Source of the DNA: Massilia sp. Root335
GTDB taxonomy: Bacteria; Pseudomonadota; Gammaproteobacteria; Burkholderiales; Burkholderiaceae_D
Length of the DNA stretch: 64,000 nt
Direction: 5' to 3'
Assembly: GCF_001425685.1 (NCBI RefSeq)
Contig: NZ_LMCY01000032.1
Coordinates: forward strand, 1 to 64,000
Both the position numbers and the translations under genes were made by a program. Positions 1-64,000 of the stretch are shown here, piece after piece; positions within the stretch are counted from its first letter, which is position 1, and each line of letters opens with the position of its first letter. The notes under the pieces were generated by a model. That model was not told where the DNA came from. It searched no databases and was given only the letters and a program-made list of their open reading frames with translations.

Positions 1-53
1 TGGTCTTCACCTCAGTTAGTGGTAGCTAATCACCAACACGCTCAAGATACAAG

Positions 54-74
54 GGTGGGCACCCCGTGCCCACC
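54..74. repeat. REP-like palindrome, copy 1
   Basis: A near-perfect palindrome (GGTGGGCAC, loop CCC, GTGCCCACC) just beyond the 3' end of the cupin gene. The same core recurs at 35916-35934 inside a double hairpin. A GC-rich palindrome repeated in intergenic space fits a REP/BIME-like element; it could also act as a transcript-end hairpin for the minus-strand gene. Positions 1-53 hold nothing I can identify. Confidence 0.6.
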
Positions 75-89
75 AAACCGTTGCCAGGA

Positions 90-461
90 TCAGGCGCTCG
101 GCGCGTTCCGCGTCGGCCCACCCGAGTTATCGCCCGGATGCAGCAAAATGGTCAGCAGCGCGACCGCGTCCTGGTTGGCATGGATCGCATGCGGCTCGCC
201 GCCGGCCAGGTACACCATCTCATTCGGCTGCAGGATGGTCGTGCGGCCGTGGGCCTGGAACGCGATCTCGCCCTCCAGGCACAGCAAGGTCATCTCGCCT
301 TCGACCCAATGTTCCGGCAGCGGTTTTTCCTTGGGTATCACGAGCCGGATCAATTCCATGTGATCCGTCTTGATCAATGCGATCGACGTGAAATTCGCGA
401 TGTCGTCTTCGCCCCGCTGGAGTGCGATCCGCTCACCCGATACTGCGTGGTGCAACGCCAT
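90..461 (-). CDS. small single-domain cupin protein
   Basis: A 123-residue protein with one cupin barrel. The first cupin motif is around residues 49-64 (LPEHWVEGEMTLLCLEG, with His51 and acidic residues as likely metal ligands). The second is around residues 77-93 (LQPNEMVYLAGGEPHAI, His91). There is no signal peptide or membrane segment, so it is probably cytosolic. Many such proteins sense or bind small ligands or metals; the sequence does not show a substrate. It lies 12 bases downstream of the DUF2461 gene on the same strand, so the two are probably co-transcribed. Confidence 0.75.
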   Translation of the reverse strand: MALHHAVSGERIALQRGEDDIANFTSIALIKTDHMELIRLVIPKEKPLPEHWVEGEMTLLCLEGEIAFQAHGRTTILQPNEMVYLAGGEPHAIHANQDAVALLTILLHPGDNSGGPTRNAPSA

Positions 462-473
462 GTGTGACTCCCT

Positions 474-1160
474 TTACTCTTCGAATGTCTGCGGCACCGC
501 GCGCAACCAGTTGACGAGCGCGGTGGCGTCCTTGAATCCCTGCGCGAGCTGCGGCACGAGCTTGTCCGGGGCGTTGATGTCGAGCTTCGCTTCGTTCCAG
601 ACAAAATAACTCTTGAGCTTCAGGTATTCGACCAGCGGATGGTTCGGATCGAATCCCTTCGGCGGGCGTTGCAGCTTGTCTTCCGGCTGCAGGTCGCCGT
701 ACGCCTCGCGCAGATGTTTATTCTTCAACATTTTGGCGAAGCCTGTCGCATCGTTGACGACGTGCTCGCGGATCGCCTTCAGGCGCGCCGCCGGCGGCAG
801 GTATTCGCCGGCGCCGTACAGCAACGTACCGTCGGCTTCGATGTGGAAGTAATAGGTCGGGCCGCCGCCTTCGCTGGGGCGGCGCTTGTTGCCCGGCGCG
901 ATGCCGGCCGAGAAATGCGTTTTATAGGGCGTCTTGTCGTGCGAAAAGCGGGTATCGCGCTGGAAGCGGAACATCGCCTTCTTCGGATCGCAGGCGATGA
1001 TCTGCTTGTCGAACCGGCCGATCTCCTTGATGAGTTCCGTCAGCACCTCCAGGAATTCGACCCGCAGGATGTCGTAGCGGGGCTTGTTCATGATGAACCA
1101 GGGCCGGGTGTTGTTCTCTTTGAGCTCGGAAAGGAATTGCGTGAGGTCGCGCAGGTGCAT
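474..1160 (-). CDS. DUF2461 (TIGR02453) family protein
   Basis: A 228-residue soluble protein that matches DUF2461 from the opening LTQFLSELKENNTRPWF segment, the central FRFQRDTRFSHDKTPYKTHF block (about residues 65-84) and the later YFHIEADG block. Length is normal for the family. Biochemical function is unknown. The gene sits between a cupin gene (12 bases downstream) and a periplasmic protease gene (15 bases upstream), all on the minus strand, so it may belong to a four-gene run with mscL. Confidence 0.85.
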   Translation of the reverse strand: MHLRDLTQFLSELKENNTRPWFIMNKPRYDILRVEFLEVLTELIKEIGRFDKQIIACDPKKAMFRFQRDTRFSHDKTPYKTHFSAGIAPGNKRRPSEGGGPTYYFHIEADGTLLYGAGEYLPPAARLKAIREHVVNDATGFAKMLKNKHLREAYGDLQPEDKLQRPPKGFDPNHPLVEYLKLKSYFVWNEAKLDINAPDKLVPQLAQGFKDATALVNWLRAVPQTFEE

Positions 1161-1175
1161 GGAAAGTCCGGATAA

Positions 1176-2327
1176 TCAGGGGGTCTGGCGCGGACGGCGG
1201 CCGACGGTGACGTCGAAGGTCGTCTCGCGGTTCTTGCGCATCACCGTCATCGCCGCCTTGCCGCCGGGCGGCAGCGCGGCGATGAGGTTCATCATGTCGT
1301 TGGTGCTGCCGACTTTTTTGCCTTGCACGGCCAGCAGGATGTCGCCCGGGCGCATGCCGGCGCGGTCCGCCGGGCCGCCGCGCACGACACCGGCGATGAT
1401 GGCCCCGCGGTCGCGCGCGAGGCCGAAGCTGTCGGCGATTTCGGGCGTGATGTCCTGCGATTCGACGCCGATCCAGCCGCGCACGACCTGGCCGTGCTTG
1501 ATGATGGAATCGAGCACGGTTTTCGCCGTCGACACGGGAATCGCGAAGCCGATGCCCACCGAGCCGCCCGTCTGCGAATAAATGGCCGAATTGATGCCCA
1601 GCAGATTACCGCGCGTATCGACGAGCGCCCCGCCCGAGTTGCCGAAGTTGATGGCGGCATCCGTCTGGATGAAATTCTCGAAATGGTTGATGTGCAGGTT
1701 GTTGCGGCCCAGCGCGGAGATGATGCCCAGCGTGACGGTCTGCCCGACGCCGAACGGATTGCCGATCGCCAGCACGACGTCGCCCACGCGCGCCTGCTCC
1801 GGGTCGCCCAGCACGATCACGGGCAGTTTGTCCGCCTTGATGCGGATCACGGCCAAATCCGTTTCCGGATCGGTGCCGACGACGCTGGCGGCGGCCTTGC
1901 GTCCGTCGGCCAGGCCGACCTCGATCTCGTCGGCGCCTTCGACGACGTGGTAATTGGTCAGGATGTAGCCGTCGCCGCTGACGATGACGCCTGAGCCCAG
2001 GCTGGCCATCTGTTCCTGCGGCGGCGTCTTGTCGCCGAAGAAGCGCCGGAAGAACGGGTCCTTCAGCAGCGGATGGGTTTCGCGCAACGCCTTGCTGGTG
2101 AGAATGTTGACGACGGCCGGCATGGCGCGGCCGGCCGCGTCGCGGTAACTGGCCGGGGCGAGACCACTGCCCGGCGCCTGCAGCACCGGCACCGCGCGCC
2201 CCGGTCCACCGATGCCCATCTGCGTCGGCGCGCGTCCGATCCACGCCGGCTGCAGCGCCGCGATCACGACATAGATGCCGAGGGCGATCGTGACGGTTTG
2301 TGCGAACAGCAGCCAGTAGCGGCGCAT
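1176..2327 (-). CDS. DegS/DegP-like periplasmic serine protease with one PDZ domain
   Basis: A 383-residue S1C-family protease. Residues 5-25 form a single hydrophobic segment (uncleaved anchor or signal). The trypsin-like domain has the triad His127 (TNYHVVEG), Asp157 (DPETDLAVI) and Ser231 (NFGNSGGAL). One PDZ domain covers roughly residues 285-375. One PDZ plus an N-terminal anchor resembles DegS, the sigma-E pathway sensor protease, but beta-proteobacterial 'Do-like' proteases with this layout may simply do envelope quality control. It follows mscL by 15 bases on the same strand. Confidence 0.9.
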   Translation of the reverse strand: MRRYWLLFAQTVTIALGIYVVIAALQPAWIGRAPTQMGIGGPGRAVPVLQAPGSGLAPASYRDAAGRAMPAVVNILTSKALRETHPLLKDPFFRRFFGDKTPPQEQMASLGSGVIVSGDGYILTNYHVVEGADEIEVGLADGRKAAASVVGTDPETDLAVIRIKADKLPVIVLGDPEQARVGDVVLAIGNPFGVGQTVTLGIISALGRNNLHINHFENFIQTDAAINFGNSGGALVDTRGNLLGINSAIYSQTGGSVGIGFAIPVSTAKTVLDSIIKHGQVVRGWIGVESQDITPEIADSFGLARDRGAIIAGVVRGGPADRAGMRPGDILLAVQGKKVGSTNDMMNLIAALPPGGKAAMTVMRKNRETTFDVTVGRRPRQTP

Positions 2328-2342
2328 CGGGCGACTCCGCGG

Positions 2343-2783
2343 CTAGCGCTTCAGCGTCAGCGCGTCGCGGATTTCACGCAGCAGAACGACTTCTTCCGCC
2401 GTTGCCACCACAGCGGCCGCCTGCTGCTCTTCCTCGGCCTTGGTGAACGGCGCGCGCATGCGATTCATCAGCCTGACCATTTGGAAAATGACGAACGCCA
2501 ATATCAGGAAGTTCAGCAGGATCGTGAAGAAATTCCCGTACGCCAGCACGGCGCCGGCCTTCTTGGCTTCCGCCAGCGGCAGGCCGTAGGGCTGGCCGTT
2601 GAGCGGGAGGTAGTAACTGGCGAAATCGAGGCCGCCGAACAACTTGCCGATCGGCGGCATGATGACGTCCTGCACGAGAGAATCCACGATCCGCCCGAAC
2701 GCGCCGCCGATGATCACGCCGACCGCCAGGTCGACGACATTGCCCTTCAGCGCGAATTTTTTGAACTCTTCCAGCATAGCCAT
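2343..2783 (-). CDS. mscL: large-conductance mechanosensitive channel MscL
   Basis: A 146-residue inner-membrane channel that opens under membrane tension to release solutes during hypo-osmotic shock. It shows the amphipathic N-terminus ([13 protein letters not shown]), TM1 with the conserved [18 protein letters not shown] segment, a periplasmic loop, TM2 ([18 protein letters not shown]) and a charged cytoplasmic helix. Length is typical. The start at 2783 has a good AAGGAGG ribosome site on the minus strand. It appears to be the first gene of a minus-strand run with the protease, DUF2461 and cupin genes. Confidence 0.97.
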
Positions 2784-2964
2784 CCCACGCCCTCCTTTGT
2801 GTTTTTAAAAATCTTGCCAGGTTCACAGCGATGATACAGGAAACGTGCAGTGCACCCGATGGTCGAGATGAGCATGTGACCCGGGCCGCGAACACAAAAA
2901 TGCGCATTTGGGAAGGGTCGCGACAATGCAAACGTTTTTTCTTTAATTTGCAAAACTGTTCACA

Positions 2965-2970
2965 TATAAT
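2965..2970 (+). promoter_or_regulatory. -10 box for petABC
   Basis: A perfect TATAAT in an AT-rich stretch between the divergent mscL and petA genes, 79 bases before the petA start. No strong -35 hexamer is visible at 16-18 bases. It is the only convincing promoter element ahead of petA. Confidence 0.5.
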
Positions 2971-3048
2971 CGACCGTTGCATAAAAGGTTAATACCGTAT
3001 TGCAACGTATTGCATTGCAACATTTCGCATTTGACGAATGGAGTTGGT

Positions 3049-3663
3049 ATGAGTAATGAGAAGCAGGTCGATTCAGGCCGGCGAGGCTTGCTCGTGGCTA
3101 CATGCGCGGCGGGTGGCGTTGTCGGTGTTTCAACGGCCGGGGTGCTGGTCAGTACGTTGCAGCCCTCCGAACGAGCAAAAGCGGCCGGCGCCCCGGTCGA
3201 GGCGGATATTTCCGACATCAAACCGGGCGAGTTGAAAGTCGTGGAGTGGCGCGGCAAGCCCGTGTGGCTCCTTCGCCGCACCCCCGAAATGCTGGCCAGC
3301 CTGCCGAAGAACGACAGCCTGGTCGCCGATCCAAATTCCGATAAATCGTATCAAATGCCGGTGCCGGCCTATGCGAAGAACGAATTCCGCGCATACGAGA
3401 AACACAAGGATCTCCTTGTCGTCGTCGGCATCTGCTCCCACCTGGGCTGCTCTCCTTCCGCCCGCTTCACCGAAGGCCCCCAGCCGAACCTGCCGGACGA
3501 CTGGCACGGCGGCTTCCTTTGTCCCTGCCATGGATCGACGTTCGACCTGTCGGGCCGCGTCTTCAAGAACAAGCCGGCTCCGGCCAACCTTGACGTGCCT
3601 CCGTACATGTACCTGTCCGACAACAAGATCCTGATCGGCAAAGACGAGAAAGGCGAGGCATAA
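3049..3663 (+). CDS. petA: ubiquinol-cytochrome c reductase, Rieske iron-sulfur subunit
   Basis: The Rieske [2Fe-2S] subunit of cytochrome bc1 carries electrons from ubiquinol to cytochrome c1 on the periplasmic face. The start at 3049 (MSNEKQVDSGRRG, 204 residues) has a GGAG ribosome site; an upstream in-frame ATG at 2977 would add 24 unlikely residues. An RR motif precedes a hydrophobic segment (residues 11-36), the twin-arginine anchor normal for this protein. Cluster ligands are Cys129/His131 (CSHLGC) and Cys158/His161 (CPCHGS), with Cys134-Cys160 as the expected disulfide. petB starts 2 bases after the stop. Confidence 0.97.
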   Translation: MSNEKQVDSGRRGLLVATCAAGGVVGVSTAGVLVSTLQPSERAKAAGAPVEADISDIKPGELKVVEWRGKPVWLLRRTPEMLASLPKNDSLVADPNSDKSYQMPVPAYAKNEFRAYEKHKDLLVVVGICSHLGCSPSARFTEGPQPNLPDDWHGGFLCPCHGSTFDLSGRVFKNKPAPANLDVPPYMYLSDNKILIGKDEKGEA

Positions 3664-3664
3664 G

Positions 3665-5080
3665 ATGGGCGCAGCGTTCAAGGAAACCAAACTCCCGGCC
3701 GACGCGCCGAAAAGCCACCGGGCCCTGGCCTGGGTCGACGACCGCTTCCCGCTGTCGAAGCTGTGGAACGACCAGTGGGGCCGCTACTACGCCCCGAAGA
3801 ACTTCAATATCTGGTATCTGTTCGGCTCGCTGGCCATGCTGATCCTGGTGATGCAGATCGTCACCGGCATCTTCCTGACCATGCACTACAAGCCGGACGC
3901 CGGCCTCGCGTTCGGCTCCGTCGAATACATCATGCGCGAAGTCCCGTGGGGCTGGCTCGTGCGCTACATGCACTCGACGGGCGCCTCGGCGTTCTTCATC
4001 GTCGTGTACCTGCACATGACCCGTGGCCTGCTGTACGGCTCGTATCGCAAGCCGCGCGAGCTGATCTGGCTGTTCGGCTTCGCGATCTTCCTGTGCCTGA
4101 TGGCCGAGGCCTTCTTCGGCTACCTGCTGCCGTGGGGCCAGATGTCGTACTGGGGCGCCCAGGTGATCGTCAACCTGTTCAGCGCCATCCCGTTCATCGG
4201 CCAGGACCTGTCGCTGTGGATCCGCGGCGACTACGTCGTGTCGGACGCCACCCTGAACCGCTTCTTCGCCTTCCACGTGATCGCGATCCCGCTGGTGCTG
4301 CTGGGCCTCGTCGCGGCGCACCTGATCGCCCTGCACGAAGTGGGCTCGAACAACCCGGACGGCATCGAGGTCAAGGAAAACCTCGGCCCGGACGGCCACG
4401 GCGTCGACACCATCCCCTCGCATCCGTACTACACGACCAAGGATTTGTTCGGCGTGTCGATGTTCCTGCTGATCTTCAGCAGCGTCGTGTTCTTTGCGCC
4501 GGAAATGGGCGGCTACTTCCTGGAATACAACAACTTCCTGCCCGCCGACTCGCTCAAGACCCCGCCGCACATCGCCCCGACCTGGTACTTCACGCCGTTC
4601 TACTCGGTGCTGCGCGCGACGACGTCGGACTTCATGTGGGTCGTGATGGCCGGCGTGGCCGCCTACGTCGTGTTCATCTGGCTCCGTTCGCGCCTGTCGT
4701 ACAAGACGAAGATCGCGGTGACCGCGGTCGCCATCCTGGCCGAGATCGGCATGCTGCCGCAGGTGCTGGACGCGAAATTCTGGGGCGTCGTGCTGTTCGG
4801 CTCGGCCGTCGTGATCCTGGCGCTGCTGCCGTGGCTGGATCATTCGCCGGTGAAATCGATCCGCTACCGTCCGGGCTGGCACAAATACGTGTATGCCGTA
4901 TTCTTCCTGGCGTTCCTGACGCTCGGCTACCTCGGCACCCAACTGCCGACCCCGGCCTACACGCTGGTCGCCCAGGCCTGCACCCTGCTGTACTTTAGCT
5001 TCTTCCTCCTGATGCCATGGTGGAGCTCGATGGGCCGGTTCAAGCCGGTGCCCAATCGCGTCACGTTCACCCCGCATTGA
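3665..5080 (+). CDS. petB: ubiquinol-cytochrome c reductase, cytochrome b
   Basis: The membrane cytochrome b of complex III (471 residues) binds two hemes and forms the quinol-oxidising (Qo) and quinone-reducing sites. Heme-ligand histidines are His103/His117 and His204/His219 in helices B and D. The Qo-site PEWY motif reads PTWY here (residues 305-308), a natural type of variant in proteobacteria. Eight or more hydrophobic helices are visible, and the C-terminal part runs past the core domain. It is translated directly after petA. Confidence 0.97.
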   Translation: MGAAFKETKLPADAPKSHRALAWVDDRFPLSKLWNDQWGRYYAPKNFNIWYLFGSLAMLILVMQIVTGIFLTMHYKPDAGLAFGSVEYIMREVPWGWLVRYMHSTGASAFFIVVYLHMTRGLLYGSYRKPRELIWLFGFAIFLCLMAEAFFGYLLPWGQMSYWGAQVIVNLFSAIPFIGQDLSLWIRGDYVVSDATLNRFFAFHVIAIPLVLLGLVAAHLIALHEVGSNNPDGIEVKENLGPDGHGVDTIPSHPYYTTKDLFGVSMFLLIFSSVVFFAPEMGGYFLEYNNFLPADSLKTPPHIAPTWYFTPFYSVLRATTSDFMWVVMAGVAAYVVFIWLRSRLSYKTKIAVTAVAILAEIGMLPQVLDAKFWGVVLFGSAVVILALLPWLDHSPVKSIRYRPGWHKYVYAVFFLAFLTLGYLGTQLPTPAYTLVAQACTLLYFSFFLLMPWWSSMGRFKPVPNRVTFTPH

Positions 5081-5107
5081 TCCCGGAACCAAAGCCAAAG
5101 GACAACA

Positions 5108-5872
5108 ATGATGTTTTTTTCGAAAAAACTGCTCGCGGTCCTGGCCCTGCTGCCGGGATTCGTGTTCGCGAACGAAGGCGCGTTCCCGCTCGACCGCGCG
5201 CCCGAACGCACCGATATCGCCTCGCTGCAAAACGGCGCCAAGCTGTTCGTCAACTACTGCCTGAACTGTCATTCCGCATCGTCGATGCGCTACAATCGCC
5301 TGCGTGACCTGGGCTTGACCGAAGACCAGATCAAGAACAACCTGCTGTTCTCGGGTGAGAAGGTGGGCGACATGATGACGATCGCGATGCGTCCCGCGGA
5401 TGCGAAAGCCTGGTTCGGCGCCGTACCGCCGGACCTGTCGGTGATCACGCGTGCGCGCGCCTCGGCCGCCGGCTCCGGCCCCGACTACATCTACACCTAC
5501 CTGCGCACTTTCTACAAGGACGATACCCGCCCGACCGGCTGGAACAACATGGTCGTGCCGAACGTCGCCATGCCGCACGTACTGTGGCAGCTGCAGGGCG
5601 TGCGTACGGCCAAGATGGTCGAGGAACCGGACCCCCACGAGCATGAAAAAACCGTGCACCGCTTCGCCGGCTTCGAGCAGGTGACGCCGGGCACGCTGAG
5701 CCCGCAGGAGTTCGATGCCCAGGTGGCCGACCTGGTCGCATACATGGACTGGATGGCCGAACCGGCGCGCGACTTTCGCAAACGTCTGGGTGCGATCGTC
5801 GTGATTTTCCTCGCTTTCTTCGCCTTCCTCGCCTGGTCTTTGAATGCTTCTTATTGGAAAGACGTAAAGTGA
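5108..5872 (+). CDS. petC: ubiquinol-cytochrome c reductase, cytochrome c1
   Basis: Cytochrome c1 (254 residues) accepts electrons from the Rieske protein and passes them to soluble cytochrome c. Residues 1-21 form a signal peptide ending FVFA/NEG. The heme-binding CLNCH motif is at residues 51-55, and a Met in the NMVVPNVAMPH region is the likely sixth ligand. A C-terminal membrane anchor (IVVIFLAFFAFLAWSL) is followed by a short charged tail. The ribosome site AAAGGAC lies just ahead of the first of two ATGs. It ends the petABC operon. Confidence 0.96.
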   Translation: MMFFSKKLLAVLALLPGFVFANEGAFPLDRAPERTDIASLQNGAKLFVNYCLNCHSASSMRYNRLRDLGLTEDQIKNNLLFSGEKVGDMMTIAMRPADAKAWFGAVPPDLSVITRARASAAGSGPDYIYTYLRTFYKDDTRPTGWNNMVVPNVAMPHVLWQLQGVRTAKMVEEPDPHEHEKTVHRFAGFEQVTPGTLSPQEFDAQVADLVAYMDWMAEPARDFRKRLGAIVVIFLAFFAFLAWSLNASYWKDVK

Positions 5873-5886
5873 GTTGATTGCCCGGT

Positions 5887-5892
5887 TATAAT
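5887..5892 (+). promoter_or_regulatory. candidate -10 box for sspA
   Basis: TATAAT lies within an inverted repeat (ATTGCCCG / CGGGCAAT) just after petC. The -35 region is not clear. It would start an sspAB transcript about 70 bases before the sspA ATG. Confidence 0.4.
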
Positions 5893-5909
5893 GCGGGCAA
5901 TGTCTATTC

Positions 5910-5942
5910 GGGGTGAGCCGCCTGGCGCTTCACCCCTTTGTT
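5910..5942 (+). terminator. hairpin with T-rich tail after petC
   Basis: GGGGTGA pairs with TCACCCC (5910-5936, with a GC-rich inner part) and is followed by TTTGTTTC. It could end the petABC transcript. Because it lies between the TATAAT and the sspA start, it could instead be a leader hairpin for sspA. Confidence 0.5.
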
Positions 5943-5962
5943 TCTTGAAGGAACTATAAACC

Positions 5963-6574
5963 ATGATGGTTCTCTACTCCGGCACCACGTGCCCGTTCTC
6001 CCAGCGCTGCCGTCTGGTCCTGTTCGAAAAGGGCATGGACTTCGAAGTGCGCGACGTGGACCTGTTCAACAAGCCCGAGGACATCTCGACGATGAATCCG
6101 TACGGCCAGGTGCCGATCCTGGTCGAGCGCGAACTGATTCTGTACGAATCGAACATCATCAACGAATACATCGACGAGCGCTTCCCGCATCCGCAGTTGA
6201 TGCCTGCGGACCCGCTCATGCGCGCCCGTGCCCGCCTGATGCTGTTCAATTTCGAGAAGGAACTGTTCGTCCACGTCAACACGCTCGAAAACGAGCGCAA
6301 CAAAGTGGGCGACAAGAGCCACGACAAGGCGCGCGCCGAAATCCGCGACCGCCTGACGACGCTGGCCCCGCTGTTCCTGAAGAACAAATACATGCTGGGC
6401 GACGAATTCTCGATGCTCGACGTGGCCATCGCCCCGCTGCTGTGGCGTCTGGATCACTACGGCATCGAACTGTCGAAGACGGCGGCGCCGCTGATGAAGT
6501 ATGCCGAGCGCATCTTCTCGCGTCCGGCCTACATCGAAGCCCTGACCCCGTCCGAAAAGGTGATGCGCCGCTAA
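5963..6574 (+). CDS. sspA: stringent starvation protein A
   Basis: SspA (203 residues) is a glutathione-S-transferase-fold protein without transferase activity that binds RNA polymerase and alters transcription under starvation and acid stress. The N-terminal thioredoxin-like half begins MMVLYSGTTCPFSQRCRLVL, and a helical GST C-terminal domain follows. Two consecutive ATGs are possible starts, with AAGGA 8-9 bases ahead. Its place after petABC and before sspB is the usual beta-proteobacterial order. Confidence 0.95.
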   Translation: MMVLYSGTTCPFSQRCRLVLFEKGMDFEVRDVDLFNKPEDISTMNPYGQVPILVERELILYESNIINEYIDERFPHPQLMPADPLMRARARLMLFNFEKELFVHVNTLENERNKVGDKSHDKARAEIRDRLTTLAPLFLKNKYMLGDEFSMLDVAIAPLLWRLDHYGIELSKTAAPLMKYAERIFSRPAYIEALTPSEKVMRR

Positions 6575-6664
6575 AGCGCCACCTCCGTTGCACGCCAGTT
6601 TACGACGCCACAGGCGAATCGAAGTACACTGGCGTGTAACATCTCGCATCATTTCGATCACACC

Positions 6665-7141
6665 ATGCCAGACATCTCCACCAAGCCGTACCTGCTGCGC
6701 GCCATTTACGAATGGTGCACGGACAGCGGCTATACGCCTTACCTGGCCGTCAAGGTCGACGCCGCCACCACGGTTCCGATGGAATACGTGAAAAAGGGCG
6801 AAATCATCCTCAACATCAGCTACGGCGCGACCTCCGGGCTGAAAATGGACAACGACGCGATCACGTTCCGTGCACGCTTCAACGGCGTCTCGCGCGAGCT
6901 GTACATCCCGGTGCACAACGTGCTGGCCATCTACGCCAACGAAAACGGCCAGGGCATGGCCTTCGACGTCACGACGATGGCCGCCGACCTGCCCCCGCCG
7001 GCACCTGAACCGGCAGCAAGTCCGGCCCCCGGCCTGGCCGCGGTCCCGGCCAAGACCGCATCCGAGGTGTCGCATGTACCCGACGATGACGACGAACCAC
7101 CCAAAAAAGGTGGCCGCCCGACGTTGACCCGGATCAAATAA
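6665..7141 (+). CDS. sspB: ClpXP protease specificity-enhancing factor SspB
   Basis: SspB (158 residues) is the adaptor that tethers ssrA-tagged, ribosome-rescue products to ClpXP. The folded N-terminal domain spans about residues 1-110 (STKPYLLRAIYEWCTDSG and the IPVHNVLAIYANENGQGM block). A flexible, Pro/Ala-rich linker leads to a basic C-terminal tail ending RPTLTRIK, which is the ClpX-docking module. The end of the gene carries the promoter of the following tRNA. Confidence 0.95.
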   Translation: MPDISTKPYLLRAIYEWCTDSGYTPYLAVKVDAATTVPMEYVKKGEIILNISYGATSGLKMDNDAITFRARFNGVSRELYIPVHNVLAIYANENGQGMAFDVTTMAADLPPPAPEPAASPAPGLAAVPAKTASEVSHVPDDDDEPPKKGGRPTLTRIK

Positions 7142-7150
7142 GGGTATAAT
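7124..7150 (+). promoter_or_regulatory. promoter of tRNA-Thr
   Basis: TTGACC (7124-7129) and a perfect TATAAT (7145-7150), 15 bases apart, end 12 bases before the mature tRNA. The -35 box is inside the last codons of sspB. The spacing is short but the -10 box and position are convincing. Confidence 0.7.
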
Positions 7151-7162
7151 TCTGGCCACATT

Positions 7163-7238
7163 GCCGGCTTAGCTCATCAGGTAGAGCAGTTGATTTGTAA
7201 TCATCAGGTGGCGGGTTCGAGTCCTGCAGCCGGCACCA
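7163..7238 (+). tRNA. tRNA-Thr (anticodon TGT), CCA encoded
   Basis: The 76 bases fold as a standard cloverleaf: acceptor GCCGGCT/AGCCGGC, D stem GCTC/GAGC, anticodon loop TTTGTAA, T stem GCGGG/CCTGC with the TTCGAGT loop, then ACCA. The anticodon stem has one T-T mismatch at pair 28:42. The anticodon TGT reads threonine codons. Its 3' end is the insertion site of the genomic island that follows. Confidence 0.97.
7214..7238 (+). other. left attachment site (attL) in tRNA-Thr
   Basis: The last 25 bases of the tRNA gene recur imperfectly at 13692-13716: 21 of 25 bases match and the last 14 (TGCAGCCGGCACCA) are identical. An integrase gene starts 113 bases downstream. This is the classic arrangement for an element inserted in a tRNA 3' end, with the tRNA gene kept intact. 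Confidence 0.8.
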
Positions 7239-7253
7239 TTCCCCTGTCCTTGC

Positions 7254-7286
7254 AATCCCATAAGTCCTTGATTCGGATGGGATTTT
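7254..7286 (+). terminator. possible terminator after tRNA-Thr
   Basis: AATCCCAT pairs with ATGGGATT across a 15-base loop and ends in TTTT. It lies on the island side of attL, so it may replace the original tRNA terminator, which now seems to sit at 13731-13770. Confidence 0.4.
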
Positions 7287-7305
7287 AAGGCATCCCTAAG
7301 CATGA

Positions 7306-7339
7306 GTGGTATCACAAATGGGTATCATACCCGTACCAC
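7306..7339. repeat. inverted and direct repeats ahead of the integrase gene
   Basis: GTGGTA (7306-7311) and TACCAC (7334-7339) enclose an inner GGGTA/TACCC pair. The stretch contains GGTATCACA (7308-7316) and GGGTATCAT (7320-7328), a motif that recurs near the other island end at 13553-13572. It may be an integrase arm-type binding site or an operator for int. Confidence 0.5.
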
Positions 7340-7351
7340 TTACGCTACCGC

Positions 7352-8794
7352 ATGCCCCTGCTTGCACTATCCCCCATCGTGTCCGTCAAGGTAAAACACC
7401 TCTGGAAGAAGCCTACCAGTTCCCTTCTTTACTATCGTCGTCGTATTCCTGACGACATCAAGCCTCTGCTGGAAGCCTCACGTTCCGAATGGGCAGGGAA
7501 GGAACAAATCGTAATCAGTCTGCAAACGGATGATCCTAAGGCCGCTGCATCCAAGATCGCCAAGCTGGCCGAGCAACACGATAAGGAATGGGAACAGTTA
7601 CGCAATCCGTCCAAAGCCGGGGCGCTGGCCCAGGCAGAAAGTTTTCTTAGGGCTAGAGGTATCGACCCTGGTGCACCAAAAGCAGACGAGGAAGCGTTAG
7701 GCATCTTCTTCGATATGGTCGAAGATGGTCTTCCTACCAAGGTCAAGGACCATCTGCAAGAAGCATACGAGCATGACTACCCGATCAATCCGAAACGGGA
7801 TATTGAGCCGTACCTGCCCCCCGTTGTCGCTACGGCCTTCCAAATTGCCCAGGGACGCCGGGAATTCACGTTGAGCGATTGCCTTGATCAGTACGTCGCT
7901 TCCCGCTCTGAAAAGACCGCCAGATCAGGCAAGATTGCCTTTGGGTATCTGAGGGCCTTCTTCAAGTCGGATCGTCCGCTTGGGTCAATCCGTCGTCAGG
8001 ACGTGAACGAATTCGTGAAGTGGCTTCTTGCTGGCGAACACAATGATGACGGTAAGCCAATTACGACCACGACCGTTACCCGTTACCTGAACTGCATCAA
8101 CGCTGCGGTTAGGCGCGCAATCAAGGAAAACGAACTCGACATTAAGAACCAGTTTTCCAGTGTTGAGATTCCCAACGCTGGCAAGGATGCTCAGGCGCGT
8201 CTTCCGTTTGATTTGCACCAATTGAAGTCGCTGCATCGTGCCGTGGATGAATGGGTCGCTGTTAAAGGCTGGGATCAGCCCCGCTGTATCGTCACGGTCC
8301 TGGCCGAAACCGGCTGTAGGTTGGCCGAAGTCACAGGCTTGGCATCAGCCGATGTTTATCTCGATACCGAAACCCCTTATATCGATCTCAAGGAACACCC
8401 GTGGCGCTCATTGAAGAACGAAACCAGTATTCGTAAGGTCCCTTTGACGCCTCGGGCCATGGAAGCCATCAAGGCCGCGCAGATTATCTCTGCTGATTCC
8501 AAATTTCTGTTTCCCCAATACACAACCGTGGAACAGTGCAGCATCAATTCGGTATCGGCAACCTTGATTAAATGGGTTCGTAGTCGTAGTGGCTTTGAAA
8601 ACGCAAAGGTGGATAATCATAGTCTGCGGCATTCGATGAAAGACCGTCTTCGCGCCGTCCAGTGCCCTGATTCCGTCCAAGACCAGATTCTTGGTCACAA
8701 ATCCCAAGGCATCGGCGCTGGATACGGCCAGGGGTATCCTTTGGAAGTGTTAGCCGAGTGGCTCAACAAGGCCGTGGCGGCTGTTTGGGTTTAG
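7352..8794 (+). CDS. tyrosine recombinase (phage-type integrase)
   Basis: A 480-residue site-specific recombinase likely to insert and excise the island at tRNA-Thr. The N-terminal part (residues 1-170) has an integrase-type opening (LYYRRRIPDDI). The core-binding domain is about residues 172-265 and the catalytic domain about 285-475. Visible active-site residues are Arg323 (GCRLAEV), His423 and Arg426 (HSLRHS), His449 (LGHK) and the nucleophile Tyr458 (GAGYGQG); Lys355 or Lys362 could be the catalytic lysine. No good ribosome site precedes the chosen ATG. Lower G+C than the host genes indicates transfer. Confidence 0.92.
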   Translation: MPLLALSPIVSVKVKHLWKKPTSSLLYYRRRIPDDIKPLLEASRSEWAGKEQIVISLQTDDPKAAASKIAKLAEQHDKEWEQLRNPSKAGALAQAESFLRARGIDPGAPKADEEALGIFFDMVEDGLPTKVKDHLQEAYEHDYPINPKRDIEPYLPPVVATAFQIAQGRREFTLSDCLDQYVASRSEKTARSGKIAFGYLRAFFKSDRPLGSIRRQDVNEFVKWLLAGEHNDDGKPITTTTVTRYLNCINAAVRRAIKENELDIKNQFSSVEIPNAGKDAQARLPFDLHQLKSLHRAVDEWVAVKGWDQPRCIVTVLAETGCRLAEVTGLASADVYLDTETPYIDLKEHPWRSLKNETSIRKVPLTPRAMEAIKAAQIISADSKFLFPQYTTVEQCSINSVSATLIKWVRSRSGFENAKVDNHSLRHSMKDRLRAVQCPDSVQDQILGHKSQGIGAGYGQGYPLEVLAEWLNKAVAAVWV

Positions 8795-9301
8795 GTTGCC
8801 ACAGGACGCCATAAGAAGGCCTGCATACTGTTTGTGCGACGAGGGTAGGGGTTGTCTAGTCTTGCATGGAAAAACGCATTGTAGGGCTTCTGAGTGCATC
8901 CTGTGGCGTTGCGCGGATGTTTAAGAAGAAGCTGGCTGGATCGAAAAAACACCGATCAGGGCAGCATGGCTGACTTCCCGCCTTGAAGACTAATATGCAC
9001 AGAAAGCATTGATAAAGTACACGATACGTTGCCGCCTTTCAGGGCACCTCAAGAAGCCCCACAGGACCACGTAGACCGTTACGGCTAGGTAGGCATTCCC
9101 TACCTCAAGAAACGCAACAGGCGGCTTCTAGGCCCTCCTGAGGCGCGCTGTAGTCGTGCATATGGGACGGACACTAAGAAAAAACACCAATCAAGAACAT
9201 CTGTCTTGACTGGTAAAGAAGACAATCAATCCCATACGGGGTAGACCCATCATCCCTATGGATACCTTTGGATTACCTTAGGTTGGTATAGGTTTAGGCA
9301 T

Positions 9302-9353
9302 GGGTGCAAAGCTAAAGGGAAGACCTTTAGTTATTGTCATTTAGAATGCACCC
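9302..9353. other. nested hairpin, possible structured RNA
   Basis: GGGTGCA (9302-9308) pairs with TGCACCC (9347-9353). Inside it CTAAAGG (9312-9318) pairs perfectly with CCTTTAG (9324-9330) across a 5-base loop. Two perfect 7-bp stems, one enclosing the other, are unlikely by chance in so short a stretch. Function unknown. Confidence 0.4.
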
Positions 9354-9455
9354 TTAGGGGCTACTTAGGCATCTACAGAATCTACAGTTGCACTAGAGTT
9401 ATCTTTAGTGTGCCCCCTACCCCCACAACGGTAGTGTCGTCGGCCTTGTCTTCTC

Positions 9456-9474
9456 TTAGCTGTACCTTTTAGCT
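9456..9474. repeat. spaced TTAGCT motif, copy 1
   Basis: TTAGCT-N7-TTAGCT (13 bases start to start), preceded by TTCTC. Copies 2 and 3 are at 9522-9540 and 11357-11375 with the same spacing and a shared GT after the first half. Confidence 0.5.
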
Positions 9475-9521
9475 TTTAAGGCCAATGTCAGGTTTCCCAG
9501 GCTCGGCAAGCTTCCTTCTCC

Positions 9522-9540
9522 TTAGCTGTGGAGTTTAGCT
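9522..9540. repeat. spaced TTAGCT motif, copy 2
   Basis: TTAGCT-N7-TTAGCT with identical 13-base spacing, again preceded by TTCTCC. It lies 66 bases after copy 1. Confidence 0.5.
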
Positions 9541-9679
9541 TTGTCTGAGAAGCGCTGGCTCAACTGAGTAGGTTCGTCTGACTTCCCTTGTCATTCCGAC
9601 GCACCCCTGACCACATACGGAATGTGTTATGGAAAATCTAGTGACGGGCGGGGCGCTTACAGCATCCGTGCGGACGGTC

Positions 9680-9773
9680 TCAGCGTAGCAACTTGAATGC
9701 CCTGGCTCGGGCATCCTTTTCATCCCTGTGTTCTTTGATGCGGGCAAGCTTCGCATTGAGGATTCCGTCTGCC
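9680..9773 (-). pseudogene. 3' remnant of a gene cut by the IS3-family element
   Basis: Immediately beyond the right end of the IS an open frame encodes 30 residues ending KARARAFKLLR-like (read as ...RDEKDARARAFKLLR) and stops at 9680. It is highly charged and helical, as expected for a phage protein C-terminus. It is on the same strand as the antirepressor 5' fragment at 11093-11251, so it is probably the tail of that gene, but the join cannot be proved because sequence between the two parts is missing. Confidence 0.45.
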
Positions 9774-9807
9774 TGAACCGCCCCGGGAACCGTGGAGGCT
9801 AATTGGT

Positions 9808-10659
9808 TTAAGTTAATGCAGTTTCATCGGCAGCGGTTTTGAGCTGCCGGTAGTAGTTTGCCTCAGCTTCGGCGGGCGGGACATAGCCGAGTGGTTCCAT
9901 CAGCCGATGGTGGTTGAACCAGGCCACCCATTCCAAGGTTGCCAGCTCGACAGATTCCCGAGTTTTCCAAGTCCGGCGATGAATCAATTCCGTCTTGTAC
10001 AAACCGTTGATCGTTTCAGCCAGCGCGTTGTCGTAGCTGTCGCCCCGACTACCAACCGACGGTTCGATGCCCGCTTCGGCCAGACGTTCGCTGTAGCGGA
10101 TACTCAGATATTGCGAGCCTCTATCGGAGTGATGGATCAAAGTTCCATTGTCACCGGGCTGGCGAGCATACAGCGCCTGTTCAAGCGCATCCAGAACGAA
10201 ATCAGTGGTCATCGACGAACTGACCCGCCAGCCGACAATGCGCCGGGCGAACACGTCCACTACGAAGGCTACGTACAACCAGCCCTGCCACGTTGAAACG
10301 TATGTGAAGTCCGACACCCACAGCTGATTTGGGCGGTCAGCAGAGAATTGCCGATTGACCCGATCCAGCGGACGTGGGGCGGCAACATCGGGAGTCGTTG
10401 TCCGGATTCGCTTGCCGCGTACAGCACCTTGCAAACCCAGTCGCTTCATCAAGCGCTCCACCGTGCAGCGGGCAACGACGATGCGTTCCCGGTTCATCTG
10501 CTTCCAGACTTTGACTGCGCCGTAGACCTGCATATTGGTCTGCCAAACCCGACTGATTTCCGGGCAGAGGATCTCATCTCGCTTCGCCCGGGCGCATAAC
10601 TTCGACGCATCACGAAGCTGTGCGGCATGGCGCCGATAACCCGACGGGGCAATCCGCAA
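9808..10659 (-). CDS. IS3-family transposase OrfB (DDE integrase domain)
   Basis: At least 283 residues with the rve-type DDE catalytic core: Asp in WVSDFTYV, Asp in IHHSDRGSQY and Glu in DNALAETINGLYKTEL, followed by the typical WFNHHRLMEPLGYVPPAEAE ending. The same frame is open upstream to about 10752 and overlaps orfA in the -1 frame, so the active transposase is probably an OrfAB fusion made by frameshifting. The TTG at 10659 is only the first internal start codon. The frame is intact. Confidence 0.9.
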   Translation of the reverse strand: MRIAPSGYRRHAAQLRDASKLCARAKRDEILCPEISRVWQTNMQVYGAVKVWKQMNRERIVVARCTVERLMKRLGLQGAVRGKRIRTTTPDVAAPRPLDRVNRQFSADRPNQLWVSDFTYVSTWQGWLYVAFVVDVFARRIVGWRVSSSMTTDFVLDALEQALYARQPGDNGTLIHHSDRGSQYLSIRYSERLAEAGIEPSVGSRGDSYDNALAETINGLYKTELIHRRTWKTRESVELATLEWVAWFNHHRLMEPLGYVPPAEAEANYYRQLKTAADETALT

Positions 10660-10715
10660 GACCTTGCAGATCGGCTCGACCCCGAAGGTGTCGCGATGCT
10701 GATCAATAAAGGCCT

Positions 10716-11042
10716 TCAGGATTTCAACCGGCGGTCGAGCTCCGCCTGGGCGAAAAACGCACTCGCCAGCTTCAGGATTTCGTTGGCTCGCCGCAGTTCC
10801 TTGTTCTCGCGCTCCAAGGCTTTGAGTCGCTCACGCTCGTCTGTCGTCACTCCTGCACGCTCACCTTGATCAATCTGGTCGCGCTTGATCCATTCATGCA
10901 GTGTTTGCGGCGTACAGCCGATCATCCCTGCGATTGACTCGACCGCCGCCCAGAGCGACGGATGCTCATCACGCTGCTCCCGTACCAGACGGACTGCGCG
11001 CTCCCGGACTTCCGGCGAAAATTTGCTTGGCTTCTTGTTCAT
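10716..11042 (-). CDS. IS3-family transposase OrfA (HTH)
   Basis: A 108-residue DNA-binding protein that recognises the IS ends. It has a helix-turn-helix (about residues 10-55, including [16 protein letters not shown]) and a leucine-zipper-like coiled coil (residues 67-92, [18 protein letters not shown]). The TTTTTC run at 10752-10757 (minus strand), near the end of the frame, is a candidate site for the -1 slip into orfB. Confidence 0.9.
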
Positions 11043-11092
11043 AGCTCCATTCTCTCAAGAGTTGGAGCCTCCACCAAATCCGGGGCGGTTCA

Positions 11093-11251
11093 GTTCTTGA
11101 TTTCTAAAGCATCGCAAACGTCTGCCGCAACGAACCACGGGGTTCCGTAGTCGTCAACGGTAGTGCGGATTGAACTTTCTTTGAAAACGAAAGATGCAGG
11201 GGAAGTTCTTAGGGAACGCGAAGGGGTTGCTACGTTGTTACTGTTGTTCAT
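11093..11251 (-). pseudogene. 5' fragment of a BRO/antirepressor-type phage gene, cut by the IS
   Basis: Reading from ATG at 11251, 53 codons run into the IS, whose first bases TGA supply the stop. Residues 24-53 (including GTPWFVAADVCDALEI) are the start of a BRO-N domain, found in prophage antirepressors. A full protein would be several times longer. The rest of the domain is missing; a possible tail remains at 9680-9773. It is too short to be functional. Confidence 0.7.
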
Positions 11252-11625
11252 TTGGATAGTTAGGTTAGGAATGTATGGATTTCATGGTGCAATTCACACA
11301 ACAGATGCACATGAATCATGAGGTTGACAGGCGCGGTTTAAAATACCTGTTCTCTCTAAGCTGTAGCTTTTAGCCTTACCCCATCCAAAGGCCCTAACAC
11401 GAGCTACAAGGCGGTCAAAGGCCAGTCATGGGGGAAACCCCTTACTCAATAAGAAAGTGCCCCTGAGACCCGCTATTGAGGCCAGAAGGCAATTGCCTAA
11501 TTGACCTCAGATGCGCTAACCCAACATCCACCGTTTCCCTTCCAAAGACAGGAAGGTTGCATTACCTATAAAAAAAATTAATAACAACCAACAAATCTAT
11601 GCGCCGTTCATATAACCCTGGCGCC
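11252..11625. other. non-coding island stretch
   Basis: About 370 bases without a gene. It holds copy 3 of the spaced TTAGCT motif, a palindrome GGCAATTGCC flanked by TGAGG and CCTCA near 11477-11508, a TTGACA near 11323, and an AT-rich run before the recombinase stop codon. No ORF with family resemblance was seen. Confidence 0.4.
11357..11375. repeat. spaced TTAGCT motif, copy 3
   Basis: TAAGCT-N7-TTAGCC, the same 13-base start-to-start spacing and the same TTCTC-type lead as copies 1 and 2, one base different in each half. It lies on the far side of the IS from the other two copies, so the array predates the IS insertion. Confidence 0.45.
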
Positions 11626-12204
11626 TTACGCCATGGCGATCCGAATCCGCATTACCGTTTGACGGGACGTATCAAACGCCTTAGCAATCTGCGCAACGGC
11701 TACGCCTGCTTTGATCTGTTCCTTTACCTGTTCCTGCTGGGCTACCGTAAGGGCCGATGGTCGTCCAAAGGCTTTCCCTTCGGCCTTAGCACGTTTAATC
11801 CCTGCATTGGTCCGTTCGATCAGCAAATCACGCTCAAACTCAGCCACAGCGTTAATAACCTGCATGGTCATCTTGCCTGCTGGGCTGGTAAGGTCAACGC
11901 CACCCAAGGCCAGACAATGAACCTTGACGCCAGAAGCTTCCAAACGCTCAACAGTAGCCCGTACGTCCATCGCATTACGTCCAAGACGGTCAAGCTTCGT
12001 CACGACCAATATGTCCCCTGCTTCCAGCTTGTCGAGCAGCTTAGCGAACCCCTGACGTTCCAAGGCAGCTACCGAACCCGATACCGTTTCGGACACGATG
12101 CGCTGTTTGGCGACGGCAAAGCCTGCTGCTGCGATTTCTTGAACTTGGTTCTCCGTGGTTTGGTCGTTGGTCGAAACACGGCAGTAAGCGAACAGGCGGG
12201 ACAT
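11626..12204 (-). CDS. serine recombinase, resolvase/invertase family
   Basis: A 192-residue small serine recombinase. The catalytic domain (1-135) has the nucleophile Ser11 in YCRVSTNDQ and the conserved [11 protein letters not shown] arginines. The long E helix precedes a C-terminal HTH (about 150-190, [15 protein letters not shown] and [15 protein letters not shown]). Length matches Tn3-type resolvases and Gin/Hin invertases. An array of TGTNCGAAA half-sites starts 13 bases upstream of its ATG, as expected for a res site next to its own gene. No transposase of the Tn3 type is nearby. Confidence 0.92.
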
Positions 12205-12216
12205 GGGATTCCTATG

Positions 12217-12319
12217 TGTACGAAAGTGATGTACGAATCATAGGGTCTGTACGAAACTACGTCAAGCCTACTTTCGGACAGTCATATTCGGCATGTACGT
12301 AAGCGGTCGGTTTCGGACA
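12217..12319. promoter_or_regulatory. putative res site: six TGTNCGAAA-type half-sites
   Basis: TGTACGAAA at 12217-12225, TGTACGAAT at 12230-12238, TGTACGAAA at 12248-12256, inverted TTTCGGACA at 12272-12280, TGTACGTAA at 12294-12302 and inverted TTTCGGACA at 12311-12319. Two inverted pairs span 33 bp (12248-12280) and 26 bp (12294-12319), close to resolvase subsite lengths. The array sits between the divergent recombinase and TIR genes, so recombinase binding would also repress both promoters. Confidence 0.6.
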
Positions 12320-13210
12320 GTTAAGCTGCCAACTCGACAACCATCATCCGATGTAGAATTCTTGCTTGAATTAAGTTTCGGGGGATTAGTGGACGATCAG
12401 GAAGCCTTGGCTGCGTTAGACGAGTTTCGGAAACGACTCACAGGGGAAGTTGCGCAAGCATTTCAATCACGCGGAGCAACATACGGCAGGGAACGCTTTA
12501 GCGCGTGGAGAAGGCGTTTTGCGAAGTTCCTTGATGAACATTTCCCTGGTGAATCATCAGTCCTGAATGCAAAGCTGACACATTACGTACTTTCAGCGCA
12601 TTTCGGGGAATCTGATGAGCAGCAATTCTGGCGAGTAGACGGGGACATCGTCCTATCCTACATCGATTCTTTAAAACTCGACATCGAACATGGCGAATAT
12701 GAAGCAGCAACAGCAACCGCACGAAGTAAGAAATCTGTGAAAGGCGCGAAAATGCAAAAAAGCAAAGGTCAGACCAAGGTTTTTATCGTTCACGGGCATG
12801 ATGAACTTACGAAAATTAAGACAGCCCGATTCGTCGAGTCCCTGGGCTTTGAGGCCATCATTTTGCATGAACAAGTTAGTAATAATAAAACCATTATTGA
12901 GAAGATTGAAACTTATACCGATGTCGATTTCGCAATAGTTCTCTACACGCCTGATGATAAAGGTGAAGCAAACGCTGCCGTCGCTGACGGAAAGCTCAAG
13001 TCGCGCGCAAGGCAGAACGTCGTCTTCGAACACGGCTACCTGATGGGTAGGCTTGGCCGCGACTGCGTAGTTCCCTTGGTCAATGGAGATATCGAACTGC
13101 CCGGTGACATCAGCGGCATGGTTTACGTAACCGACGCTAACTGGGAGATTACCGTGGCTAGAGAAATGAAAAGCGTTGGCCTGGATGTGGACTTCAATAA
13201 GCTTGCTTAG
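12293..13210 (+). CDS. TIR-domain protein (PF10137 type), candidate antiphage NADase
   Basis: A 305-residue protein. Residues 30-135 form a helical domain of unknown role (DDQEALAALDEFRKRL...). After a basic linker (144-160) a C-terminal TIR-like nucleotide-binding domain covers residues 162-285: KVFIVHGHDEL, then VDFAIVLYTPDDKGE, then QNVVFEHGYLMGRLGR with the likely catalytic Glu246. This family includes TIR effectors of CBASS and Pycsar that cleave NAD+. No cyclase or other partner gene is adjacent. The start is uncertain: ATG 12293 lies inside a recombinase half-site, and GTG 12389 follows a GGGGGA with short spacing. Confidence 0.75.
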   Translation: MYVSGRFRTVKLPTRQPSSDVEFLLELSFGGLVDDQEALAALDEFRKRLTGEVAQAFQSRGATYGRERFSAWRRRFAKFLDEHFPGESSVLNAKLTHYVLSAHFGESDEQQFWRVDGDIVLSYIDSLKLDIEHGEYEAATATARSKKSVKGAKMQKSKGQTKVFIVHGHDELTKIKTARFVESLGFEAIILHEQVSNNKTIIEKIETYTDVDFAIVLYTPDDKGEANAAVADGKLKSRARQNVVFEHGYLMGRLGRDCVVPLVNGDIELPGDISGMVYVTDANWEITVAREMKSVGLDVDFNKLA

Positions 13211-13691
13211 GGTTTCAATTCCGTGGGGCATGTCTCGACAATCTGACGTACCTCGCAAGCCCTCACTGAATTCCATTGATGGCACTAACCTGATATGCCA
13301 AACTGGGCAAACGATGTAGACGCTAGGGATTAATAAACCCAAGCATTTCTTCGATGCTTGCGCTGTGGCTTTTCGTTACACCGATACCGACCACGAGGAC
13401 GAACCCTGAACCGGCCTAAGTACCCCCGGGGCTGTAATCATCAGCCGATTTTCAATAAAAGGGTTAAAGGCCGATTTTCAGTTTTGTTGTTGGGGCTTCG
13501 ATGAGCGGGTAGATTTCCTGCACGCCGACCAGAGGTAATGCGGAACCTCTCAGGTATCACATGGGCATCACATCGGGTAACACAAGGCATCTTTGGCGCT
13601 CGACCAGTACCGCTTGCGCTCATCAGTAAGTCATTGATATGATTAGGTTTTGCAGCCCCCTTAGCCCCACTTGTGCATAGGTTAAGACGCT
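13211..13691. other. non-coding right end of the island
   Basis: About 480 bases without a convincing gene. It contains a small AAGCAT/ATGCTT hairpin near 13344, a direct repeat GCCGATTTTCA (about 13444 and 13471), an AGAGGT/ACCTCT hairpin near 13531-13550 and the arm-like repeats at 13553-13572. This fits the attR side of an integrated element. Confidence 0.45.
13553..13572. repeat. arm-type-like repeats near attR
   Basis: GGTATCACA (13553-13561) and GGGCATCACA (13563-13572) match GGTATCACA and GGGTATCAT near attL (7308-7328). Shared repeats at both ends of an element are expected for integrase arm-type sites. Confidence 0.45.
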
Positions 13692-13716
13692 GGTTCGATG
13701 TTTGCAGCCGGCACCA
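13692..13716 (+). other. right attachment site (attR), degenerate tRNA-Thr 3' end
   Basis: Repeats the last 25 bases of tRNA-Thr with four substitutions clustered in the T loop and stem; the terminal 14 bases through CCA are identical. The T stem would not pair, so this is not a functional tRNA. Confidence 0.8.
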
Positions 13717-13730
13717 AGAATATGCAGCAA

Positions 13731-13770
13731 AAACAAAGGGTTACGAGCTTACGCTCGTAACCCTTTGTTT
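13731..13770. terminator. strong bidirectional terminator
   Basis: An 18-bp perfect stem (13731-13748 with 13753-13770) around the loop TTAC, flanked by A and T runs on its two sides. It begins 14 bases after the attR CCA end, where a tRNA terminator would be expected, so before the island inserted it probably ended tRNA-Thr. It also lies just past the PEP-CTERM gene on the minus strand. Confidence 0.85.
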
Positions 13771-13787
13771 TATCCGCTCAGCGCAGC

Positions 13788-14411
13788 TTACGAACGCTTG
13801 CGACGCCCCGCGATCGCCAGCGCCCCAATACCCAGCAGCATCAGCGACGCCGGTTCCGGCACATCCGCCGGCGGTGTCACGACGGCCGTGTCGACGTTCA
13901 AAATGTCGAACGCCCAGTGCGCATCACGTTTGTCGCCGGCCGCATCCACGAAGCCGTTGCGGAAGTTCTGGTTGGCCACACCGTCGAACGCGAAGCCGTC
14001 GGACAGGTTGGCGCCGAGGGCGAAGTTATCGAATTGCTGGATCGTTACCGTGTAGGTGCCTGCCGCCAGAGCGTTCTTGTAGTTGACGTCATAGCAGCGC
14101 CCCGTCACCGCATCGCTCGCGACGTCCGGGCAGTGGGCGTCGTCCTGCTCGTCCAGCTTGGCGCCCGTCGAGTCGAACAACGCCAGGATCGGATCGAAGC
14201 CGCCACGCGCGATCGTGTCGCCATGGGCATTCACGCCGCCGGCATACGACCAGCTGCGCAACGTTACCGTCGACGTGCCGCTCACCACGAAGGTGAAGCT
14301 TTGCACGTCATTGTCATGATTGAAGTGACCCGTAAACGACAGGTCGGTCGCCTGTGCGCCCGTTGCAAAAACAGCCAATGCCAGCATGGCGGCAGCGGTC
14401 TTGAATTTCAT
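13788..14411 (-). CDS. PEP-CTERM sorted exported protein (DVUA0089-like)
   Basis: A 207-residue surface or secreted protein. Residues 1-21 are a signal peptide (MKFKTAAAMLALAVFATGAQA). The middle is a beta-rich domain with the D-P-x-L-A-L-F and AGTYTVTI segments typical of DVUA0089-like proteins. The C-terminus has VPEPASLMLLGIGALAIAG plus RRKRS, the PEP motif, membrane helix and basic tail cut by exosortase (XrtA). Four Cys-containing loop residues (CPDV, GRCYD) could form a disulfide. A sigma-54 promoter lies 55 bases upstream, so it should be co-regulated with other PEP-CTERM genes here. Confidence 0.85.
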   Translation of the reverse strand: MKFKTAAAMLALAVFATGAQATDLSFTGHFNHDNDVQSFTFVVSGTSTVTLRSWSYAGGVNAHGDTIARGGFDPILALFDSTGAKLDEQDDAHCPDVASDAVTGRCYDVNYKNALAAGTYTVTIQQFDNFALGANLSDGFAFDGVANQNFRNGFVDAAGDKRDAHWAFDILNVDTAVVTPPADVPEPASLMLLGIGALAIAGRRKRS

Positions 14412-14465
14412 TCTCGGTTCCTAGTTAATCTGAAACGTTTATCAAAAGTACCCGAGGCCGCTTGT

Positions 14466-14481
14466 AGCAAAACCTATGCCA
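14466..14481 (-). promoter_or_regulatory. sigma-54 promoter of the PEP-CTERM gene
   Basis: On the minus strand TGGCATAGGTTTTGCT matches the -24/-12 consensus TGGCAC-N5-TTGCW with the right 10-base gap between GG and GC and one mismatch in the conserved bases. It lies 55 bases from the ATG. Confidence 0.75.
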
Positions 14482-14532
14482 GTAACAAAAAGCAATTGAT
14501 TTATATAGATAATTTCGTTTATGCAATATAAA

Positions 14533-14548
14533 TGTAAAATTATTCGAC
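14533..14548 (-). promoter_or_regulatory. upstream activator motif (shared 16-mer)
   Basis: GTCGAATAATTTTACA on the minus strand, 52 bases upstream of the -24 element. Related 16-mers lie at 46910-46925 and 53625-53640, each upstream of a sigma-54 promoter. It is likely to bind a sigma-54 activator. Confidence 0.6.
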
Positions 14549-14613
14549 GCTATTGTGCATATCTGTAAATTACTTGAGCCAATATAATTGTTTTGCGAGA
14601 AATAAATACGGCA

Positions 14614-16279
<1,666 letters not shown>

Positions 16280-16499
16280 TGCTCTCTCATCGTCCGGCAT
16301 GCGTCGCGCCGCCGCCGACAGAACATGGCGGCGGGATGGGTGAATCCAAGTGCGATCGAACGGTTTGCGGGGCAATGCGGCGATTTCGCGGCCTGTACCG
16401 CCAATGCTGCAATCCGTCGCAATCGACGGGTTTCGTCCAGGGCGATTGCCTATAGTACTTTCAACAGTGCTTTCAACAGCAAACCAACGGAGACCCGAC

Positions 16500-17267
16500 A
16501 TGAACAAATTGATCAAGAGCGCCATCCTCGCCACCACCCTGGCAGTCGGCGCACATGCCGCCGTGGCCGACGATCTCGTCCGCGAAAACCGTAATGTCGA
16601 TGCCGGCGTGTCGAAAGTGCACCTGGGCGGCGTGATCCGCCTGAACCTGCACCAGGGACCGACGCCATCGCTCGTGGTGTCCGGCGACCGCCGTTACGTG
16701 GCGAAGGTGACGACCACGCAGCGCGGCGATACGCTCGTGATCGACATGGAAAACAATACCCGTTTCGACGGCAACAGCAAGAACGAGTTGCGCGCCGACC
16801 TGACCGTGCCGAACCTGCAGGAATTCGTGTCGCAGGGCGTCGGCTCGAGCGACGTCTCCGGCTTCAGCGGCGACAAGCTGAAACTCGCGCTGGACGGCGC
16901 CGGCGCCGTGCGCTTCACGGGACAATATCGCGACGTCGACGCGCGCCTGGGCGGCGTCGGCGGTCTGACGCTGAATCCCGGCCAGGCCGAGCGCATCGAA
17001 CTGCATCTGGGCGGCGCCGGGCATATCACCGTGGCCGGCCAGACGAAATTACTGCGTGCGCAACTGGGCGGCGTCGGTGGCCTGGACGCTCAACAACTGC
17101 GCGCCGAAACAGTCGACCTGGACATGACCGGTCTCGGTGGGGCCAGCGTGTACGCGAAAACTGCCGCCAACGTCAATCTGAGCGGCATGGGCTCGGCCAC
17201 CGTCTACGGCAAGCCGGCCACGCGCAATGCCACGACGAACGGCTTCGGCAAAGTCAGCTGGCAATAA
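16500..17267 (+). CDS. exported DUF2807 (head-GIN domain) protein
   Basis: A 255-residue protein with a signal peptide (residues 1-22, AILATTLAVGAHAAVA) and a DUF2807 domain. The repeated DVSGFSGDKLKLALDGAGAV, LGGVGGLTLNPG, LGGAGHITVAG and MTGLGGASVYA units are the beta-helix rungs of this fold. The role is unknown; these are periplasmic or cell-surface proteins. The start at 16500 has CGGAG 6 bases ahead; a longer frame from 16350 has no signal peptide. It is divergent from rtcB. The intervening region has a tandem CTTTCAACAG pair at 16458-16479. Confidence 0.85.
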   Translation: MNKLIKSAILATTLAVGAHAAVADDLVRENRNVDAGVSKVHLGGVIRLNLHQGPTPSLVVSGDRRYVAKVTTTQRGDTLVIDMENNTRFDGNSKNELRADLTVPNLQEFVSQGVGSSDVSGFSGDKLKLALDGAGAVRFTGQYRDVDARLGGVGGLTLNPGQAERIELHLGGAGHITVAGQTKLLRAQLGGVGGLDAQQLRAETVDLDMTGLGGASVYAKTAANVNLSGMGSATVYGKPATRNATTNGFGKVSWQ

Positions 17268-17319
17268 GCGCGCACGCACCGGCACACGACGTGCCATATG
17301 CCGGTGCGGCGTAACGTCC

Positions 17320-17643
17320 TCAGCGGATGACTGTGTCGTTCTTGACGGACTTCACGCCTTTTACGCTACGCGCGAGTTCGACCGCCTTCGCGGCGGATTC
17401 ACGTGAATCGACAAAGCCGCTCAGCTGCACCGTCCCCTTGAACGTTTCCACGTTGACCTGGGTCGCCTTGACCATCGGATCGGCGGCAAAGGCGGCCTTC
17501 ACCTTGCTGGTAATCAAGGAGTCGTCGACGTATTCGCCCGTGCCTTCGCGGGTCGGCGTCGGGGCGCAGGCCGCGAGCGAGACCAGCAGCGACGTCGCAA
17601 GCACAGACTGAGCAATAGCGGACTGGAAACGAGTGAGCTTCAT
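17320..17643 (-). CDS. BON-domain lipoprotein
   Basis: A 107-residue lipoprotein: signal peptide with lipobox LAAC (Cys26), then one BON domain (about residues 40-106, SLITSKVKAAFAADPMVKAT and GTVQLSGFVDSRESA). BON domains bind phospholipid and help keep the outer membrane or periplasm stable (as in OsmY and DolP). It is convergent with the DUF2807 gene and 89 bases downstream of the Tad-associated TPR gene; it may have its own promoter. Confidence 0.9.
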   Translation of the reverse strand: MKLTRFQSAIAQSVLATSLLVSLAACAPTPTREGTGEYVDDSLITSKVKAAFAADPMVKATQVNVETFKGTVQLSGFVDSRESAAKAVELARSVKGVKSVKNDTVIR

Positions 17644-17732
17644 GGCGGTTCTCCCGAATGGTCAAGTGACCATTATTCCGAATTTCGGGACAGCCTGTCG
17701 CCCGCTACTGTTGTGAAATCGGCACTGGCCGT

Positions 17733-18827
17733 TCAGGGCGTGTCGGTCCGGCCTGCCTGCGCCACAAGCGGACCCGACGGCGGCCGTGCAGTGATGCGTT
17801 GCAGCGGCAGGTCGTGACCGATGACGAGGCGCACGTCGGCATGCCCGGCCATTCCGACTTCGACCGGTTCGCCGCTGCCGACATGCCGGGCCAGGCGTTC
17901 CGCCGTCGTCCGGAAAGCCGGCTGGTACTCGACACGCGTCTGACGCACGCCGAACCCTTTTTCATTGGTCAAGCGTACGACCTTGAGCCCGGGATCGCGC
18001 AACTGGCGCGACACGAAGCGTGCCAGCCCCTCGCGGCCGTCGCCGTTGCTGATCTCCAGTGTGGCGACCGCCTCCGGCACGAACGAGCGGCCAGAAGCGG
18101 GGTCGACCGGTTCGCTGCGCAGCGCCGCGGCTTGTGCCGGCACGCGCCGCAACTCGAGCAGGCCGTCGTCCCTGCGGATCACTTCGACGGACGCCCATTC
18201 CTCGTCGTCGGGGTGCTGGTCGGTCTTGACCGCCTGCTCGATGGCCGGCAGCCGCGTGCCGCCGTTCGCCGTCGCATAGTCGGCGCGGAAATCGTGTTCG
18301 CGCAAGGCCTCGGCCTGGCGCAGCATCTGCCGGCCGCGCGCTTCCTGGCCCAGCTTGAGCAGGGTTTCGCCCAGGTATTGCCAGCCGCGCTGGCTGAGCG
18401 GATCGAGCAGGCAGGCTTTTTCCAGTGCGACCTGGGCCGCATCAAAATCGCCGCTGAGCAGATAGGCATAGCCCAGGTTGGCAAACAGGAAGCCGGACGC
18501 CGGGCCGGACGCCATGGTGACGTCGCGGGTCAGCTCGCGCCAGATCGGGATCGCGCGGGCGAAATCGCGCTGCTCGGCGTAGGCGATCGCCAGCCCGTTG
18601 CGCGCATTGACGTGCGTGCCGTCGATGCGCAGCGCGGCCTCGTAGGCGGCGATCGCTTCGTCGTAGCGGCGCGCGAGGTACAGGTTGCGGCCGCGCAGAT
18701 AGCTGTCATCCGCCGTCGAAGACATGGTCGTGCCGGCTTCCGGCAGCGGCGACGGGGTGCTGCAGGCCAGCAGCAGCACGCCGCTGCACAACAAAGGCAT
18801 GGTATAGAGCCGGATACGCGTGCGCAT
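17733..18827 (-). CDS. Tad-locus lipoprotein with TPR repeats and LytR_C-like domain
   Basis: 364 residues from the ATG at 18827, which follows GGAGA at good spacing. Signal peptide with lipobox LLAC (MPLLCSGVLLLACSTP). TPR repeats cover about residues 40-160 (RGRNLYLARRYDEAIAAYEAAL; GYAYLLSGDFDAAQVALEKA). The C-terminal 110 residues (LEISNGDGREGLARFVSRQL...RVEYQPAFRTTAERLARHVG) resemble the LytR C-terminal domain. TPR proteins of the TadD type are part of Tad loci and aid pilus assembly. It is the last gene of the Tad run, 16 bases after tadC. Confidence 0.8.
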   Translation of the reverse strand: MRTRIRLYTMPLLCSGVLLLACSTPSPLPEAGTTMSSTADDSYLRGRNLYLARRYDEAIAAYEAALRIDGTHVNARNGLAIAYAEQRDFARAIPIWRELTRDVTMASGPASGFLFANLGYAYLLSGDFDAAQVALEKACLLDPLSQRGWQYLGETLLKLGQEARGRQMLRQAEALREHDFRADYATANGGTRLPAIEQAVKTDQHPDDEEWASVEVIRRDDGLLELRRVPAQAAALRSEPVDPASGRSFVPEAVATLEISNGDGREGLARFVSRQLRDPGLKVVRLTNEKGFGVRQTRVEYQPAFRTTAERLARHVGSGEPVEVGMAGHADVRLVIGHDLPLQRITARPPSGPLVAQAGRTDTP

Positions 18828-18843
18828 GACTATCTCCATCGAA

Positions 18844-19785
18844 TCAATTGGAACCGCCCAGTGCGGTACCGAAGAGCTTGGTGAGCTGGATGCCGGCAGG
18901 GCCGAGCAACACCATCAATAAGGTCGGGAAGATGCAGAAGATCAGGGGGAACAACAGTTTCAGGCCGATCTTGGCGGCCGCCTCTTCCGCCACGATGCGG
19001 CGCTTGCCGCGCAGCGTTTCCGAATACACGCGCAAGGCGTCGCCGATGCTGGTGCCGAAGCGCTCGGACTGGATCAGCATCGCAACGAGCGAATCGACGT
19101 CTTCCAGCCCGACGCGCAGCGCGAAATTGCGCAGCGCCTTTTCCTTGCTGAAGCCGGCGCGCATCTCCATCAGCACCAGCTGCAATTCCTGGCCCAGCGT
19201 CACGCTCTTGATGTGGATCTCGGCGGCGACCTTGACCAGCGCGCGCTCGAGGCTCAGGCCAGCCTCCACGCAGACCGTGAGCAGGTCGAGCGCATCGGGA
19301 ATGTTTTCGAAGATGTCGCGCTTGCGGCGCTTGATCACGCGCTCGAGGATCACGTTCGGACAATAATAGCCGCACGTCGCCGCGAGCAGCAGCAGGGACA
19401 CCGTCCCGAAACCGGCAATGTCGGCAGGCACGAAGGCCAGCACGAGGCCGACGAGCGCGGGCAGGCCCAGCGCCAGCGACGTTTTGGAGGCGAAGTACAG
19501 TGTCGGCGCCGCCGGATTGCGCCAGCCGGCGTTCATGAAACGGGTGCGCAGCGCCGACTTTTCCCAGCCCTCCTCCGGCACCGACAGCTTGGTCAGCGGC
19601 TTGGCGGCGCGCGCCACGCGTTCGACCCAGCCGTTGCCCTCCGCCTGACCGTCGTCCCTGCGGCCCATGAAGCTCGCCAGCCGGGCGCGCAGCGCGGCGG
19701 GCGCGAACAGCACTGCCGCGATCCACGCGAGGCAGCAGACGATCGCAAAGACGATCAACAGGAACAGCAGCTGTGCGCTAGACAT
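18844..19785 (-). CDS. tadC: Tad pilus inner-membrane platform protein TadC
   Basis: 313 residues with the type II secretion F (T2SSF) domain in the C-terminal half (about 140-270, VCVEAGLSLERALVKVA; VLMEMRAGFSKEKALRNFALR) and membrane helices at both ends. With TadB it forms the inner-membrane platform on which the TadA ATPase drives Flp pilus assembly. The start has a GAGGAG ribosome site. tadB ends 10 bases upstream. Confidence 0.93.
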   Translation of the reverse strand: MSSAQLLFLLIVFAIVCCLAWIAAVLFAPAALRARLASFMGRRDDGQAEGNGWVERVARAAKPLTKLSVPEEGWEKSALRTRFMNAGWRNPAAPTLYFASKTSLALGLPALVGLVLAFVPADIAGFGTVSLLLLAATCGYYCPNVILERVIKRRKRDIFENIPDALDLLTVCVEAGLSLERALVKVAAEIHIKSVTLGQELQLVLMEMRAGFSKEKALRNFALRVGLEDVDSLVAMLIQSERFGTSIGDALRVYSETLRGKRRIVAEEAAAKIGLKLLFPLIFCIFPTLLMVLLGPAGIQLTKLFGTALGGSN

Positions 19786-19795
19786 CGACGTCTCC

Positions 19796-20773
19796 TCAGA
19801 TGCGGATGCGGATCACCTTCTTCAGCCAGATCACGCCGATGATGATCATCACCAGCGCGGTCCAGAGCAGCTTGACGCCGAACGGATCGGTCCACAGAAT
19901 CATGACGTAAGTGGGATTCGCCAGCACCAGCATGGCGCCCACGGCGAACGGCAGCAGGCCGAGGATCCAGGCCGACATGCGCCCTTCGGCCGACAGCACG
20001 CGAACCTGCGCCGCCAGCCGCAGGCGGCCGCGGATGATGTGGCTGATGTTGCCGAGGATCTCGGCCAGATTGCCGCCGGTCTCGCGCTGGATCAGGATGG
20101 CGATGACGAGGTAGCGCAGGTCGGTCAGCGGAATGCGCGATGCCATGTTGTGCAGCGCTTCGCCCAGCGGCACGCCATAATTGATTTCCTCGCGCGCGAT
20201 GCGGAATTCGCCGCTGAGCGGCTCCGGCAGTTCGTTCCCGACGATTTGCAGCACGTTCGAAAACGAGTGGCCGGCGCGCAGCGCGCGCGCGATGAAGTCG
20301 GCCGCGTCGGGCAACTGCTCCTCGATGTGCGCGAGGCGGCGCATGCGCGCGCGCCGCACCAGCAGCAACGGCACGTGGGCACACAGCACGACGATCCCGA
20401 CGCGCACCGGCAACGGCATCGGCCACTGCATCACGACATACACGGCCACCAGGAACACCGCGCCGGAGCACAGCAGGAAGCGCTCGACCGACCAAGCCAT
20501 CCCGGACTGCACGAGCAGCCGGTCGATGCGGTGCGCGAAGCGCCAGCGCTGCAGCAGCCGGTCGGTCAGGTCGTGCTGGCCGAAGCGGCGCAGCTTGAGG
20601 ATCGAAATGCGTTCGGCGTTCCGGCCCTGGTTCCCCGACATCAGCTGCAGCCGGCGCGCGATCCGTTGGGCGCTGGCGCCGTGCGTGCCCACCCACCATA
20701 GATAAACGCCCTCGATGCCGAGGATGACGGCGGCGAACAGAAAGACGATGAATCCGTAGAAGAGGATGTCCAT
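19796..20773 (-). CDS. tadB: Tad pilus inner-membrane platform protein TadB
   Basis: 325 residues: an N-terminal membrane helix (FYGFIVFLFAAVILGIEGVY), a cytoplasmic stretch, two central helices (FLLCSGAVFLVAVYVVM; VGIVVLCAHVPLLLV), a T2SSF domain (about 145-270, FIARALRAGHSFSNVLQIVG; LVIAILIQRETGGNLAEILG) and C-terminal helices. It is the TadC partner. It lies 24 bases after tadA. Confidence 0.93.
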   Translation of the reverse strand: MDILFYGFIVFLFAAVILGIEGVYLWWVGTHGASAQRIARRLQLMSGNQGRNAERISILKLRRFGQHDLTDRLLQRWRFAHRIDRLLVQSGMAWSVERFLLCSGAVFLVAVYVVMQWPMPLPVRVGIVVLCAHVPLLLVRRARMRRLAHIEEQLPDAADFIARALRAGHSFSNVLQIVGNELPEPLSGEFRIAREEINYGVPLGEALHNMASRIPLTDLRYLVIAILIQRETGGNLAEILGNISHIIRGRLRLAAQVRVLSAEGRMSAWILGLLPFAVGAMLVLANPTYVMILWTDPFGVKLLWTALVMIIIGVIWLKKVIRIRI

Positions 20774-20797
20774 GCGAGGCTTTCGCGGCTGTGCGGT

Positions 20798-22141
<1,344 letters not shown>

Positions 22142-22161
22142 GGGTCGGCTCCTCGAAAAAA

Positions 22162-23334
22162 TCAATCGTCTTCGTTGCGCCCGAACAGGCGGTCGAACAG
22201 GCCCTTGGTCTCGGGAATGCGGCGCGCGGTCACCATTTCGACCAGGTCGGCCAGGCTGCGCGCGGCGGCGCTACCGCGCGCGAGCTGCAGCACCGGAATG
22301 CCCTGGTTGACGGAATCGGTGACGGCGATGTAATCGTTGGGGACGGTGTGCAGCACTTCCGCGCCCAGCGCCGCGTGCAAATCCGAAAGGCGCAGCTTGC
22401 CGCCCTTTTCGTAGCGGTTGACGATCAGGCGAATGTGGTCGGTGACATAACCGAGCGAGCGGAAGATGTCGAGCAGGCGGCGCGCGTCGCGGATGTCCGG
22501 CAGCGCCAGTTGCAGCACCGGATAAATCGCGTCCGTGCTGTCGAGCGCGCGCAGCGACACCGCGTCGATCTGGCGTCCGACGTCGAGCAGGATGTAATCG
22601 TAGTGCTGGCGCGCGACGCGCAGGATCGTGTCGATGTGTTCGGGCTTGGCCTCGGTGGTCTGGCCCGGATCGTCGGCCGCCGCCAGCACGCCGAACCCGG
22701 GCGCCACGTGCACGAGGCACGATTCCAGGAACGGTCCGTCGATGCGGGCGATCTGCTGGCACACGTCGGACAGCGTCATGCCCGGCTTCTGGTCCGACAC
22801 GTACAGCGTGGCGTCGCCGAACTGGCGATGCAGATCGATCAACAGCACTTTCTTGTCCGCCAGCGTGGCCAGCGCGTAGCCGAAATTGGTGGAGATGAAG
22901 GTCGCGCCGCTGCCGCCCTTGCAGGCGATGAACGCGAGTATCTTCCCGTCGCGCATCGCGGCCACGCCGGCGCTGGCCGCGATGCGGTCGATCGCCTCGT
23001 GCAGCGCGCGGTGCACCAGCGGCAGTTGCAGCACTTCGCGCACGCCGGCGCGCATGGCGCGGATCAGGAGATCGGGATGATGATTGTCGGTCAGCAGCAT
23101 GAAATGCGCTGCCGAGTAGTGACGGGTCAGGCGCTCCAGCAGGTCGCCGTCGGCGGCATCGGCGTCGCTGATGTCGACGATGATCAGGCTCGGACCATCA
23201 GACAGCGGACGCTCGAGTGCATCGCGCAGGCTGGCGCGGCTGGCGGCGACATTCAATGGCGGTACGCGCGCCGCGCCTTGGGAGGCGATCTCCGCGTAAA
23301 GCTGGGTGTCGCGGCTGATCAGCAGGGCTTTCAT
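22162..23334 (-). CDS. tadZ: Tad pilus localisation protein TadZ/CpaE
   Basis: 390 residues. The N-terminal 120 residues are a receiver-like domain (LLISRDTQLYAEI) without a full phosphorylation site. The C-terminal part is a ParA/MinD-type ATPase with the deviant Walker A KGGSGATFIS (about 135-144) and LLIDLHRQFG. TadZ/CpaE places the Tad machine at the cell pole. The upstream lipoprotein gene ends 74 bases away. Confidence 0.9.
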   Translation of the reverse strand: MKALLISRDTQLYAEIASQGAARVPPLNVAASRASLRDALERPLSDGPSLIIVDISDADAADGDLLERLTRHYSAAHFMLLTDNHHPDLLIRAMRAGVREVLQLPLVHRALHEAIDRIAASAGVAAMRDGKILAFIACKGGSGATFISTNFGYALATLADKKVLLIDLHRQFGDATLYVSDQKPGMTLSDVCQQIARIDGPFLESCLVHVAPGFGVLAAADDPGQTTEAKPEHIDTILRVARQHYDYILLDVGRQIDAVSLRALDSTDAIYPVLQLALPDIRDARRLLDIFRSLGYVTDHIRLIVNRYEKGGKLRLSDLHAALGAEVLHTVPNDYIAVTDSVNQGIPVLQLARGSAAARSLADLVEMVTARRIPETKGLFDRLFGRNEDD

Positions 23335-23408
23335 CGGACTCCTCGGATCGGCTTCTGGTCATCGGGATGAGTGGGCGCAAAATGTTCAGTTCGACCCGGA
23401 GCGTCGCA

Positions 23409-23687
23409 TCATTTGCTGCCCGCCCCGCTGATGATCAACGGCCTGATGGGGGGCTCCGTCGCCTTGAACGAATCCTGGTAGCGTCCCTGGGCGATGACGG
23501 CGGTGGAGCCTTCCATGCCGGCCGCGGGATTCGTGTTGGCCGCGGCGGCCGGATCGAGCACCTGCGCCGCCGCGTTGGCGCGCACGGAGGTGCCGAAGTT
23601 TTCGTTGAAGCGCGGCGTCGTGCTGCATCCGTACAGCAGCATGCCCGCCAACGCCGCGCACGCCATTCGCTCGTATCTGATGACCAT
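23409..23687 (-). CDS. small Tad-locus lipoprotein
   Basis: 92 residues. Signal peptide with lipobox LYGC (Cys21), then a low-complexity, Ala-rich stretch with no recognisable domain. Its position between the secretin gene (9 bases upstream) and tadZ matches the place of CpaD/RcpB-type lipoproteins that help secretin assembly, but it is much shorter than those. Function is by position only. Confidence 0.7.
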   Translation of the reverse strand: MVIRYERMACAALAGMLLYGCSTTPRFNENFGTSVRANAAAQVLDPAAAANTNPAAGMEGSTAVIAQGRYQDSFKATEPPIRPLIISGAGSK

Positions 23688-23696
23688 CGCTTTCTC

Positions 23697-25250
23697 CTAT
23701 TTCAATTCGAAGCCGCCCGCGCTCTGCGCTGGCGGTGCCGTCGGCGCCGGGGTCGACATGGCCGCCGTCGTCGCCGCCGGCGGCGGCCCTTCCAGGCGCC
23801 CACCCAACATCAGTCCGGCACGCGACGGCTCGCCCACCTTGTCGGTCGGGAGCGTGTAGGCATTGCCGGACAGGGGCTTGACGAGGTGGGCGGTGATCAC
23901 GAAGACCAGTTCCGTGCGGTCCTGTTGATAATCCGTGCTGCGGAACAGGGCGCCCAGCACGGGCAGTTCGCCCAGCACGGGCAACCCTTTCAGGTTGGCG
24001 ACCAGATTGCTCTTGATCAGGCCGCCGATCGCGAAGCTCTGGCCGTCGTACAGCTGGACCGTGGTCGTGGCGCGGCGCGTCGTCACGACCGGCATGATGG
24101 CGGTACCGGAAAACCCGGTGGCCGACACGCCGATGCCTTCGCGCGACAATTCCGAGACTTCGGGCGCGACGCGCAGGTTGATGCGTCCGCCGCCCAGCAC
24201 CGTCGGCGTGAAGCGCAGGCCGACGCCGAATTCCTTCTCTTCCAGCGTGACGCGGTTGTTGTCCTGCGCGACCGGAATATAGAACTTCCCGCCCACGAGG
24301 AACGTTCCCTCCTGACCGCTGATCGCCATCACGTTCGGCTCGGCCAGCACGCGCACGAAGCCGTCCTGCTTCTCGGCTGCACCGGCCACGCTGCGGCCGG
24401 TGCCTTTGGTCGCCTGGAACGACGCGTTGGCCGTGCCGCTGATGAAATTCGACAGCAGCGTGGCCCCCCAGCTGCCGGAACCGAAGCGCCAGGTGACGCC
24501 GGCTTCCAGGCGGTCGAGCAGGGTTTTCGACACTTCGGCGATCTTGACTTCCAGCTGGACCTGCTGCGGCGCACGCACGGACAGCATATTGACCACCCGC
24601 GCCGCGGCTGCCGCAGCACCGCCCTGATTCTGGCTTTCCCGCTGATTCTGGCTGGCGGCGTCCTCCTTGTCGGGCACCGTCAGCCCGCGCAAAGGTCGCC
24701 GTACATAAGCGGCCGCCAGTTCGACGGCGCGCGCCGCCGCGGTGGCATCGCTCACGGTTCCGGTCAACACGAGGGCATCGGCCGCGGCCAGCACCTTGAT
24801 GTCATGCTCGTCCGGCAAGGCGGCGGCCAGCGTGGCCTGCACGGCCGACGGGTCCATGGCGACGGTGATGTCGAGCACGCTGCACAGGCCGCTTTTACCC
24901 TGGATGATCATATTCGTCGTACCGACGTCGACGCCCGCGATGTACAGCGTATCGGGCGCCACCATCAGGGCCTGCACGACGAGCGGATTGCCGACGCTGC
25001 GGTGCTGGACCGGCTCCGGCAGGCGCATCAGGCTGGACTTGCCGATCTGCAGCGCCAGCTGGGCCGGCCGCGCGGCCTCGCCCTTGCAGTTGGGGCCGAC
25101 CTCGGCGCGCGGTGGCGCAGCCTCGGCCGGATTGTCCGCGGACTGCGCTTTCGATCTGGCGGCCGCGCCTGCGGGGCCAGAGGCCGCCAGCGCCAGGCCG
25201 GCGGCGAACAGGCAGCGAAGCATCGGTGATGGCGTCAAGCATCCGTTCAT
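23697..25250 (-). CDS. rcpA: Tad outer-membrane secretin RcpA/CpaC
   Basis: 517 residues from the ATG at 25250 (AGGG 9 bases upstream). Signal peptide at residues 9-30; an alternative start is Met10. The BON/N0-like N-domains (about 65-225) precede the secretin core (about 260-470): VLAEPNVMAISGQEGTFLVGG, VTLEEKEFGVGLRFTPTVLGGG and SFAIGGLIKSN are signature blocks. A Pro/Ala-rich tail ends the protein. It forms the outer-membrane pore for the Flp pilus. The same frame stays open far upstream but there it only overlaps rcpC out of frame. Confidence 0.93.
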   Translation of the reverse strand: MNGCLTPSPMLRCLFAAGLALAASGPAGAAARSKAQSADNPAEAAPPRAEVGPNCKGEAARPAQLALQIGKSSLMRLPEPVQHRSVGNPLVVQALMVAPDTLYIAGVDVGTTNMIIQGKSGLCSVLDITVAMDPSAVQATLAAALPDEHDIKVLAAADALVLTGTVSDATAAARAVELAAAYVRRPLRGLTVPDKEDAASQNQRESQNQGGAAAAAARVVNMLSVRAPQQVQLEVKIAEVSKTLLDRLEAGVTWRFGSGSWGATLLSNFISGTANASFQATKGTGRSVAGAAEKQDGFVRVLAEPNVMAISGQEGTFLVGGKFYIPVAQDNNRVTLEEKEFGVGLRFTPTVLGGGRINLRVAPEVSELSREGIGVSATGFSGTAIMPVVTTRRATTTVQLYDGQSFAIGGLIKSNLVANLKGLPVLGELPVLGALFRSTDYQQDRTELVFVITAHLVKPLSGNAYTLPTDKVGEPSRAGLMLGGRLEGPPPAATTAAMSTPAPTAPPAQSAGGFELK

Positions 25251-25270
25251 GGCTTTACCCTGAATGAAGT

Positions 25271-26119
25271 TCAGAAGCACTCCTGCGACGCGCGCAGGCC
25301 GTTGAGCACGCTGACGCAATCGCGTCGCACCGGGGCCGCCACCTTGACCACCACCGGCGCCGGACGTACCACCGGTGCCGGCTTGGGCGCGGGCTTGCGC
25401 GGTGCCGGCGGCGGCGCCTCGGGCAGCAGGGTCAGCTTGGTCGCGCCTTCGGTGCTCGCCGACTGCGGGTCGACCTGGTTGCGCAGGGCCAGCGACAGCG
25501 TGCCGACGCTGCGCGCCAGGTCGAGCTTTTCGGCCTGCTCCGGCGTCACTTCCAGCGTCACCGCATTGACGACCTTGGGCTTGGTCTCGTCGCGGTTGAC
25601 TTCCTGGGCGACGGCCAGCACGAGAATCCTTTCCAGCACGATCTTCGAGATGTTCTGCTGGCGGGCGTCGGCGCCGGGCGGCACGTCCTTCTGGGTACTG
25701 ACGATGATGTCGACATAGTTGCCGGGCAGTGCGAAGCCCGCCACGCCGATCACGTCGTTCACGCGCACCGTGATCGCGCGCTTGCCTTCCGTGATCAGGG
25801 CCGACAATCCGCCGAGCGTACCGGCCGGCGCCAGCTTGGCTTCGCTGACCGGCTCGCCCATCAGCAGATTGGTCTTGAGGACGCGACCGCCCAGTTTCTG
25901 CGGATCCGTGAAGGCGCCTTTCGGCACGCTGTCGGCCGGCCACTCGGCCAGCTTGAACATCTCGGGCGTCAGGCGCTGGCCAAGGTTGACGTCGGTGGCA
26001 GCCACGAGGATGCGGCCGCTGCCCGGCTGCTTCAGCAACCAGCGCGATGCGAACACGACGGCCGCGAATCCGAACAGGATCGCGACAGCCATGACGAGGA
26101 TGGCACGCTTGTTCTTCAT
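25271..26119 (-). CDS. rcpC: Tad pilus assembly protein RcpC/CpaB
   Basis: 282 residues from ATG 26119. One N-terminal membrane helix (ILVMAVAILFGFAAVVFAS), then the SAF/CpaB domain (about 37-100, ILVAATDVNLGQRLTPEMF) and the RcpC domain (about 110-220, GKRAITVRVNDVIGVAGFALPGN). The tail is Pro/Ala rich with two Cys (DCVSVLNG, QECF). It helps secretin function. It starts 1 base after the stop of the upstream ATPase gene, and the secretin starts 20 bases further on. Confidence 0.92.
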   Translation of the reverse strand: MKNKRAILVMAVAILFGFAAVVFASRWLLKQPGSGRILVAATDVNLGQRLTPEMFKLAEWPADSVPKGAFTDPQKLGGRVLKTNLLMGEPVSEAKLAPAGTLGGLSALITEGKRAITVRVNDVIGVAGFALPGNYVDIIVSTQKDVPPGADARQQNISKIVLERILVLAVAQEVNRDETKPKVVNAVTLEVTPEQAEKLDLARSVGTLSLALRNQVDPQSASTEGATKLTLLPEAPPPAPRKPAPKPAPVVRPAPVVVKVAAPVRRDCVSVLNGLRASQECF

Positions 26120-26120
26120 G

Positions 26121-27482
26121 TCAGGCCTCCGTCGCGCAAGCGATGAACATGCTGCGCCAGGCCTGCTCGACCGCCGCGACGGTAAGGCGCGGTTCGGCCC
26201 CGGCGAACCCGGCGAAATCGGTGACCCGGTCGAGCAACTCGCCCGGATAGCAGGCCAGCAGCGCGCGTCCGGATTGCGGGTGCAGCCGCTCGACCAGGTG
26301 ATCGACCGCGGCATCCTCGTAATCGATGCGGCGCAGCCGGCACTGGCGGCGCAACAGGGCGCGGTAGGCATTCGGCGCCCACGCGCCGATGTCGGCCTTG
26401 TAGCCGATGCGGCGCAGCGCGGCGTCGTCGAACACGCCGCCCGGGGCCAGGTTGGTCGCAAACACCACGGCGGCGTCGAACGGCACCAGTTCGGCCTGGC
26501 CGCCCTGCAGCGACAGCTGGTCGCACCCGGCATCCAGCGGTCCGATGAAGCGGTTCAGCAGCTCGGCGGCGGCAATGCGCTGGCGGCCGACGTCGTCGAG
26601 CACCAGCATGCCGTTGTTCGCCTGCAGGTGCGGCGGCGCGTGGTACACGCCCTCTTCTGCGTCGAAGCGCAGGTCGAGCATGTCGCGTCCCAGTTCGGCG
26701 CCGACGTGGACGAGCGGGCGCTGGCACACGGTCCAGCGCGCATCGCAGCTGCGCCGTTCTTCCTGCTGGCGCGCAGTCGGCGGCGGCGCCACGTGCACGG
26801 CCGGATCGTACAGGCGGATTACCTGGCGCCCGACCATCAACGCATACGGTACGGCGATGGGACCGGGCAACAGGCGCCCGAGCTTGCGCGCCAGCGTCGT
26901 CTTGCCGCCGCCGGACGGTCCGTACAGCAGCAGCGAACGGCGCGCGTACAATGCCGCGCCCAGCACGTCGCGCGCGCCTGGCGTCAGGCCATCCTCGCCG
27001 AGCGCGCCCGCCAGTTGCGCGGGCGTGATGCGCTCGGCGTCCGCGTGGCGCAGCGCCTGGCGTTCGACCACGGCGCGATACGACGCCAGCGTGACGGGCG
27101 CCGGGCCGACATAGCGGCAACGCCCCAGGGCGTCGGCGGCGCCGCGCTGGCCAATCGCCGTCAGCTGGTATTGCATGTCGATGTCGGACTCGCCGCACCA
27201 GGCCACTTCCACCTGCTGTTCGGCGATCAGCGGATTGAGGATTTCGCGCAGCACGCTGATCGACAGCCGCAGCTTGCCGGCCAGATGCGTCAACGGCGTC
27301 TTGCCGCCGGTCTGGATCGCCTTGAGCACCAGGTCCGTCAAGAAGCGCGGTTCGAGACCGGTGTCGCGCACGGTCTTGGCCTGGCGCGGCAGCACCGGCG
27401 CGATCTCCGGACCGCCCGCTGGCGCCGCCTGTGCGGCGCGCGGCGGCGTCGCGGTACTGCCTGTCGATAGCGTTTCAAACAT
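26121..27482 (-). CDS. AAA-type ATPase with N-terminal winged-helix-like region, in the Tad locus
   Basis: 453 residues from MFETLSTG (AGGGGG 6 bases upstream; a longer start at 27503 is possible). Residues 40-110 look like a winged helix (LTHLAGKLRLSISVLREILNPLI). Walker A GPSGGGKTT is at 188-196, and a Walker B-like MLVLDDVGRQ follows. No membrane segment. It sits between tadV and rcpC, where core Tad loci do not have an extra ATPase. The role is unknown; it might regulate or remodel the Tad machine. The 73 bases upstream are AT-richer and may hold a promoter. Confidence 0.7.
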   Translation of the reverse strand: MFETLSTGSTATPPRAAQAAPAGGPEIAPVLPRQAKTVRDTGLEPRFLTDLVLKAIQTGGKTPLTHLAGKLRLSISVLREILNPLIAEQQVEVAWCGESDIDMQYQLTAIGQRGAADALGRCRYVGPAPVTLASYRAVVERQALRHADAERITPAQLAGALGEDGLTPGARDVLGAALYARRSLLLYGPSGGGKTTLARKLGRLLPGPIAVPYALMVGRQVIRLYDPAVHVAPPPTARQQEERRSCDARWTVCQRPLVHVGAELGRDMLDLRFDAEEGVYHAPPHLQANNGMLVLDDVGRQRIAAAELLNRFIGPLDAGCDQLSLQGGQAELVPFDAAVVFATNLAPGGVFDDAALRRIGYKADIGAWAPNAYRALLRRQCRLRRIDYEDAAVDHLVERLHPQSGRALLACYPGELLDRVTDFAGFAGAEPRLTVAAVEQAWRSMFIACATEA

Positions 27483-27576
27483 CGGAACCCCCTTGCCTTG
27501 CATGTTTTCCGAAACAGGTCAGAATCATTCTAACGACCGGTCTTTTGGCCACCCTTGAGCTTCGCCAAGAGCGGGC

Positions 27577-28101
27577 TCATCCATAATGAGTGACCAAAAC
27601 CACGATCGTGCCAAACGCAATTGCCAGTCCGTAAGGCATGGAACCGACGCTCTGCGCGGGCGCCGTGTCAGATAATTTCGTGCCGGGAACGAAGATTCCG
27701 AACAACATGTGACCGATGTTGACGAGGGCCGCCTTCACCCGGCTGCGCAGCACCACGAGCAGCAACGCCATCACGCCGCCGGCGCACCACGTGAGGACGA
27801 TGATCTGGAACGCGTCGGCCGGACCGGTGAAGAACCCGACCACCGCCATCATCTTGACGTCGCCGGCGGCCATGCCGCGCACCAGGTAAAACGGCAGGAA
27901 GATGGCCAGGCCCAGCAGCATGCCGCCGAGCGCGGAGAGCAACGCGGCGCCCGGATCGACGGACAGCCCGTGCAGGACAAGCGCGCCGGCCAGGCCGACG
28001 AGCAGAAGACGGTTCGGGATACGCCGCGTCGCCAGATCGTTGATGGCGGCAATGCTGACCATGAGCAGCAGCAGCGCATCGAGGTATTGTTCGATTTGCA
28101 T
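27577..28101 (-). CDS. tadV: Flp prepilin peptidase TadV/CpaA
   Basis: 174 residues, an inner-membrane aspartyl protease that cleaves Flp prepilin. The start at 28101 (MQIEQYLDAL) follows GGGGG and avoids the upstream terminator; an in-frame ATG at 28155 would translate through the hairpin. Catalytic aspartates are in INDLATRRIPN and in AAGDVKMM. Six hydrophobic helices are visible. It is separated from flp by a strong terminator. Confidence 0.92.
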   Translation of the reverse strand: MQIEQYLDALLLLMVSIAAINDLATRRIPNRLLLVGLAGALVLHGLSVDPGAALLSALGGMLLGLAIFLPFYLVRGMAAGDVKMMAVVGFFTGPADAFQIIVLTWCAGGVMALLLVVLRSRVKAALVNIGHMLFGIFVPGTKLSDTAPAQSVGSMPYGLAIAFGTIVVLVTHYG

Positions 28102-28111
28102 CACAGCCCCC

Positions 28112-28147
28112 AAAAAAAAGCCCTCCGGGCCCGGAAACCCGGAGGGC
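28112..28147 (-). terminator. intrinsic terminator between flp and tadV
   Basis: GCCCTCCGGG pairs with CCCGGAGGGC (28120-28147) and is followed on the minus strand by a run of eight T (28112-28119). It should end most flp transcripts and let a minority read into the assembly genes, giving more pilin than machinery. Confidence 0.9.
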
Positions 28148-28159
28148 AGCTCCACTACA

Positions 28160-28345
28160 TCACGCAGCCGGGGTGACCAGCTGGCTGGCGACGTAGTCGA
28201 ATACCCCTTTCACCTTGCTGCCCACGGTTGTCGCCGAGGCCGCCATCGCCACGCCGATCAAGGCAGCGATCAGGCCATACTCGATGGCCGTCACACCGTT
28301 CTCGTCAGCAGCGAAGGCTTTGACTGCGGAGATGAAGTTGCTCAT
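28160..28345 (-). CDS. flp: Flp type IVb pilin
   Basis: 61-residue prepilin. A short leader with positive charge ends at Gly17; cleavage before Val18 leaves VTAIEYGLIAALIGVAMA, the Flp hydrophobic helix with the conserved Glu and Tyr (positions 5 and 6 of the mature protein). It is the major subunit of the Tad (tight adherence) pilus. It is first in the minus-strand Tad run, with a strong terminator just downstream. Confidence 0.95.
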   Translation of the reverse strand: MSNFISAVKAFAADENGVTAIEYGLIAALIGVAMAASATTVGSKVKGVFDYVASQLVTPAA

Positions 28346-28732
28346 GACAAACTCCCATATGGTAGGTTAATAAGAACTGCTACTAGCCGGGGGCGCTGGT
28401 CAAGTCCCTTTCTTAGCTGGCTTGCCGCGTTCCGTGCCAGTGAGTTCACTATAAGTGTTGATGCCACGCGGCAACTTGATGACAGACAACTTTGCCTCAT
28501 GGAACTATTTTTTGTTCCATGGAATCGAAATCCCCCTCAATTGGGGGAGCACAGTGCGATTAAGCTTTGAGAAAATTCACTCAGGCTAAAAAAATTGCAT
28601 TTGCATAATTGCTTAGAATACAAAAACGCTATATCCTGTTTCGCTTGCTCTTTGTGAAACACCTGATACCTGCGAACGCGACGGCGGCTGTGCCCAGCCT
28701 GCAGGTCGGTTGATTACATTGCTGAGAACGAC
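28346..28732. promoter_or_regulatory. flp / diguanylate cyclase divergent intergenic region
   Basis: 387 bases between divergent genes. It holds an inverted repeat CATGGAAC-N8-GTTCCATG (28498-28521), a CCCCC/GGGGG hairpin (28531-28546) and an AT-rich run near 28590-28620. It should contain the flp promoter. A TGGCACG near 28433-28439 looks like half of a sigma-54 site but its -12 half is one base out of register. Confidence 0.45.
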
Positions 28733-29770
28733 ATGGACTCGCTTCTGAAACACATGGTGGACATGACCGGCCACCGCGATCACGCGATGCTCGATATCTC
28801 CGTGATCTCGGCAGTGCAGGAGCTTGCTGGTGCGGCGCAGACGCGCATCTTGGCCATCACGACCGTCTCGGGACAGCAATATCTGCGCGCACGCGCCAGC
28901 ATCGCGAAAGGTGGCGCGGCGCATCTGGAGGAAGGGACCGACGGCGCGCTGGGCGATCCGGTGGCCGCCCTCCCCGAACTGAAACGCTGCCTGGCCGAGC
29001 ACCAGGCCAGCGCGGAAGCAATCGCCGCCGACGGCATGCGCGTACTGTGGCTGCCGATCTGGTTCGGCGACAAGGCCACGACCTGCCTGGAAATCCGCGA
29101 CGACAAGGCGTTTTCGCACGACACCGTGTATGTGATCGGTGGCATCGTCGGCGTGTACCGGAATTTCCAGAACCTGCTCGACTACAGCGAGCGCGATTCC
29201 CTCACCGGCCTGCTCAACCGCAAGACCTTCGACGACCAGCTCGCGCGCATGCTGCAGCATTCCCACGACCAGGACCCGCGCCTGCCGGGCCTGCCCGAGC
29301 GGCGCCAGCACTACGGCGAAGAAAAACAGTGGCTGGCCGTCGTCGACGTCGACCACTTCAAGGCCGTGAACGACAAGTTCGGCCACCTGTACGGCGACGA
29401 AGTGCTGATCCTGATCGCGAACCTGCTGCAATCCTCGTTCCGCGCCCAGGACCGCGTGTTCCGCTTCGGCGGCGAGGAATTCGTCGTGCTGCTGCGCTCG
29501 ACCACGCTGGACAATGCCTGGAAGATCATCGAGCGCTTCCGTACGAACGTCGAAAGCCATGACTTCCCGCAGGTGGGACGCGTGACGGTCAGCGTCGGCT
29601 TCGTCAGCATCAGCGCCTATGAATCGCCGGTGGTCACGCTGGGCCACGCCGACCAGGCGCTGTACTACGCGAAAAGCAACGGGCGCAACCGCGCCTGCCA
29701 CTACGACGACCTCGTCGCGCACGGCCTGCTGCAGACCGTCGCCTCCAACGACACCGCCGAATTCTTTTGA
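28733..29770 (+). CDS. diguanylate cyclase with GAF-like sensor domain
   Basis: 345 residues that should make c-di-GMP from GTP. The N-terminal ~150 residues look like a GAF-type sensor. The GGDEF domain (about 155-335) starts DSLTGLLNRKTFDDQL, carries an insertion of about 20 residues, then VVDVDHFKAVNDKFGH and the active site RFGGEEFVVLL. RAQD lies five residues before GGEEF, the product-inhibition I-site. It is convergent with an HD-GYP gene 30 bases away, so synthesis and breakdown of c-di-GMP are encoded side by side, next to the Tad pilus locus. Confidence 0.9.
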   Translation: MDSLLKHMVDMTGHRDHAMLDISVISAVQELAGAAQTRILAITTVSGQQYLRARASIAKGGAAHLEEGTDGALGDPVAALPELKRCLAEHQASAEAIAADGMRVLWLPIWFGDKATTCLEIRDDKAFSHDTVYVIGGIVGVYRNFQNLLDYSERDSLTGLLNRKTFDDQLARMLQHSHDQDPRLPGLPERRQHYGEEKQWLAVVDVDHFKAVNDKFGHLYGDEVLILIANLLQSSFRAQDRVFRFGGEEFVVLLRSTTLDNAWKIIERFRTNVESHDFPQVGRVTVSVGFVSISAYESPVVTLGHADQALYYAKSNGRNRACHYDDLVAHGLLQTVASNDTAEFF

Positions 29771-29800
29771 ACGCCGCCGGACGGCTCAGGCCGCGCCGGC

Positions 29801-31021
29801 TTACGCCACCGCCATGAAACGCAGCGGGTCGACCTGCCATTTTTCGGGCGATTCGTGGCGCACGATCTTGTCGCCGCCGCCGAAGCCCACGCCACGCGCC
29901 AGATCCACCGTCTGCGGCTTGATATAGGTCTGACTCTTGGTGCTGTAGAACACGTTGACCTTGGGCGTAAGCAAGCTCGTTTCGTGCGGTTCGACGACCA
30001 CGGCCAGACGGCCCGATTCCAGCAGGACGAGGGTCCCGACCGGATAGATGCCGACGCAACGCATGAACTCCTGGGTCAACGCCGGATTGAAATGGAATTT
30101 GCTCCACTCATACATCTTGCGCAGCGCCTCGGCCGCCGGCATGCCCTTGTGGTAGCAGCGGTCGGCCGTGATGGCGTCGTACACATCGACGATCGCGGCC
30201 ATCTGCGCCAGTTCGCTGATGTCCAGTTCGCCCTGGCGGTCCGGATACCCCGTGCCGTCGCGGCGTTCGTGGTGGTGCAGCGTGATGTCGAGCGGGATGG
30301 CGCCGATTTCGGGCGAACGGCACAGGATGTCGTAGCCGTCCCTGGGGTGGCGGCGGACGATCTCGAATTCCGCGTCGGTCAGGCGTCCCGGCTTGTTCAG
30401 GATGTCGTCCGGGACCAGGGCCTTGCCGGTGTCGTGCAGCAGGCCCCCGATGCCGGCCTGGTAGGTGGCCTCCGCATCCATCGCGCGCGAACGGCAGAAT
30501 GCGACCAGCAGCGTGCACACACTCACCGAATGCAGGAACGTATAGTCGTCCTTGTTCTTGATGACGGACAGGCCGAGCAATGCGGACGCATTGCGCAGGA
30601 TCGACGCCGTGATGCTCTCCACCACCGGCGACACCTTGTCCATTTCCACCGCCTTGCCCAGGCGCGCATCCTGCATCACCGTCCTGACGAGCCCGGCCGC
30701 CTGGCGCCGGATCGCCATGGCACGGTCGAATTCCTCGGCCAGCGTCGTGCGCAGCGGCGCCACCGGCCGGGCCGCGATCGCGGCAAGCTCGGCCTCCGTC
30801 GCAGCGTCGGCTTCGGCGATCGTGGGGGCATCGGTCACGTCCAGCCCGCGTGCGCAGTCGATCGTCACACCGCGGATGCCCGCCGTCAGGATCTTGTGGA
30901 TCTCGTCCTCGCTCGTGATGACGAAGCGGTTGCGGACGAACGGATGCTCCATCCAGCCGCAATCGAGATCGTGGATGAACATCCCTACGCGCAGCCGGGA
31001 AGAATCGACTTTCTTGAGCAT
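29801..31021 (-). CDS. HD-GYP c-di-GMP phosphodiesterase with DUF3391
   Basis: 406 residues. Residues 1-110 are DUF3391 (KVDSSRLRVGMFIHDLDCGW). The HD-GYP domain (about 150-335) has HDTGK at 196-200 and HHERRDGTGYP at 250-260, all the residues needed for metal binding and c-di-GMP hydrolysis. No membrane segment. It is divergent from a LysR gene and convergent with the diguanylate cyclase. Confidence 0.92.
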   Translation of the reverse strand: MLKKVDSSRLRVGMFIHDLDCGWMEHPFVRNRFVITSEDEIHKILTAGIRGVTIDCARGLDVTDAPTIAEADAATEAELAAIAARPVAPLRTTLAEEFDRAMAIRRQAAGLVRTVMQDARLGKAVEMDKVSPVVESITASILRNASALLGLSVIKNKDDYTFLHSVSVCTLLVAFCRSRAMDAEATYQAGIGGLLHDTGKALVPDDILNKPGRLTDAEFEIVRRHPRDGYDILCRSPEIGAIPLDITLHHHERRDGTGYPDRQGELDISELAQMAAIVDVYDAITADRCYHKGMPAAEALRKMYEWSKFHFNPALTQEFMRCVGIYPVGTLVLLESGRLAVVVEPHETSLLTPKVNVFYSTKSQTYIKPQTVDLARGVGFGGGDKIVRHESPEKWQVDPLRFMAVA

Positions 31022-31164
31022 GAAAGGGTCTGGGGGTGTGTTAATCTCGCCGCACTTTGGCAGCCCTCGGGCGACTCCGAGTATAACAACTTGATGACAA
31101 GATAGTTTCCATAAATAAACTTCTGGTTATTTTTTGTAGCCATAAAGATACAAGTATTTACATC

Positions 31165-32100
31165 ATGGAATTTCGCCAGCTGCGCTATTTCGTCGCCATC
31201 GTGGACCACGGCTCGCTGTCGCGCGCGGCCCTGGTGCTGCATGTGGCGCAACCCGCGCTGACCCAGCAGTTGCGCCAGCTGGAAGAAGAGCTGGGCGTGC
31301 AATTGCTGCACCGCTCGGCCCAGGGCGTGCTGAGCACCGACGCCGGCAAGCTGTTTTACGAACATGCCCTGGCCATCCTCAAGCAGGTCGCGGATGCGCA
31401 GGCGGCCGTCGTGCAATCGGCCGAGCGGCCGTCGGGCAGCGTCACGCTCGGCCTGCCGCACAGTATTTCGGACGCCCTCGCGCTGCCGCTGCTGACCGCC
31501 ATCCGCCAGCGTTATCCGGAAATCACGCTGCAGCTGACCGAGGAAATCACCGGCAGCCTGGCTGAACAATTGCGCGCCGGCCGCATCAACCTGGCCGTGC
31601 TGTTCGACGACGGCCAGCTCGGCGGCTTCGTCGCCACCCCGCTCGTCGAGGAAGAACTGCGCTTCGTCTGCCGCGCCGACGCACCCGCCGCCGCCGGACG
31701 CGACAGCCTGACCTTGCGCGCCGCCCTGGATACGACCCTGATCCTGCCGGGCCTGCAGCACGGCGTGCGGCCACGCATCGAAAGCACGGCACGGGCCGCG
31801 GGCCTGGCCACGCACGACGTCATCGAAATCAATTCGATCGCGATCCTGAAGTCGGCCATCCTGGCGGGCATGGGCGCCACCATCCTGCCGGTGGCGCCGG
31901 TCCAGGCCGAGCTCGAACGCGGCGCCATGCGGGCCCTCGCCATCCGCGATCCGGCCATCGCGCGCACCGTTGTCCTCTGCACCTCGCGCAATATCCCGCT
32001 GACCAATGCGGCGGCCGCCGTCAGCCGCCTCGTCGTCCAGGTGGCGCACGGGCTGTGCGCTGAGGGTCTCTGGGTCGGCGCGCGTTCCCTCGACGGCTGA
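31165..32100 (+). CDS. LysR-family transcriptional regulator
   Basis: 311 residues. The N-terminal winged HTH (1-60, MEFRQLRYFVAIVDHGSLSR and AQPALTQQLRQLEEELGVQL) is followed by a LysR substrate-binding domain. The sequence resembles the Nac-like branch (nitrogen assimilation), but the effector cannot be told. It is divergent from the HD-GYP gene and 192 bases upstream of the oxidoreductase gene on the same strand; it may control either. Confidence 0.88.
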   Translation: MEFRQLRYFVAIVDHGSLSRAALVLHVAQPALTQQLRQLEEELGVQLLHRSAQGVLSTDAGKLFYEHALAILKQVADAQAAVVQSAERPSGSVTLGLPHSISDALALPLLTAIRQRYPEITLQLTEEITGSLAEQLRAGRINLAVLFDDGQLGGFVATPLVEEELRFVCRADAPAAAGRDSLTLRAALDTTLILPGLQHGVRPRIESTARAAGLATHDVIEINSIAILKSAILAGMGATILPVAPVQAELERGAMRALAIRDPAIARTVVLCTSRNIPLTNAAAAVSRLVVQVAHGLCAEGLWVGARSLDG

Positions 32101-32292
32101 TCCGGGCGCGGCCGGGCTGGGCCATCATTTTTTCTTATGGCTCCATCCCCAATCCGTATTTCCGTATACGTCAACTTGTCTCTACACTTGCTGTAACAGC
32201 CGCCAAAGCGGCCTCCGGGCCCGATCCGGCCAGCGCCTACCCGGCGCACCACCGGCACGGGTCCATCTGAAAACACAAAGTTTGGAGACTCC

Positions 32293-35200
32293 ATGCCTGA
32301 CACCGTCCTGGGCCAGGGCGCATCCGCGTCCATGCCTGCCGCGCCCGCCGTTCCCGTTCCCCTCAAAGACGTCAGCCTCGACGACAAGTACACCGCCACC
32401 TCCGGCAAGATCTTCCTGTCCGGCATCCAGGCCCTCGTGCGCCTGCCGATGATCCAGAAGCTGCGCGACGAACAGGCGGGCCTGAACACGGCCGGCTTCG
32501 TGTCGGGCTACCGCGGTTCGCCGCTGGGTGGCCTGGACGAGAACCTGTGGAAGGCCAAGGGCCACCTGGAAGCGAAGCGCATCCAGTTCGTGCCGGGTGT
32601 GAACGAGGATCTCGCGGCGACCGCCGTCTGGGGCACGCAGACCGTGGACCTGATCGGTCCCGCCAGGTACGACGGCGTGTTCGCGATGTGGTACGCGAAG
32701 GGTCCGGGCGTGGACCGCTGCGGCGACGTCTTCAAGCACATGAACCACGCCGGCACGGCAAAGAACGGCGGCGTGCTCCTCATCGCGGGCGACGATCACG
32801 GCGCCTATTCGTCGACCCTGCCGCACCAGTCCGACCACATCTTCGCCGCCTGCATGATCCCCGTGCTGTACCCGTCGAACGTGCAGGAATACCTGGACCT
32901 GGGCGTGCACGGCTGGGCGATGTCGCGCTTTTCCGGCCTGGCCGTCGCGTTCAAGGCGCTGGCCGACACGGTGGAGTCGAGCGCGTCGGTCGACGCCGAT
33001 CCGTTCCGCGTCGAGGTGAAAATTCCGCAGGACTTCGCGATACCGGAAGGCGGCCTGAATACGCGGCTCTCGTCCATCCCGCTGGGCCAGCAGGCGCGCA
33101 ATCAGGAAGCCCTGATGCAGGACTACAAAATCTACGCGGCCCTCGCGTACGCGCGTGAAAACAAGCTGAATCGCACGACGATCGACAGCGCGGACGCGAA
33201 GCTCGGCATCATCGCGTCGGGTAAATCGTACGTGGACGTACTGGAAGCGCTGGAAGAACTGGGCATCGACGAAGCGATGGCCGCCGAGGTCGGGCTGCGC
33301 CTGTTCAAGGTGACGATGATCTGGCCGCTGGAACCAGAAGGCGTGCGCGAATTCGCGCAGGGCCTGGACGAGATCCTCGTGGTCGAAGAGAAGCGCCAGG
33401 TCGTCGAATACCAGCTCAAGGAGCAGCTGTACAACTGGCGCGACGACGTGCGTCCGCGCGTGATCGGCAAGTTCGACGAAAAGGGCGAGTGGGTCGCGCC
33501 GCGCGGCGAATGGCTGCTGCCGCCCAAGGCCGACTTTTCCGTCGCCCAGGTGGCGCGCGTGATCGCCGGCCGCATCACCCGTTTGAATCTCGATGACCGC
33601 ACGCGCGACCTGGTCAAGGCGAGATTGGCCTTCCTGGAAGCGAAGGATGCCGTGCTGATGAAAGCCGTGACGACGCCGTTCCGTCCCGCATTCTATTGCT
33701 CCGGCTGCCCGCACAACACGTCGACCAAGGTCCCGGACGGCTCGTTCGCGCTGGCCGGCATCGGCTGCCACGTGATGGCCACGTCGATCTACCCGGAGAT
33801 GAACAAGCTGACGACGCATATGGGCGGCGAAGGCGCCCCGTGGATCGGCCAGGCCGCGTTCTCCGACGTGCCGCACGTGTTCCAGAACCTGGGCGACGGC
33901 ACCTATTTCCACTCCGGCTACCTGGCCGTGCGCGCCGCCATCGCGGCCAAGGTAAACATCACCTATAAAATCCTGTACAACGACGCCGTCGCGATGACGG
34001 GCGGCCAGCCGGTCGACGGCACGACGTCCGTGCCGCTGATCGCGCGCCAGATGGCGGCCGAGGGCGTCAAGCGCATCGCGCTCGTCACGGAAGATCTGTC
34101 GCGTTATGAGGATCGCTCGGCGCTGCCGGCCGAAGTCACGCTGTACGACCGCAGCAAGATGGACGACGTGCAGCGCGAACTGCGCGAGATCCCGGGCGTG
34201 ACGGTCCTGATCTACGACCAGACTTGCGCGGCCGAGAAGCGCCGCCGTCGTAAAAAGGGAGAGTTCCCCGACGTGGCGAAACGCATGGTGATCAACGAAG
34301 CCGTGTGCGAAGGCTGCGGCGATTGCGGCGTCCAGTCGAACTGCGTCTCGATCCTGCCGAAGGAAACGGAATTCGGCCGCAAGCGCGCCATCGACCAGTC
34401 GGCGTGCAACAAGGATTATTCGTGCGCGAAGGGCTTCTGCCCGAGCTTCGCCACCGTCGAAGGCGGCACGCTCAAGAAGAACAAGGCCGGCGCCAGCAAG
34501 AATGACGGCGACGACGGCTGGGGTCCGCTGCCGACGCCTGCGCTGCCCTCGATCGCGGCCCCGTACAACATCCTGATCAACGGCATCGGCGGCACGGGCG
34601 TCATCACCGTCGGCGCGCTGATGGGCATGGCGGCCCACCTCGAGGGTAAAGGCGCGTCCGTGCTGGACATGACGGGCATGAGCCAGAAGAACGGCTCCGT
34701 CACGTCGCACGTCAAGATCGCCGCAACGCCGGAACGCCTGCGCGCCCAGCGCATCGCCACCGGCGAGGCGGACCTCGTGCTGGGCTGCGACATGCTGACG
34801 GCCGGCGCGGCCGACGCCATCTCGAAGATGCGTCCGGGCCGCACGATGGTCATCGTGAACCTGCACGAGCAGCCGACCGGCACCTTCGCGCAACAGAGAG
34901 ACTGGGAATTCCCGGCCGACCAGGTCCGTTCGCTGATCGTGGAAGCCGTCGGCGGCGAAGCGGGCGCCGACTTCCTCGACGCGACGAAGCTGGCGACTGC
35001 GCTGATGGGCGATTCGATCGCCGCCAACCTGTTCATGCTGGGCTACGCATGGCAGAAGGGCCTCGTGCCGCTGTCGGAAGCGTCCCTGCTGCGCGCCATC
35101 GAACTGAATGGCGTGGCCGTCGCGTCGAACCAGCGCAGCTTCCTGTGGGGCCGCCGCGCCGCCGTCGACTTCGAGCGCGTCGAACGCACGGCGATGCCGG

Positions 35201-35868
35201 CGCAACCCGTTCTGATCCAGATGCCGCAGAGCCTCGACTCGGTCGTCAAGAAGCGCGTCGAGTTCCTGACCGGTTACCAGGATGCGGCGTACGCGACGCA
35301 ATACGAGACGCTGGTCGCGCGCGTGCGCGAACGCGAGGCGGCGCTCAAGCTGGGCAACAAGCTGTCGATGGCCGTGGCGAAGTCCTATGCCAAGCTGCTG
35401 GCCTACAAGGACGAGTACGAAGTCGCGCGCCTGTACACGGACGGCCGCTTCGTCGAACAGCTGCAAAGCCAGTTCGACGGCAAGTTCAGCGTGAAATTCA
35501 ACCTGGCGCCGCCGCTGTTCGCGAAGAAGGACGCCAAGGGCCACCTGGTGAAAGCCGAATTCGGGTCGTGGATGTGGAACGCGTTCAAGCTGCTGGCCAG
35601 GCTGAAAGGCCTGCGCGGCACGGCGTTCGACGTGTTCGGCTACACGGCCGAGCGCAAGATGGAGCGCGCCCTGATCAAAGAATACCGTGACATGATCGAA
35701 GCGCTGCTGCCGTCGCTGGATGCGGCGAACCACGCCGTCGCCGTCGAGCTGGCGGCGCTGCCGGAGCAGATCCGCGGCTTCGGGCACGTCAAGGAGCAGG
35801 CCGTGGCCGAGTATCGCGTGCGCAGGCAGGAGCTGCTGTCCGGCAGCGTGAAGAAACGCGCGGCCTGA
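32293..35868 (+). CDS. fused indolepyruvate/2-oxoacid:ferredoxin oxidoreductase
   Basis: 1,191 residues, the single-chain beta-proteobacterial form of IorAB-type enzymes, which oxidatively decarboxylate 2-oxo acids to acyl-CoA and reduce ferredoxin. An N-terminal pyrimidine-type TPP domain is followed by a second TPP-binding part (CSGCPHNTST near residue 475), an iron-sulfur region from about residue 673 (CEGCGDCGVQSNC, then CNKDYSCAKGFC) and a gamma-type domain from about 760 (INGIGGTGVITVGALMG). The substrate is not readable; aryl- or branched-chain oxo acids are likely. GGAG precedes the ATG. Confidence 0.9.
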   Translation: MPDTVLGQGASASMPAAPAVPVPLKDVSLDDKYTATSGKIFLSGIQALVRLPMIQKLRDEQAGLNTAGFVSGYRGSPLGGLDENLWKAKGHLEAKRIQFVPGVNEDLAATAVWGTQTVDLIGPARYDGVFAMWYAKGPGVDRCGDVFKHMNHAGTAKNGGVLLIAGDDHGAYSSTLPHQSDHIFAACMIPVLYPSNVQEYLDLGVHGWAMSRFSGLAVAFKALADTVESSASVDADPFRVEVKIPQDFAIPEGGLNTRLSSIPLGQQARNQEALMQDYKIYAALAYARENKLNRTTIDSADAKLGIIASGKSYVDVLEALEELGIDEAMAAEVGLRLFKVTMIWPLEPEGVREFAQGLDEILVVEEKRQVVEYQLKEQLYNWRDDVRPRVIGKFDEKGEWVAPRGEWLLPPKADFSVAQVARVIAGRITRLNLDDRTRDLVKARLAFLEAKDAVLMKAVTTPFRPAFYCSGCPHNTSTKVPDGSFALAGIGCHVMATSIYPEMNKLTTHMGGEGAPWIGQAAFSDVPHVFQNLGDGTYFHSGYLAVRAAIAAKVNITYKILYNDAVAMTGGQPVDGTTSVPLIARQMAAEGVKRIALVTEDLSRYEDRSALPAEVTLYDRSKMDDVQRELREIPGVTVLIYDQTCAAEKRRRRKKGEFPDVAKRMVINEAVCEGCGDCGVQSNCVSILPKETEFGRKRAIDQSACNKDYSCAKGFCPSFATVEGGTLKKNKAGASKNDGDDGWGPLPTPALPSIAAPYNILINGIGGTGVITVGALMGMAAHLEGKGASVLDMTGMSQKNGSVTSHVKIAATPERLRAQRIATGEADLVLGCDMLTAGAADAISKMRPGRTMVIVNLHEQPTGTFAQQRDWEFPADQVRSLIVEAVGGEAGADFLDATKLATALMGDSIAANLFMLGYAWQKGLVPLSEASLLRAIELNGVAVASNQRSFLWGRRAAVDFERVERTAMPAQPVLIQMPQSLDSVVKKRVEFLTGYQDAAYATQYETLVARVREREAALKLGNKLSMAVAKSYAKLLAYKDEYEVARLYTDGRFVEQLQSQFDGKFSVKFNLAPPLFAKKDAKGHLVKAEFGSWMWNAFKLLARLKGLRGTAFDVFGYTAERKMERALIKEYRDMIEALLPSLDAANHAVAVELAALPEQIRGFGHVKEQAVAEYRVRRQELLSGSVKKRAA

Positions 35869-35886
35869 TTTACGCCGGTTGAACGC

Positions 35887-35934
35887 GTGGGCGGAGGCCG
35901 CCCACCCTACGCAGGGTGGGCACCCCGTGCCCAC
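35887..35934. repeat. REP-like double hairpin, copy 2
   Basis: Two palindromes in tandem: GTGGGCGG-AGG-CCGCCCAC (35887-35905) and GTGGGCAC-CCC-GTGCCCAC (35916-35934). The spacer region can also pair (CCCACCCT with AGGGTGGG), so alternative folds compete. The second palindrome equals copy 1 at 54-74. It lies between two long catabolic genes. Confidence 0.65.
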
Positions 35935-36028
35935 GCGGAGCACATCAATGCGCCATTCTTGACGTTTACGTTAACGTCATATACCGTACAAAGAACCAAA
36001 AGTTCGCTTCCGTTTTCCAGGGAACACC

Positions 36029-39000
36029 ATGAACGACATCACGTCCGCCGCCAAGCTCGACCTGCCGGAACACGCCAAACTGTCCAACAAAGTCCGTTTC
36101 GTCACCGCCGCCTCGCTGTTCGACGGCCACGACGCCTCGATCAACATCATGCGCCGCATCCTGCAGACGAATGGCGCCGAAGTCGTACACCTGGGCCATA
36201 ACCGCTCGGTCGACGACGTCGTCACCGCGGCGCTCGCCGAGGACGTGCAGGGCATCGCCATCTCCAGCTACCAGGGCGGCCATGTCGAATATTTCAAATA
36301 CATGATCGACCTGCTGCGCCAGCGCGGCGGCGCCCACATCAAGGTGTTCGGCGGCGGCGGCGGCGTCATCGTCCCGCACGAGATCGAAGAGCTGCATGCC
36401 TATGGCGTCACGCGCATCTTTTCGCCGGAAGACGGCCAGCGCATGGGCCTCGTCGGCATGATCCGGGCTATGCTGGAAGCCTGCGACGTCGACCTGTCGC
36501 CCTATGCGCCGACCACGCTCGAGCCGCTGCAGACGGGATCGATCGAGCAGCGACACCGCCCCCTCGCGCAGCTGATCACGGCGCTGGAAAACGGTAAAGC
36601 CAGCGCCGAGCTGCGCAAGCGCATCATGGACACGGCCGAAGGCCTGCAAGTGCCCGTGCTGGGCATCACGGGCACGGGCGGCGCGGGTAAATCGTCGCTG
36701 ACGGATGAACTCATTCGCCGCATCCGCCTCGACCAGGGCGACCGCCTGAACATCGCCGTGATTTCGATCGACCCGTCGCGCCGCAAATCCGGCGGCGCCT
36801 TGCTGGGCGACCGCATCCGCATGAATGCGATCAACCCGTGGAACAAGGATGGGGAAATGCGGGCCCGCGTGTTCATGCGTTCGCTCGCCACGCGCGAAGC
36901 GGGTTCGGAGATTTCGCAGGCGCTGCCTGGCGTGATCGCCGCGTGCAAGGTCGCGGGCTTCGATCTCGTCATCGTCGAGACGTCGGGCATCGGCCAGGGC
37001 GATGCCGCCATCGTGCCGCACGTGGACGTGTCGATGTACGTGATGACGCCGGAATTCGGCGCCGCATCGCAGCTCGAAAAGATCGACATGCTGGACTTCG
37101 CCGACTTCATCGCCATCAACAAGTTCGACCGCAAGGGCGCCCAGGACGCGCTGCGCGACGTGGCCAAGCAGGTCCAGCGCAACAAGGAATCGTGGAGCAA
37201 GTCGCCGGACGAGATGCCCGTCTACGGCACGCAGGCGTCGCGCTTCAACGACGACGGCGTAACGGCCTTGTACCTCGGCCTGTTGCCGGCGCTGGCCGGC
37301 TTCGGCCTGAAAACCGAAGCATCCAGGCTGCCCCGGCCCGCCACCAAATACTCGAGCGGCAAGAACGTGATCGTGCCGCCCGCGCGCACGCGCTACCTGG
37401 CCGAGATCGCGGACAGCGTGCGCGGCTACCACCGCAACGTCGGCCGCCAGGTGAAACTCGCGCGCGAACGCCAGCAGCTCACCGAAACGAAGCGCATGCT
37501 GGCCGCCGCCAACCGTGAAGTGGTCCTCGACGACCTGATCACGGAACGCGACGACGCGATGGACGGCGAAGCGAAAAAACTGCTCGCGTCCTGGCCGCAG
37601 CTGCAGGAGACCTATGCCGGCGACGAGCACGTCGTCAAGATCCGCGACAAGGAAATCCGCACGAATCTCACCTACACCACCCTGTCCGGCAACAAGGTGC
37701 GCAAGGTCGCCCTGCCCCGCTTCGAGGACCACGGCGAGATCCTGCGCTTCCTGATGCTGGAAAACGTGCCGGGTGCCTTCCCGTACACGGCCGGCGTGTT
37801 CCCGTTCAAACGCGAGGGCGAGGACCCGACCCGCATGTTCGCCGGCGAAGGCGACGCGTTCCGCACCAACCGCCGTTTCAAACTGGTCTCGCAAGGGATG
37901 GACGCGAAGCGCCTGTCGACCGCGTTCGACTCCGTCACCCTGTACGGCGCCGACCCGGCGCTGCGGCCGGACATCTACGGCAAGGTCGGCAACTCCGGCG
38001 TGTCGATCGCGACGCTGGACGACATGAAAGTGCTGTACGACGGGTTTGATTTGTGCAGCCCTTCCACGTCCGTGTCGATGACGATCAACGGCCCGGCGCC
38101 GACCATCCTCGCGATGTTCATGAACACCGCGATCGACCAGCAGATGGACCGGTTCGAGCGCGAGAATGGACGTCGCCCCGCGGCCGAAGAAGCGGACAAG
38201 ATCCGCGCCTGGGTGCTCGCGAACGTGCGCGGCACCGTCCAGGCGGACATCCTCAAGGAAGACCAGGGCCAGAACACCTGCATCTTCTCGACGGAGTTCT
38301 CGCTGAAGGTGATGGGCGACATCCAGGAATACTTCGTCCAGAACCAGGTGCGCAATTTTTATTCCGTGTCGATCTCCGGCTACCACATCGCGGAAGCGGG
38401 CGCGAACCCGATCTCGCAGCTGGCCTTCACGCTGTCGAACGGTTTTACCTTTGTCGAAGCCTATCTCGCACGCGGCATGCACATCGACGACTTCGCGCCG
38501 AACCTGTCATTCTTCTTCTCGAACGGGATGGACCCGGAATACACGGTGCTGGGCCGCGTGGCGCGCCGCATCTGGGCCGTCGCGATGCGCGACAAGTACG
38601 GCGCCAACGACCGCTCGCAAAAACTGAAATACCACATCCAGACGTCCGGCCGCTCGCTGCACGCGCAGGAGATCGACTTCAACGACATCCGCACGACCTT
38701 GCAGGCGCTGATCGCGATCTACGACAACTGCAACTCGCTGCACACGAATGCGTACGACGAGGCGATCACGACCCCGACCGACGAGTCCGTGCGCCGCGCG
38801 CTGGCCATCCAATTGATCATCAACCGCGAATGGGGCCTGGCCAAGAACGAGAATCCGAACCAGGGCTCGTTCATCCTCGAGGAATTGACCGACCTCGTCG
38901 AGGAAGCCGTGCTGCAGGAATTCGAACGCATCGCCGAACGCGGCGGCGTGCTGGGTGCGATGGAGACGGGCTACCAGCGCGGCAAGATCCAGGAAGAGTC

Positions 39001-39328
39001 GATGCTGTACGAGCACCGCAAGCACGATGGCTCGCTGCCCATCGTCGGCGTCAATACGTTCCGCAATCCCAAGGGTGCCCAGGCACCGGCGACGATCGAA
39101 CTGGCGCGCTCCACGGACGACGAAAAGCAGTCGCAGCTCTCCCGCCTGCAAGACTTCCACCAGCGCCACGCGGACGCGGCACCGGCTGCCCTTGCTGCGC
39201 TGCAGCAAGCCGCCATCGACAACGAGAACGTGTTTGCACGCCTGATGGATGCCGTGCGCGTGTGTTCCTTGGGGCAGATCACGACGGCGCTGTTCGAGGT
39301 CGGCGGACAATATCGTCGCAATATGTGA
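36029..39328 (+). CDS. icmF: isobutyryl-CoA mutase, fused form IcmF
   Basis: 1,099 residues. IcmF interconverts isobutyryl-CoA and n-butyryl-CoA (and related acyl-CoAs) with adenosylcobalamin and carries its own G-protein chaperone. Domain order: B12-binding (1-150, with His34 in [13 protein letters not shown] as lower ligand), MeaB-like GTPase (about 205-480, Walker [11 protein letters not shown] at 214-223), linker, and the acyl-CoA mutase barrel (about 550-1099). The order matches known IcmF. AGGGA precedes the ATG. It follows the oxoacid oxidoreductase in the same direction. Confidence 0.95.
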
Positions 39329-39369
39329 GCCCCCGGTAGAATGGTTCCGGGACCACCACGGAGCCATTC

Positions 39370-39690
39370 ATGCCGATCCAGCCGCAACAACTCGCCGCCC
39401 TCATGCGCGAAGTCGAACAGGAAGATCCGATCGACTTCGCGGACCTGCCCTTCCCCGACGACGACCTGCGCCAGCTGGTCGCCAGCCACCTGTGCGAGAT
39501 GGCTGCCTCGATGGAAAATTTCAGTACCGAAGACCGCCTGATGACGCTGCTGGCCGTGTCGGCCAAGCTCGTGCTCGAGAATCTGGTATTGCACGTGCAA
39601 TTGTTACGTCGCCATGGCTTGCCCGTCGGGGACAATGTCGAAGCCCTGCTGAGCCGCCTGCGCAAGGGCGGCAGTGGCCCGGAGAAGTAA
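39370..39690 (+). CDS. small conserved-looking protein of unknown function
   Basis: 106 residues, acidic N-terminal half (REVEQEDPIDFADLPFPDDD) and a helical C-terminal half ending in a basic tail. No signal peptide, membrane segment or motif I recognise. The start at 39370 follows an ACGGAG site. It lies 41 bases after icmF and 178 bases before prsT. Codon use looks like the host, so it is probably a real gene. Confidence 0.6.
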   Translation: MPIQPQQLAALMREVEQEDPIDFADLPFPDDDLRQLVASHLCEMAASMENFSTEDRLMTLLAVSAKLVLENLVLHVQLLRRHGLPVGDNVEALLSRLRKGGSGPEK

Positions 39691-39868
39691 GATGAGCGTC
39701 ATATCGACGAGATATCGCGTCAAAAGGGAGCGACTTCTACCACTTTGATGGGGGGATTTGCAACAAGACGTCCAACTTGTACGGCTTTGTTACTATTCCT
39801 TCAGGTATTATTGTTGAAGAGGAATCCGCACATCAATGCGGACACGAACCATATCTCGAGGAATCCAG

Positions 39869-42649
39869 ATGCCGCGTCACCCGAACAAGCTCAAACTCAC
39901 TGCTGCCATCCTGTCCGGCGCTTTCATGGTAGCAGGGCTGTCCGCCTGCGGTCGCTCCACGCAGTCGACCGAACAGCTGCTGACCGATGCCAAACAGTAC
40001 CAGCAAAAGGGTGACCTGAAGTCGGCAATGATCCAGCTCAAGAATGCCGTCGAAAAGAGCCCGGAAAACGGCGAAGCGCGCATCGAGCTGGGCAGCCTGG
40101 AACTCGGCATGGGCGATTTCGCCTCGGCCGAAAAGGAATTCCGTAAAGCCCGCTCGGCCGGTATCGCGGCCGACCGCGTGCTGCCCCTGCTGAGCAAGGC
40201 GATGTCGCAGCAAGGCAAATTCAAGGAAATCCTCGACGACGTCACGCCTGAGGCGGCCGCCAAGTCGGCGCCGCTGCTGGCGCTGCGCGGCGAAGCCCTG
40301 CTGGCAACCGGCAAGCTCGACGAGGCCAAGCAGGCGTTCGACCAGGCCCTGGCGCTGAACGCCAATTCGGGCGATGCGCTGCTCGGCCTGGCGCGCTATG
40401 CCATCGCCAAGCACGACAGGGATGCCGCCACACACTATATCGATGAGGCGGTGGCCAAGGACCCCAAGAATCCGGATGTCTTCATGGCGCGCGGCACCAT
40501 GCTGCGCACCCAGGGCAAGGCCGACGAGGCGATCGCCGCATTCGATCAGGCGCTGGCGTTAAATCCGCACCATCGTACCGCGCATATCGAAAAGGCATAC
40601 ATCGACATCACCCGCGGCAAGTTCCCGGATGCAAAAACGGAAATCGATGCCGCCGAGAAGAATGCTCCGGGCAATTTGCTCGTGACGTACACCCGTGCGC
40701 TGTACGAATTCTCGCAAGGTAAATACCAGGCCGCCCAGGATGCCCTGCAACGCGTGCTGAAAGTCGCCCCCGACCACATGCCCAGCATCCTGCTGACCGG
40801 TGCATCCGAACTGAATCTCGGCTCCCTGCAACAGGCCGACCAGCACCTGCGTAAATATCTGGAAAGCAATCCGGACGACGTCTATGCCCGCAAGCTGCTG
40901 GCCCAGGTCCAGCTCAGGAGCGCCCAGCCGGCCGACGCGGCCGCCACGCTGGCACCGGCCCTCAAGAGCGCGGCGGACGATCCGCAGGTCCTGGCGCTGG
41001 CCGGTGAAACCTATATGCAGGTACATGACTTCAACAAAGCCAGTGCCTACCTGGAAAAAGCCGCTGTGCTGGCGCCCAAGGCGGCCGGCTTGCGCACTTC
41101 GCTCGGCCTGTCCAAGCTGGCCCAGGGCGACCAGGCACGCGGCCTGTCCGAACTGGAAATGGCCACCGAGCTCGATCCGAAATCGGCGCACGCGACGATG
41201 GCGCTGGTCCAGACAGAAGTCAGCCTCAAGCACTACGACAAGGCCCTGGCCGCCATCGACGCCCTCGAAAAGCAGCAGCCCGACAATCCCCAGGTGCTGA
41301 CGCTGAAAGGTGCGGTCAACATGGTGAGGGGCGATGTTCCCGCCGCCCGCGCCGCGCTCGACAAGGCCGTGGCCATACAGCCGACCTTCATTCCGGCCGT
41401 GCAGAACCTGGCGCGCCTGGACCTCGTCGAAAAGAAACCCGACGCCGCCAAGCAGCGCTACGAAAAAGTCCTGCAGAAGGAACCGAACAACGCCGACGCC
41501 ATGCGCGCCCTGGGTGAACTGGCGATGATGCAGAATCATGCCGCCGAGGCGACGACGTGGTTCGAGAAAGCCAGCAATTCGAATCCGAATTCGGTGGTCC
41601 CCGCGATCACGCTCGGCCGGCACTACCTGCGTACGGGACAGCCGCAAAAAGCGCTGACCCTGGCACGCAAGTTCCAGACCGCCAACCCGACCAATCCCGA
41701 GCTGGTGGAACTGCTGGGCCAGGCCCAGATCGCCAACAAGGACACGGCCGGCGCGCTGGAAACCTACAGCAAGCTGGTGAACCTGGTGCCGAAATCGGCC
41801 GCGCCGCACCTGCGCCTGGCCGGTGTGCACATGCTGATGCAGAACAATAATGCCGCGGTCGAGGACCTCAAGCGCGCCGTCGACCTGCAGCCGGACCTGG
41901 TCGCCGCCCGCCTGGCCCAGGTCGAGCTGGCCATGCGCATGGGCCACGCGGACGAGGCCCTGGCCTTTGCCCGCGAGATCCAGAAGACCAACGCCAAGTC
42001 GCCCGTCGGCTACGCAACCGAAGGCGACGTGCTGATGGCGCAGAAGAAGCCGGCGCAAGCGCTGCCGGCCTACGACAAGGCATTGGCGCTCGACAAGGCG
42101 CCGCAAATCTTCGTGAAATCCCTGCAGGCCATGACGCTGGCCGGCAAAGGCAAGGAAGCGCAGGCACGCGCGGCCCAGTGGCTCAAGGAACACCCGGATG
42201 ACGTCCTGACCGGCATGTACGTGTCCGAGAACAGCCTGGCCGCCAAGGATTACAAGGCGGCGATCGCGCGCCTGGAAGACGTCGTCAAGCGCATCCCGAA
42301 CAACGCGGCCGCACTGAACAACCTGGCCTACGCTTACCAACAAGAAAAAGATCCGCGAGCCCTGCCGACTGCCGAGCAGGCGTACAAGCTGGCGGACAAC
42401 AACCCCGGCATCATGGACACGCTGGGCTGGCTGCTGGTCGAGCAAGGCAATACGAGCCGCGGCGTGCCGCTGCTGCAGAAGGCCAGCGGCCTGGCGCCGA
42501 ACTCGTCGGAAGTGCGCTACCACCTGGCGGTGGGCCTGAGCAAATCCGGCGACAAGGCGGGCGCGCGCAAGGAGCTCGACAAGCTTCTGGCGACCGATAA
42601 ATCGTTCGCCCAGGCAGATGAAGCGCGCGCATTGCTAAAGGCTTTGTAA
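39869..42649 (+). CDS. prsT: PEP-CTERM system TPR-repeat lipoprotein PrsT
   Basis: 926 residues from the ATG at 39869 (GAGGA upstream). Lipobox LSAC follows a signal helix (AAILSGAFMVAGLSACGRS). The rest is about 20 tetratricopeptide repeats. The size, lipoprotein signal and repeat architecture fit PrsT (TIGR02917), the large TPR lipoprotein that accompanies exosortase A; it probably organises surface-protein or polysaccharide export in the envelope. No sigma-54 site was found upstream. Confidence 0.9.
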   Translation: MPRHPNKLKLTAAILSGAFMVAGLSACGRSTQSTEQLLTDAKQYQQKGDLKSAMIQLKNAVEKSPENGEARIELGSLELGMGDFASAEKEFRKARSAGIAADRVLPLLSKAMSQQGKFKEILDDVTPEAAAKSAPLLALRGEALLATGKLDEAKQAFDQALALNANSGDALLGLARYAIAKHDRDAATHYIDEAVAKDPKNPDVFMARGTMLRTQGKADEAIAAFDQALALNPHHRTAHIEKAYIDITRGKFPDAKTEIDAAEKNAPGNLLVTYTRALYEFSQGKYQAAQDALQRVLKVAPDHMPSILLTGASELNLGSLQQADQHLRKYLESNPDDVYARKLLAQVQLRSAQPADAAATLAPALKSAADDPQVLALAGETYMQVHDFNKASAYLEKAAVLAPKAAGLRTSLGLSKLAQGDQARGLSELEMATELDPKSAHATMALVQTEVSLKHYDKALAAIDALEKQQPDNPQVLTLKGAVNMVRGDVPAARAALDKAVAIQPTFIPAVQNLARLDLVEKKPDAAKQRYEKVLQKEPNNADAMRALGELAMMQNHAAEATTWFEKASNSNPNSVVPAITLGRHYLRTGQPQKALTLARKFQTANPTNPELVELLGQAQIANKDTAGALETYSKLVNLVPKSAAPHLRLAGVHMLMQNNNAAVEDLKRAVDLQPDLVAARLAQVELAMRMGHADEALAFAREIQKTNAKSPVGYATEGDVLMAQKKPAQALPAYDKALALDKAPQIFVKSLQAMTLAGKGKEAQARAAQWLKEHPDDVLTGMYVSENSLAAKDYKAAIARLEDVVKRIPNNAAALNNLAYAYQQEKDPRALPTAEQAYKLADNNPGIMDTLGWLLVEQGNTSRGVPLLQKASGLAPNSSEVRYHLAVGLSKSGDKAGARKELDKLLATDKSFAQADEARALLKAL

Positions 42650-42720
42650 GAAGCTAATATACATTAATAAATAAATAATAATCCGTGCCCGGCAGCGCCA
42701 GGGCCGGGGTCCGGAACTTC

Positions 42721-42744
42721 CGTCCGCCGCACGCGGGCGTTTTT
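42721..42744 (+). terminator. intrinsic terminator after prsT
   Basis: CGTCCGC pairs with GCGGGCG (42721-42739, one G-T pair) and a run of five T follows. It lies 22 bases before the next gene, so it may end the prsT transcript or act in the leader of the acyltransferase gene. Confidence 0.65.
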
Positions 42745-42765
42745 AAACAATTGGGGAATCCTGCG

Positions 42766-43542
42766 ATGACGACTTTCGACGATTTCAAGGATCCAGAGGG
42801 TAGTTCGGCCGCATCCCTATCGGACGCTCATGATTTCAGCGATCGCGATAATATGACGCCCTCGCAATATGAGGATGTCATCGTGAACCACGATTCGTAT
42901 GGAATCCGGCTTACCGATACTGCGGACGGGCGAAATTCGGCAAGTATGCTGATCAACAAGATGTATGCCTGGCGTGGTTACTCCGGCACGCACCAATTCA
43001 GCGACGACCCGAATCGCATTACCCTCACCGCCACCGACAAGGGCGACGTGGTCGGTACGCTCACGATCGGTATCGACTCGCCGATCGGCCTGATGGCAGA
43101 CCAGATCTTCAAGGAGGAGCTGGACGCACACCGCAACTATGGCGCGCGCCTGTGCGAGTTCACGAAGCTGGCGTTCGACCCATCGGTACGTTCGAAGACT
43201 TCGCTGGCCAACCTGTTTCACCTGGCCGTGATCTACGCCCGCGACATCCACCAATGTACGGATATCGTCATCGAAGTGAACCCGCGCCATCGCCGTTTTT
43301 ACGAACGCATGCTCGGTTTCCAGCAGGAGGGCGAACTGAAAATCAACCCGCGCGTCGAGGCACCGGCCTACCTGTTGCGGGTAAATCTGGAATTTGTAAC
43401 GGAACAGATCCAGAAATTCGGCGGCACATTTAGCGCCGATAACAACGTGTCCGAACGTTCGTTTTATCCCTATTTCTTCTCGCCGCGCGAAGAACGAGGC
43501 ATCATCAATCGCCTCCTGCGCATGGACGAACAGCACGCATAA
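42766..43542 (+). CDS. exosortase-associated N-acyl amino acid synthase (FeeM-like acyltransferase)
   Basis: 258 residues from the ATG at 42766 (GGGGAAT upstream). It has the GNAT/FeeM fold: the MLINKMYAWRGY opening, TLTIGIDSPIGLMADQIFKEEL, ARLCEFTKLAFDP and NPRHRRFYERMLGF. Members of this PEP-CTERM/exosortase-associated group (TIGR03694) are related to enzymes that transfer long acyl chains from acyl carrier protein to amino acids. The acyl acceptor here is unknown. It opens a gene series with thiF-like and nitroreductase-like genes. Confidence 0.85.
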   Translation: MTTFDDFKDPEGSSAASLSDAHDFSDRDNMTPSQYEDVIVNHDSYGIRLTDTADGRNSASMLINKMYAWRGYSGTHQFSDDPNRITLTATDKGDVVGTLTIGIDSPIGLMADQIFKEELDAHRNYGARLCEFTKLAFDPSVRSKTSLANLFHLAVIYARDIHQCTDIVIEVNPRHRRFYERMLGFQQEGELKINPRVEAPAYLLRVNLEFVTEQIQKFGGTFSADNNVSERSFYPYFFSPREERGIINRLLRMDEQHA

Positions 43543-43583
43543 AAGGGCTGTGCGTTGCAGATCACGTCGCCGCGGCCCTTTTA
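43540..43583 (+). terminator. possible terminator between acyltransferase and ThiF-like genes
   Basis: TAAAAGGGC and GCCCTTTTA form a 9-bp stem around a 26-base loop, overlapping the acyltransferase stop codon. A long loop makes it weak; partial read-through is likely. Confidence 0.35.
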
Positions 43584-43608
43584 TCGATAAAACCGTTTTT
43601 CCTCATCA

Positions 43609-44496
43609 ATGACAAATCCGTTCCGCTATGAACAGGCGTTTTCGCGCAATATCGGCTGGGTGACGCCGGCAGAACAGCAGACCCTGCGCGGCAAGCGCGT
43701 CGCCATCGCCGGCGGCGGCGGGGTCGGCGGCGTACACCTGCTGACCCTGGCGCGCCTGGGCGTGACAAAATTTCATATCGCCGATTTCGACACCTTCGAC
43801 ATCGTCAACTTCAACCGCCAGGTCGGCGCCATGATGTCGACGGTCGGCCAGCCCAAGGCCGAGGTCCTGGCCCGCATGGCCAAGGACATCAATCCCGAAA
43901 TCGACATCAAGATCTTTCCTGATGGCGTCAACCAGGGCAATCTCGATCAATTCCTGGACGGTGTCGACCTGTACGTCGACGCGCTCGACTTCTTTGCCTT
44001 CGACGCCCGCCAGCAGACGTTCGCCGCCTGCGCCCGCCTCGGCATCCCGGCCACGACGGCCGCGCCGCTGGGCATGGGCGCCGCCCTGCTGAACTTCATG
44101 CCGGGGCAGATGACGTTCGAGGAGTATTTCCAGTGGGGCGACCTGCCAGAACTGGACAAGGCAATCCGCTTCGTCGTCGGCCTCGCGCCGGCCGGCCTGC
44201 ATCGTCCCTATCTCGTGGTGCCGGACGCCGTCAACTTCGTGGAGCGCCGCGGTCCGTCGACCTTCATGGCGTGCCAGTTGTGCGCCGGCATCGTCGCCAC
44301 CGAGGCGCTCAAGATCCTGCTCGGACGCGGCAAGGTCCTGGCCGCACCGCACGGCGTGCAGTTCGATGCCTATCGCAACAAGCTGGCCCATACCTGGCGC
44401 CCGGGCGGCAACGGCAATCCGCTGCACCGACTGATGATCGCCGTCGGCAAGCGCCAGATGACACGCCAGCTGGCAGGGAAAGCGGTACAGGCATGA
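43609..44496 (+). CDS. ThiF/E1-like adenylyltransferase
   Basis: 295 residues with the E1-type nucleotide-binding fold: VAIAGGGGVGGVHLLTLARLG, then FHIADFDTFDIVNFNRQVGA, in which Asp and the NFNRQ block bind ATP and Mg. Relatives adenylate a carboxyl group of a small protein, peptide or metabolite. Only one CxxC (MACQLCAG) is present and it falls in a helix, so the two-CxxC zinc site of MoeB/ThiF is missing. No ubiquitin-like or sulfur-carrier gene is adjacent. No clear ribosome site. It overlaps the next gene by ATGA. Confidence 0.85.
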   Translation: MTNPFRYEQAFSRNIGWVTPAEQQTLRGKRVAIAGGGGVGGVHLLTLARLGVTKFHIADFDTFDIVNFNRQVGAMMSTVGQPKAEVLARMAKDINPEIDIKIFPDGVNQGNLDQFLDGVDLYVDALDFFAFDARQQTFAACARLGIPATTAAPLGMGAALLNFMPGQMTFEEYFQWGDLPELDKAIRFVVGLAPAGLHRPYLVVPDAVNFVERRGPSTFMACQLCAGIVATEALKILLGRGKVLAAPHGVQFDAYRNKLAHTWRPGGNGNPLHRLMIAVGKRQMTRQLAGKAVQA

Positions 44497-45557
44497 ACCT
44501 CCCGCAGACGATCCACGACATCCTCGAGCTGGCACGCTGGGCGCCGAGCGGCGACAACACCCAGGTCTGGCGTTTCGAAGTGCTCGGCCCCGACCACGTC
44601 GCCGTGCACTTTTACGACACGCGCGAGGATACCGTGTACGACTTCCGCGGCCGCCCGAGCCAGCTGTCGCACGGCACCCTGCTGGAAACGATGGCGATCG
44701 CCGCCACCGCCCACGGCCTGCGCACCGAGATCACCCGGCGTCCGGACGATCAGGATCACCTGCCCGTGTTCGACGTGCGTTTCGTGCAGGATGCGGCAGT
44801 AACGCCGAGTCCGCTCATCGCCGCGATCACGACCCGCAGCGTGCAGCGCCGCGCGATGAGCACGCGCGCCCTGCTGCCCGAGGAAAAACGCGCCCTCGAA
44901 GATGCCGTCGGCGACGGCTACGACGTGCGTTGGATCGAAGGCTTCGGCGGCAAGATGGCCGCCGCGCGCCTGATGTTTTCGAACGCCAAGCTGCGCCTGA
45001 CCATGCCGGAAGCCTACGAGGTGCATCGCCGCATCATCCACTGGAACGCGCGCCACAGCCCCGACCGCGTGCCCGACCAGGCCCTGGGCGTCGACGCCGC
45101 CACCTTGCGCCTGATGAAATGGGCGATGGTCAGCTGGGGCCGCCTGTCCACGATGAACCGCCTGATGGGCACCTGGGCGCCGCGCCTGCAGATGGACCTC
45201 GTGCCGGGTCTGCGCTGCGCTGCGCACTTCGTCATCATGGCCAAACGCGCGCCGGAGACCGTCGAGGACCACGTCGCCGCCGGCCGCGCCGTGCAGCGCT
45301 TCTGGCTCACGCTCACCCACCTGGGACTGGCCATGCAGCCCGAGATGACGCCGCTGATTTTTTCCGCCTACGTGCAGCACGGCGAATCGTTCTCGACCGT
45401 CGAGAAACTGCATGGCGCGGCGCGGCAATTGCAGCAGCGCCTGCACAAGCTGATCGGCACCGGCAACGGTCATCCGGTCTTCATGGGCCGCCTCGGCGCC
45501 GGTCCCGCACCCCAGGCCCGTTCGCTGCGCAAGCCGCTCGAAGAACTGATGAAATAA
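44493..45557 (+). CDS. nitroreductase-fold FMN protein
   Basis: 354 residues with the nitroreductase opening DILELARWAPSGDNTQVWRFEV (the FMN-phosphate region) and a second half (TRSVQRRAMS, FVIMAKRAPETVEDHVAAG, FWLTLTHLGLAMQPEM) that resembles FMN-binding helices. Relatives reduce nitro groups or dehydrogenate peptide heterocycles and cofactors. It overlaps the ThiF-like stop codon (ATGA), so translation is coupled. A pairing of E1-like and nitroreductase-like enzymes suggests tailoring of a specific product. Confidence 0.8.
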   Translation: MNLPQTIHDILELARWAPSGDNTQVWRFEVLGPDHVAVHFYDTREDTVYDFRGRPSQLSHGTLLETMAIAATAHGLRTEITRRPDDQDHLPVFDVRFVQDAAVTPSPLIAAITTRSVQRRAMSTRALLPEEKRALEDAVGDGYDVRWIEGFGGKMAAARLMFSNAKLRLTMPEAYEVHRRIIHWNARHSPDRVPDQALGVDAATLRLMKWAMVSWGRLSTMNRLMGTWAPRLQMDLVPGLRCAAHFVIMAKRAPETVEDHVAAGRAVQRFWLTLTHLGLAMQPEMTPLIFSAYVQHGESFSTVEKLHGAARQLQQRLHKLIGTGNGHPVFMGRLGAGPAPQARSLRKPLEELMK

Positions 45558-45637
45558 ACCGGCGGCGCGGGCCTTCCCGCACCGCCGGCGTCGTTCGCCC
45601 GGCACGTTCCCGCAACCCTTTCACGATCAACGCCCCT

Positions 45638-46903
45638 ATGGAACGTATCAAAATCCTGTTCTTTGCGGAAGCCGTGACGCTGGCCCACGTCGGACGTCCC
45701 ATCGCGCTCGCGCAATCCCTCGATCCGGCACGCTTCGACGTGCATTTCGCCTGCGCCGAAGGCTATGACTTCTGTTTCAACGGGACGCAATTCACCCGCT
45801 GGACCATCCACAGCATTCCCAGCCAGCAATTCCTTGACGCGCTCGCGGGCGGCAAGCCGGTGTACAACACGGCGACCCTCACCGGCTACGTGGAAGACGA
45901 CCTGCGCGTGCTGGACGCGGTCCGCCCCGACATCGTCGTCGGCGACTTCCGCCTGTCGCTGTCCGTCAGCGCGCGGCTGCGCCGGATTCCGTACGTGTCG
46001 CTGATGAACGCGTACTGGAGCCCGTACGTCGTGCAGCATTACGCCGTGCCGCACATCCCGCTGACGCGCCTCCTGCCGATCCGCATCGCGAATGCGATCT
46101 TCCGCATGGCGCGTCCGGTCGCCTTCGCCTCGCATTCCGTCCCGCTCAACCGCGTGCGCCGCAAATACGGGCTGCCCTCGCTGGGCGCCGACCTGCGCAA
46201 GGTGTACACGGATGCGGACTACAGCATGTACGCCGACGTCCCCGACCTGTTCCCGCCAAAAAGCCTGCCGCAGCAGCATGCGTACATCGGCCCCATCATC
46301 TGGGCGCCGCCGCTTGCCAAGCCCGAGTGGTGGGACAGGGTGCCGGAAGACAAACCCATCGTCTACGTCACGCTCGGCAGTTCCGGCCAGGGCCGCCTGC
46401 TGCCGCTCGTGCTGGAAGCGCTGGCGCCGCTGCCGGTGACGGTCATCGCGGCCACGGCCGGGACGATCGACGTGGCGAGCGCGCTGGCGAACGCGTTCGT
46501 CGCGCCCTACCTGCCGGGCGACCTGGCGGCGCAGCGCGCCAGCCTGGTCGTGTGCAACGGCGGCAGTCCGACCAGCCAGCAGGCCCTGGCCGCCGGCGTG
46601 CCGGTGCTGGGCGTCGCCGGCAATCTCGACCAATTCCTGAACATGAGCGGCGTCATCAAGGCCGGCGCCGGTGCGTTGCTGCGCGCCGATCGCTTCCGCG
46701 CCAAGAAACTGACGCGCCAGGTGCGCGCGATGCTCGACGATCCGGCCATGACGGCCGCGGCGCGGCGCGTGGCCGATGCCTTCGCCGCTTATCCGGCGCC
46801 GCAACGCATGGCCGCCTTCCTGGAAGGCGTGCGTGCTTTCCACCGGTTTGCGCCGGCGCACAGGGTGGGCGACGACAGCGCTGCGCTGTCCAACGTCGAT
46901 TAA
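45638..46903 (+). CDS. GT-B glycosyltransferase (UDP-glycosyltransferase/MGT-like)
   Basis: 421 residues from ATG 45638. The N-terminal acceptor domain starts IKILFFAEAVTLAHVGRPIALA. The C-terminal nucleotide-sugar domain has VYVTLGSSGQG and the signature VVCNGGSPTSQQALAAGVPVL...NLDQF, close to macrolide/UDP-glycosyltransferases of family GT1. No membrane segment. It lies 80 bases after the nitroreductase-like gene in the same direction, so it may glycosylate the product of that cluster. Confidence 0.85.
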   Translation: MERIKILFFAEAVTLAHVGRPIALAQSLDPARFDVHFACAEGYDFCFNGTQFTRWTIHSIPSQQFLDALAGGKPVYNTATLTGYVEDDLRVLDAVRPDIVVGDFRLSLSVSARLRRIPYVSLMNAYWSPYVVQHYAVPHIPLTRLLPIRIANAIFRMARPVAFASHSVPLNRVRRKYGLPSLGADLRKVYTDADYSMYADVPDLFPPKSLPQQHAYIGPIIWAPPLAKPEWWDRVPEDKPIVYVTLGSSGQGRLLPLVLEALAPLPVTVIAATAGTIDVASALANAFVAPYLPGDLAAQRASLVVCNGGSPTSQQALAAGVPVLGVAGNLDQFLNMSGVIKAGAGALLRADRFRAKKLTRQVRAMLDDPAMTAAARRVADAFAAYPAPQRMAAFLEGVRAFHRFAPAHRVGDDSAALSNVD

Positions 46904-46909
46904 TTGGCT

Positions 46910-46925
46910 GTCGGAATTTTTTACA
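46910..46925 (+). promoter_or_regulatory. upstream activator motif (shared 16-mer)
   Basis: GTCGGAATTTTTTACA, 75 bases upstream of the -24 element of the PEP-CTERM gene. It matches the site at 53625-53640 in 14 of 16 bases and that at 14533-14548 in 12 of 16. It is a candidate enhancer site for a sigma-54 activator. Confidence 0.65.
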
Positions 46926-46999
46926 CCGCGCGTCTGGTGACTTACGATTTCTCTTGTTTTACTGCTTAAGTCCTTGATTCTAAACAGAGTAAATCGAGC

Positions 47000-47015
47000 T
47001 GGCACGGGGATTGCT
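47000..47015 (+). promoter_or_regulatory. sigma-54 promoter of PEP-CTERM gene
   Basis: TGGCACGGGGATTGCT is a complete match to the -24/-12 consensus TGGCACG-N4-TTGCW. It ends 78 bases before the start codon. Confidence 0.9.
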
Positions 47016-47093
47016 TTAGTGTAGGTATAAGCCCGCAATTACAACGGGCTACTCCCCCCGACAAATTTAACCAGCAGATTACTTGGAGCCAAT

Positions 47094-47975
47094 ATGAAGA
47101 AGTCGTTTCGCAAGCTGATCCCGGTCGCAGCCGCCCTTGGTTTCGCACTCGCCGCATCGTCGGCACAAGCTTTCACCCTGAAGGATGGCACCAACGTCCT
47201 GGCATCGGATGCCACGACCCTGGACTGGAACACGACCGGTAGCGGTGTTGCGAAAGGCGTCGGCCCGTTCGGCTCGCCGCTGAGCGTTGGCCAGAACTTC
47301 CAGTTCCTGTACCAGTCGAACCTGGCCAGCATCGACGGCAACACGACGAACACGTTCGACTCGGGCCTGGACTTCAACGCCAACGGCACCAAAGGCGCCG
47401 GCAAGGCCTTCGAATTCACGATCGTCGCCAAGCTGACCGAAAAAGTCACGAGCCTGGCAGGCACGACCGCTACCTTCGGTCTGGGCGGCACCGCTGCCGA
47501 CAACAAAGTCGCGATCTACTACGACACCGCCGCCAACGCCTCGACCACCGGCGGCACCGGTTTCGACGACGGCCAGCTGATCGCCCTGCTGACCATCGTG
47601 CCGACCAACACCCAGTCGACCTTCACGATCGCTGGCGCCGGCGGCCAGGGTTCGACCAAGCTGAACGCAGACATCGTCCAGGCTGGCGACTTCATCGACC
47701 CGGCCTACCTGCAGGGCGTGACGCACCTGCTGTTCGGCATCAACTTCGAATCGAACCTGAACTTCCCGGCTGGCAACTCGGCTACGCTGAACTTCCAGAA
47801 AGGCGGCAGCGCCCTGTTCCCGGATTACACCGTTGACACCGCGCACGACATCGTCTTCAAGGTCGACGGTTCGAACACCTTCGCCCTGCCGGAACCGGGC
47901 ACCATGATGCTGCTGGGCATGGGCATGCTGGGTCTGGTCGGCGCACAGCGTCGTCGTCGCGCTCCGAAGGCCTAA
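47094..47975 (+). CDS. PEP-CTERM sorted exported protein
   Basis: 293 residues. Signal peptide residues 1-26 (LIPVAAALGFALAASSAQA/F). The body is Gly/Ala/Thr/Asn rich and beta-like, with few charges and no Cys, as in extracellular matrix or floc proteins. The C-terminus LPEPGTMMLLGMGMLGLVG plus the QRRRR tail is the exosortase sorting signal. It might belong to the flocculation-associated PepA type; that is not certain. A perfect sigma-54 promoter and an upstream motif precede it. Confidence 0.88.
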   Translation: MKKSFRKLIPVAAALGFALAASSAQAFTLKDGTNVLASDATTLDWNTTGSGVAKGVGPFGSPLSVGQNFQFLYQSNLASIDGNTTNTFDSGLDFNANGTKGAGKAFEFTIVAKLTEKVTSLAGTTATFGLGGTAADNKVAIYYDTAANASTTGGTGFDDGQLIALLTIVPTNTQSTFTIAGAGGQGSTKLNADIVQAGDFIDPAYLQGVTHLLFGINFESNLNFPAGNSATLNFQKGGSALFPDYTVDTAHDIVFKVDGSNTFALPEPGTMMLLGMGMLGLVGAQRRRRAPKA

Positions 47976-47999
47976 TCCGCCTTTCGGACCGGCCTCATG

Positions 48000-48030
48000 A
48001 AAAAACCGCGGTTTCGACCGCGGTTTTTTT
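48000..48030. terminator. bidirectional intrinsic terminator
   Basis: CCGCGGT-TTCG-ACCGCGG (48006-48023), a 7-bp stem with a stable UUCG-type loop, flanked by A6 and T7. It serves the PEP-CTERM gene from the left and the SDR gene from the right. Confidence 0.92.
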
Positions 48031-48039
48031 ATTGCCGTT

Positions 48040-48837
48040 TCACTTGCCTTCGGGCGGCTTGAACATCTTGCCGACTTCGCGGATGACCATCGCGTGCGGC
48101 GCCAGCCCGGCAAACACGCGCTGCTTGTACGTCCCCTTGGCCGCGTTCACGACGGGCACGTCGCGCTCCAGTCCCGCCAGCGATGCCCGCACGACGTCGG
48201 CCGGCGCATCGCGCTCGACGAGGGCGCTCTCGTAGGCGCCGGCCTTGGCGTCGAACTCGGTGGCCGTCGGGCCCGGCACGAGCGTCTGCACGAGGATCCC
48301 GCGCTCCTTCCACTCCCCATGCAGCGCCTGGCTGAAGCTCTGCACGAAGGCTTTGCTGGCCGCGTACACGGCCATGTACGGCACCGGCTGGTAGGCCGCG
48401 GCCGACGAGACATTGATCACGGCACTGCTCGGGAACGAGGACAGATGGTCGAAGAAGCGGCGGCACGTCGCGACGAGCGCGGTCGTGTTGAGCGTGTTGA
48501 GTTCGTCGTAGACGCTCGCATCGGTCGCCTCGAACCGTCCCCAGCGCCCTGCCCCAGCGTTATTGCACAGCAGACGCACGCGGATGCCCGCGCCGTCGAG
48601 TTCCGCACGGATGCGCGCCACGGCGGCCGGATCGGCCAGGTCGGCCACGATGGCCCGCGCCTCGACGCCGTACTCCGTCTGCAACGTCTTGACGACGGCC
48701 AGCAGCCGCTCTTCGCGCCGCGCCACGAGCACCAGCCGCATGCCGGCCTGCGCCAGCTGGCGGGCGAATTCCTCGCCGATGCCGGACGACGCGCCAGTCA
48801 CCAGCGCCCAATGGCCTTTTAAGTCGGAAAGCCGCAT
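48040..48837 (-). CDS. short-chain dehydrogenase/reductase
   Basis: 265 residues, classical SDR: TGASSGIGEEFARQLA (NAD(P)-binding, residues 14-29), NNAGAG, catalytic Ser in INVSSAAAYQ and YAASK (Tyr/Lys). The Arg after the cofactor motif (VARREERL) suggests NADP. Substrate unknown. It is the last gene of the HPr-rel-A operon, 43 bases after the GMC oxidoreductase gene. Confidence 0.9.
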   Translation of the reverse strand: MRLSDLKGHWALVTGASSGIGEEFARQLAQAGMRLVLVARREERLLAVVKTLQTEYGVEARAIVADLADPAAVARIRAELDGAGIRVRLLCNNAGAGRWGRFEATDASVYDELNTLNTTALVATCRRFFDHLSSFPSSAVINVSSAAAYQPVPYMAVYAASKAFVQSFSQALHGEWKERGILVQTLVPGPTATEFDAKAGAYESALVERDAPADVVRASLAGLERDVPVVNAAKGTYKQRVFAGLAPHAMVIREVGKMFKPPEGK

Positions 48838-48880
48838 GGGCGATCTCCTTGTCGATGAATGATGAATAAATAAAGCCGCA

Positions 48881-50503
48881 TCAGGCCTGCGCCAGCAGGT
48901 GATCCGCCACGCGCAGGGCGTTCGCCGCGATCGTCAGGCTCGGGTTGGTGCCGCCGGACGACGGGAAGAACGAGCTGTCGACGACGTACAGGTTGGCGAG
49001 CCCGTGCGCGCGGTTATTACGGTCGAGCACGCTCTGCGCAGGATCGTCGCCGAACCGGCATGTGCCGCACACGTGGGCGATGCGCTGGTTGTTCTCGGCC
49101 TGCTTGATCAGTTTGACGCTGTAGCCCGCGAACACCGCGCGCATCCGCGCGCGAAACGCCGCGATGCGCGCGCGGTCGGCGTCGCGCACGCGGTATTCGA
49201 TGGCCAGGCGGGCGTTCTCCGCGTCGTCGCGCGCCGGTTCGACGCGGTTGTCGGCATACGGGAAATCCTCGAGCGTCGCTGCCAGGATCATGCGCCGATG
49301 TACGAGACCGTCGAGCACCGGCATGACGAACGGCTTGGCCAGCTTGAACAGCGGCGCCACCCACGGCAGCGGTCCCTGGCGCAGGTCGTCGGCCACGGAG
49401 GCCGCCAGGGTGGCCGCCGGCGGCAGGCGGCCGAAGGATTGCACGGAGCCGAGTTTCTGTCCGTCCAACAAATAAAAATCGTTGAAGGCGAGCTCTTTTT
49501 GGCGATTGTCGAACTCACCCTTGAGCTTCGGCTCGACCAGGTACAGGTCGATGTGGTGGCGCATCAGGTATTTGCCGACGAGGCCGGACGCGTTCGCGAG
49601 GCCTTGCGGCCACGCGCCGGACGCCGAGCCGAGCAGGATGCGCGGCGTCTCGAGGGCGCCGGCGGCCAGCACCACGATGGGGGCACGCACGGTGAAGCGC
49701 GTGCCGCGTCGTTCGCACACGACGCCCGTCACGCGGCTGCGGTCGGCTTCCAGCGCCACGACCTCGCAATCGTCGAGCAGGCGGGCGCCGTGGTCGCGCA
49801 AGGCCGGTTGCAGGCAGATCCGGCCGGCGTCGTTCTTGCAGGCGCGGCCGCACAGATAACCCTGGCAACCGCTGCAGCCGTCGACGAATTCGCAGGCCAG
49901 CGGCAACCGGTACGGATGCAGGCCGCGGCCTTCGAACAAGCCGAACAGTTCCGCGGACCCCGGCGTCAACGGCGGAGACGGCAGCAAATGCTCGCGCGGC
50001 CCGTCCGCGCGCAGCGGGTCCGCCGTGCCGCGCACCCGGAACAATTGCTCGGCCTTGTCGTAGTACGGTGCCAGCTCGTCGTAGGCGACGGGCCAGCGCG
50101 GCGGCAGATCGGCCCCGGGCGGCGCTTGATAGTGGTCGGCGGCGGCGAAATCGGATGGGAAGAAGCGTTCCAGCGCCATGCCGTACAGCGCACTCGAACC
50201 GCCCGCCCCGGAACCGATGAAGGGCACGAAGCGCTGGGTGCGCGGACCCGAGCGGTCGACGATCTGGTCCGGATAGCGGCCGGCGCGCGCGAGGATGTCC
50301 CGATGCGCCGGCTGCGGGACTTCCGGCCGCGGGAAGTCGTCCTCGGCGTAGCGGCCGACGAGGTCCGGGTGGGCCGCGCCCTTTTCGAGGAACAGCACGC
50401 GACGGCCGGCGCGCGCCAGCGCGTAACCGAGCGTGGCGCCCCCCATGCCGGTGCCGACGACGACGGCGTCCCAGTCCTGGTCGATATCAAACGGTTCCGA
50501 CAT
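48881..50503 (-). CDS. GMC-family FAD oxidoreductase
   Basis: 540 residues. FAD-binding VVVGTGMGGATLGYALARAG (residues 15-34). The C-terminal GMC signature includes HVCGTCRFGDDP and SSFFPSSGGTNPSLTIAANA with active-site His/Asn. A Cys-rich stretch (CEFVDGCSGCQGYLCGRACK, near residue 205) could bind a metal or iron-sulfur cluster. Members oxidise alcohols of sugars, sterols or lipids; the substrate is not visible. It lies 53 bases after the nucleotidyltransferase gene, in one operon. Confidence 0.88.
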   Translation of the reverse strand: MSEPFDIDQDWDAVVVGTGMGGATLGYALARAGRRVLFLEKGAAHPDLVGRYAEDDFPRPEVPQPAHRDILARAGRYPDQIVDRSGPRTQRFVPFIGSGAGGSSALYGMALERFFPSDFAAADHYQAPPGADLPPRWPVAYDELAPYYDKAEQLFRVRGTADPLRADGPREHLLPSPPLTPGSAELFGLFEGRGLHPYRLPLACEFVDGCSGCQGYLCGRACKNDAGRICLQPALRDHGARLLDDCEVVALEADRSRVTGVVCERRGTRFTVRAPIVVLAAGALETPRILLGSASGAWPQGLANASGLVGKYLMRHHIDLYLVEPKLKGEFDNRQKELAFNDFYLLDGQKLGSVQSFGRLPPAATLAASVADDLRQGPLPWVAPLFKLAKPFVMPVLDGLVHRRMILAATLEDFPYADNRVEPARDDAENARLAIEYRVRDADRARIAAFRARMRAVFAGYSVKLIKQAENNQRIAHVCGTCRFGDDPAQSVLDRNNRAHGLANLYVVDSSFFPSSGGTNPSLTIAANALRVADHLLAQA

Positions 50504-50556
50504 ATTCCCCCGGCAGTGGCCGCTCCAGTTGGGGTCGCCGGGCGCGCCTAAAAGGT

Positions 50557-51645
50557 TCAGGCCGCCTGCGACTCGTCATGCTTCGTGATAAACGCTTTAT
50601 GAAACAGATGCCGCGCCAGCAGCAGCGGCGGCATGCGCAGCCAGTTCCCGCGCACGTACAGCGCAAAGCGCGCCAGGCTGCTGAACGTACCCTCGCAGCT
50701 CACATGCAGCGGCAGCAGCGCGCGCCCGAACAACCGGTCCATCAGCCACAACAGGACCGGATTCGGCCCCGCCGGGGCCACGGCCGCCTGCACCGCCGGC
50801 GGGACGACCGTGCCGAGCAGGCGCGGGCAATAGCGTAACGCATAGAACAGCGGCCGCCCCAGCTCGAGTTCGCGCGCGCGCGCCGGCAGCGCGTCCCAGA
50901 ACCCGGGCTGCGCGCCGAATTCCCGCAGCAGCCGGTGCATGTCGACGAGGTCGCGCAAGCCCTTGTCGAATTCGCCGTCGAAGAACAGGTGCACGGCGCT
51001 GTGCAGCACCATGTCGGCCGGGGCCAGCGTGGCCAGGCCGGGCGCGCCGGCGATCGGCCTGGCCGCGGCGCGCAGCTTGTCCGGGTCGGGGCGCACCGGC
51101 GCCGTCTCCGGCAGGATCGCGTGGTGCACGTCGATCGAGTTGCCGCGCCGCGCGTGCTGCATCGGCGGCAGCTCGTGCATCCATTCACGATAGTAACGCT
51201 GGTCGTAGGTATCGTGGTGGGTGGTGATCCAGCCGTGCATCATGAGGGCCGCCTCGACCTCGGGCAGGCGGGTCTTGGGCACGAGGATGTCGATGTCGGA
51301 AAACAGCCGTCCGCGGCCCGCGTCCAGGCCGGCCATCGCATACGCGGCGCCCTTGAGCAGGATCAGCGGCAATCCCAGATCCGCCAGCGCCCGGCCGATC
51401 TGGCGGACTTCGTAGCGCGCGGCCCGGGCATGGCCGGATGCGCCCGCGCGCGTCCACTCCAGGTGCGCGCGCGGCGCGGCGGGAACCGTGTCCAGCAGGT
51501 TGGCATCTTCCAGCAGCACGAGCAGGAACGCATCGAGGTTGGCGGCGTCGGCCTGGCGCAGCAGCAAGTCCCAGCCGGCCGCGTCCAGGCCGCGCACGAC
51601 GGCCGGATCGCGCAGCACGCGCACCAGTACCGGCAGGCGCGTCAT
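50557..51645 (-). CDS. nucleotidyltransferase-fold protein of the HPr-rel-A locus
   Basis: 362 residues from ATG 51645, overlapping the kinase stop (ATGA). The PF14907-type fold is seen in LILLKGAAYAMAGLDAGRGRLFSDIDILV, where the RxFSDIDI block holds the metal-binding aspartates, followed by VEAALMMHGW. Members of this family are common beside HprK-like and PqqD-like genes. It may add a nucleotide to a protein or small molecule. Target unknown. Confidence 0.82.
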   Translation of the reverse strand: MTRLPVLVRVLRDPAVVRGLDAAGWDLLLRQADAANLDAFLLVLLEDANLLDTVPAAPRAHLEWTRAGASGHARAARYEVRQIGRALADLGLPLILLKGAAYAMAGLDAGRGRLFSDIDILVPKTRLPEVEAALMMHGWITTHHDTYDQRYYREWMHELPPMQHARRGNSIDVHHAILPETAPVRPDPDKLRAAARPIAGAPGLATLAPADMVLHSAVHLFFDGEFDKGLRDLVDMHRLLREFGAQPGFWDALPARARELELGRPLFYALRYCPRLLGTVVPPAVQAAVAPAGPNPVLLWLMDRLFGRALLPLHVSCEGTFSSLARFALYVRGNWLRMPPLLLARHLFHKAFITKHDESQAA

Positions 51646-52559
51646 GCCGTCCCCAGCGCCAGGCGTTCGAACAGTGCCATCGCGTCGGGCAGGCTGCTGT
51701 AGCGGAACGTGTACGCGTCGCTGGCGTCGATCAGCCGGCCGAGCGCCATGAAACCGCGCGCGCCCAGCACCTGGTAATTGAAGCTGTTGTCGGCCACCTG
51801 CATGAAGGCGCGCGCTTTCGGCAGCGGTTCCAATGCGACGGCGGCGCCGGCCTCCCAGCGCGGGAACACGATGCAGGCGGGCCGGGCCGGTTCCAGGGCA
51901 CGGGCGATGCTGTCCCGCGGCGCCTTCAGGTGGGCGATCGTCCCCTTGGTGGTTTCTTCCACGGGGCGGCTCAGCACGGCGTCGGGACGGAAGGCGCGGA
52001 TGATGTCGATCGAGGCATTCTTGAGGCTGACGGGGCGCGGCAGCGGCACGAGCACGCCGTCGTCGAGGTGCACGAGGGTCATCTCGTCCGACAGCAGCCG
52101 CCAGCCGTGTCCCAGCAAGGCGGCCGTCAGGGTGCTCTTGCCGGAGCCGGGCGGCGCCGGCAGGATGATCGCGCGGCCATGTTTTTCGAGCACGGCCGCG
52201 TGGATGATCAGATAGCCGTGGGCGCGGTGCGAGACGCACCAGTTCATCGTCCATTCCAGCATCGGATACGCTTGCCCCAGCGGCAGCGGCTGGAACGGCG
52301 TCGTGCCGTCATAGGCAAAATGCACCTGGGAACGATACCAGCGGCGCAGGCCGCCCGAGCGCCGTAAATCGAGGTGGAAGTCGACGAAGCCGCCGTCCGG
52401 CTCGACCGGATAATCGGCATACATCAGCGCGAGGCTGTCGATCAATGGCGGGACGTCGCTGCGGATGCGGTTGGCGAAGGGGCCCGTGCGCAACACGAGG
52501 CCGTCGCCGGACAGGCGCGCCCGCAGTTCGGCGCGCGACAGCGAACCGACCGTCAGCAT
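51642..52559 (-). CDS. HprK-related kinase A (HPr-rel-A system)
   Basis: 305 residues. The P-loop PAPPGSGKST (134-143) and a following LLSDEMTLVHLDDGVLVPLPRPVSLKN block resemble the catalytic core of HPr kinase/phosphorylase and the TIGR04352 group. The N-terminal 100 residues differ from HprK. It starts inside the end of the PqqD-like gene and overlaps the next gene, so the three are translationally coupled. It probably phosphorylates a Ser on a partner, perhaps the leading protein of this operon; this is not shown. Confidence 0.85.
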   Translation of the reverse strand: MLTVGSLSRAELRARLSGDGLVLRTGPFANRIRSDVPPLIDSLALMYADYPVEPDGGFVDFHLDLRRSGGLRRWYRSQVHFAYDGTTPFQPLPLGQAYPMLEWTMNWCVSHRAHGYLIIHAAVLEKHGRAIILPAPPGSGKSTLTAALLGHGWRLLSDEMTLVHLDDGVLVPLPRPVSLKNASIDIIRAFRPDAVLSRPVEETTKGTIAHLKAPRDSIARALEPARPACIVFPRWEAGAAVALEPLPKARAFMQVADNSFNYQVLGARGFMALGRLIDASDAYTFRYSSLPDAMALFERLALGTA

Positions 52560-52819
52560 GGTTCGATCAGGTCCAGCCCGGCCAGCGCGGCCAGCATGTC
52601 GTCGATCAGGGACACGAGGTCATCGTCGCCGGCATCAAAGCGTTCGGCCAGGCGGCCGGCCAGCGTGGCGGCATCGGCGGGTTCGTCGCGCAAGGCGAGC
52701 AGCAGGTCGAGCGCGGCACCATCCAGCAGGTGGGTACTGCCCGACAAGTCGTTGTACAGCACGGCTTCCCCATCCCATTCCCGGCAGGCCAGCGCCTGCC
52801 CAGGCGTCAAACGCCACAT
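52553..52819 (-). CDS. PqqD-like peptide-binding protein (HPr-rel-A system)
   Basis: 88 residues with the PqqD/RRE fold: WRLTPGQALACREWDGEAVLYNDLSGSTHLLDGAALDLLLALRD. PqqD-like domains bind leader peptides of ribosomally made, modified peptides and present them to an enzyme. It overlaps the HprK-like gene by 7 bases and follows the 207-residue protein by 15 bases, so that protein is the natural candidate for its ligand. Confidence 0.85.
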   Translation of the reverse strand: MWRLTPGQALACREWDGEAVLYNDLSGSTHLLDGAALDLLLALRDEPADAATLAGRLAERFDAGDDDLVSLIDDMLAALAGLDLIEPC

Positions 52820-52834
52820 GCGTGTCGCCGCCCG

Positions 52835-53458
52835 TCAGTCGTGAATCGAGCTGAGGTAGTTAGCGACCTGGGCATTGTCCCAGTACACGCCGGCGGTCGG
52901 GCTGTAGCGGCCCGTGGTCTGCAGCTCGCTCCACATGGTCTGCAGGTCGGTGAGTTCGATGAAGTCGATGTACTTCGCCTGCAGGTTGAGGTAAGCCGCC
53001 ACCAGGTGCATGCCGACATTGTTGTTGTCGAAGTCCTGCGGGTTCAGCATGTCCGCCAGCTTGGCGCAGTAGTACGAGCCCGGCTTGTAGCAGTCGCCGT
53101 TGTTGTACGAATCGGCCCGGACCGGGCAGGCCGTGCCGTTGCCCACCGCGTAGAACACGCTGGTGAACATCAGGTCGCGCGACACCGGCCATGCATGTTG
53201 CGGCTGCTTCCAGTAGCCCGGCGATAAGCCGTTGCAGGCAGGCGCCTTGCCGTTCGCGTAATGGCTGGCGGCCAGGCCGTTCGACAGCGAGCCCGAAGGC
53301 GCCCGACAGACCATCGACGCCATCGCCGACTTGCTTTCCAGCGTCGCGAGAACCCCGGCGCCCATGCCGATTTTGGCCAGGCGACGACGGGCCGCCCCGC
53401 GTTGAGTCAAGGACGGCGCCGTTTCAATCTTGTCGTTATTTTGATTTTCGGTAGCCAC
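52835..53458 (-). CDS. unknown protein leading the HPr-rel-A operon; possible modified substrate
   Basis: 207 residues from GTG 53458, 7 bases after TGGGGA; an upstream in-frame ATG at 53512 is less likely. The first 20 residues are polar; 20-48 are RGAARRRLAKIGMGAGVLATLES, a basic patch plus a short hydrophobic stretch that could be a Tat-like signal or a leader. The remainder has five Cys and a SPGYWK motif (79-84) of the type in GYWKxH proteins. No PEP-CTERM motif. A sigma-54 promoter precedes it. I do not recognise the family. Confidence 0.65.
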   Translation of the reverse strand: MATENQNNDKIETAPSLTQRGAARRRLAKIGMGAGVLATLESKSAMASMVCRAPSGSLSNGLAASHYANGKAPACNGLSPGYWKQPQHAWPVSRDLMFTSVFYAVGNGTACPVRADSYNNGDCYKPGSYYCAKLADMLNPQDFDNNNVGMHLVAAYLNLQAKYIDFIELTDLQTMWSELQTTGRYSPTAGVYWDNAQVANYLSSIHD

Positions 53459-53522
53459 GTGCGTTCCCCAAAATGTTGTCGCGCTCACTGAGGGCGACCA
53501 GTACCTGAACAAGCAAGTTTTG

Positions 53523-53538
53523 CGCCAGCGTGGTGCCA
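53523..53538 (-). promoter_or_regulatory. sigma-54 promoter of the HPr-rel-A operon
   Basis: On the minus strand TGGCACCACGCTGGCG has a perfect -24 half (TGGCAC), correct GG-N10-GC spacing and one mismatch in the -12 TTGC. It is about 65 bases from the GTG start of the 207-residue protein. Confidence 0.7.
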
Positions 53539-53624
53539 GGAAGAAAAACTTACATTAAAATCAGGTGCTTATTTTGGTGCCGTACCACCCAGCAACTACT
53601 ATTGTATGTTGGAACGCCGGGTGA

Positions 53625-53640
53625 TGTAAAAAATATCGAC
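53625..53640 (-). promoter_or_regulatory. upstream activator motif (shared 16-mer)
   Basis: GTCGATATTTTTTACA on the minus strand, 87 bases upstream of the -24 element. It is 14/16 identical to the motif ahead of the PEP-CTERM gene at 47094. Confidence 0.65.
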
Positions 53641-53651
53641 GGACGTTGTTG

Positions 53652-54278
53652 TCAGAAGAAACTTTCCGGAATGACCAGAACGTCACCCGGTCGCATCGGC
53701 ACGTTGGCCGAAATGTCGCCCTCTTTGATCAGGTCGTCGAGGCGAACGTTGAACCGTTGTTGTTTACCATCCACGTTACGGATCAGGCTGGCGCGATTGC
53801 CCGCCGCGAATTCCGTGGTGCCGCCGACGGCGATCATCACGTCCATCAAACTCATGTTCCGGCGGTAAGGCAGCGCCTGCGGCTTCGTGGCCTGGCCGAT
53901 CACGCGGATCTGCTCGTCGTAATTGCCGACGAAGGTCGTCACGACGACGGTGACGACGGGCTGCTGGATGTACTTGGACAGGGCTTTTTCGATATCGCGG
54001 GCGAGCGCGGTCGAGGTTTTGCCGGCGGCCGGCAGGTCTTCGACGAGCGGCGTCGTGATCTTGCCGTCCGGACGCACCGGCACCGACATCGACACTTCCG
54101 GATTGCGCCAGACGATGATGTTCACGGCATCCCCCGGCCCGATCAGGTATTGGCTGTCGGTCACCTGCGTCTCGATCGGCTGTTGGCCGCGCGTTGCGCA
54201 ACCACCCAGCGCCAGCGCGCATGCGGCGGCGAGCACGATCGCCGAATGTTTCACCAGGTTCGCCTTGTACTTGCCCAC
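53652..54278 (-). CDS. XrtA-type polysaccharide export lipoprotein (Wza-like)
   Basis: 208 residues. Lipobox LGGC (Cys27) after a signal helix, then the polysaccharide-export domain (YLIGPGDAVNIIVWRNPEVS, residues 44-63, with VRPDGKITTPLVEDLPAAGKT) and an SLBB-like part. It is shorter than Wza and lacks its C-terminal helix, as is usual for XrtA loci. It should form the outer-membrane exit for the exopolysaccharide. It is on the opposite strand to the rest of the operon, separated by a protease gene. Confidence 0.9.
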   Translation of the reverse strand: MGKYKANLVKHSAIVLAAACALALGGCATRGQQPIETQVTDSQYLIGPGDAVNIIVWRNPEVSMSVPVRPDGKITTPLVEDLPAAGKTSTALARDIEKALSKYIQQPVVTVVVTTFVGNYDEQIRVIGQATKPQALPYRRNMSLMDVMIAVGGTTEFAAGNRASLIRNVDGKQQRFNVRLDDLIKEGDISANVPMRPGDVLVIPESFF

Positions 54279-54410
54279 GTCAGATCCCTTTCGGTAAAGC
54301 CGTTGTTATAAAGCCATTAACAGCTTCGTATTGTATAACATAGTGCCCAACGAAAAGACTGCGCACAATAGAAATTGTGTTTGATCATGACGCGCTTGCC
54401 GCTTTTCTGC

Positions 54411-55235
54411 TTACTTCTTCTGCAACAGCGCGCGCACGTAGTTGGCGGGGATGGCATATGTGATCCCGCTCGGCGCCGTGATCGCCGTCTCCTTGAGCCC
54501 TTTCACGAACACGGCATTGATCACGCCCAGCACCTTGCCGGTGGCGGGATCGTACACGGGGCTGCCGCTGTTGCCGGGATACGCCGTCCCGTCGAGCTGG
54601 AAGATATTGAAGGGTGCGCGTTGCAGGGCCGCGATCTGGCGCGGATCGAGGCTGCGGGCGCCGAGCGAAGGACGGACGATGGGCGTGATGGCCGCCAGGG
54701 TCGCCCGGTGCGTGGCCGCGTGCAGGCCCAGCGCCATGGCGAGCGGGAAACCCGTCAACGCCAGCTCCTGCCCTTCCTGGGCCGTATCCGAATCGCCCAG
54801 TTCGAGCGCGGGCAAGGGCGTGCCGCTGAGACGCAGGTGGGCCAGGTCGTGTTCGTTGTCGCGCGCCACCAGCGCGGCCGGCCGGAAGCGCACCCCTTCG
54901 CCATCCGGCAGCACGATGCCGAGCTGTTCGATGTTGCCGTCGGCCGGCGTGGCCGGGACGACGTGGGCATTGGTGATGACGTCCAGGCCGTCGCCGACGA
55001 CGAAACCGGTGCCGACGAAGACCGTCGACGGGCTGCGGGTCCGCTCGAACGTGCCGACACCCACGACGGAACGTTTGATGGTCGGGACGATCGTCCTCAG
55101 GTCGGTTGCCGCGGCCAGCCCCGGCAGGGCGCAGGCGGACAGCGCAAGTACGCCCAGCACGGTCGCCACACGGCGCCGACGGGGGTGGGAAGACGGGTTG
55201 ACGGGAGCACGCTCCCTATTTCGAAGCGGCATCAA
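54411..55235 (-). CDS. secreted trypsin-like serine protease
   Basis: 274 residues, no PDZ domain. A basic N-terminus (RRRR) and a signal helix (VATVLGVLALSACALPGLAAA) suggest export. The triad is His91 (TNAHVV), Asp130 (EHDLAHL) and Ser223 (YPGNSGSPV). It is inserted between the export gene and the main operon, on the minus strand, 132 bases upstream of the export lipoprotein. Its target is unknown; processing of exported or envelope proteins is plausible. Confidence 0.82.
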   Translation of the reverse strand: MMPLRNRERAPVNPSSHPRRRRVATVLGVLALSACALPGLAAATDLRTIVPTIKRSVVGVGTFERTRSPSTVFVGTGFVVGDGLDVITNAHVVPATPADGNIEQLGIVLPDGEGVRFRPAALVARDNEHDLAHLRLSGTPLPALELGDSDTAQEGQELALTGFPLAMALGLHAATHRATLAAITPIVRPSLGARSLDPRQIAALQRAPFNIFQLDGTAYPGNSGSPVYDPATGKVLGVINAVFVKGLKETAITAPSGITYAIPANYVRALLQKK

Positions 55236-55599
55236 CCGTGCACCCCCTTTTGCATTTTAGACATTACAATAAAGCGCTTGAACTTGAGCAATTGCTGCGC
55301 CGCTAGTCTACGCGATGAGATCGCTCAACGCACTGCGCTGGCGTTGAAGGCATACAACGGTTTAACGGATTTTTATTAAATCCGTGCTAATAATTCACGG
55401 ATGTTAAGCAAAAACCCGCATGGTCCTCAGATTGCTTGGCGGCATTAGTGTTGCAGATGAGGCACTTCCGAATGGGCTCACCATATTTTTCTCGCGTGTA
55501 ATTGCAATTGCTCGGGGTACAAGCGATCATGCGAGGTATTTGATTATTTTTTGGCCCCCTCCCGAAAGGTAGCGGGCCGTTCATGGCGAGACTGACGAG
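55236..55599. promoter_or_regulatory. long leader region of the XrtA exopolysaccharide operon
   Basis: 364 bases between the protease gene and the chain-length gene. It contains a perfect inverted repeat ACGGATTT-N5-AAATCCGT (55365-55385), a sigma-54-like element at 55440-55455 and a short GC hairpin near 55561-55577. No gene longer than 50 codons fits. The 16-mer activator motif is not found here. Confidence 0.45.
55440..55455 (+). promoter_or_regulatory. sigma-54-like element upstream of the exopolysaccharide operon
   Basis: CGGCATTAGTGTTGCA keeps GG-N10-GC spacing and a perfect TTGCA at -12, but the -24 half is weaker (CGGCAT). It is 145 bases from the first gene, so the leader would be long. 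Confidence 0.4.
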
Positions 55600-57144
55600 A
55601 TGGCAGAGATCACAGCCGTACTTCTTAACTTCCTCAAGGCGATTGGCAAATACCGTTGGCATGCCGTCGTCATTACCTGGGTTGTCGCACTGATCGGCTG
55701 GGTGGTGGTGTTGCGCCTGCCCAATCAGTACGAAGCATCGGCACGCGTCTATGTCGACACGCAGAGCATCCTGAAACCATTGCTGTCGAGCATGACGACC
55801 GTGCCCAACCTGGAGCAGCAAGTGATGTTCATGCGCCGTACGCTGATCAGCCGCCCGAACGTCGAGCGCCTGATGCGCATGGTCGACCTCGACGTCAAGG
55901 CCAAGGACAGCAAGGAACACGACAAGATCGTCGATGAACTGATGTCGAAGATCAAGGTCTCCGGCACGGAGCGCGACGACATCTACACGCTGACCTATGT
56001 CTCCGACAGTCCCAAGCTGGGCAAGGACGTCGTCCAGTCGCTGCTGACGATCTTCGTCGAAGGCAGCTTCAGCGGCAAGAAGCAGGATTCGGAAAAGGCG
56101 GTCCAGTTCATCGACGACCAGATCAAGACCTATGAAGAAAAACTGGCCGCGGCCGAGAATTCGCTGAAGGAATTCAAGCTCAAGAACCTGGGCATGCTCC
56201 CGCGCGAAGGCGGCGGCAGCGGCGACTTCGGCGGCCAGTTGCTGCAGGCGAACGACCAGCTGAGCCAGGCCAAGCTCGAACTGGCCGAAGCGGAACAGGC
56301 ACGCAACGCGATCCGCCACCAGATCGACGGCGAGCCGGCCAAGCCGGGCACCGTGACGGTCGACCCGGCCCTCGTCGACCCGGAACTGGAAGCGCGCATC
56401 GCGACCGCGCAAAAGAACCTGGACATGCTGCGCCTGCAGTTCACGGAACAGCATCCGGACGTGATCGCCAACCGCCGCCTGCTCGACCAGTTGCTGGCGC
56501 AGAAGGCCGACCTGGCCAAGAACAAGAAGCGCAGCCTCGACCCGGGCGCCAGCTACAGCCCGATGCTGCAGCAGCTGAACGTGGCGCTGTCGCAGGCCGA
56601 GGCGCGCGTGGCGTCGATGCGCGCCCGCGTCGCGGAATACGAGAACCGTGCGGCACGCCTGCGCAGCCAGAGCACGACGGCGCCGGAAATCGAGGCCCAG
56701 TTCGCCCAGCTGAACCGCGACTATGCGGTCAACCGCGAAAACTATCAGAAGCTGGTCGAACGCCGCGAATCGGCGCGCCTGTCGGGCGACCTGTCGTCCG
56801 CCACCGACATGCTGACGTTCCGCGTGATCGATCCGCCGACCGTGCCGAACCATCCGAGCGGCCCGAACCGCCTGCGCCTGTTCTCACTGGTGTTCGCCGG
56901 CGCCCTCATCGCCGGCCTGGCCGTCGCGTTCCTGATGAGCCAACTGCGTCCGACGTTCCTGAGCCAGAGCACGCTGCGCGACGTGACCGGCCTGCCGGTG
57001 CTCGGCTCGATCGGCATGAACTGGACGCCGGAGCAGACCGTCAAGCGCAAGCGCCGCCTGGTCGCGCTCGGGGGATCCGTGTTGCTGCTGTTCAGTGCCT
57101 ATGGCATCGGGATGGCCGCAATCCTGGTCCGCCCCACGCTTTAA
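55600..57144 (+). CDS. XrtA-type polysaccharide chain-length determinant (Wzz/GumC-like)
   Basis: 514 residues. Wzz N-terminal domain with a first membrane helix (VVITWVVALIGWVVVLRL), a long periplasmic coiled-coil region (about 170-400, EEKLAAAENSLKEFKLKNLG), the second helix (LRLFSLVFAGALIAGLAVAFL near 425) and a last hydrophobic segment. It sets exopolysaccharide chain length together with the following tyrosine kinase. The start has only a weak ribosome site. Confidence 0.92.
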   Translation: MAEITAVLLNFLKAIGKYRWHAVVITWVVALIGWVVVLRLPNQYEASARVYVDTQSILKPLLSSMTTVPNLEQQVMFMRRTLISRPNVERLMRMVDLDVKAKDSKEHDKIVDELMSKIKVSGTERDDIYTLTYVSDSPKLGKDVVQSLLTIFVEGSFSGKKQDSEKAVQFIDDQIKTYEEKLAAAENSLKEFKLKNLGMLPREGGGSGDFGGQLLQANDQLSQAKLELAEAEQARNAIRHQIDGEPAKPGTVTVDPALVDPELEARIATAQKNLDMLRLQFTEQHPDVIANRRLLDQLLAQKADLAKNKKRSLDPGASYSPMLQQLNVALSQAEARVASMRARVAEYENRAARLRSQSTTAPEIEAQFAQLNRDYAVNRENYQKLVERRESARLSGDLSSATDMLTFRVIDPPTVPNHPSGPNRLRLFSLVFAGALIAGLAVAFLMSQLRPTFLSQSTLRDVTGLPVLGSIGMNWTPEQTVKRKRRLVALGGSVLLLFSAYGIGMAAILVRPTL

Positions 57145-57160
57145 GATTAAGGAGTACACC

Positions 57161-58135
57161 GTGAGCATCATCGAAAAAGCGGCAAGCCGGATCGACCTGC
57201 AGCGCAACGCGCCCGCCGTCGCCAAGCCAGCGGAAACGGCCGCGGTCGACGCCATCGAGGCGGCCGGCGCGGCCGCGCCGAACGCGCCCGTGGCCCTGGC
57301 ACCGGTCGTGGCGCCGGAATCGGCCAAATCCGCGGCCAAACCCGCGGCCGCACCCGCAGCGGCGCCCGCGGCAGCCGAGGCCGATTCGCGCCCGGCGCAG
57401 AAATTTTCGACCCGCCGCGTCGAACTGGACCTGAACCGCATGCGCGACCTGGGCATGGTCACGGCGGCCGGCGGCCGCACGCGCCTGCTGGAAGACTTCC
57501 GCGTCATCAAGCGCCCGCTGCTGCAGCGCGCGTTCGCCGAACGCGCCGCGGGCGAAAAGCCGGGCAACCTGATCATGGTGACCAGCTCGCTGCCGGGCGA
57601 AGGCAAGACCTATTGCGCGATCAACCTGGCGATGAGCATCGCGATGGAACTCGACCACACCGTGCTGCTCGTCGACGCCGACGTCGCGCGCCCGTCGGTG
57701 CTGCGCTCGCTCGGCCTGCCCGCGCACCGTGGCCTGATGGACATCCTGCTGGACGACAAGATCGACATGGCCGACGTCATGCTGCGCACGAACGTGGACA
57801 CGCTGTCGATCCTGCCTGCCGGCACCAGCACGCCGCGCGCGACCGAGCTGCTGGCCAGCTCCGCCATGAGCACGCTGGTGAACGAGATCGCCAACCGCTA
57901 TCCGGACCGCGTCGTGATCTTCGATTCGCCGCCGCTGCTGCTGACGAGCGAATCGCGCGTGCTGGCCTCGCACATGGGACAGATCGTGATGGTGGTCGAA
58001 GCGCAGACGACGACCCAGCACGCGGTCAAGGAAGCCCTGCACCAGCTGGAAGGCTACCCGAACGTCAATCTCATCTATAACAAGACCAGGGACTTCCCAG
58101 GCATCGAAGAAACGTATGACTATCACTACGGCTAA
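57161..58135 (+). CDS. XrtA-associated tyrosine autokinase
   Basis: 324 residues from GTG 57161, after AAGGAG. An Ala/Pro-rich linker (20-75) precedes a BY-kinase domain: SSLPGEGKTYCAINLAMSIA (Walker A), VLLVDADVARP (Walker A') and VVIFDSPPLLL (Walker B). The C-terminus ETYDYHYG is a short Tyr cluster for autophosphorylation. It pairs with the chain-length protein upstream, controlling polymer export. The last 20 bases overlap the next gene. Confidence 0.92.
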   Translation: MSIIEKAASRIDLQRNAPAVAKPAETAAVDAIEAAGAAAPNAPVALAPVVAPESAKSAAKPAAAPAAAPAAAEADSRPAQKFSTRRVELDLNRMRDLGMVTAAGGRTRLLEDFRVIKRPLLQRAFAERAAGEKPGNLIMVTSSLPGEGKTYCAINLAMSIAMELDHTVLLVDADVARPSVLRSLGLPAHRGLMDILLDDKIDMADVMLRTNVDTLSILPAGTSTPRATELLASSAMSTLVNEIANRYPDRVVIFDSPPLLLTSESRVLASHMGQIVMVVEAQTTTQHAVKEALHQLEGYPNVNLIYNKTRDFPGIEETYDYHYG

Positions 58136-59699
58136 TTTGTCCGCTCACCGGTTGGTCAAATGGCCTGGCAGCGGCGCGCTCCGGCTCACGCCGCTTGCGC
58201 TGGCGGCGATGCTGCTGTCGAACGACTGCCGGGCAGAATGGAAAGTCACGCCCGTCGTCCAGTTGCGTGAATCGTATTCCGACAACGTCGGCAACGTGGC
58301 CGACGAACAGGCGCGCGGCAGCTTCATCAGCGAGGCGGCGCCGAGCCTGACCGTCACCGGCCTCAGTCCGCGCCTCAAGTTCAACGCCAGCGCGGAATGG
58401 CGCAAATACGCGTACAGCAACACCGATACGACCAATGCGCGCAGCAATGACCGTCGCTACTCGATGACGGCCGAGGCCATCGCCATCAAGGAATTGCTGT
58501 ACGTGGACGCCAGCGCCAACGGGTCGCGCCAGGCGGTGTCGGCGTTCGGCCCGGTGCCGAACAATTCGTTTGCGGCCAACAACGGCACGAACATCCGCAC
58601 CTGGAGCATCAGCCCCTACCTGCGCCACCGGTTCGGCGCGACGGCCACGCTGACGGCCCGCCTGGCGCGCGACTCGGTCGAGGGCGGCAGCGGCAACGGC
58701 TTCGGCAACAGCCTGGCCAGCACGCGCGCGATCGACCTGGTCAGCGGCCCCGCATCCCCCGATCTCGGCTGGAACGTGCACTATTCGCACCAGGACATGA
58801 GCGCCCAGCGCACCGGCAATACGACGACCGAGAACAGCCTGGCGGGCCTGCAGTACCGCGTCGCGTCGCACCTGAGCCTGACCTCCACCGTCGGCTACGA
58901 CAAGTACGAATACCACGCGCTCTCCGAAAACACGAGCGGCCCCAGCTGGTCGGGCGGCTTCATCTGGCAACCGTCGACGCGCACCAAGGTCGAGGCGTCG
59001 TTCGGCCACCGCTACTTCGGCAAGACGGGATCGTTCGACGCCAGCTACCGCACCCAGCGCAGCATCTGGGCGCTGACCTATGCCGACATCGTCACGACGA
59101 CGCGCTCGCAATTCCTGCTGCCGGCCGCGCTCGACACGGCCGCCATGCTGAACCGCCTGTTCGCCGGGGCGTATCCGGACCCGGTCGTGCGCCAGCAGAT
59201 CGTGCAGGCGTACATGGCGCAGGCGGGCCTGCCGCCCACGCTGGTCGACAGCATCAACTACCTGAGCAACCGCTACATGCGCAACAAGCGCTTGCAGGGC
59301 TCGGTCACGTTCAAGGGTGCGCGCAGCAGCCTGCTGCTGTCCGTGTTCAAGGAACGTACGGAAGCCCTGTCGCTGCAGCAGGAAGACAGCACGCTGCTGC
59401 CGACGCAGCTGAGCTCGCTGAACGAAGACACCGACCAGCACGGCGCCAACGTGAATGCCGACTACAAGCTGTCGACGCGGACCTCGGCGCACGCCAGCCT
59501 GTACGGCGCGAAGGTGAAATCGCTGCGGACCGGCATCACCAACGACATCCGCCAGCTGAACGTGGGCATGAGCAGCCGCTTCAACACCAAGATCAACGGA
59601 TCGCTCGACCTGCGCCACTCCAAGGGCCGCATCGGCGTGTTCGACAACCGCGACTACCACGAGAATGCCATCGTGGCGACGCTTTCCGTCCAGTATTGA
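58116..59699 (+). CDS. PEP-CTERM system-associated outer-membrane beta-barrel (TIGR03016)
   Basis: 527 residues. Signal segment near residues 20-42 (LTPLALAAMLLSNDCRA), then alternating beta strands through to a C-terminal ATLSVQY with terminal aromatic residue, as in outer-membrane barrels. Position and length match the TIGR03016 protein of XrtA loci, likely a pore or anchor for the polysaccharide system. It overlaps the kinase by 20 bases, showing translational coupling. Confidence 0.9.
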   Translation: MTITTANLSAHRLVKWPGSGALRLTPLALAAMLLSNDCRAEWKVTPVVQLRESYSDNVGNVADEQARGSFISEAAPSLTVTGLSPRLKFNASAEWRKYAYSNTDTTNARSNDRRYSMTAEAIAIKELLYVDASANGSRQAVSAFGPVPNNSFAANNGTNIRTWSISPYLRHRFGATATLTARLARDSVEGGSGNGFGNSLASTRAIDLVSGPASPDLGWNVHYSHQDMSAQRTGNTTTENSLAGLQYRVASHLSLTSTVGYDKYEYHALSENTSGPSWSGGFIWQPSTRTKVEASFGHRYFGKTGSFDASYRTQRSIWALTYADIVTTTRSQFLLPAALDTAAMLNRLFAGAYPDPVVRQQIVQAYMAQAGLPPTLVDSINYLSNRYMRNKRLQGSVTFKGARSSLLLSVFKERTEALSLQQEDSTLLPTQLSSLNEDTDQHGANVNADYKLSTRTSAHASLYGAKVKSLRTGITNDIRQLNVGMSSRFNTKINGSLDLRHSKGRIGVFDNRDYHENAIVATLSVQY

Positions 59700-59716
59700 G
59701 CCCGCGGAGGCATACG

Positions 59717-60802
59717 ATGTACGAGTCTTTCTACGGATTTTCCGCCAAACCTTTCCAGCTGCGTCCGGACCCGCATTTCTTCTTCGGCAGCAAAGGCCAC
59801 AAGCGCGCCATGGCCTACCTCGAGTACGGCCTGTCGCAGGGCGAGGGTTTCATCGTCATCACCGGCGAAGTCGGTGCGGGCAAGACCACGCTCGTGCGCA
59901 ACCTGTTCAACCGGCTGCCGTCCGACCAGATCCTGGCCGCCCACATCGTCAACACGCACCTCGACCCGGACGACACGCTGCGCATGGTCGTGTCGGCGTT
60001 CGGCCTGCCGTATGAAGGCGCCAGCAAGACGGACCTGCTCACGCGCCTGGAAAAATTCCTGTGCGACGTCGACCACCAGGGCAAGCGCGCCCTGCTCGTG
60101 ATCGACGAAGCGCAGAACCTGTCCGCGCGCACGGTCGAAGAACTGCGCATGCTGTCGAACTTCCAGACCGACGACAAATCGCTGCTGCAGACCTTCCTGC
60201 TCGGCCAGCCGGAATTCCGCGCCACCCTGCACAGCCCCGGCATGCAGCAGCTGCGCCAGCGCGTGATCGCCAGCTACCACCTGGGCCCGATGGATGCGCA
60301 GGAAACCCGCGCCTACGTCGAACACCGCCTGGCGACCGTCGGCTGGAAGGGCGACCCGTCGTTCGACGACGGCGCCCACGCCGCGGTCTACGCCTACAGC
60401 GGCGGCATCCCGCGCAAGGTCAACACGCTGATGGACCGCGTGCTGCTGATGGGCTATCTGGAAGAGATGCACGCGTTCGGCGAGCAGGACATCAACACCG
60501 TCGTGAAGGACATCAGCGAGGAATTCGACGTGCCAGATCCGGTCGGCACGCCGGCGCCGGACACGCTGCCCGACGCCGCTCCCGGCACCGACCTGGACGC
60601 GGGCTACCGGACCGACCTGCATCCGGCCGGCCTGCGCACCATCGACCAGCGCAACGGCGAACGCCGCGCCAGCAGCGTCGAAGTGCTCGACGAACGCATG
60701 ATGCGTCTGGAAAAGTCGATCGTTTCCGTACTGTCGATCCTGAAGAAGATCGTCGCCACGCCCCAGGGGGCGGTAACCCAGCCTATGGACAACCAAGAAT
60801 GA
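59717..60802 (+). CDS. XrtA-associated AAA ATPase (TIGR03015)
   Basis: 361 residues from MYESFYGFSAKPF (GCGGAGG upstream). Walker A GEVGAGKTTLV (about 53-63), Walker B LLVIDEAQNL, and the MLSNFQTDDKSLLQTFLLGQ block: the ExeA-like ATPase fold. The C-terminal extension (270-361) is Pro/Ala rich with a short helix. It occurs in XrtA loci and probably energises assembly at the membrane. Confidence 0.92.
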   Translation: MYESFYGFSAKPFQLRPDPHFFFGSKGHKRAMAYLEYGLSQGEGFIVITGEVGAGKTTLVRNLFNRLPSDQILAAHIVNTHLDPDDTLRMVVSAFGLPYEGASKTDLLTRLEKFLCDVDHQGKRALLVIDEAQNLSARTVEELRMLSNFQTDDKSLLQTFLLGQPEFRATLHSPGMQQLRQRVIASYHLGPMDAQETRAYVEHRLATVGWKGDPSFDDGAHAAVYAYSGGIPRKVNTLMDRVLLMGYLEEMHAFGEQDINTVVKDISEEFDVPDPVGTPAPDTLPDAAPGTDLDAGYRTDLHPAGLRTIDQRNGERRASSVEVLDERMMRLEKSIVSVLSILKKIVATPQGAVTQPMDNQE

Positions 60803-61683
60803 ACATGGTCGAACTCGCCCCGCGGCCCGTGCCGGCCCCGGGACAACGCATCCGCAATGCGATGACCTGCGACGTCGAGGATTACTTCCAGGTCTCCGCG
60901 TTCGCGCCCTACATCGATCGCGCCAGCTGGCCGAGCCGCGAATGCCGCGTCGAAGCGAACATGGAGCGCATCCTCGCGCTGTTCGAGCGCCACGATGTGC
61001 GCGCCACCTTCTTCACGCTGGGCTGGATCGCCGAGCGCTATCCGCAACTCGTGAAACGCATCGTCGCCGCGGGCCACGAACTGGCCAGCCACGGCTACGG
61101 CCACCTGCGCGCGTCGGACCAGACCCGCGCCGAATTCGCCAACGACATCCGTTCCGCGAAAGCGCTGCTGGAAGACATCGGCGGCCAGGCCGTGCTGGGC
61201 TACCGCGCGCCGAGCTTCTCGATCGGCCGCGACAACCTGTGGGCGCTCGACGAACTCCTGGACGCCGGCTACCGCTACAGCTCGAGCATCTACCCGGTCG
61301 TGCACGACCACTACGGCATGCCGGAAGCGCCGCGCTTCGCGTTCTACCCGAACGGCACGGACGGCCTGCTGGAAATCCCGATCACGACCGTGCAGATGAT
61401 GGGCCGCAACCTGCCGGCCGGCGGCGGCGGCTATTTCCGCCTGCTGCCGTATGCGCTGTCGCGCTGGATGATGGCCAAGGTCAACCGCGATGACGGCCAG
61501 AGCGCCCTGTTCTACTTCCACCCGTGGGAAGTCGATCCCGGCCAGCCGCGGCCCGAAGGCCTCGGCGCCAAGGCGCGCTTCCGCCACTACATCAACATCG
61601 ACCGGATGGAACGCCGCATCGAATCCCTCGCGCGCGACTTCGCGTGGGATCGCATGGACCACATCTTCCTGAACCGCCCATGA
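60799..61683 (+). CDS. XrtA-system polysaccharide deacetylase (TIGR03006)
   Basis: 294 residues overlapping the ATPase stop (ATGA). NodB domain: TCDVEDYF (catalytic Asp and metal ligands), HELASHGYGHLR and the YRAPSFSIG block. It should remove acetyl groups from the exopolysaccharide in the periplasm or cytosol. No clear signal peptide. The next gene overlaps its stop by four bases. Confidence 0.92.
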   Translation: MNMVELAPRPVPAPGQRIRNAMTCDVEDYFQVSAFAPYIDRASWPSRECRVEANMERILALFERHDVRATFFTLGWIAERYPQLVKRIVAAGHELASHGYGHLRASDQTRAEFANDIRSAKALLEDIGGQAVLGYRAPSFSIGRDNLWALDELLDAGYRYSSSIYPVVHDHYGMPEAPRFAFYPNGTDGLLEIPITTVQMMGRNLPAGGGGYFRLLPYALSRWMMAKVNRDDGQSALFYFHPWEVDPGQPRPEGLGAKARFRHYINIDRMERRIESLARDFAWDRMDHIFLNRP

Positions 61684-62777
61684 ACTCGATCATCGAAGCC
61701 GCCGCCGCCAAACGGGCCGCCCCCGTCCTGGCCACCTCGCCCATGACGCTGCACACGCTGCAGCCGCACGAATACGGCCGCTGGGACGCCTTCGTGCGCG
61801 CCTGCCCGGACGCCACCTTCTTCCACCTGTCCGGCTGGCAGAAGGTGATCGAAGGCTCGTTCGGCATCAAGACCTGGTTTTATTACGTGCAGCAGGACGG
61901 CCAGATCCTCGGCGTGCTGCCGCTCGCGGAGATCAAGAGCCGCCTGTTCGGCCACTCGCTCGGCGCGATGCCGTTCTGCGTGTACGGCGGCCCGGCCGCG
62001 ACCAGCGATGCGGCCCGCACGATGCTCGACGCCGCCGCGCACGAACTCGCGCAACGGCTCGGCGTCGGCCACCTGGAATACCGCGGCATGCAGCGCTTCC
62101 ACCCGGACGACGCGGCGTGGCACACGAAGGAGCTGTACGTCACGTTCAGAAAAGAGATTTCCGGCGACGACGAAGCCAATCTGAACGCCATCCCGCGCAA
62201 GCAGCGCGCGATGGTCCGCAAGGGCATCAAGCTGGGCCTGCGCGGCGAAGTCGATGCGAACGTCGACCGCCTGTTCGAAGCGTATGCGCGCAGCGTGCAT
62301 CGCCTGGGCACGCCGGTATTCCCGAAAAAATACTTCGCCATGCTGCAGGAAGTCTTCGGCAACGAATGCGAAGTGCGTTCCATCGTCACGGAAGACAACC
62401 GCCTCGTGGCCGCCGTGCTGTCGTTCTACTGGCGCGACGAAGTCGTGCCCTACTACGGCGGCGGCACCGACCTCGCACGCGAAGTGGCCGGCAACGACTT
62501 CATGTACTGGAACTTGATGCAGGCAGCGGCCGCGCGCGGCTGCCGCCTGTTCGACTTCGGCCGCAGCAAGCTGGGCACCGGCGCCTACGACTTCAAGAAG
62601 AACTGGGGCTTCACGGCGCAGCACCTGCCGTACGAGTACAAGCTGTATGGCGCGAGCGCGCTGCCGGACAACAATCCGCTGAACCCGAAATACCAGCTGT
62701 TCATCAAGATGTGGAAGAAGCTGCCGCTGCCGGTGGCGAACTTCATGGGTCCCTACATCGTCCGTAATCTGGGGTGA
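61680..62777 (+). CDS. FemAB-like, XrtA/PEP-CTERM-associated protein (TIGR03019)
   Basis: 365 residues with the GNAT-related FemAB fold: ACPDATFFHLSGWQKVIEGS, the LPLAEIKSRLFG block and FDFGRSKLGTGAYDFKKNWG. FemAB enzymes attach amino acids from aminoacyl-tRNA; in XrtA loci the substrate is unknown and may be the polysaccharide. It starts inside the stop of the deacetylase (ATGA). Confidence 0.92.
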   Translation: MNSIIEAAAAKRAAPVLATSPMTLHTLQPHEYGRWDAFVRACPDATFFHLSGWQKVIEGSFGIKTWFYYVQQDGQILGVLPLAEIKSRLFGHSLGAMPFCVYGGPAATSDAARTMLDAAAHELAQRLGVGHLEYRGMQRFHPDDAAWHTKELYVTFRKEISGDDEANLNAIPRKQRAMVRKGIKLGLRGEVDANVDRLFEAYARSVHRLGTPVFPKKYFAMLQEVFGNECEVRSIVTEDNRLVAAVLSFYWRDEVVPYYGGGTDLAREVAGNDFMYWNLMQAAAARGCRLFDFGRSKLGTGAYDFKKNWGFTAQHLPYEYKLYGASALPDNNPLNPKYQLFIKMWKKLPLPVANFMGPYIVRNLG

Positions 62778-62790
62778 CAAGGAAGCCATC

Positions 62791-63993
62791 GTGGAAGACC
62801 TGCTGCTGCTGATCCACCGGATCCCGTACCCGCCCAACAAGGGCGACAAGATCCGCTCGTACCACCTGCTCAAGCACCTGGCGCGGCACTATCGCGTGCA
62901 CCTGGGCACCTTCGTGGACGATCCCGACGACTGGCAATACGTGCCGCACGTCGAGGCGCTGTGCGCCAGCAGCCACTTCGCCGGCATGAAGCCCCTGCTG
63001 GCGCGCGTGCGCAGCCTGCAGGCGCTGGTGAAGAACCGCTCGCTCTCGCTCGAATACTACCGCGACGCTTCGCTCGCGCGCTGGGTCGACGAGACGGTGG
63101 CGAAACACAAGATCGAGCGCGTGCTCGTGTTCTCGTCGGCGATGGCGCAGTACGCCGACCCGTACCGCTCGGCGCGCCGCGTCGTCGACTTCTGCGACGT
63201 CGACTCGGACAAGTGGCGCCAGTACGCCGACCAGAAATCGTGGCCGATGAACTGGCTGTACCGCTACGAGGCGCGCCAGCTGCTCGCGTACGAACGCCGC
63301 GTGGCGCGCGACTACGACGCGTCGCTGTTCGTCTCCGCGCCCGAGGCGGAGCTGTTCCGCCAGCTCGCGCCGGAAAGCACGGCCAAGATCGGCCACTTCA
63401 ACAACGGCGTCGACACCGATTACTTTTCGCCCGACCAGCCGCATGCGAATCCGTATGCGGCCGGCGAGCGCGCCCTCGTGTTCACGGGCGCGATGGATTA
63501 CTGGCCCAACGTGGATGCCGTGCAGTGGTTCGCGGCCGACATCTTCCCGACGCTGCGCGAGCGCTTCGCCGACGTCAAGTTTTATATCGTGGGCGCCCGT
63601 CCGGCGCCGGCCGTGCAAGAACTGGCGAAGCTGCCGGGCGTCGTCGTGACCGGCACCGTGCCCGACGTGCGGCCGTACATCGCGCACGCCGCCGTCTCGG
63701 TCGCACCGCTGCGCATCGCGCGCGGCATCCAGAACAAGGTGCTGGAAGCGATGGCGATGGCGACCCCGGTCGTCGTGTCGCCGCAGGCGCTGGAAGGCAT
63801 CGACGCGGTGCCGGGCAGCGAACTGGTACTGGCCGAGGATGCCGCCGCCTTCGTCGACGTCGTCACGACGCTGCTGGCCGGCCAGGACAGCGCCGCCGCC
63901 GCGATCGGCGCGGCCGCCCGCGCCAAGGTCCAGCGCCGCTACAGCTGGTCCAGCAACCTGGCCTGCATTGGGGAGAGTCTCGAATGTTCCTGA
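62791..63993 (+). CDS. XrtA-system glycosyltransferase (TIGR03087)
   Basis: 400 residues from GTG 62791 with AAGGAAG upstream. GT-B fold of the GT4 type: LLLLIHRIPYPPNKGDKIRS at the N-terminus, NNGVDTDYF, then FTGAMDYWPNVDAV and APLRIARGIQNKVLEAMAMA, the E-x7-E-type signature. It transfers a sugar during exopolysaccharide unit assembly. The last gene of the window overlaps its end. Confidence 0.92.
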   Translation: MEDLLLLIHRIPYPPNKGDKIRSYHLLKHLARHYRVHLGTFVDDPDDWQYVPHVEALCASSHFAGMKPLLARVRSLQALVKNRSLSLEYYRDASLARWVDETVAKHKIERVLVFSSAMAQYADPYRSARRVVDFCDVDSDKWRQYADQKSWPMNWLYRYEARQLLAYERRVARDYDASLFVSAPEAELFRQLAPESTAKIGHFNNGVDTDYFSPDQPHANPYAAGERALVFTGAMDYWPNVDAVQWFAADIFPTLRERFADVKFYIVGARPAPAVQELAKLPGVVVTGTVPDVRPYIAHAAVSVAPLRIARGIQNKVLEAMAMATPVVVSPQALEGIDAVPGSELVLAEDAAAFVDVVTTLLAGQDSAAAAIGAAARAKVQRRYSWSSNLACIGESLECS

Positions 63994-64000
63994 AACCGCC
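63984..64000 (+). CDS. start of the next gene, cut by the window end
   Basis: ATGTTCCTGAAACCG begins inside the end of the glycosyltransferase and follows GGGAGAG at good spacing. Only five codons are in the window. In other XrtA loci the next gene is often exosortase A itself; that is a guess from gene order. Confidence 0.4.

Follow-up and report, generated by a model that had tools for sequence, protein, structure and literature searches.

A predicted leader-carrying substrate protein at the head of an HPr-rel-A operon with PEP-CTERM-type promoter elements

Genes and layout of the operon

The window, a 64,000-nucleotide stretch of DNA from Massilia sp. Root335, carries an operon with the gene order LEAD, PqqD-type protein, HprK-like kinase, PF14907 nucleotidyltransferase, GMC oxidoreductase and SDR. 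The PqqD and kinase genes overlap by 7 nt and the kinase and nucleotidyltransferase genes by 4 nt, and intergenic gaps separate LEAD from PqqD (15 nt), the nucleotidyltransferase from the GMC gene (53 nt) and the GMC gene from the SDR gene (43 nt). The features are as follows.

48040..48837, minus strand: SDR, accessory (profile matches)
48881..50503, minus strand: GMC oxidoreductase, accessory (profile matches)
50557..51645, minus strand: nucleotidyltransferase-fold enzyme (PF14907, 195 bits; ATG at 51645)
51642..52559, minus strand: HprK-like kinase, HprK_rel_A (TIGR04352, 400.2 bits, cut-off 200)
52553..52819, minus strand: predicted PqqD-type leader-binding protein, RRE (TIGR04353, 60.7 bits, cut-off 35)
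52835..53458, minus strand: LEAD, predicted substrate protein of 207 aa (GTG start; Cys 51, 75, 111, 123 and 131)
52838..53236, minus strand: body domain of LEAD, Cys75 to the C-terminus, SPGYW type (AlphaFold model)
53282..53308, minus strand: predicted modification segment of LEAD, C51-R-A-P-S55-G-S-L-S59 (invariance of S55 and S59)
53318..53389, minus strand: twin-arginine leader of LEAD, Arg24 to about Ala47 (R24 and R25 invariant in 63/63, the sequence starts having been chosen by the RR pattern)
53513..53538, minus strand: sigma-54 -24/-12 promoter, two overlapping candidates (one mismatch each)
53625..53641, minus strand: PEP-CTERM box, predicted PrsR activator site, CGTCGATATTTTTTACA (conserved in relatives)
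53652..54278, minus strand: XrtA/PEP-CTERM exopolysaccharide export protein (TIGR03027, 244.7 bits)
54411..55235, minus strand: trypsin-like serine protease, candidate maturation protease (PF13365; frequent neighbour)

The initial annotation had described the operon with this gene content, its PqqD, kinase and nucleotidyltransferase genes translationally coupled, led by a 207-residue protein with five cysteines, and we recovered all the genes at the stated places; the leading protein, LEAD, reaches the cut-off of no family in Pfam or NCBIfam. The kinase and the PqqD-type protein score above the curated cut-offs of the HPr-rel-A system (NCBIfam TIGR04352 and TIGR04353). The names of these models mention no substrate, and a literature search made largely outside subscription journals found no paper on the HPr-rel-A name or its substrate.

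The catalytic residues of both enzymes are intact. In the kinase, H120, the P-loop residues G138, G140, K141, S142 and T143, and D158 and E159 are invariant in 32/32 sequences (alignment A2; 31 of the 76 above-cut-off kinases plus the window). In the PF14907 enzyme, K99, G100, G113, R114, D118, D120, D173, H175 and H176 are invariant in 46/46 (A4; 45 of 80 references plus the window), these numbers being one too high because the query started one codon ahead of the ATG. Of 80 named kinase loci, all have the nucleotidyltransferase and 76 have PqqD at E<=0.01; at E<=1, PqqD directly precedes the kinase in 78 (alignment A5 holds 34 of 78 references plus the window).

A GMC oxidoreductase and an SDR had also been placed after the cassette. 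Both are present in the window, but they lie downstream of the cassette in 3/49 other family loci (the same 3 for both), which rules them out as core enzymes. On the other side, the XrtA/PEP-CTERM exopolysaccharide export gene is found just upstream of LEAD in 34/50 own-family loci. The trypsin-like protease lies within the examined stretch, on either strand, at 34/50 own-family and 12/29 other loci; its membership in every system was ruled out by its presence at 3/40 further loci and its absence from 4/24 kinase-positive class genomes.

Promoter elements and the PEP-CTERM regulon

Upstream of LEAD we found both elements reported earlier, a 16-mer and a sigma-54 site. The 16-mer, GTCGATATTTTTTACA (53640..53625, minus strand), is identical at 14 of 16 positions to GTCGGAATTTTTTACA (46910..46925, plus strand), a copy that lies upstream of a PEP-CTERM gene. 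The box pattern occurs at 8 places in the organism's own genome at up to one mismatch, versus 3 for a control pattern. The sigma-54 site comes in two overlapping versions with one mismatch each, TGGCACCACGCTGGC at 53538..53524 and TGGCGCAAAACTTGC at 53527..53513, and the distances from the box to the -24 element are 86 and 97 nt (conserved range 74-98). In the window alone, sigma-54-like sites with up to 2 mismatches number 76 versus 84 expected; the pattern by itself is thus at chance level and was discarded as evidence, and only its conservation across loci counts.

Conservation upstream of precursors at many loci places both elements above chance. Among 73 precursors, a box matching at least 11 of 13 positions was found upstream of 52 (none on the reverse strand; shuffles averaged 0.37 and reached at most 2), and a sigma-54 pattern matching at least 8 of 10 upstream of 56 (reverse strand 3; Markov shuffles mean 5.0, maximum 11; other ORF starts would give 10.5). 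Furthermore, a box of at least 11/14 together with a sigma-54 site of at least 8/10 at the conserved spacing is present at 51/71 named loci, and at 0 on the reverse strand. The pair precedes LEAD in most same-class relatives and is rare elsewhere.

PEP-CTERM control, as proposed in the initial annotation, is supported by this pair and by the presence of PrsR in 50/50 kinase-positive family genomes, but it does not extend throughout the phylum: in a sample drawn from across the phylum, 15 of 51 genomes with the kinase have PrsR. Three of these 51 genomes were already in the earlier set, 40 were added, 35 from outside the class, and G485, G491, G535, G627, G643, G676, G682 and G735 were left out. 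At 38 further and type II loci we found the box in 9 (reverse strand 2) and a sigma-54-like site in 22 (reverse strand 2), and the former count rules out PrsR dependence as a universal feature.

The same arrangement of motif 1 and motif 2 is seen, in the available text of the sources, in promoters of the PEP-CTERM/exosortase regulon (PrsK/PrsR/sigma-54; PMC1569441, PMC9850573), where motif 1 ends in TTTACA (PMC1569441); that portion of the 2006 paper (PMC1569441) mentions few additional motif sites before other genes. Unlike the proteins of this regulon, LEAD shows no PEP-CTERM domain (no NCBIfam match at E<=1) and its C-terminus reads ...NYLSSIHD, which excludes it as a PEP-CTERM protein.

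Conservation of LEAD and of its leader

The leading protein had been named as the natural target of the cassette, a claim that absence of its gene from other HPr-rel-A loci would have undermined. We found the opposite, and the idea survives because the leading gene recurs: a precursor with an RR leader lies upstream of the kinase at 75/76 same-class loci (70 LEAD-type, 5 with another body), a count that leaves out L057, L058 and L059, whose kinases fall under the TIGR04352 cut-off. No precursor was found at L052, which is at a contig end. LEAD itself was found in 79/80 named kinase loci, the one without it being L236. A survey of co-occurrence, also called for earlier, showed that the genomes with strong LEAD matches are exactly the 50 kinase-positive ones of 195 family genomes; the informative half of this result is the absence of strong matches from the 145 kinase-negative genomes, because the LEADs behind the profile were themselves kinase-linked. 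Among 239 class genomes, the 18 strongest LEAD matches (E<=3e-31) are all kinase-positive. These LEAD/kinase counts are uncorrected for phylogeny.

LEAD evolves fast. Across 63 aligned sequences (A3; 79 LEAD matches reduced to 72 references, of which 62 plus the window were aligned) the mean column identity is 22%, and only the leader arginines and Ser55 and Ser59 are invariant. Both serines are also invariant in 50/50 sequences of a second alignment (A1; 49 of 68 LEAD references plus the window), as is N158 of the body, which in a 73-sequence set is conserved as much as the serines (69/73 each). The spacing S-x3-S follows the leader in 69/69 and 79/79 sequences of two sets, the latter taking in all 79 LEAD matches, and a cysteine stands 3-4 residues ahead of it in 60/69 and 73/79. 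The full pattern C-x(2,3)-S-x3-S is thus present in 60 and 73 LEAD sequences, compared to 1/82 control windows of the body. In the AlphaFold model this segment has low confidence and is probably flexible.

The body is modelled confidently, bar residues ~101-130. We found no solved fold like it: the PDB gave nothing at E<=0.001, and of 37 chains aligned none had Z>=2. Membership in a named family was ruled out, since at E<=0.01 none of 50 LEAD members has a Pfam or NCBIfam match and the window protein has no PHROG match. Weak matches to PF10645 (E 0.057) and to PDB entry 7qf8 (E 0.01) were left unused. LEAD-type bodies also occur in other proteins without the LEAD leader.

The leader has the form of a Tat substrate, a twin-arginine motif with x-[FL] ahead of a hydrophobic stretch. 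RRx[FLIM] is present in 72/73, 72/72 and 39/39 leaders of three sets and the strict form [ST]RRx[FL] in 36, 40 and 6, and these counts lean towards the motif because the RR pattern or a leader profile helped to pick the sets. Tat function alone could account for much of what is conserved in the leader. The RRE motif [Y/W]xxP is absent from the leaders of the cassette proper in four sets (0/50, 0/19, 0/39 and 0/72), and its proline is also missing from the window leader.

The same kind of leader is found elsewhere on another body, which usually ends in C-x-x-S-[FLI]. In 20 loci examined after this motif had been noticed, several of which share genera with the first 20, the leader was present in 18 and the motif in 15 of those. 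Over all 40 further loci no precursor was found in 6 (L280, L284, L287, L289, L298 and L300); of the 34 leaders two are weak (L288 and L290), and 5 of the 34 precursors have no terminal C-x-x-S motif. The precursors at L047 (74 aa) and L304 consist of little beyond leader and C-x-x-S-[FLI]. The candidate acceptor serine follows the leader in the LEAD body type and lies near the C-terminus in the other.

Proposed modification, related systems and alternatives

We consider it likely that the cassette is a protein-modification system in which the first gene, LEAD, encodes the substrate, the PqqD-type protein, kinase and nucleotidyltransferase decorate it and Tat exports it. LEAD would be made with its twin-arginine leader, which the PqqD-type protein would bind in the cytoplasm, handing LEAD to the enzymes. 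The serine that the kinase would then phosphorylate is a conserved one: S55, S59 or both in the window LEAD, and in precursors with the other body the one within C-x-x-S-[FLI]. To the phosphoserine the PF14907 enzyme may add a nucleotide or sugar. After Tat export and removal of the leader, perhaps with trimming by the neighbouring trypsin-like protease, decorated LEAD would work in the envelope or exopolysaccharide layer. Transcription would be driven by sigma-54 and the PEP-CTERM activator PrsR, and LEAD production would therefore coincide with that of PEP-CTERM surface proteins.

That LEAD is the substrate is probable given its linkage to and co-occurrence with the kinase, the invariant serines, the second body type, the minimal precursors, the intact catalytic residues, the regulation, and the precedent of phosphorylated peptides described below. 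Against it we count the absence of [Y/W]xxP, the differing position of the acceptor serine, the equal conservation of N158 and the loci without a precursor. A more far-reaching version is offered tentatively: that Gram-negatives use a RiPP-type leader logic to attach a sugar or nucleotide, through a phosphate link, to a secreted, folded protein ahead of Tat export, the leader being both Tat signal and modification tag, and that the product enters the PEP-CTERM biofilm matrix, perhaps covalently linked to exopolysaccharide.

It has been previously reported that linear polyphosphorylated peptides (LPP) of Bacillota are made by a kinase, an RRE and such a nucleotidyltransferase, with phosphorylation of precursor serines (PMC13381572, Nat Commun 2026). 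In the available text of that paper, phosphoserine is shown near the core start (Ser3), clusters often lie at capsule loci, and the precursors have 35-200 aa with a conserved N-terminus and variable C-terminus. The grouping of HprK-like kinase, discrete RRE and NTP transferase that marks LPP is present in the window cassette, which looks like a Gram-negative, whole-protein counterpart of LPP. The differences are several. According to the same text, LPP is restricted to Bacillota, whereas the window is from Pseudomonadota; its leader carries YxxP in place of the twin arginine; and it has a SipW-type peptidase and an MsbA-like exporter, neither of which is among the eight window genes scanned (48.0-55.2 kb). 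PEP-CTERM/sigma-54 control, a long LEAD body and a nearby trypsin-like protease set the cassette apart further. Counted against our reading is the LPP nucleotidyltransferase LppN, described there as having no activity in a heterologous host (PMC13381572). In the lasso peptides paeninodin and pseudomycoidin, an HprK-like kinase phosphorylates a C-terminal precursor serine, the nucleotidyltransferase PsmN is linked to hexoses on the phosphoserine, and B1 proteins bind the leader, as far as the available portion of PMC9266682 describes them. The phosphorylated lasso systems thus resemble the cassette in kinase, nucleotidyltransferase and leader-binding protein; they differ from it in that LEAD is no short lasso core, and neither a macrolactam cyclase nor a B2 leader peptidase was found among the eight genes scanned.

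For HPr-rel-A our analysis points to a substrate, to S55 and S59 as candidate residues and to a regulatory program. If the reading is right, the newly described LPP logic extends from peptides of Bacillota to whole exported proteins of Pseudomonadota, and leader-guided modification is joined to Tat export, both tied to the PEP-CTERM biofilm system.

LEAD might instead be an ordinary Tat-exported surface protein, with the three enzymes acting on another peptide or on an exopolysaccharide precursor, as its Tat-like leader (RRx[FLIM] in 72/73) and the adjoining XrtA exopolysaccharide export gene (34/50 own-family loci) would allow. We regard this as unlikely: no strong LEAD match lacks the kinase among the 195 family genomes, unrelated bodies carry this kind of leader next to kinases of the same family, two precursors are nearly only leader and motif, and S55 and S59 stay invariant across 63 sequences that otherwise share so little. 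Alternatively, the serine might receive a nucleotide-derived prosthetic group, LEAD being a periplasmic carrier or redox protein with the window GMC and SDR as redox partners. The holo-ACP nucleotidyltransferase of malonate decarboxylase is an analogue. The AlphaFold model of the PF14907 enzyme (pLDDT 92.6) does resemble true nucleotidyltransferases in Foldseek (MenT1 nearest, ANT(2'')-Ia close behind, E about 1e-3), and the best NCBIfam match of the GMC protein is the mycofactocin dehydrogenase MftG, far under cut-off (82 of 387 bits). Set against these, the GMC and SDR genes accompany so few other family cassettes, a carrier fold would be missing from the minimal precursors, and related systems, in the available descriptions, carry phosphate or hexose and no cofactor; we hold this unlikely.

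REMP chaperones such as TorD and DmsD hold back redox enzymes before Tat export, and the PqqD-type protein could be mainly a Tat-proofreading chaperone of this sort, holding LEAD until it is modified or folded. The conserved, Tat-like leader speaks for such a role, which we judge rather unlikely, as the sole PDB match of the PqqD profile at E<=0.1 is the lasso RRE TfuB1 (E 0.042). A chaperone of this kind is compatible with LEAD as the modified substrate.

The cassette and its leading protein

The minus-strand operon runs from LEAD, the first-gene product, through the PqqD-type protein, the HprK-like kinase and the PF14907 nucleotidyltransferase to a GMC oxidoreductase and an SDR. As the initial annotation had it, the first protein has 207 residues and five cysteines (its start codon is GTG), and the next three genes are tightly coupled, as seen from overlaps of 7 nt (PqqD/kinase) and 4 nt (kinase/nucleotidyltransferase). 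The closest kinase in the set of 80 named records is from Massilia norwichensis (73% identity), which probably places the genome in Massilia or close to it. Because the GMC/SDR pair 3' of the cassette was present at only three other family loci (L113, L133, L134), it is a recurrent but rare addition.

Kinases above the TIGR04352 cut-off were found in 27/274 genomes of the class sample and 50/195 of the family sample, giving 76 distinct loci, each of which was read. The leading gene was expected to recur at other HPr-rel-A loci, and a precursor with a twin-arginine (RR) leader indeed lay 5' of the kinase in 75 of the 76 (73 found by script, L051 by eye and L047 separately). Seventy of these were LEAD-type, with other bodies at L038, L047, L049, L054 and L056; at L052, where the kinase sits about 640 bases from the contig end, no precursor was found 5' of it. 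A separate scan of 80 named loci gave a LEAD profile match in 79 (all but L236), with the LEAD member 3' rather than 5' of the kinase at L251.

Profile searches of whole genomes revealed strong LEAD matches (E ≤ 8.7e-12) in all 50 kinase-positive genomes of the 195 in the family sample and in 0/145 kinase-negative ones; the absence from these 145 is the informative half, because the profile was made from kinase-linked LEADs. The other family-sample matches, at six places (E 7e-5 to 9e-4), covered model positions 11-81 only, that is, the leader region. Similarly, in 239 class genomes the 18 best matches (E ≤ 3e-31) all fell in kinase-positive genomes; of the lower-scoring ones, some covered just the leader part and others just the body domain, in proteins other than LEAD. 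Where a kinase-positive genome has another body (G015, G057, G134), the match was weak or in a different gene. These co-occurrence counts ignore the relatedness of the genomes.

A conserved serine segment and a second body type

LEAD is fast-evolving: identity to the window protein was 22-51% in the two main alignments, versus 38-62% for the kinase and 51-71% for the nucleotidyltransferase. Only Arg24, Arg25, Ser55 and Ser59 were invariant among 63 LEAD sequences, and Arg25, Ser55, Ser59 and Asn158 among 50; in a 73-sequence set that included four other bodies, C51, S55, S59 and N158 were each conserved in 69. Ser55 and Ser59 belong to a segment, C-x(2,3)-S-x3-S, right behind the leader. S-x3-S was present there in 69/69 and 79/79 sequences of two sets, and the Cys-bearing form in 60/69 and 73/79 (control body windows, 1/82). 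In the AlphaFold model the leader end and serine segment had low confidence, fitting a flexible stretch, and confidence in the body was good apart from about residues 101-130; structure comparison found no solved fold resembling the model. The SPGYW body domain is a module, since other proteins (L321, L322, L323) also carry it, close to their C-terminus and with no RR leader.

In a phylum-wide sample, the kinase was present in 51/299 genomes, from which 40 further loci were taken, 35 of them outside the class. An RR-leader precursor lay 5' of the kinase in 34 (weak at L288 and L290), and none was found at L280, L284, L287, L289, L298 and L300. In 29 of the 34, C-x-x-S-[FLIVM] was present at most 25 residues from the C-terminus; class loci L047, L049, L054 and L056 are of this same type. 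Among the exceptions, L292, L299 and L307 were LEAD-like by eye, and L291 and L308 fitted either type poorly. The motif was first noticed in the first 20 further loci and these four class loci; the other 20, checked afterwards, had the leader in 18 and the motif in 15 of those 18, although several of these loci belong to genera already present in the first 20 and the two halves are not independent. The L047 precursor has only 74 residues, a leader and then the end GSACISCNASLI, and that of L304 stops about 46 residues past its RR, so the leader and one Cys-x-x-Ser site survive when nearly all else is gone.

Proposed chemistry and comparison with known systems

The initial reading, with the leading protein as the natural target, is right in essentials, and on comparative grounds we name LEAD as the probable substrate with good confidence. 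The enzymes carry conserved motifs: His120, the P-loop GxGKST, Asp158 and Glu159 in 32/32 aligned kinases, and K99-G100, G113-R114, D118-x-D120, D173 and H175-H176 in 46/46 nucleotidyltransferases (numbers one too high, since the query started one codon early). The kinase profile matched the HprK structures 1jb1 and 2qmh (E 0.0011), and the sole PDB match of the PqqD profile at E ≤ 0.1 was the lasso-peptide RRE (leader-binding domain) TfuB1 (E 0.042). No PDB sequence matched the nucleotidyltransferase profile at E ≤ 1; its predicted model was similar to MenT1 and ANT(2'')-Ia (best E 1e-3).

Clusters for linear polyphosphorylated peptides (LPP) in Bacillota comprise the same three enzymes plus a precursor, and in them LppK phosphorylates core Ser3, S3A abolishes phosphorylation, and LppN had no activity in a heterologous host (PMC13381572). 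For lasso peptides, PadeK is described as the kinase of the C-terminal serine, and PsmN has been linked to hexoses borne on the phosphoserine (PMC9266682). From the analogy with these kinases and nucleotidyltransferases, we infer the chemistry of the cassette: HprK_rel_A would phosphorylate the LEAD motif serine, and the nucleotidyltransferase would extend it. Although the cassette would work alike, it is not classed as LPP, because the [Y/W]xxP motif of LPP and lasso leaders is absent from its leaders and the SipW-type peptidase and MsbA-like exporter of LPP were not found in the eight genes scanned at 48.0-55.2 kb of the window.

A loose pattern, Pro-x-[VILFAM], was present in leaders at 36/39 further and type II loci (those with the second, non-LEAD body) and 14/19 of other families of the class, and was rarer elsewhere (4/50 own-family leaders, 11/72 named). 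Three loci whose kinases fall below the cut-off had Y/W-x-x-P-x-[VI] peptides, resembling the motif known for RRE binding. Both short RR-leader peptides of L313 (4576-4749 and 6212-6391, plus strand; 57 and 59 aa) and that of L314 read AY-x-APVV, and the L057 leader reads GWAIPVI. Such peptides may, tentatively, link the two leader kinds; at ten other sub-cut-off loci inspected we found no convincing leader of that kind. L313 also has an ORF (3542-4042) with a PEP-CTERM-like end, by eye.

Regulation and neighbouring features

The 16-mer noted initially is the PEP-CTERM box, motif 1 of Haft and colleagues, which ends 3' in TTTACA and is followed by sigma-54 motif 2 (PMC1569441). A box of at least 11/13 lay 5' of the precursor in 52/73 loci, and box and sigma-54 site together in 51/71 named loci, with none on the reverse strand in either case. 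Their distance was 74-98 nt in 49 of the 51, clustering near 76, 85 and 96 nt, about one helical turn apart. The proposed PEP-CTERM-type control was supported within the family and class, where PrsR, the regulon activator, exceeded its cut-off in 50/50 kinase-positive family genomes (79/195 overall) and 25/27 in the class sample (72/274 overall; exceptions G008 and G169), but not phylum-wide. There PrsR was present in only 15/51 kinase-positive genomes (27/299 overall) and the box in 9/38 further or type II loci (two on the reverse strand), so the regulatory link is restricted to part of the cassette's range.

Two neighbouring genes are:
47094..47975, plus strand, gene with a PEP-CTERM-like end; exact box 46909..46925; exact sigma-54 site 47000..47014 (TGGCACGGGGATTGC)
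54411..55235, minus strand, trypsin-like serine protease, a frequent cassette neighbour

A second exact PEP-CTERM box lies in the same genome at G000:C20:24702-24718 (L138).

The protease was inside the fetched stretch at 34/50 own-family and 12/29 other loci (three of the latter sub-cut-off), its strand and its distance from the cassette varying, and at 37/80 named loci (short flanks) and 3/40 further loci. One close homologue (E ≤ 1.4e-52) was found in 20 of the 24 kinase-positive class genomes asked (of 27), near the cassette in 12 of those 20, and the protease was present in 1/5 genomes that have PrsR but no above-cut-off kinase. It is a candidate maturation protease, which may mature LEAD or may serve the PEP-CTERM system generally. 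Elsewhere in the window, 10645..10761 (minus strand) matches the ALIL pseudoknot (RF01497), a frameshift element of insertion sequences.
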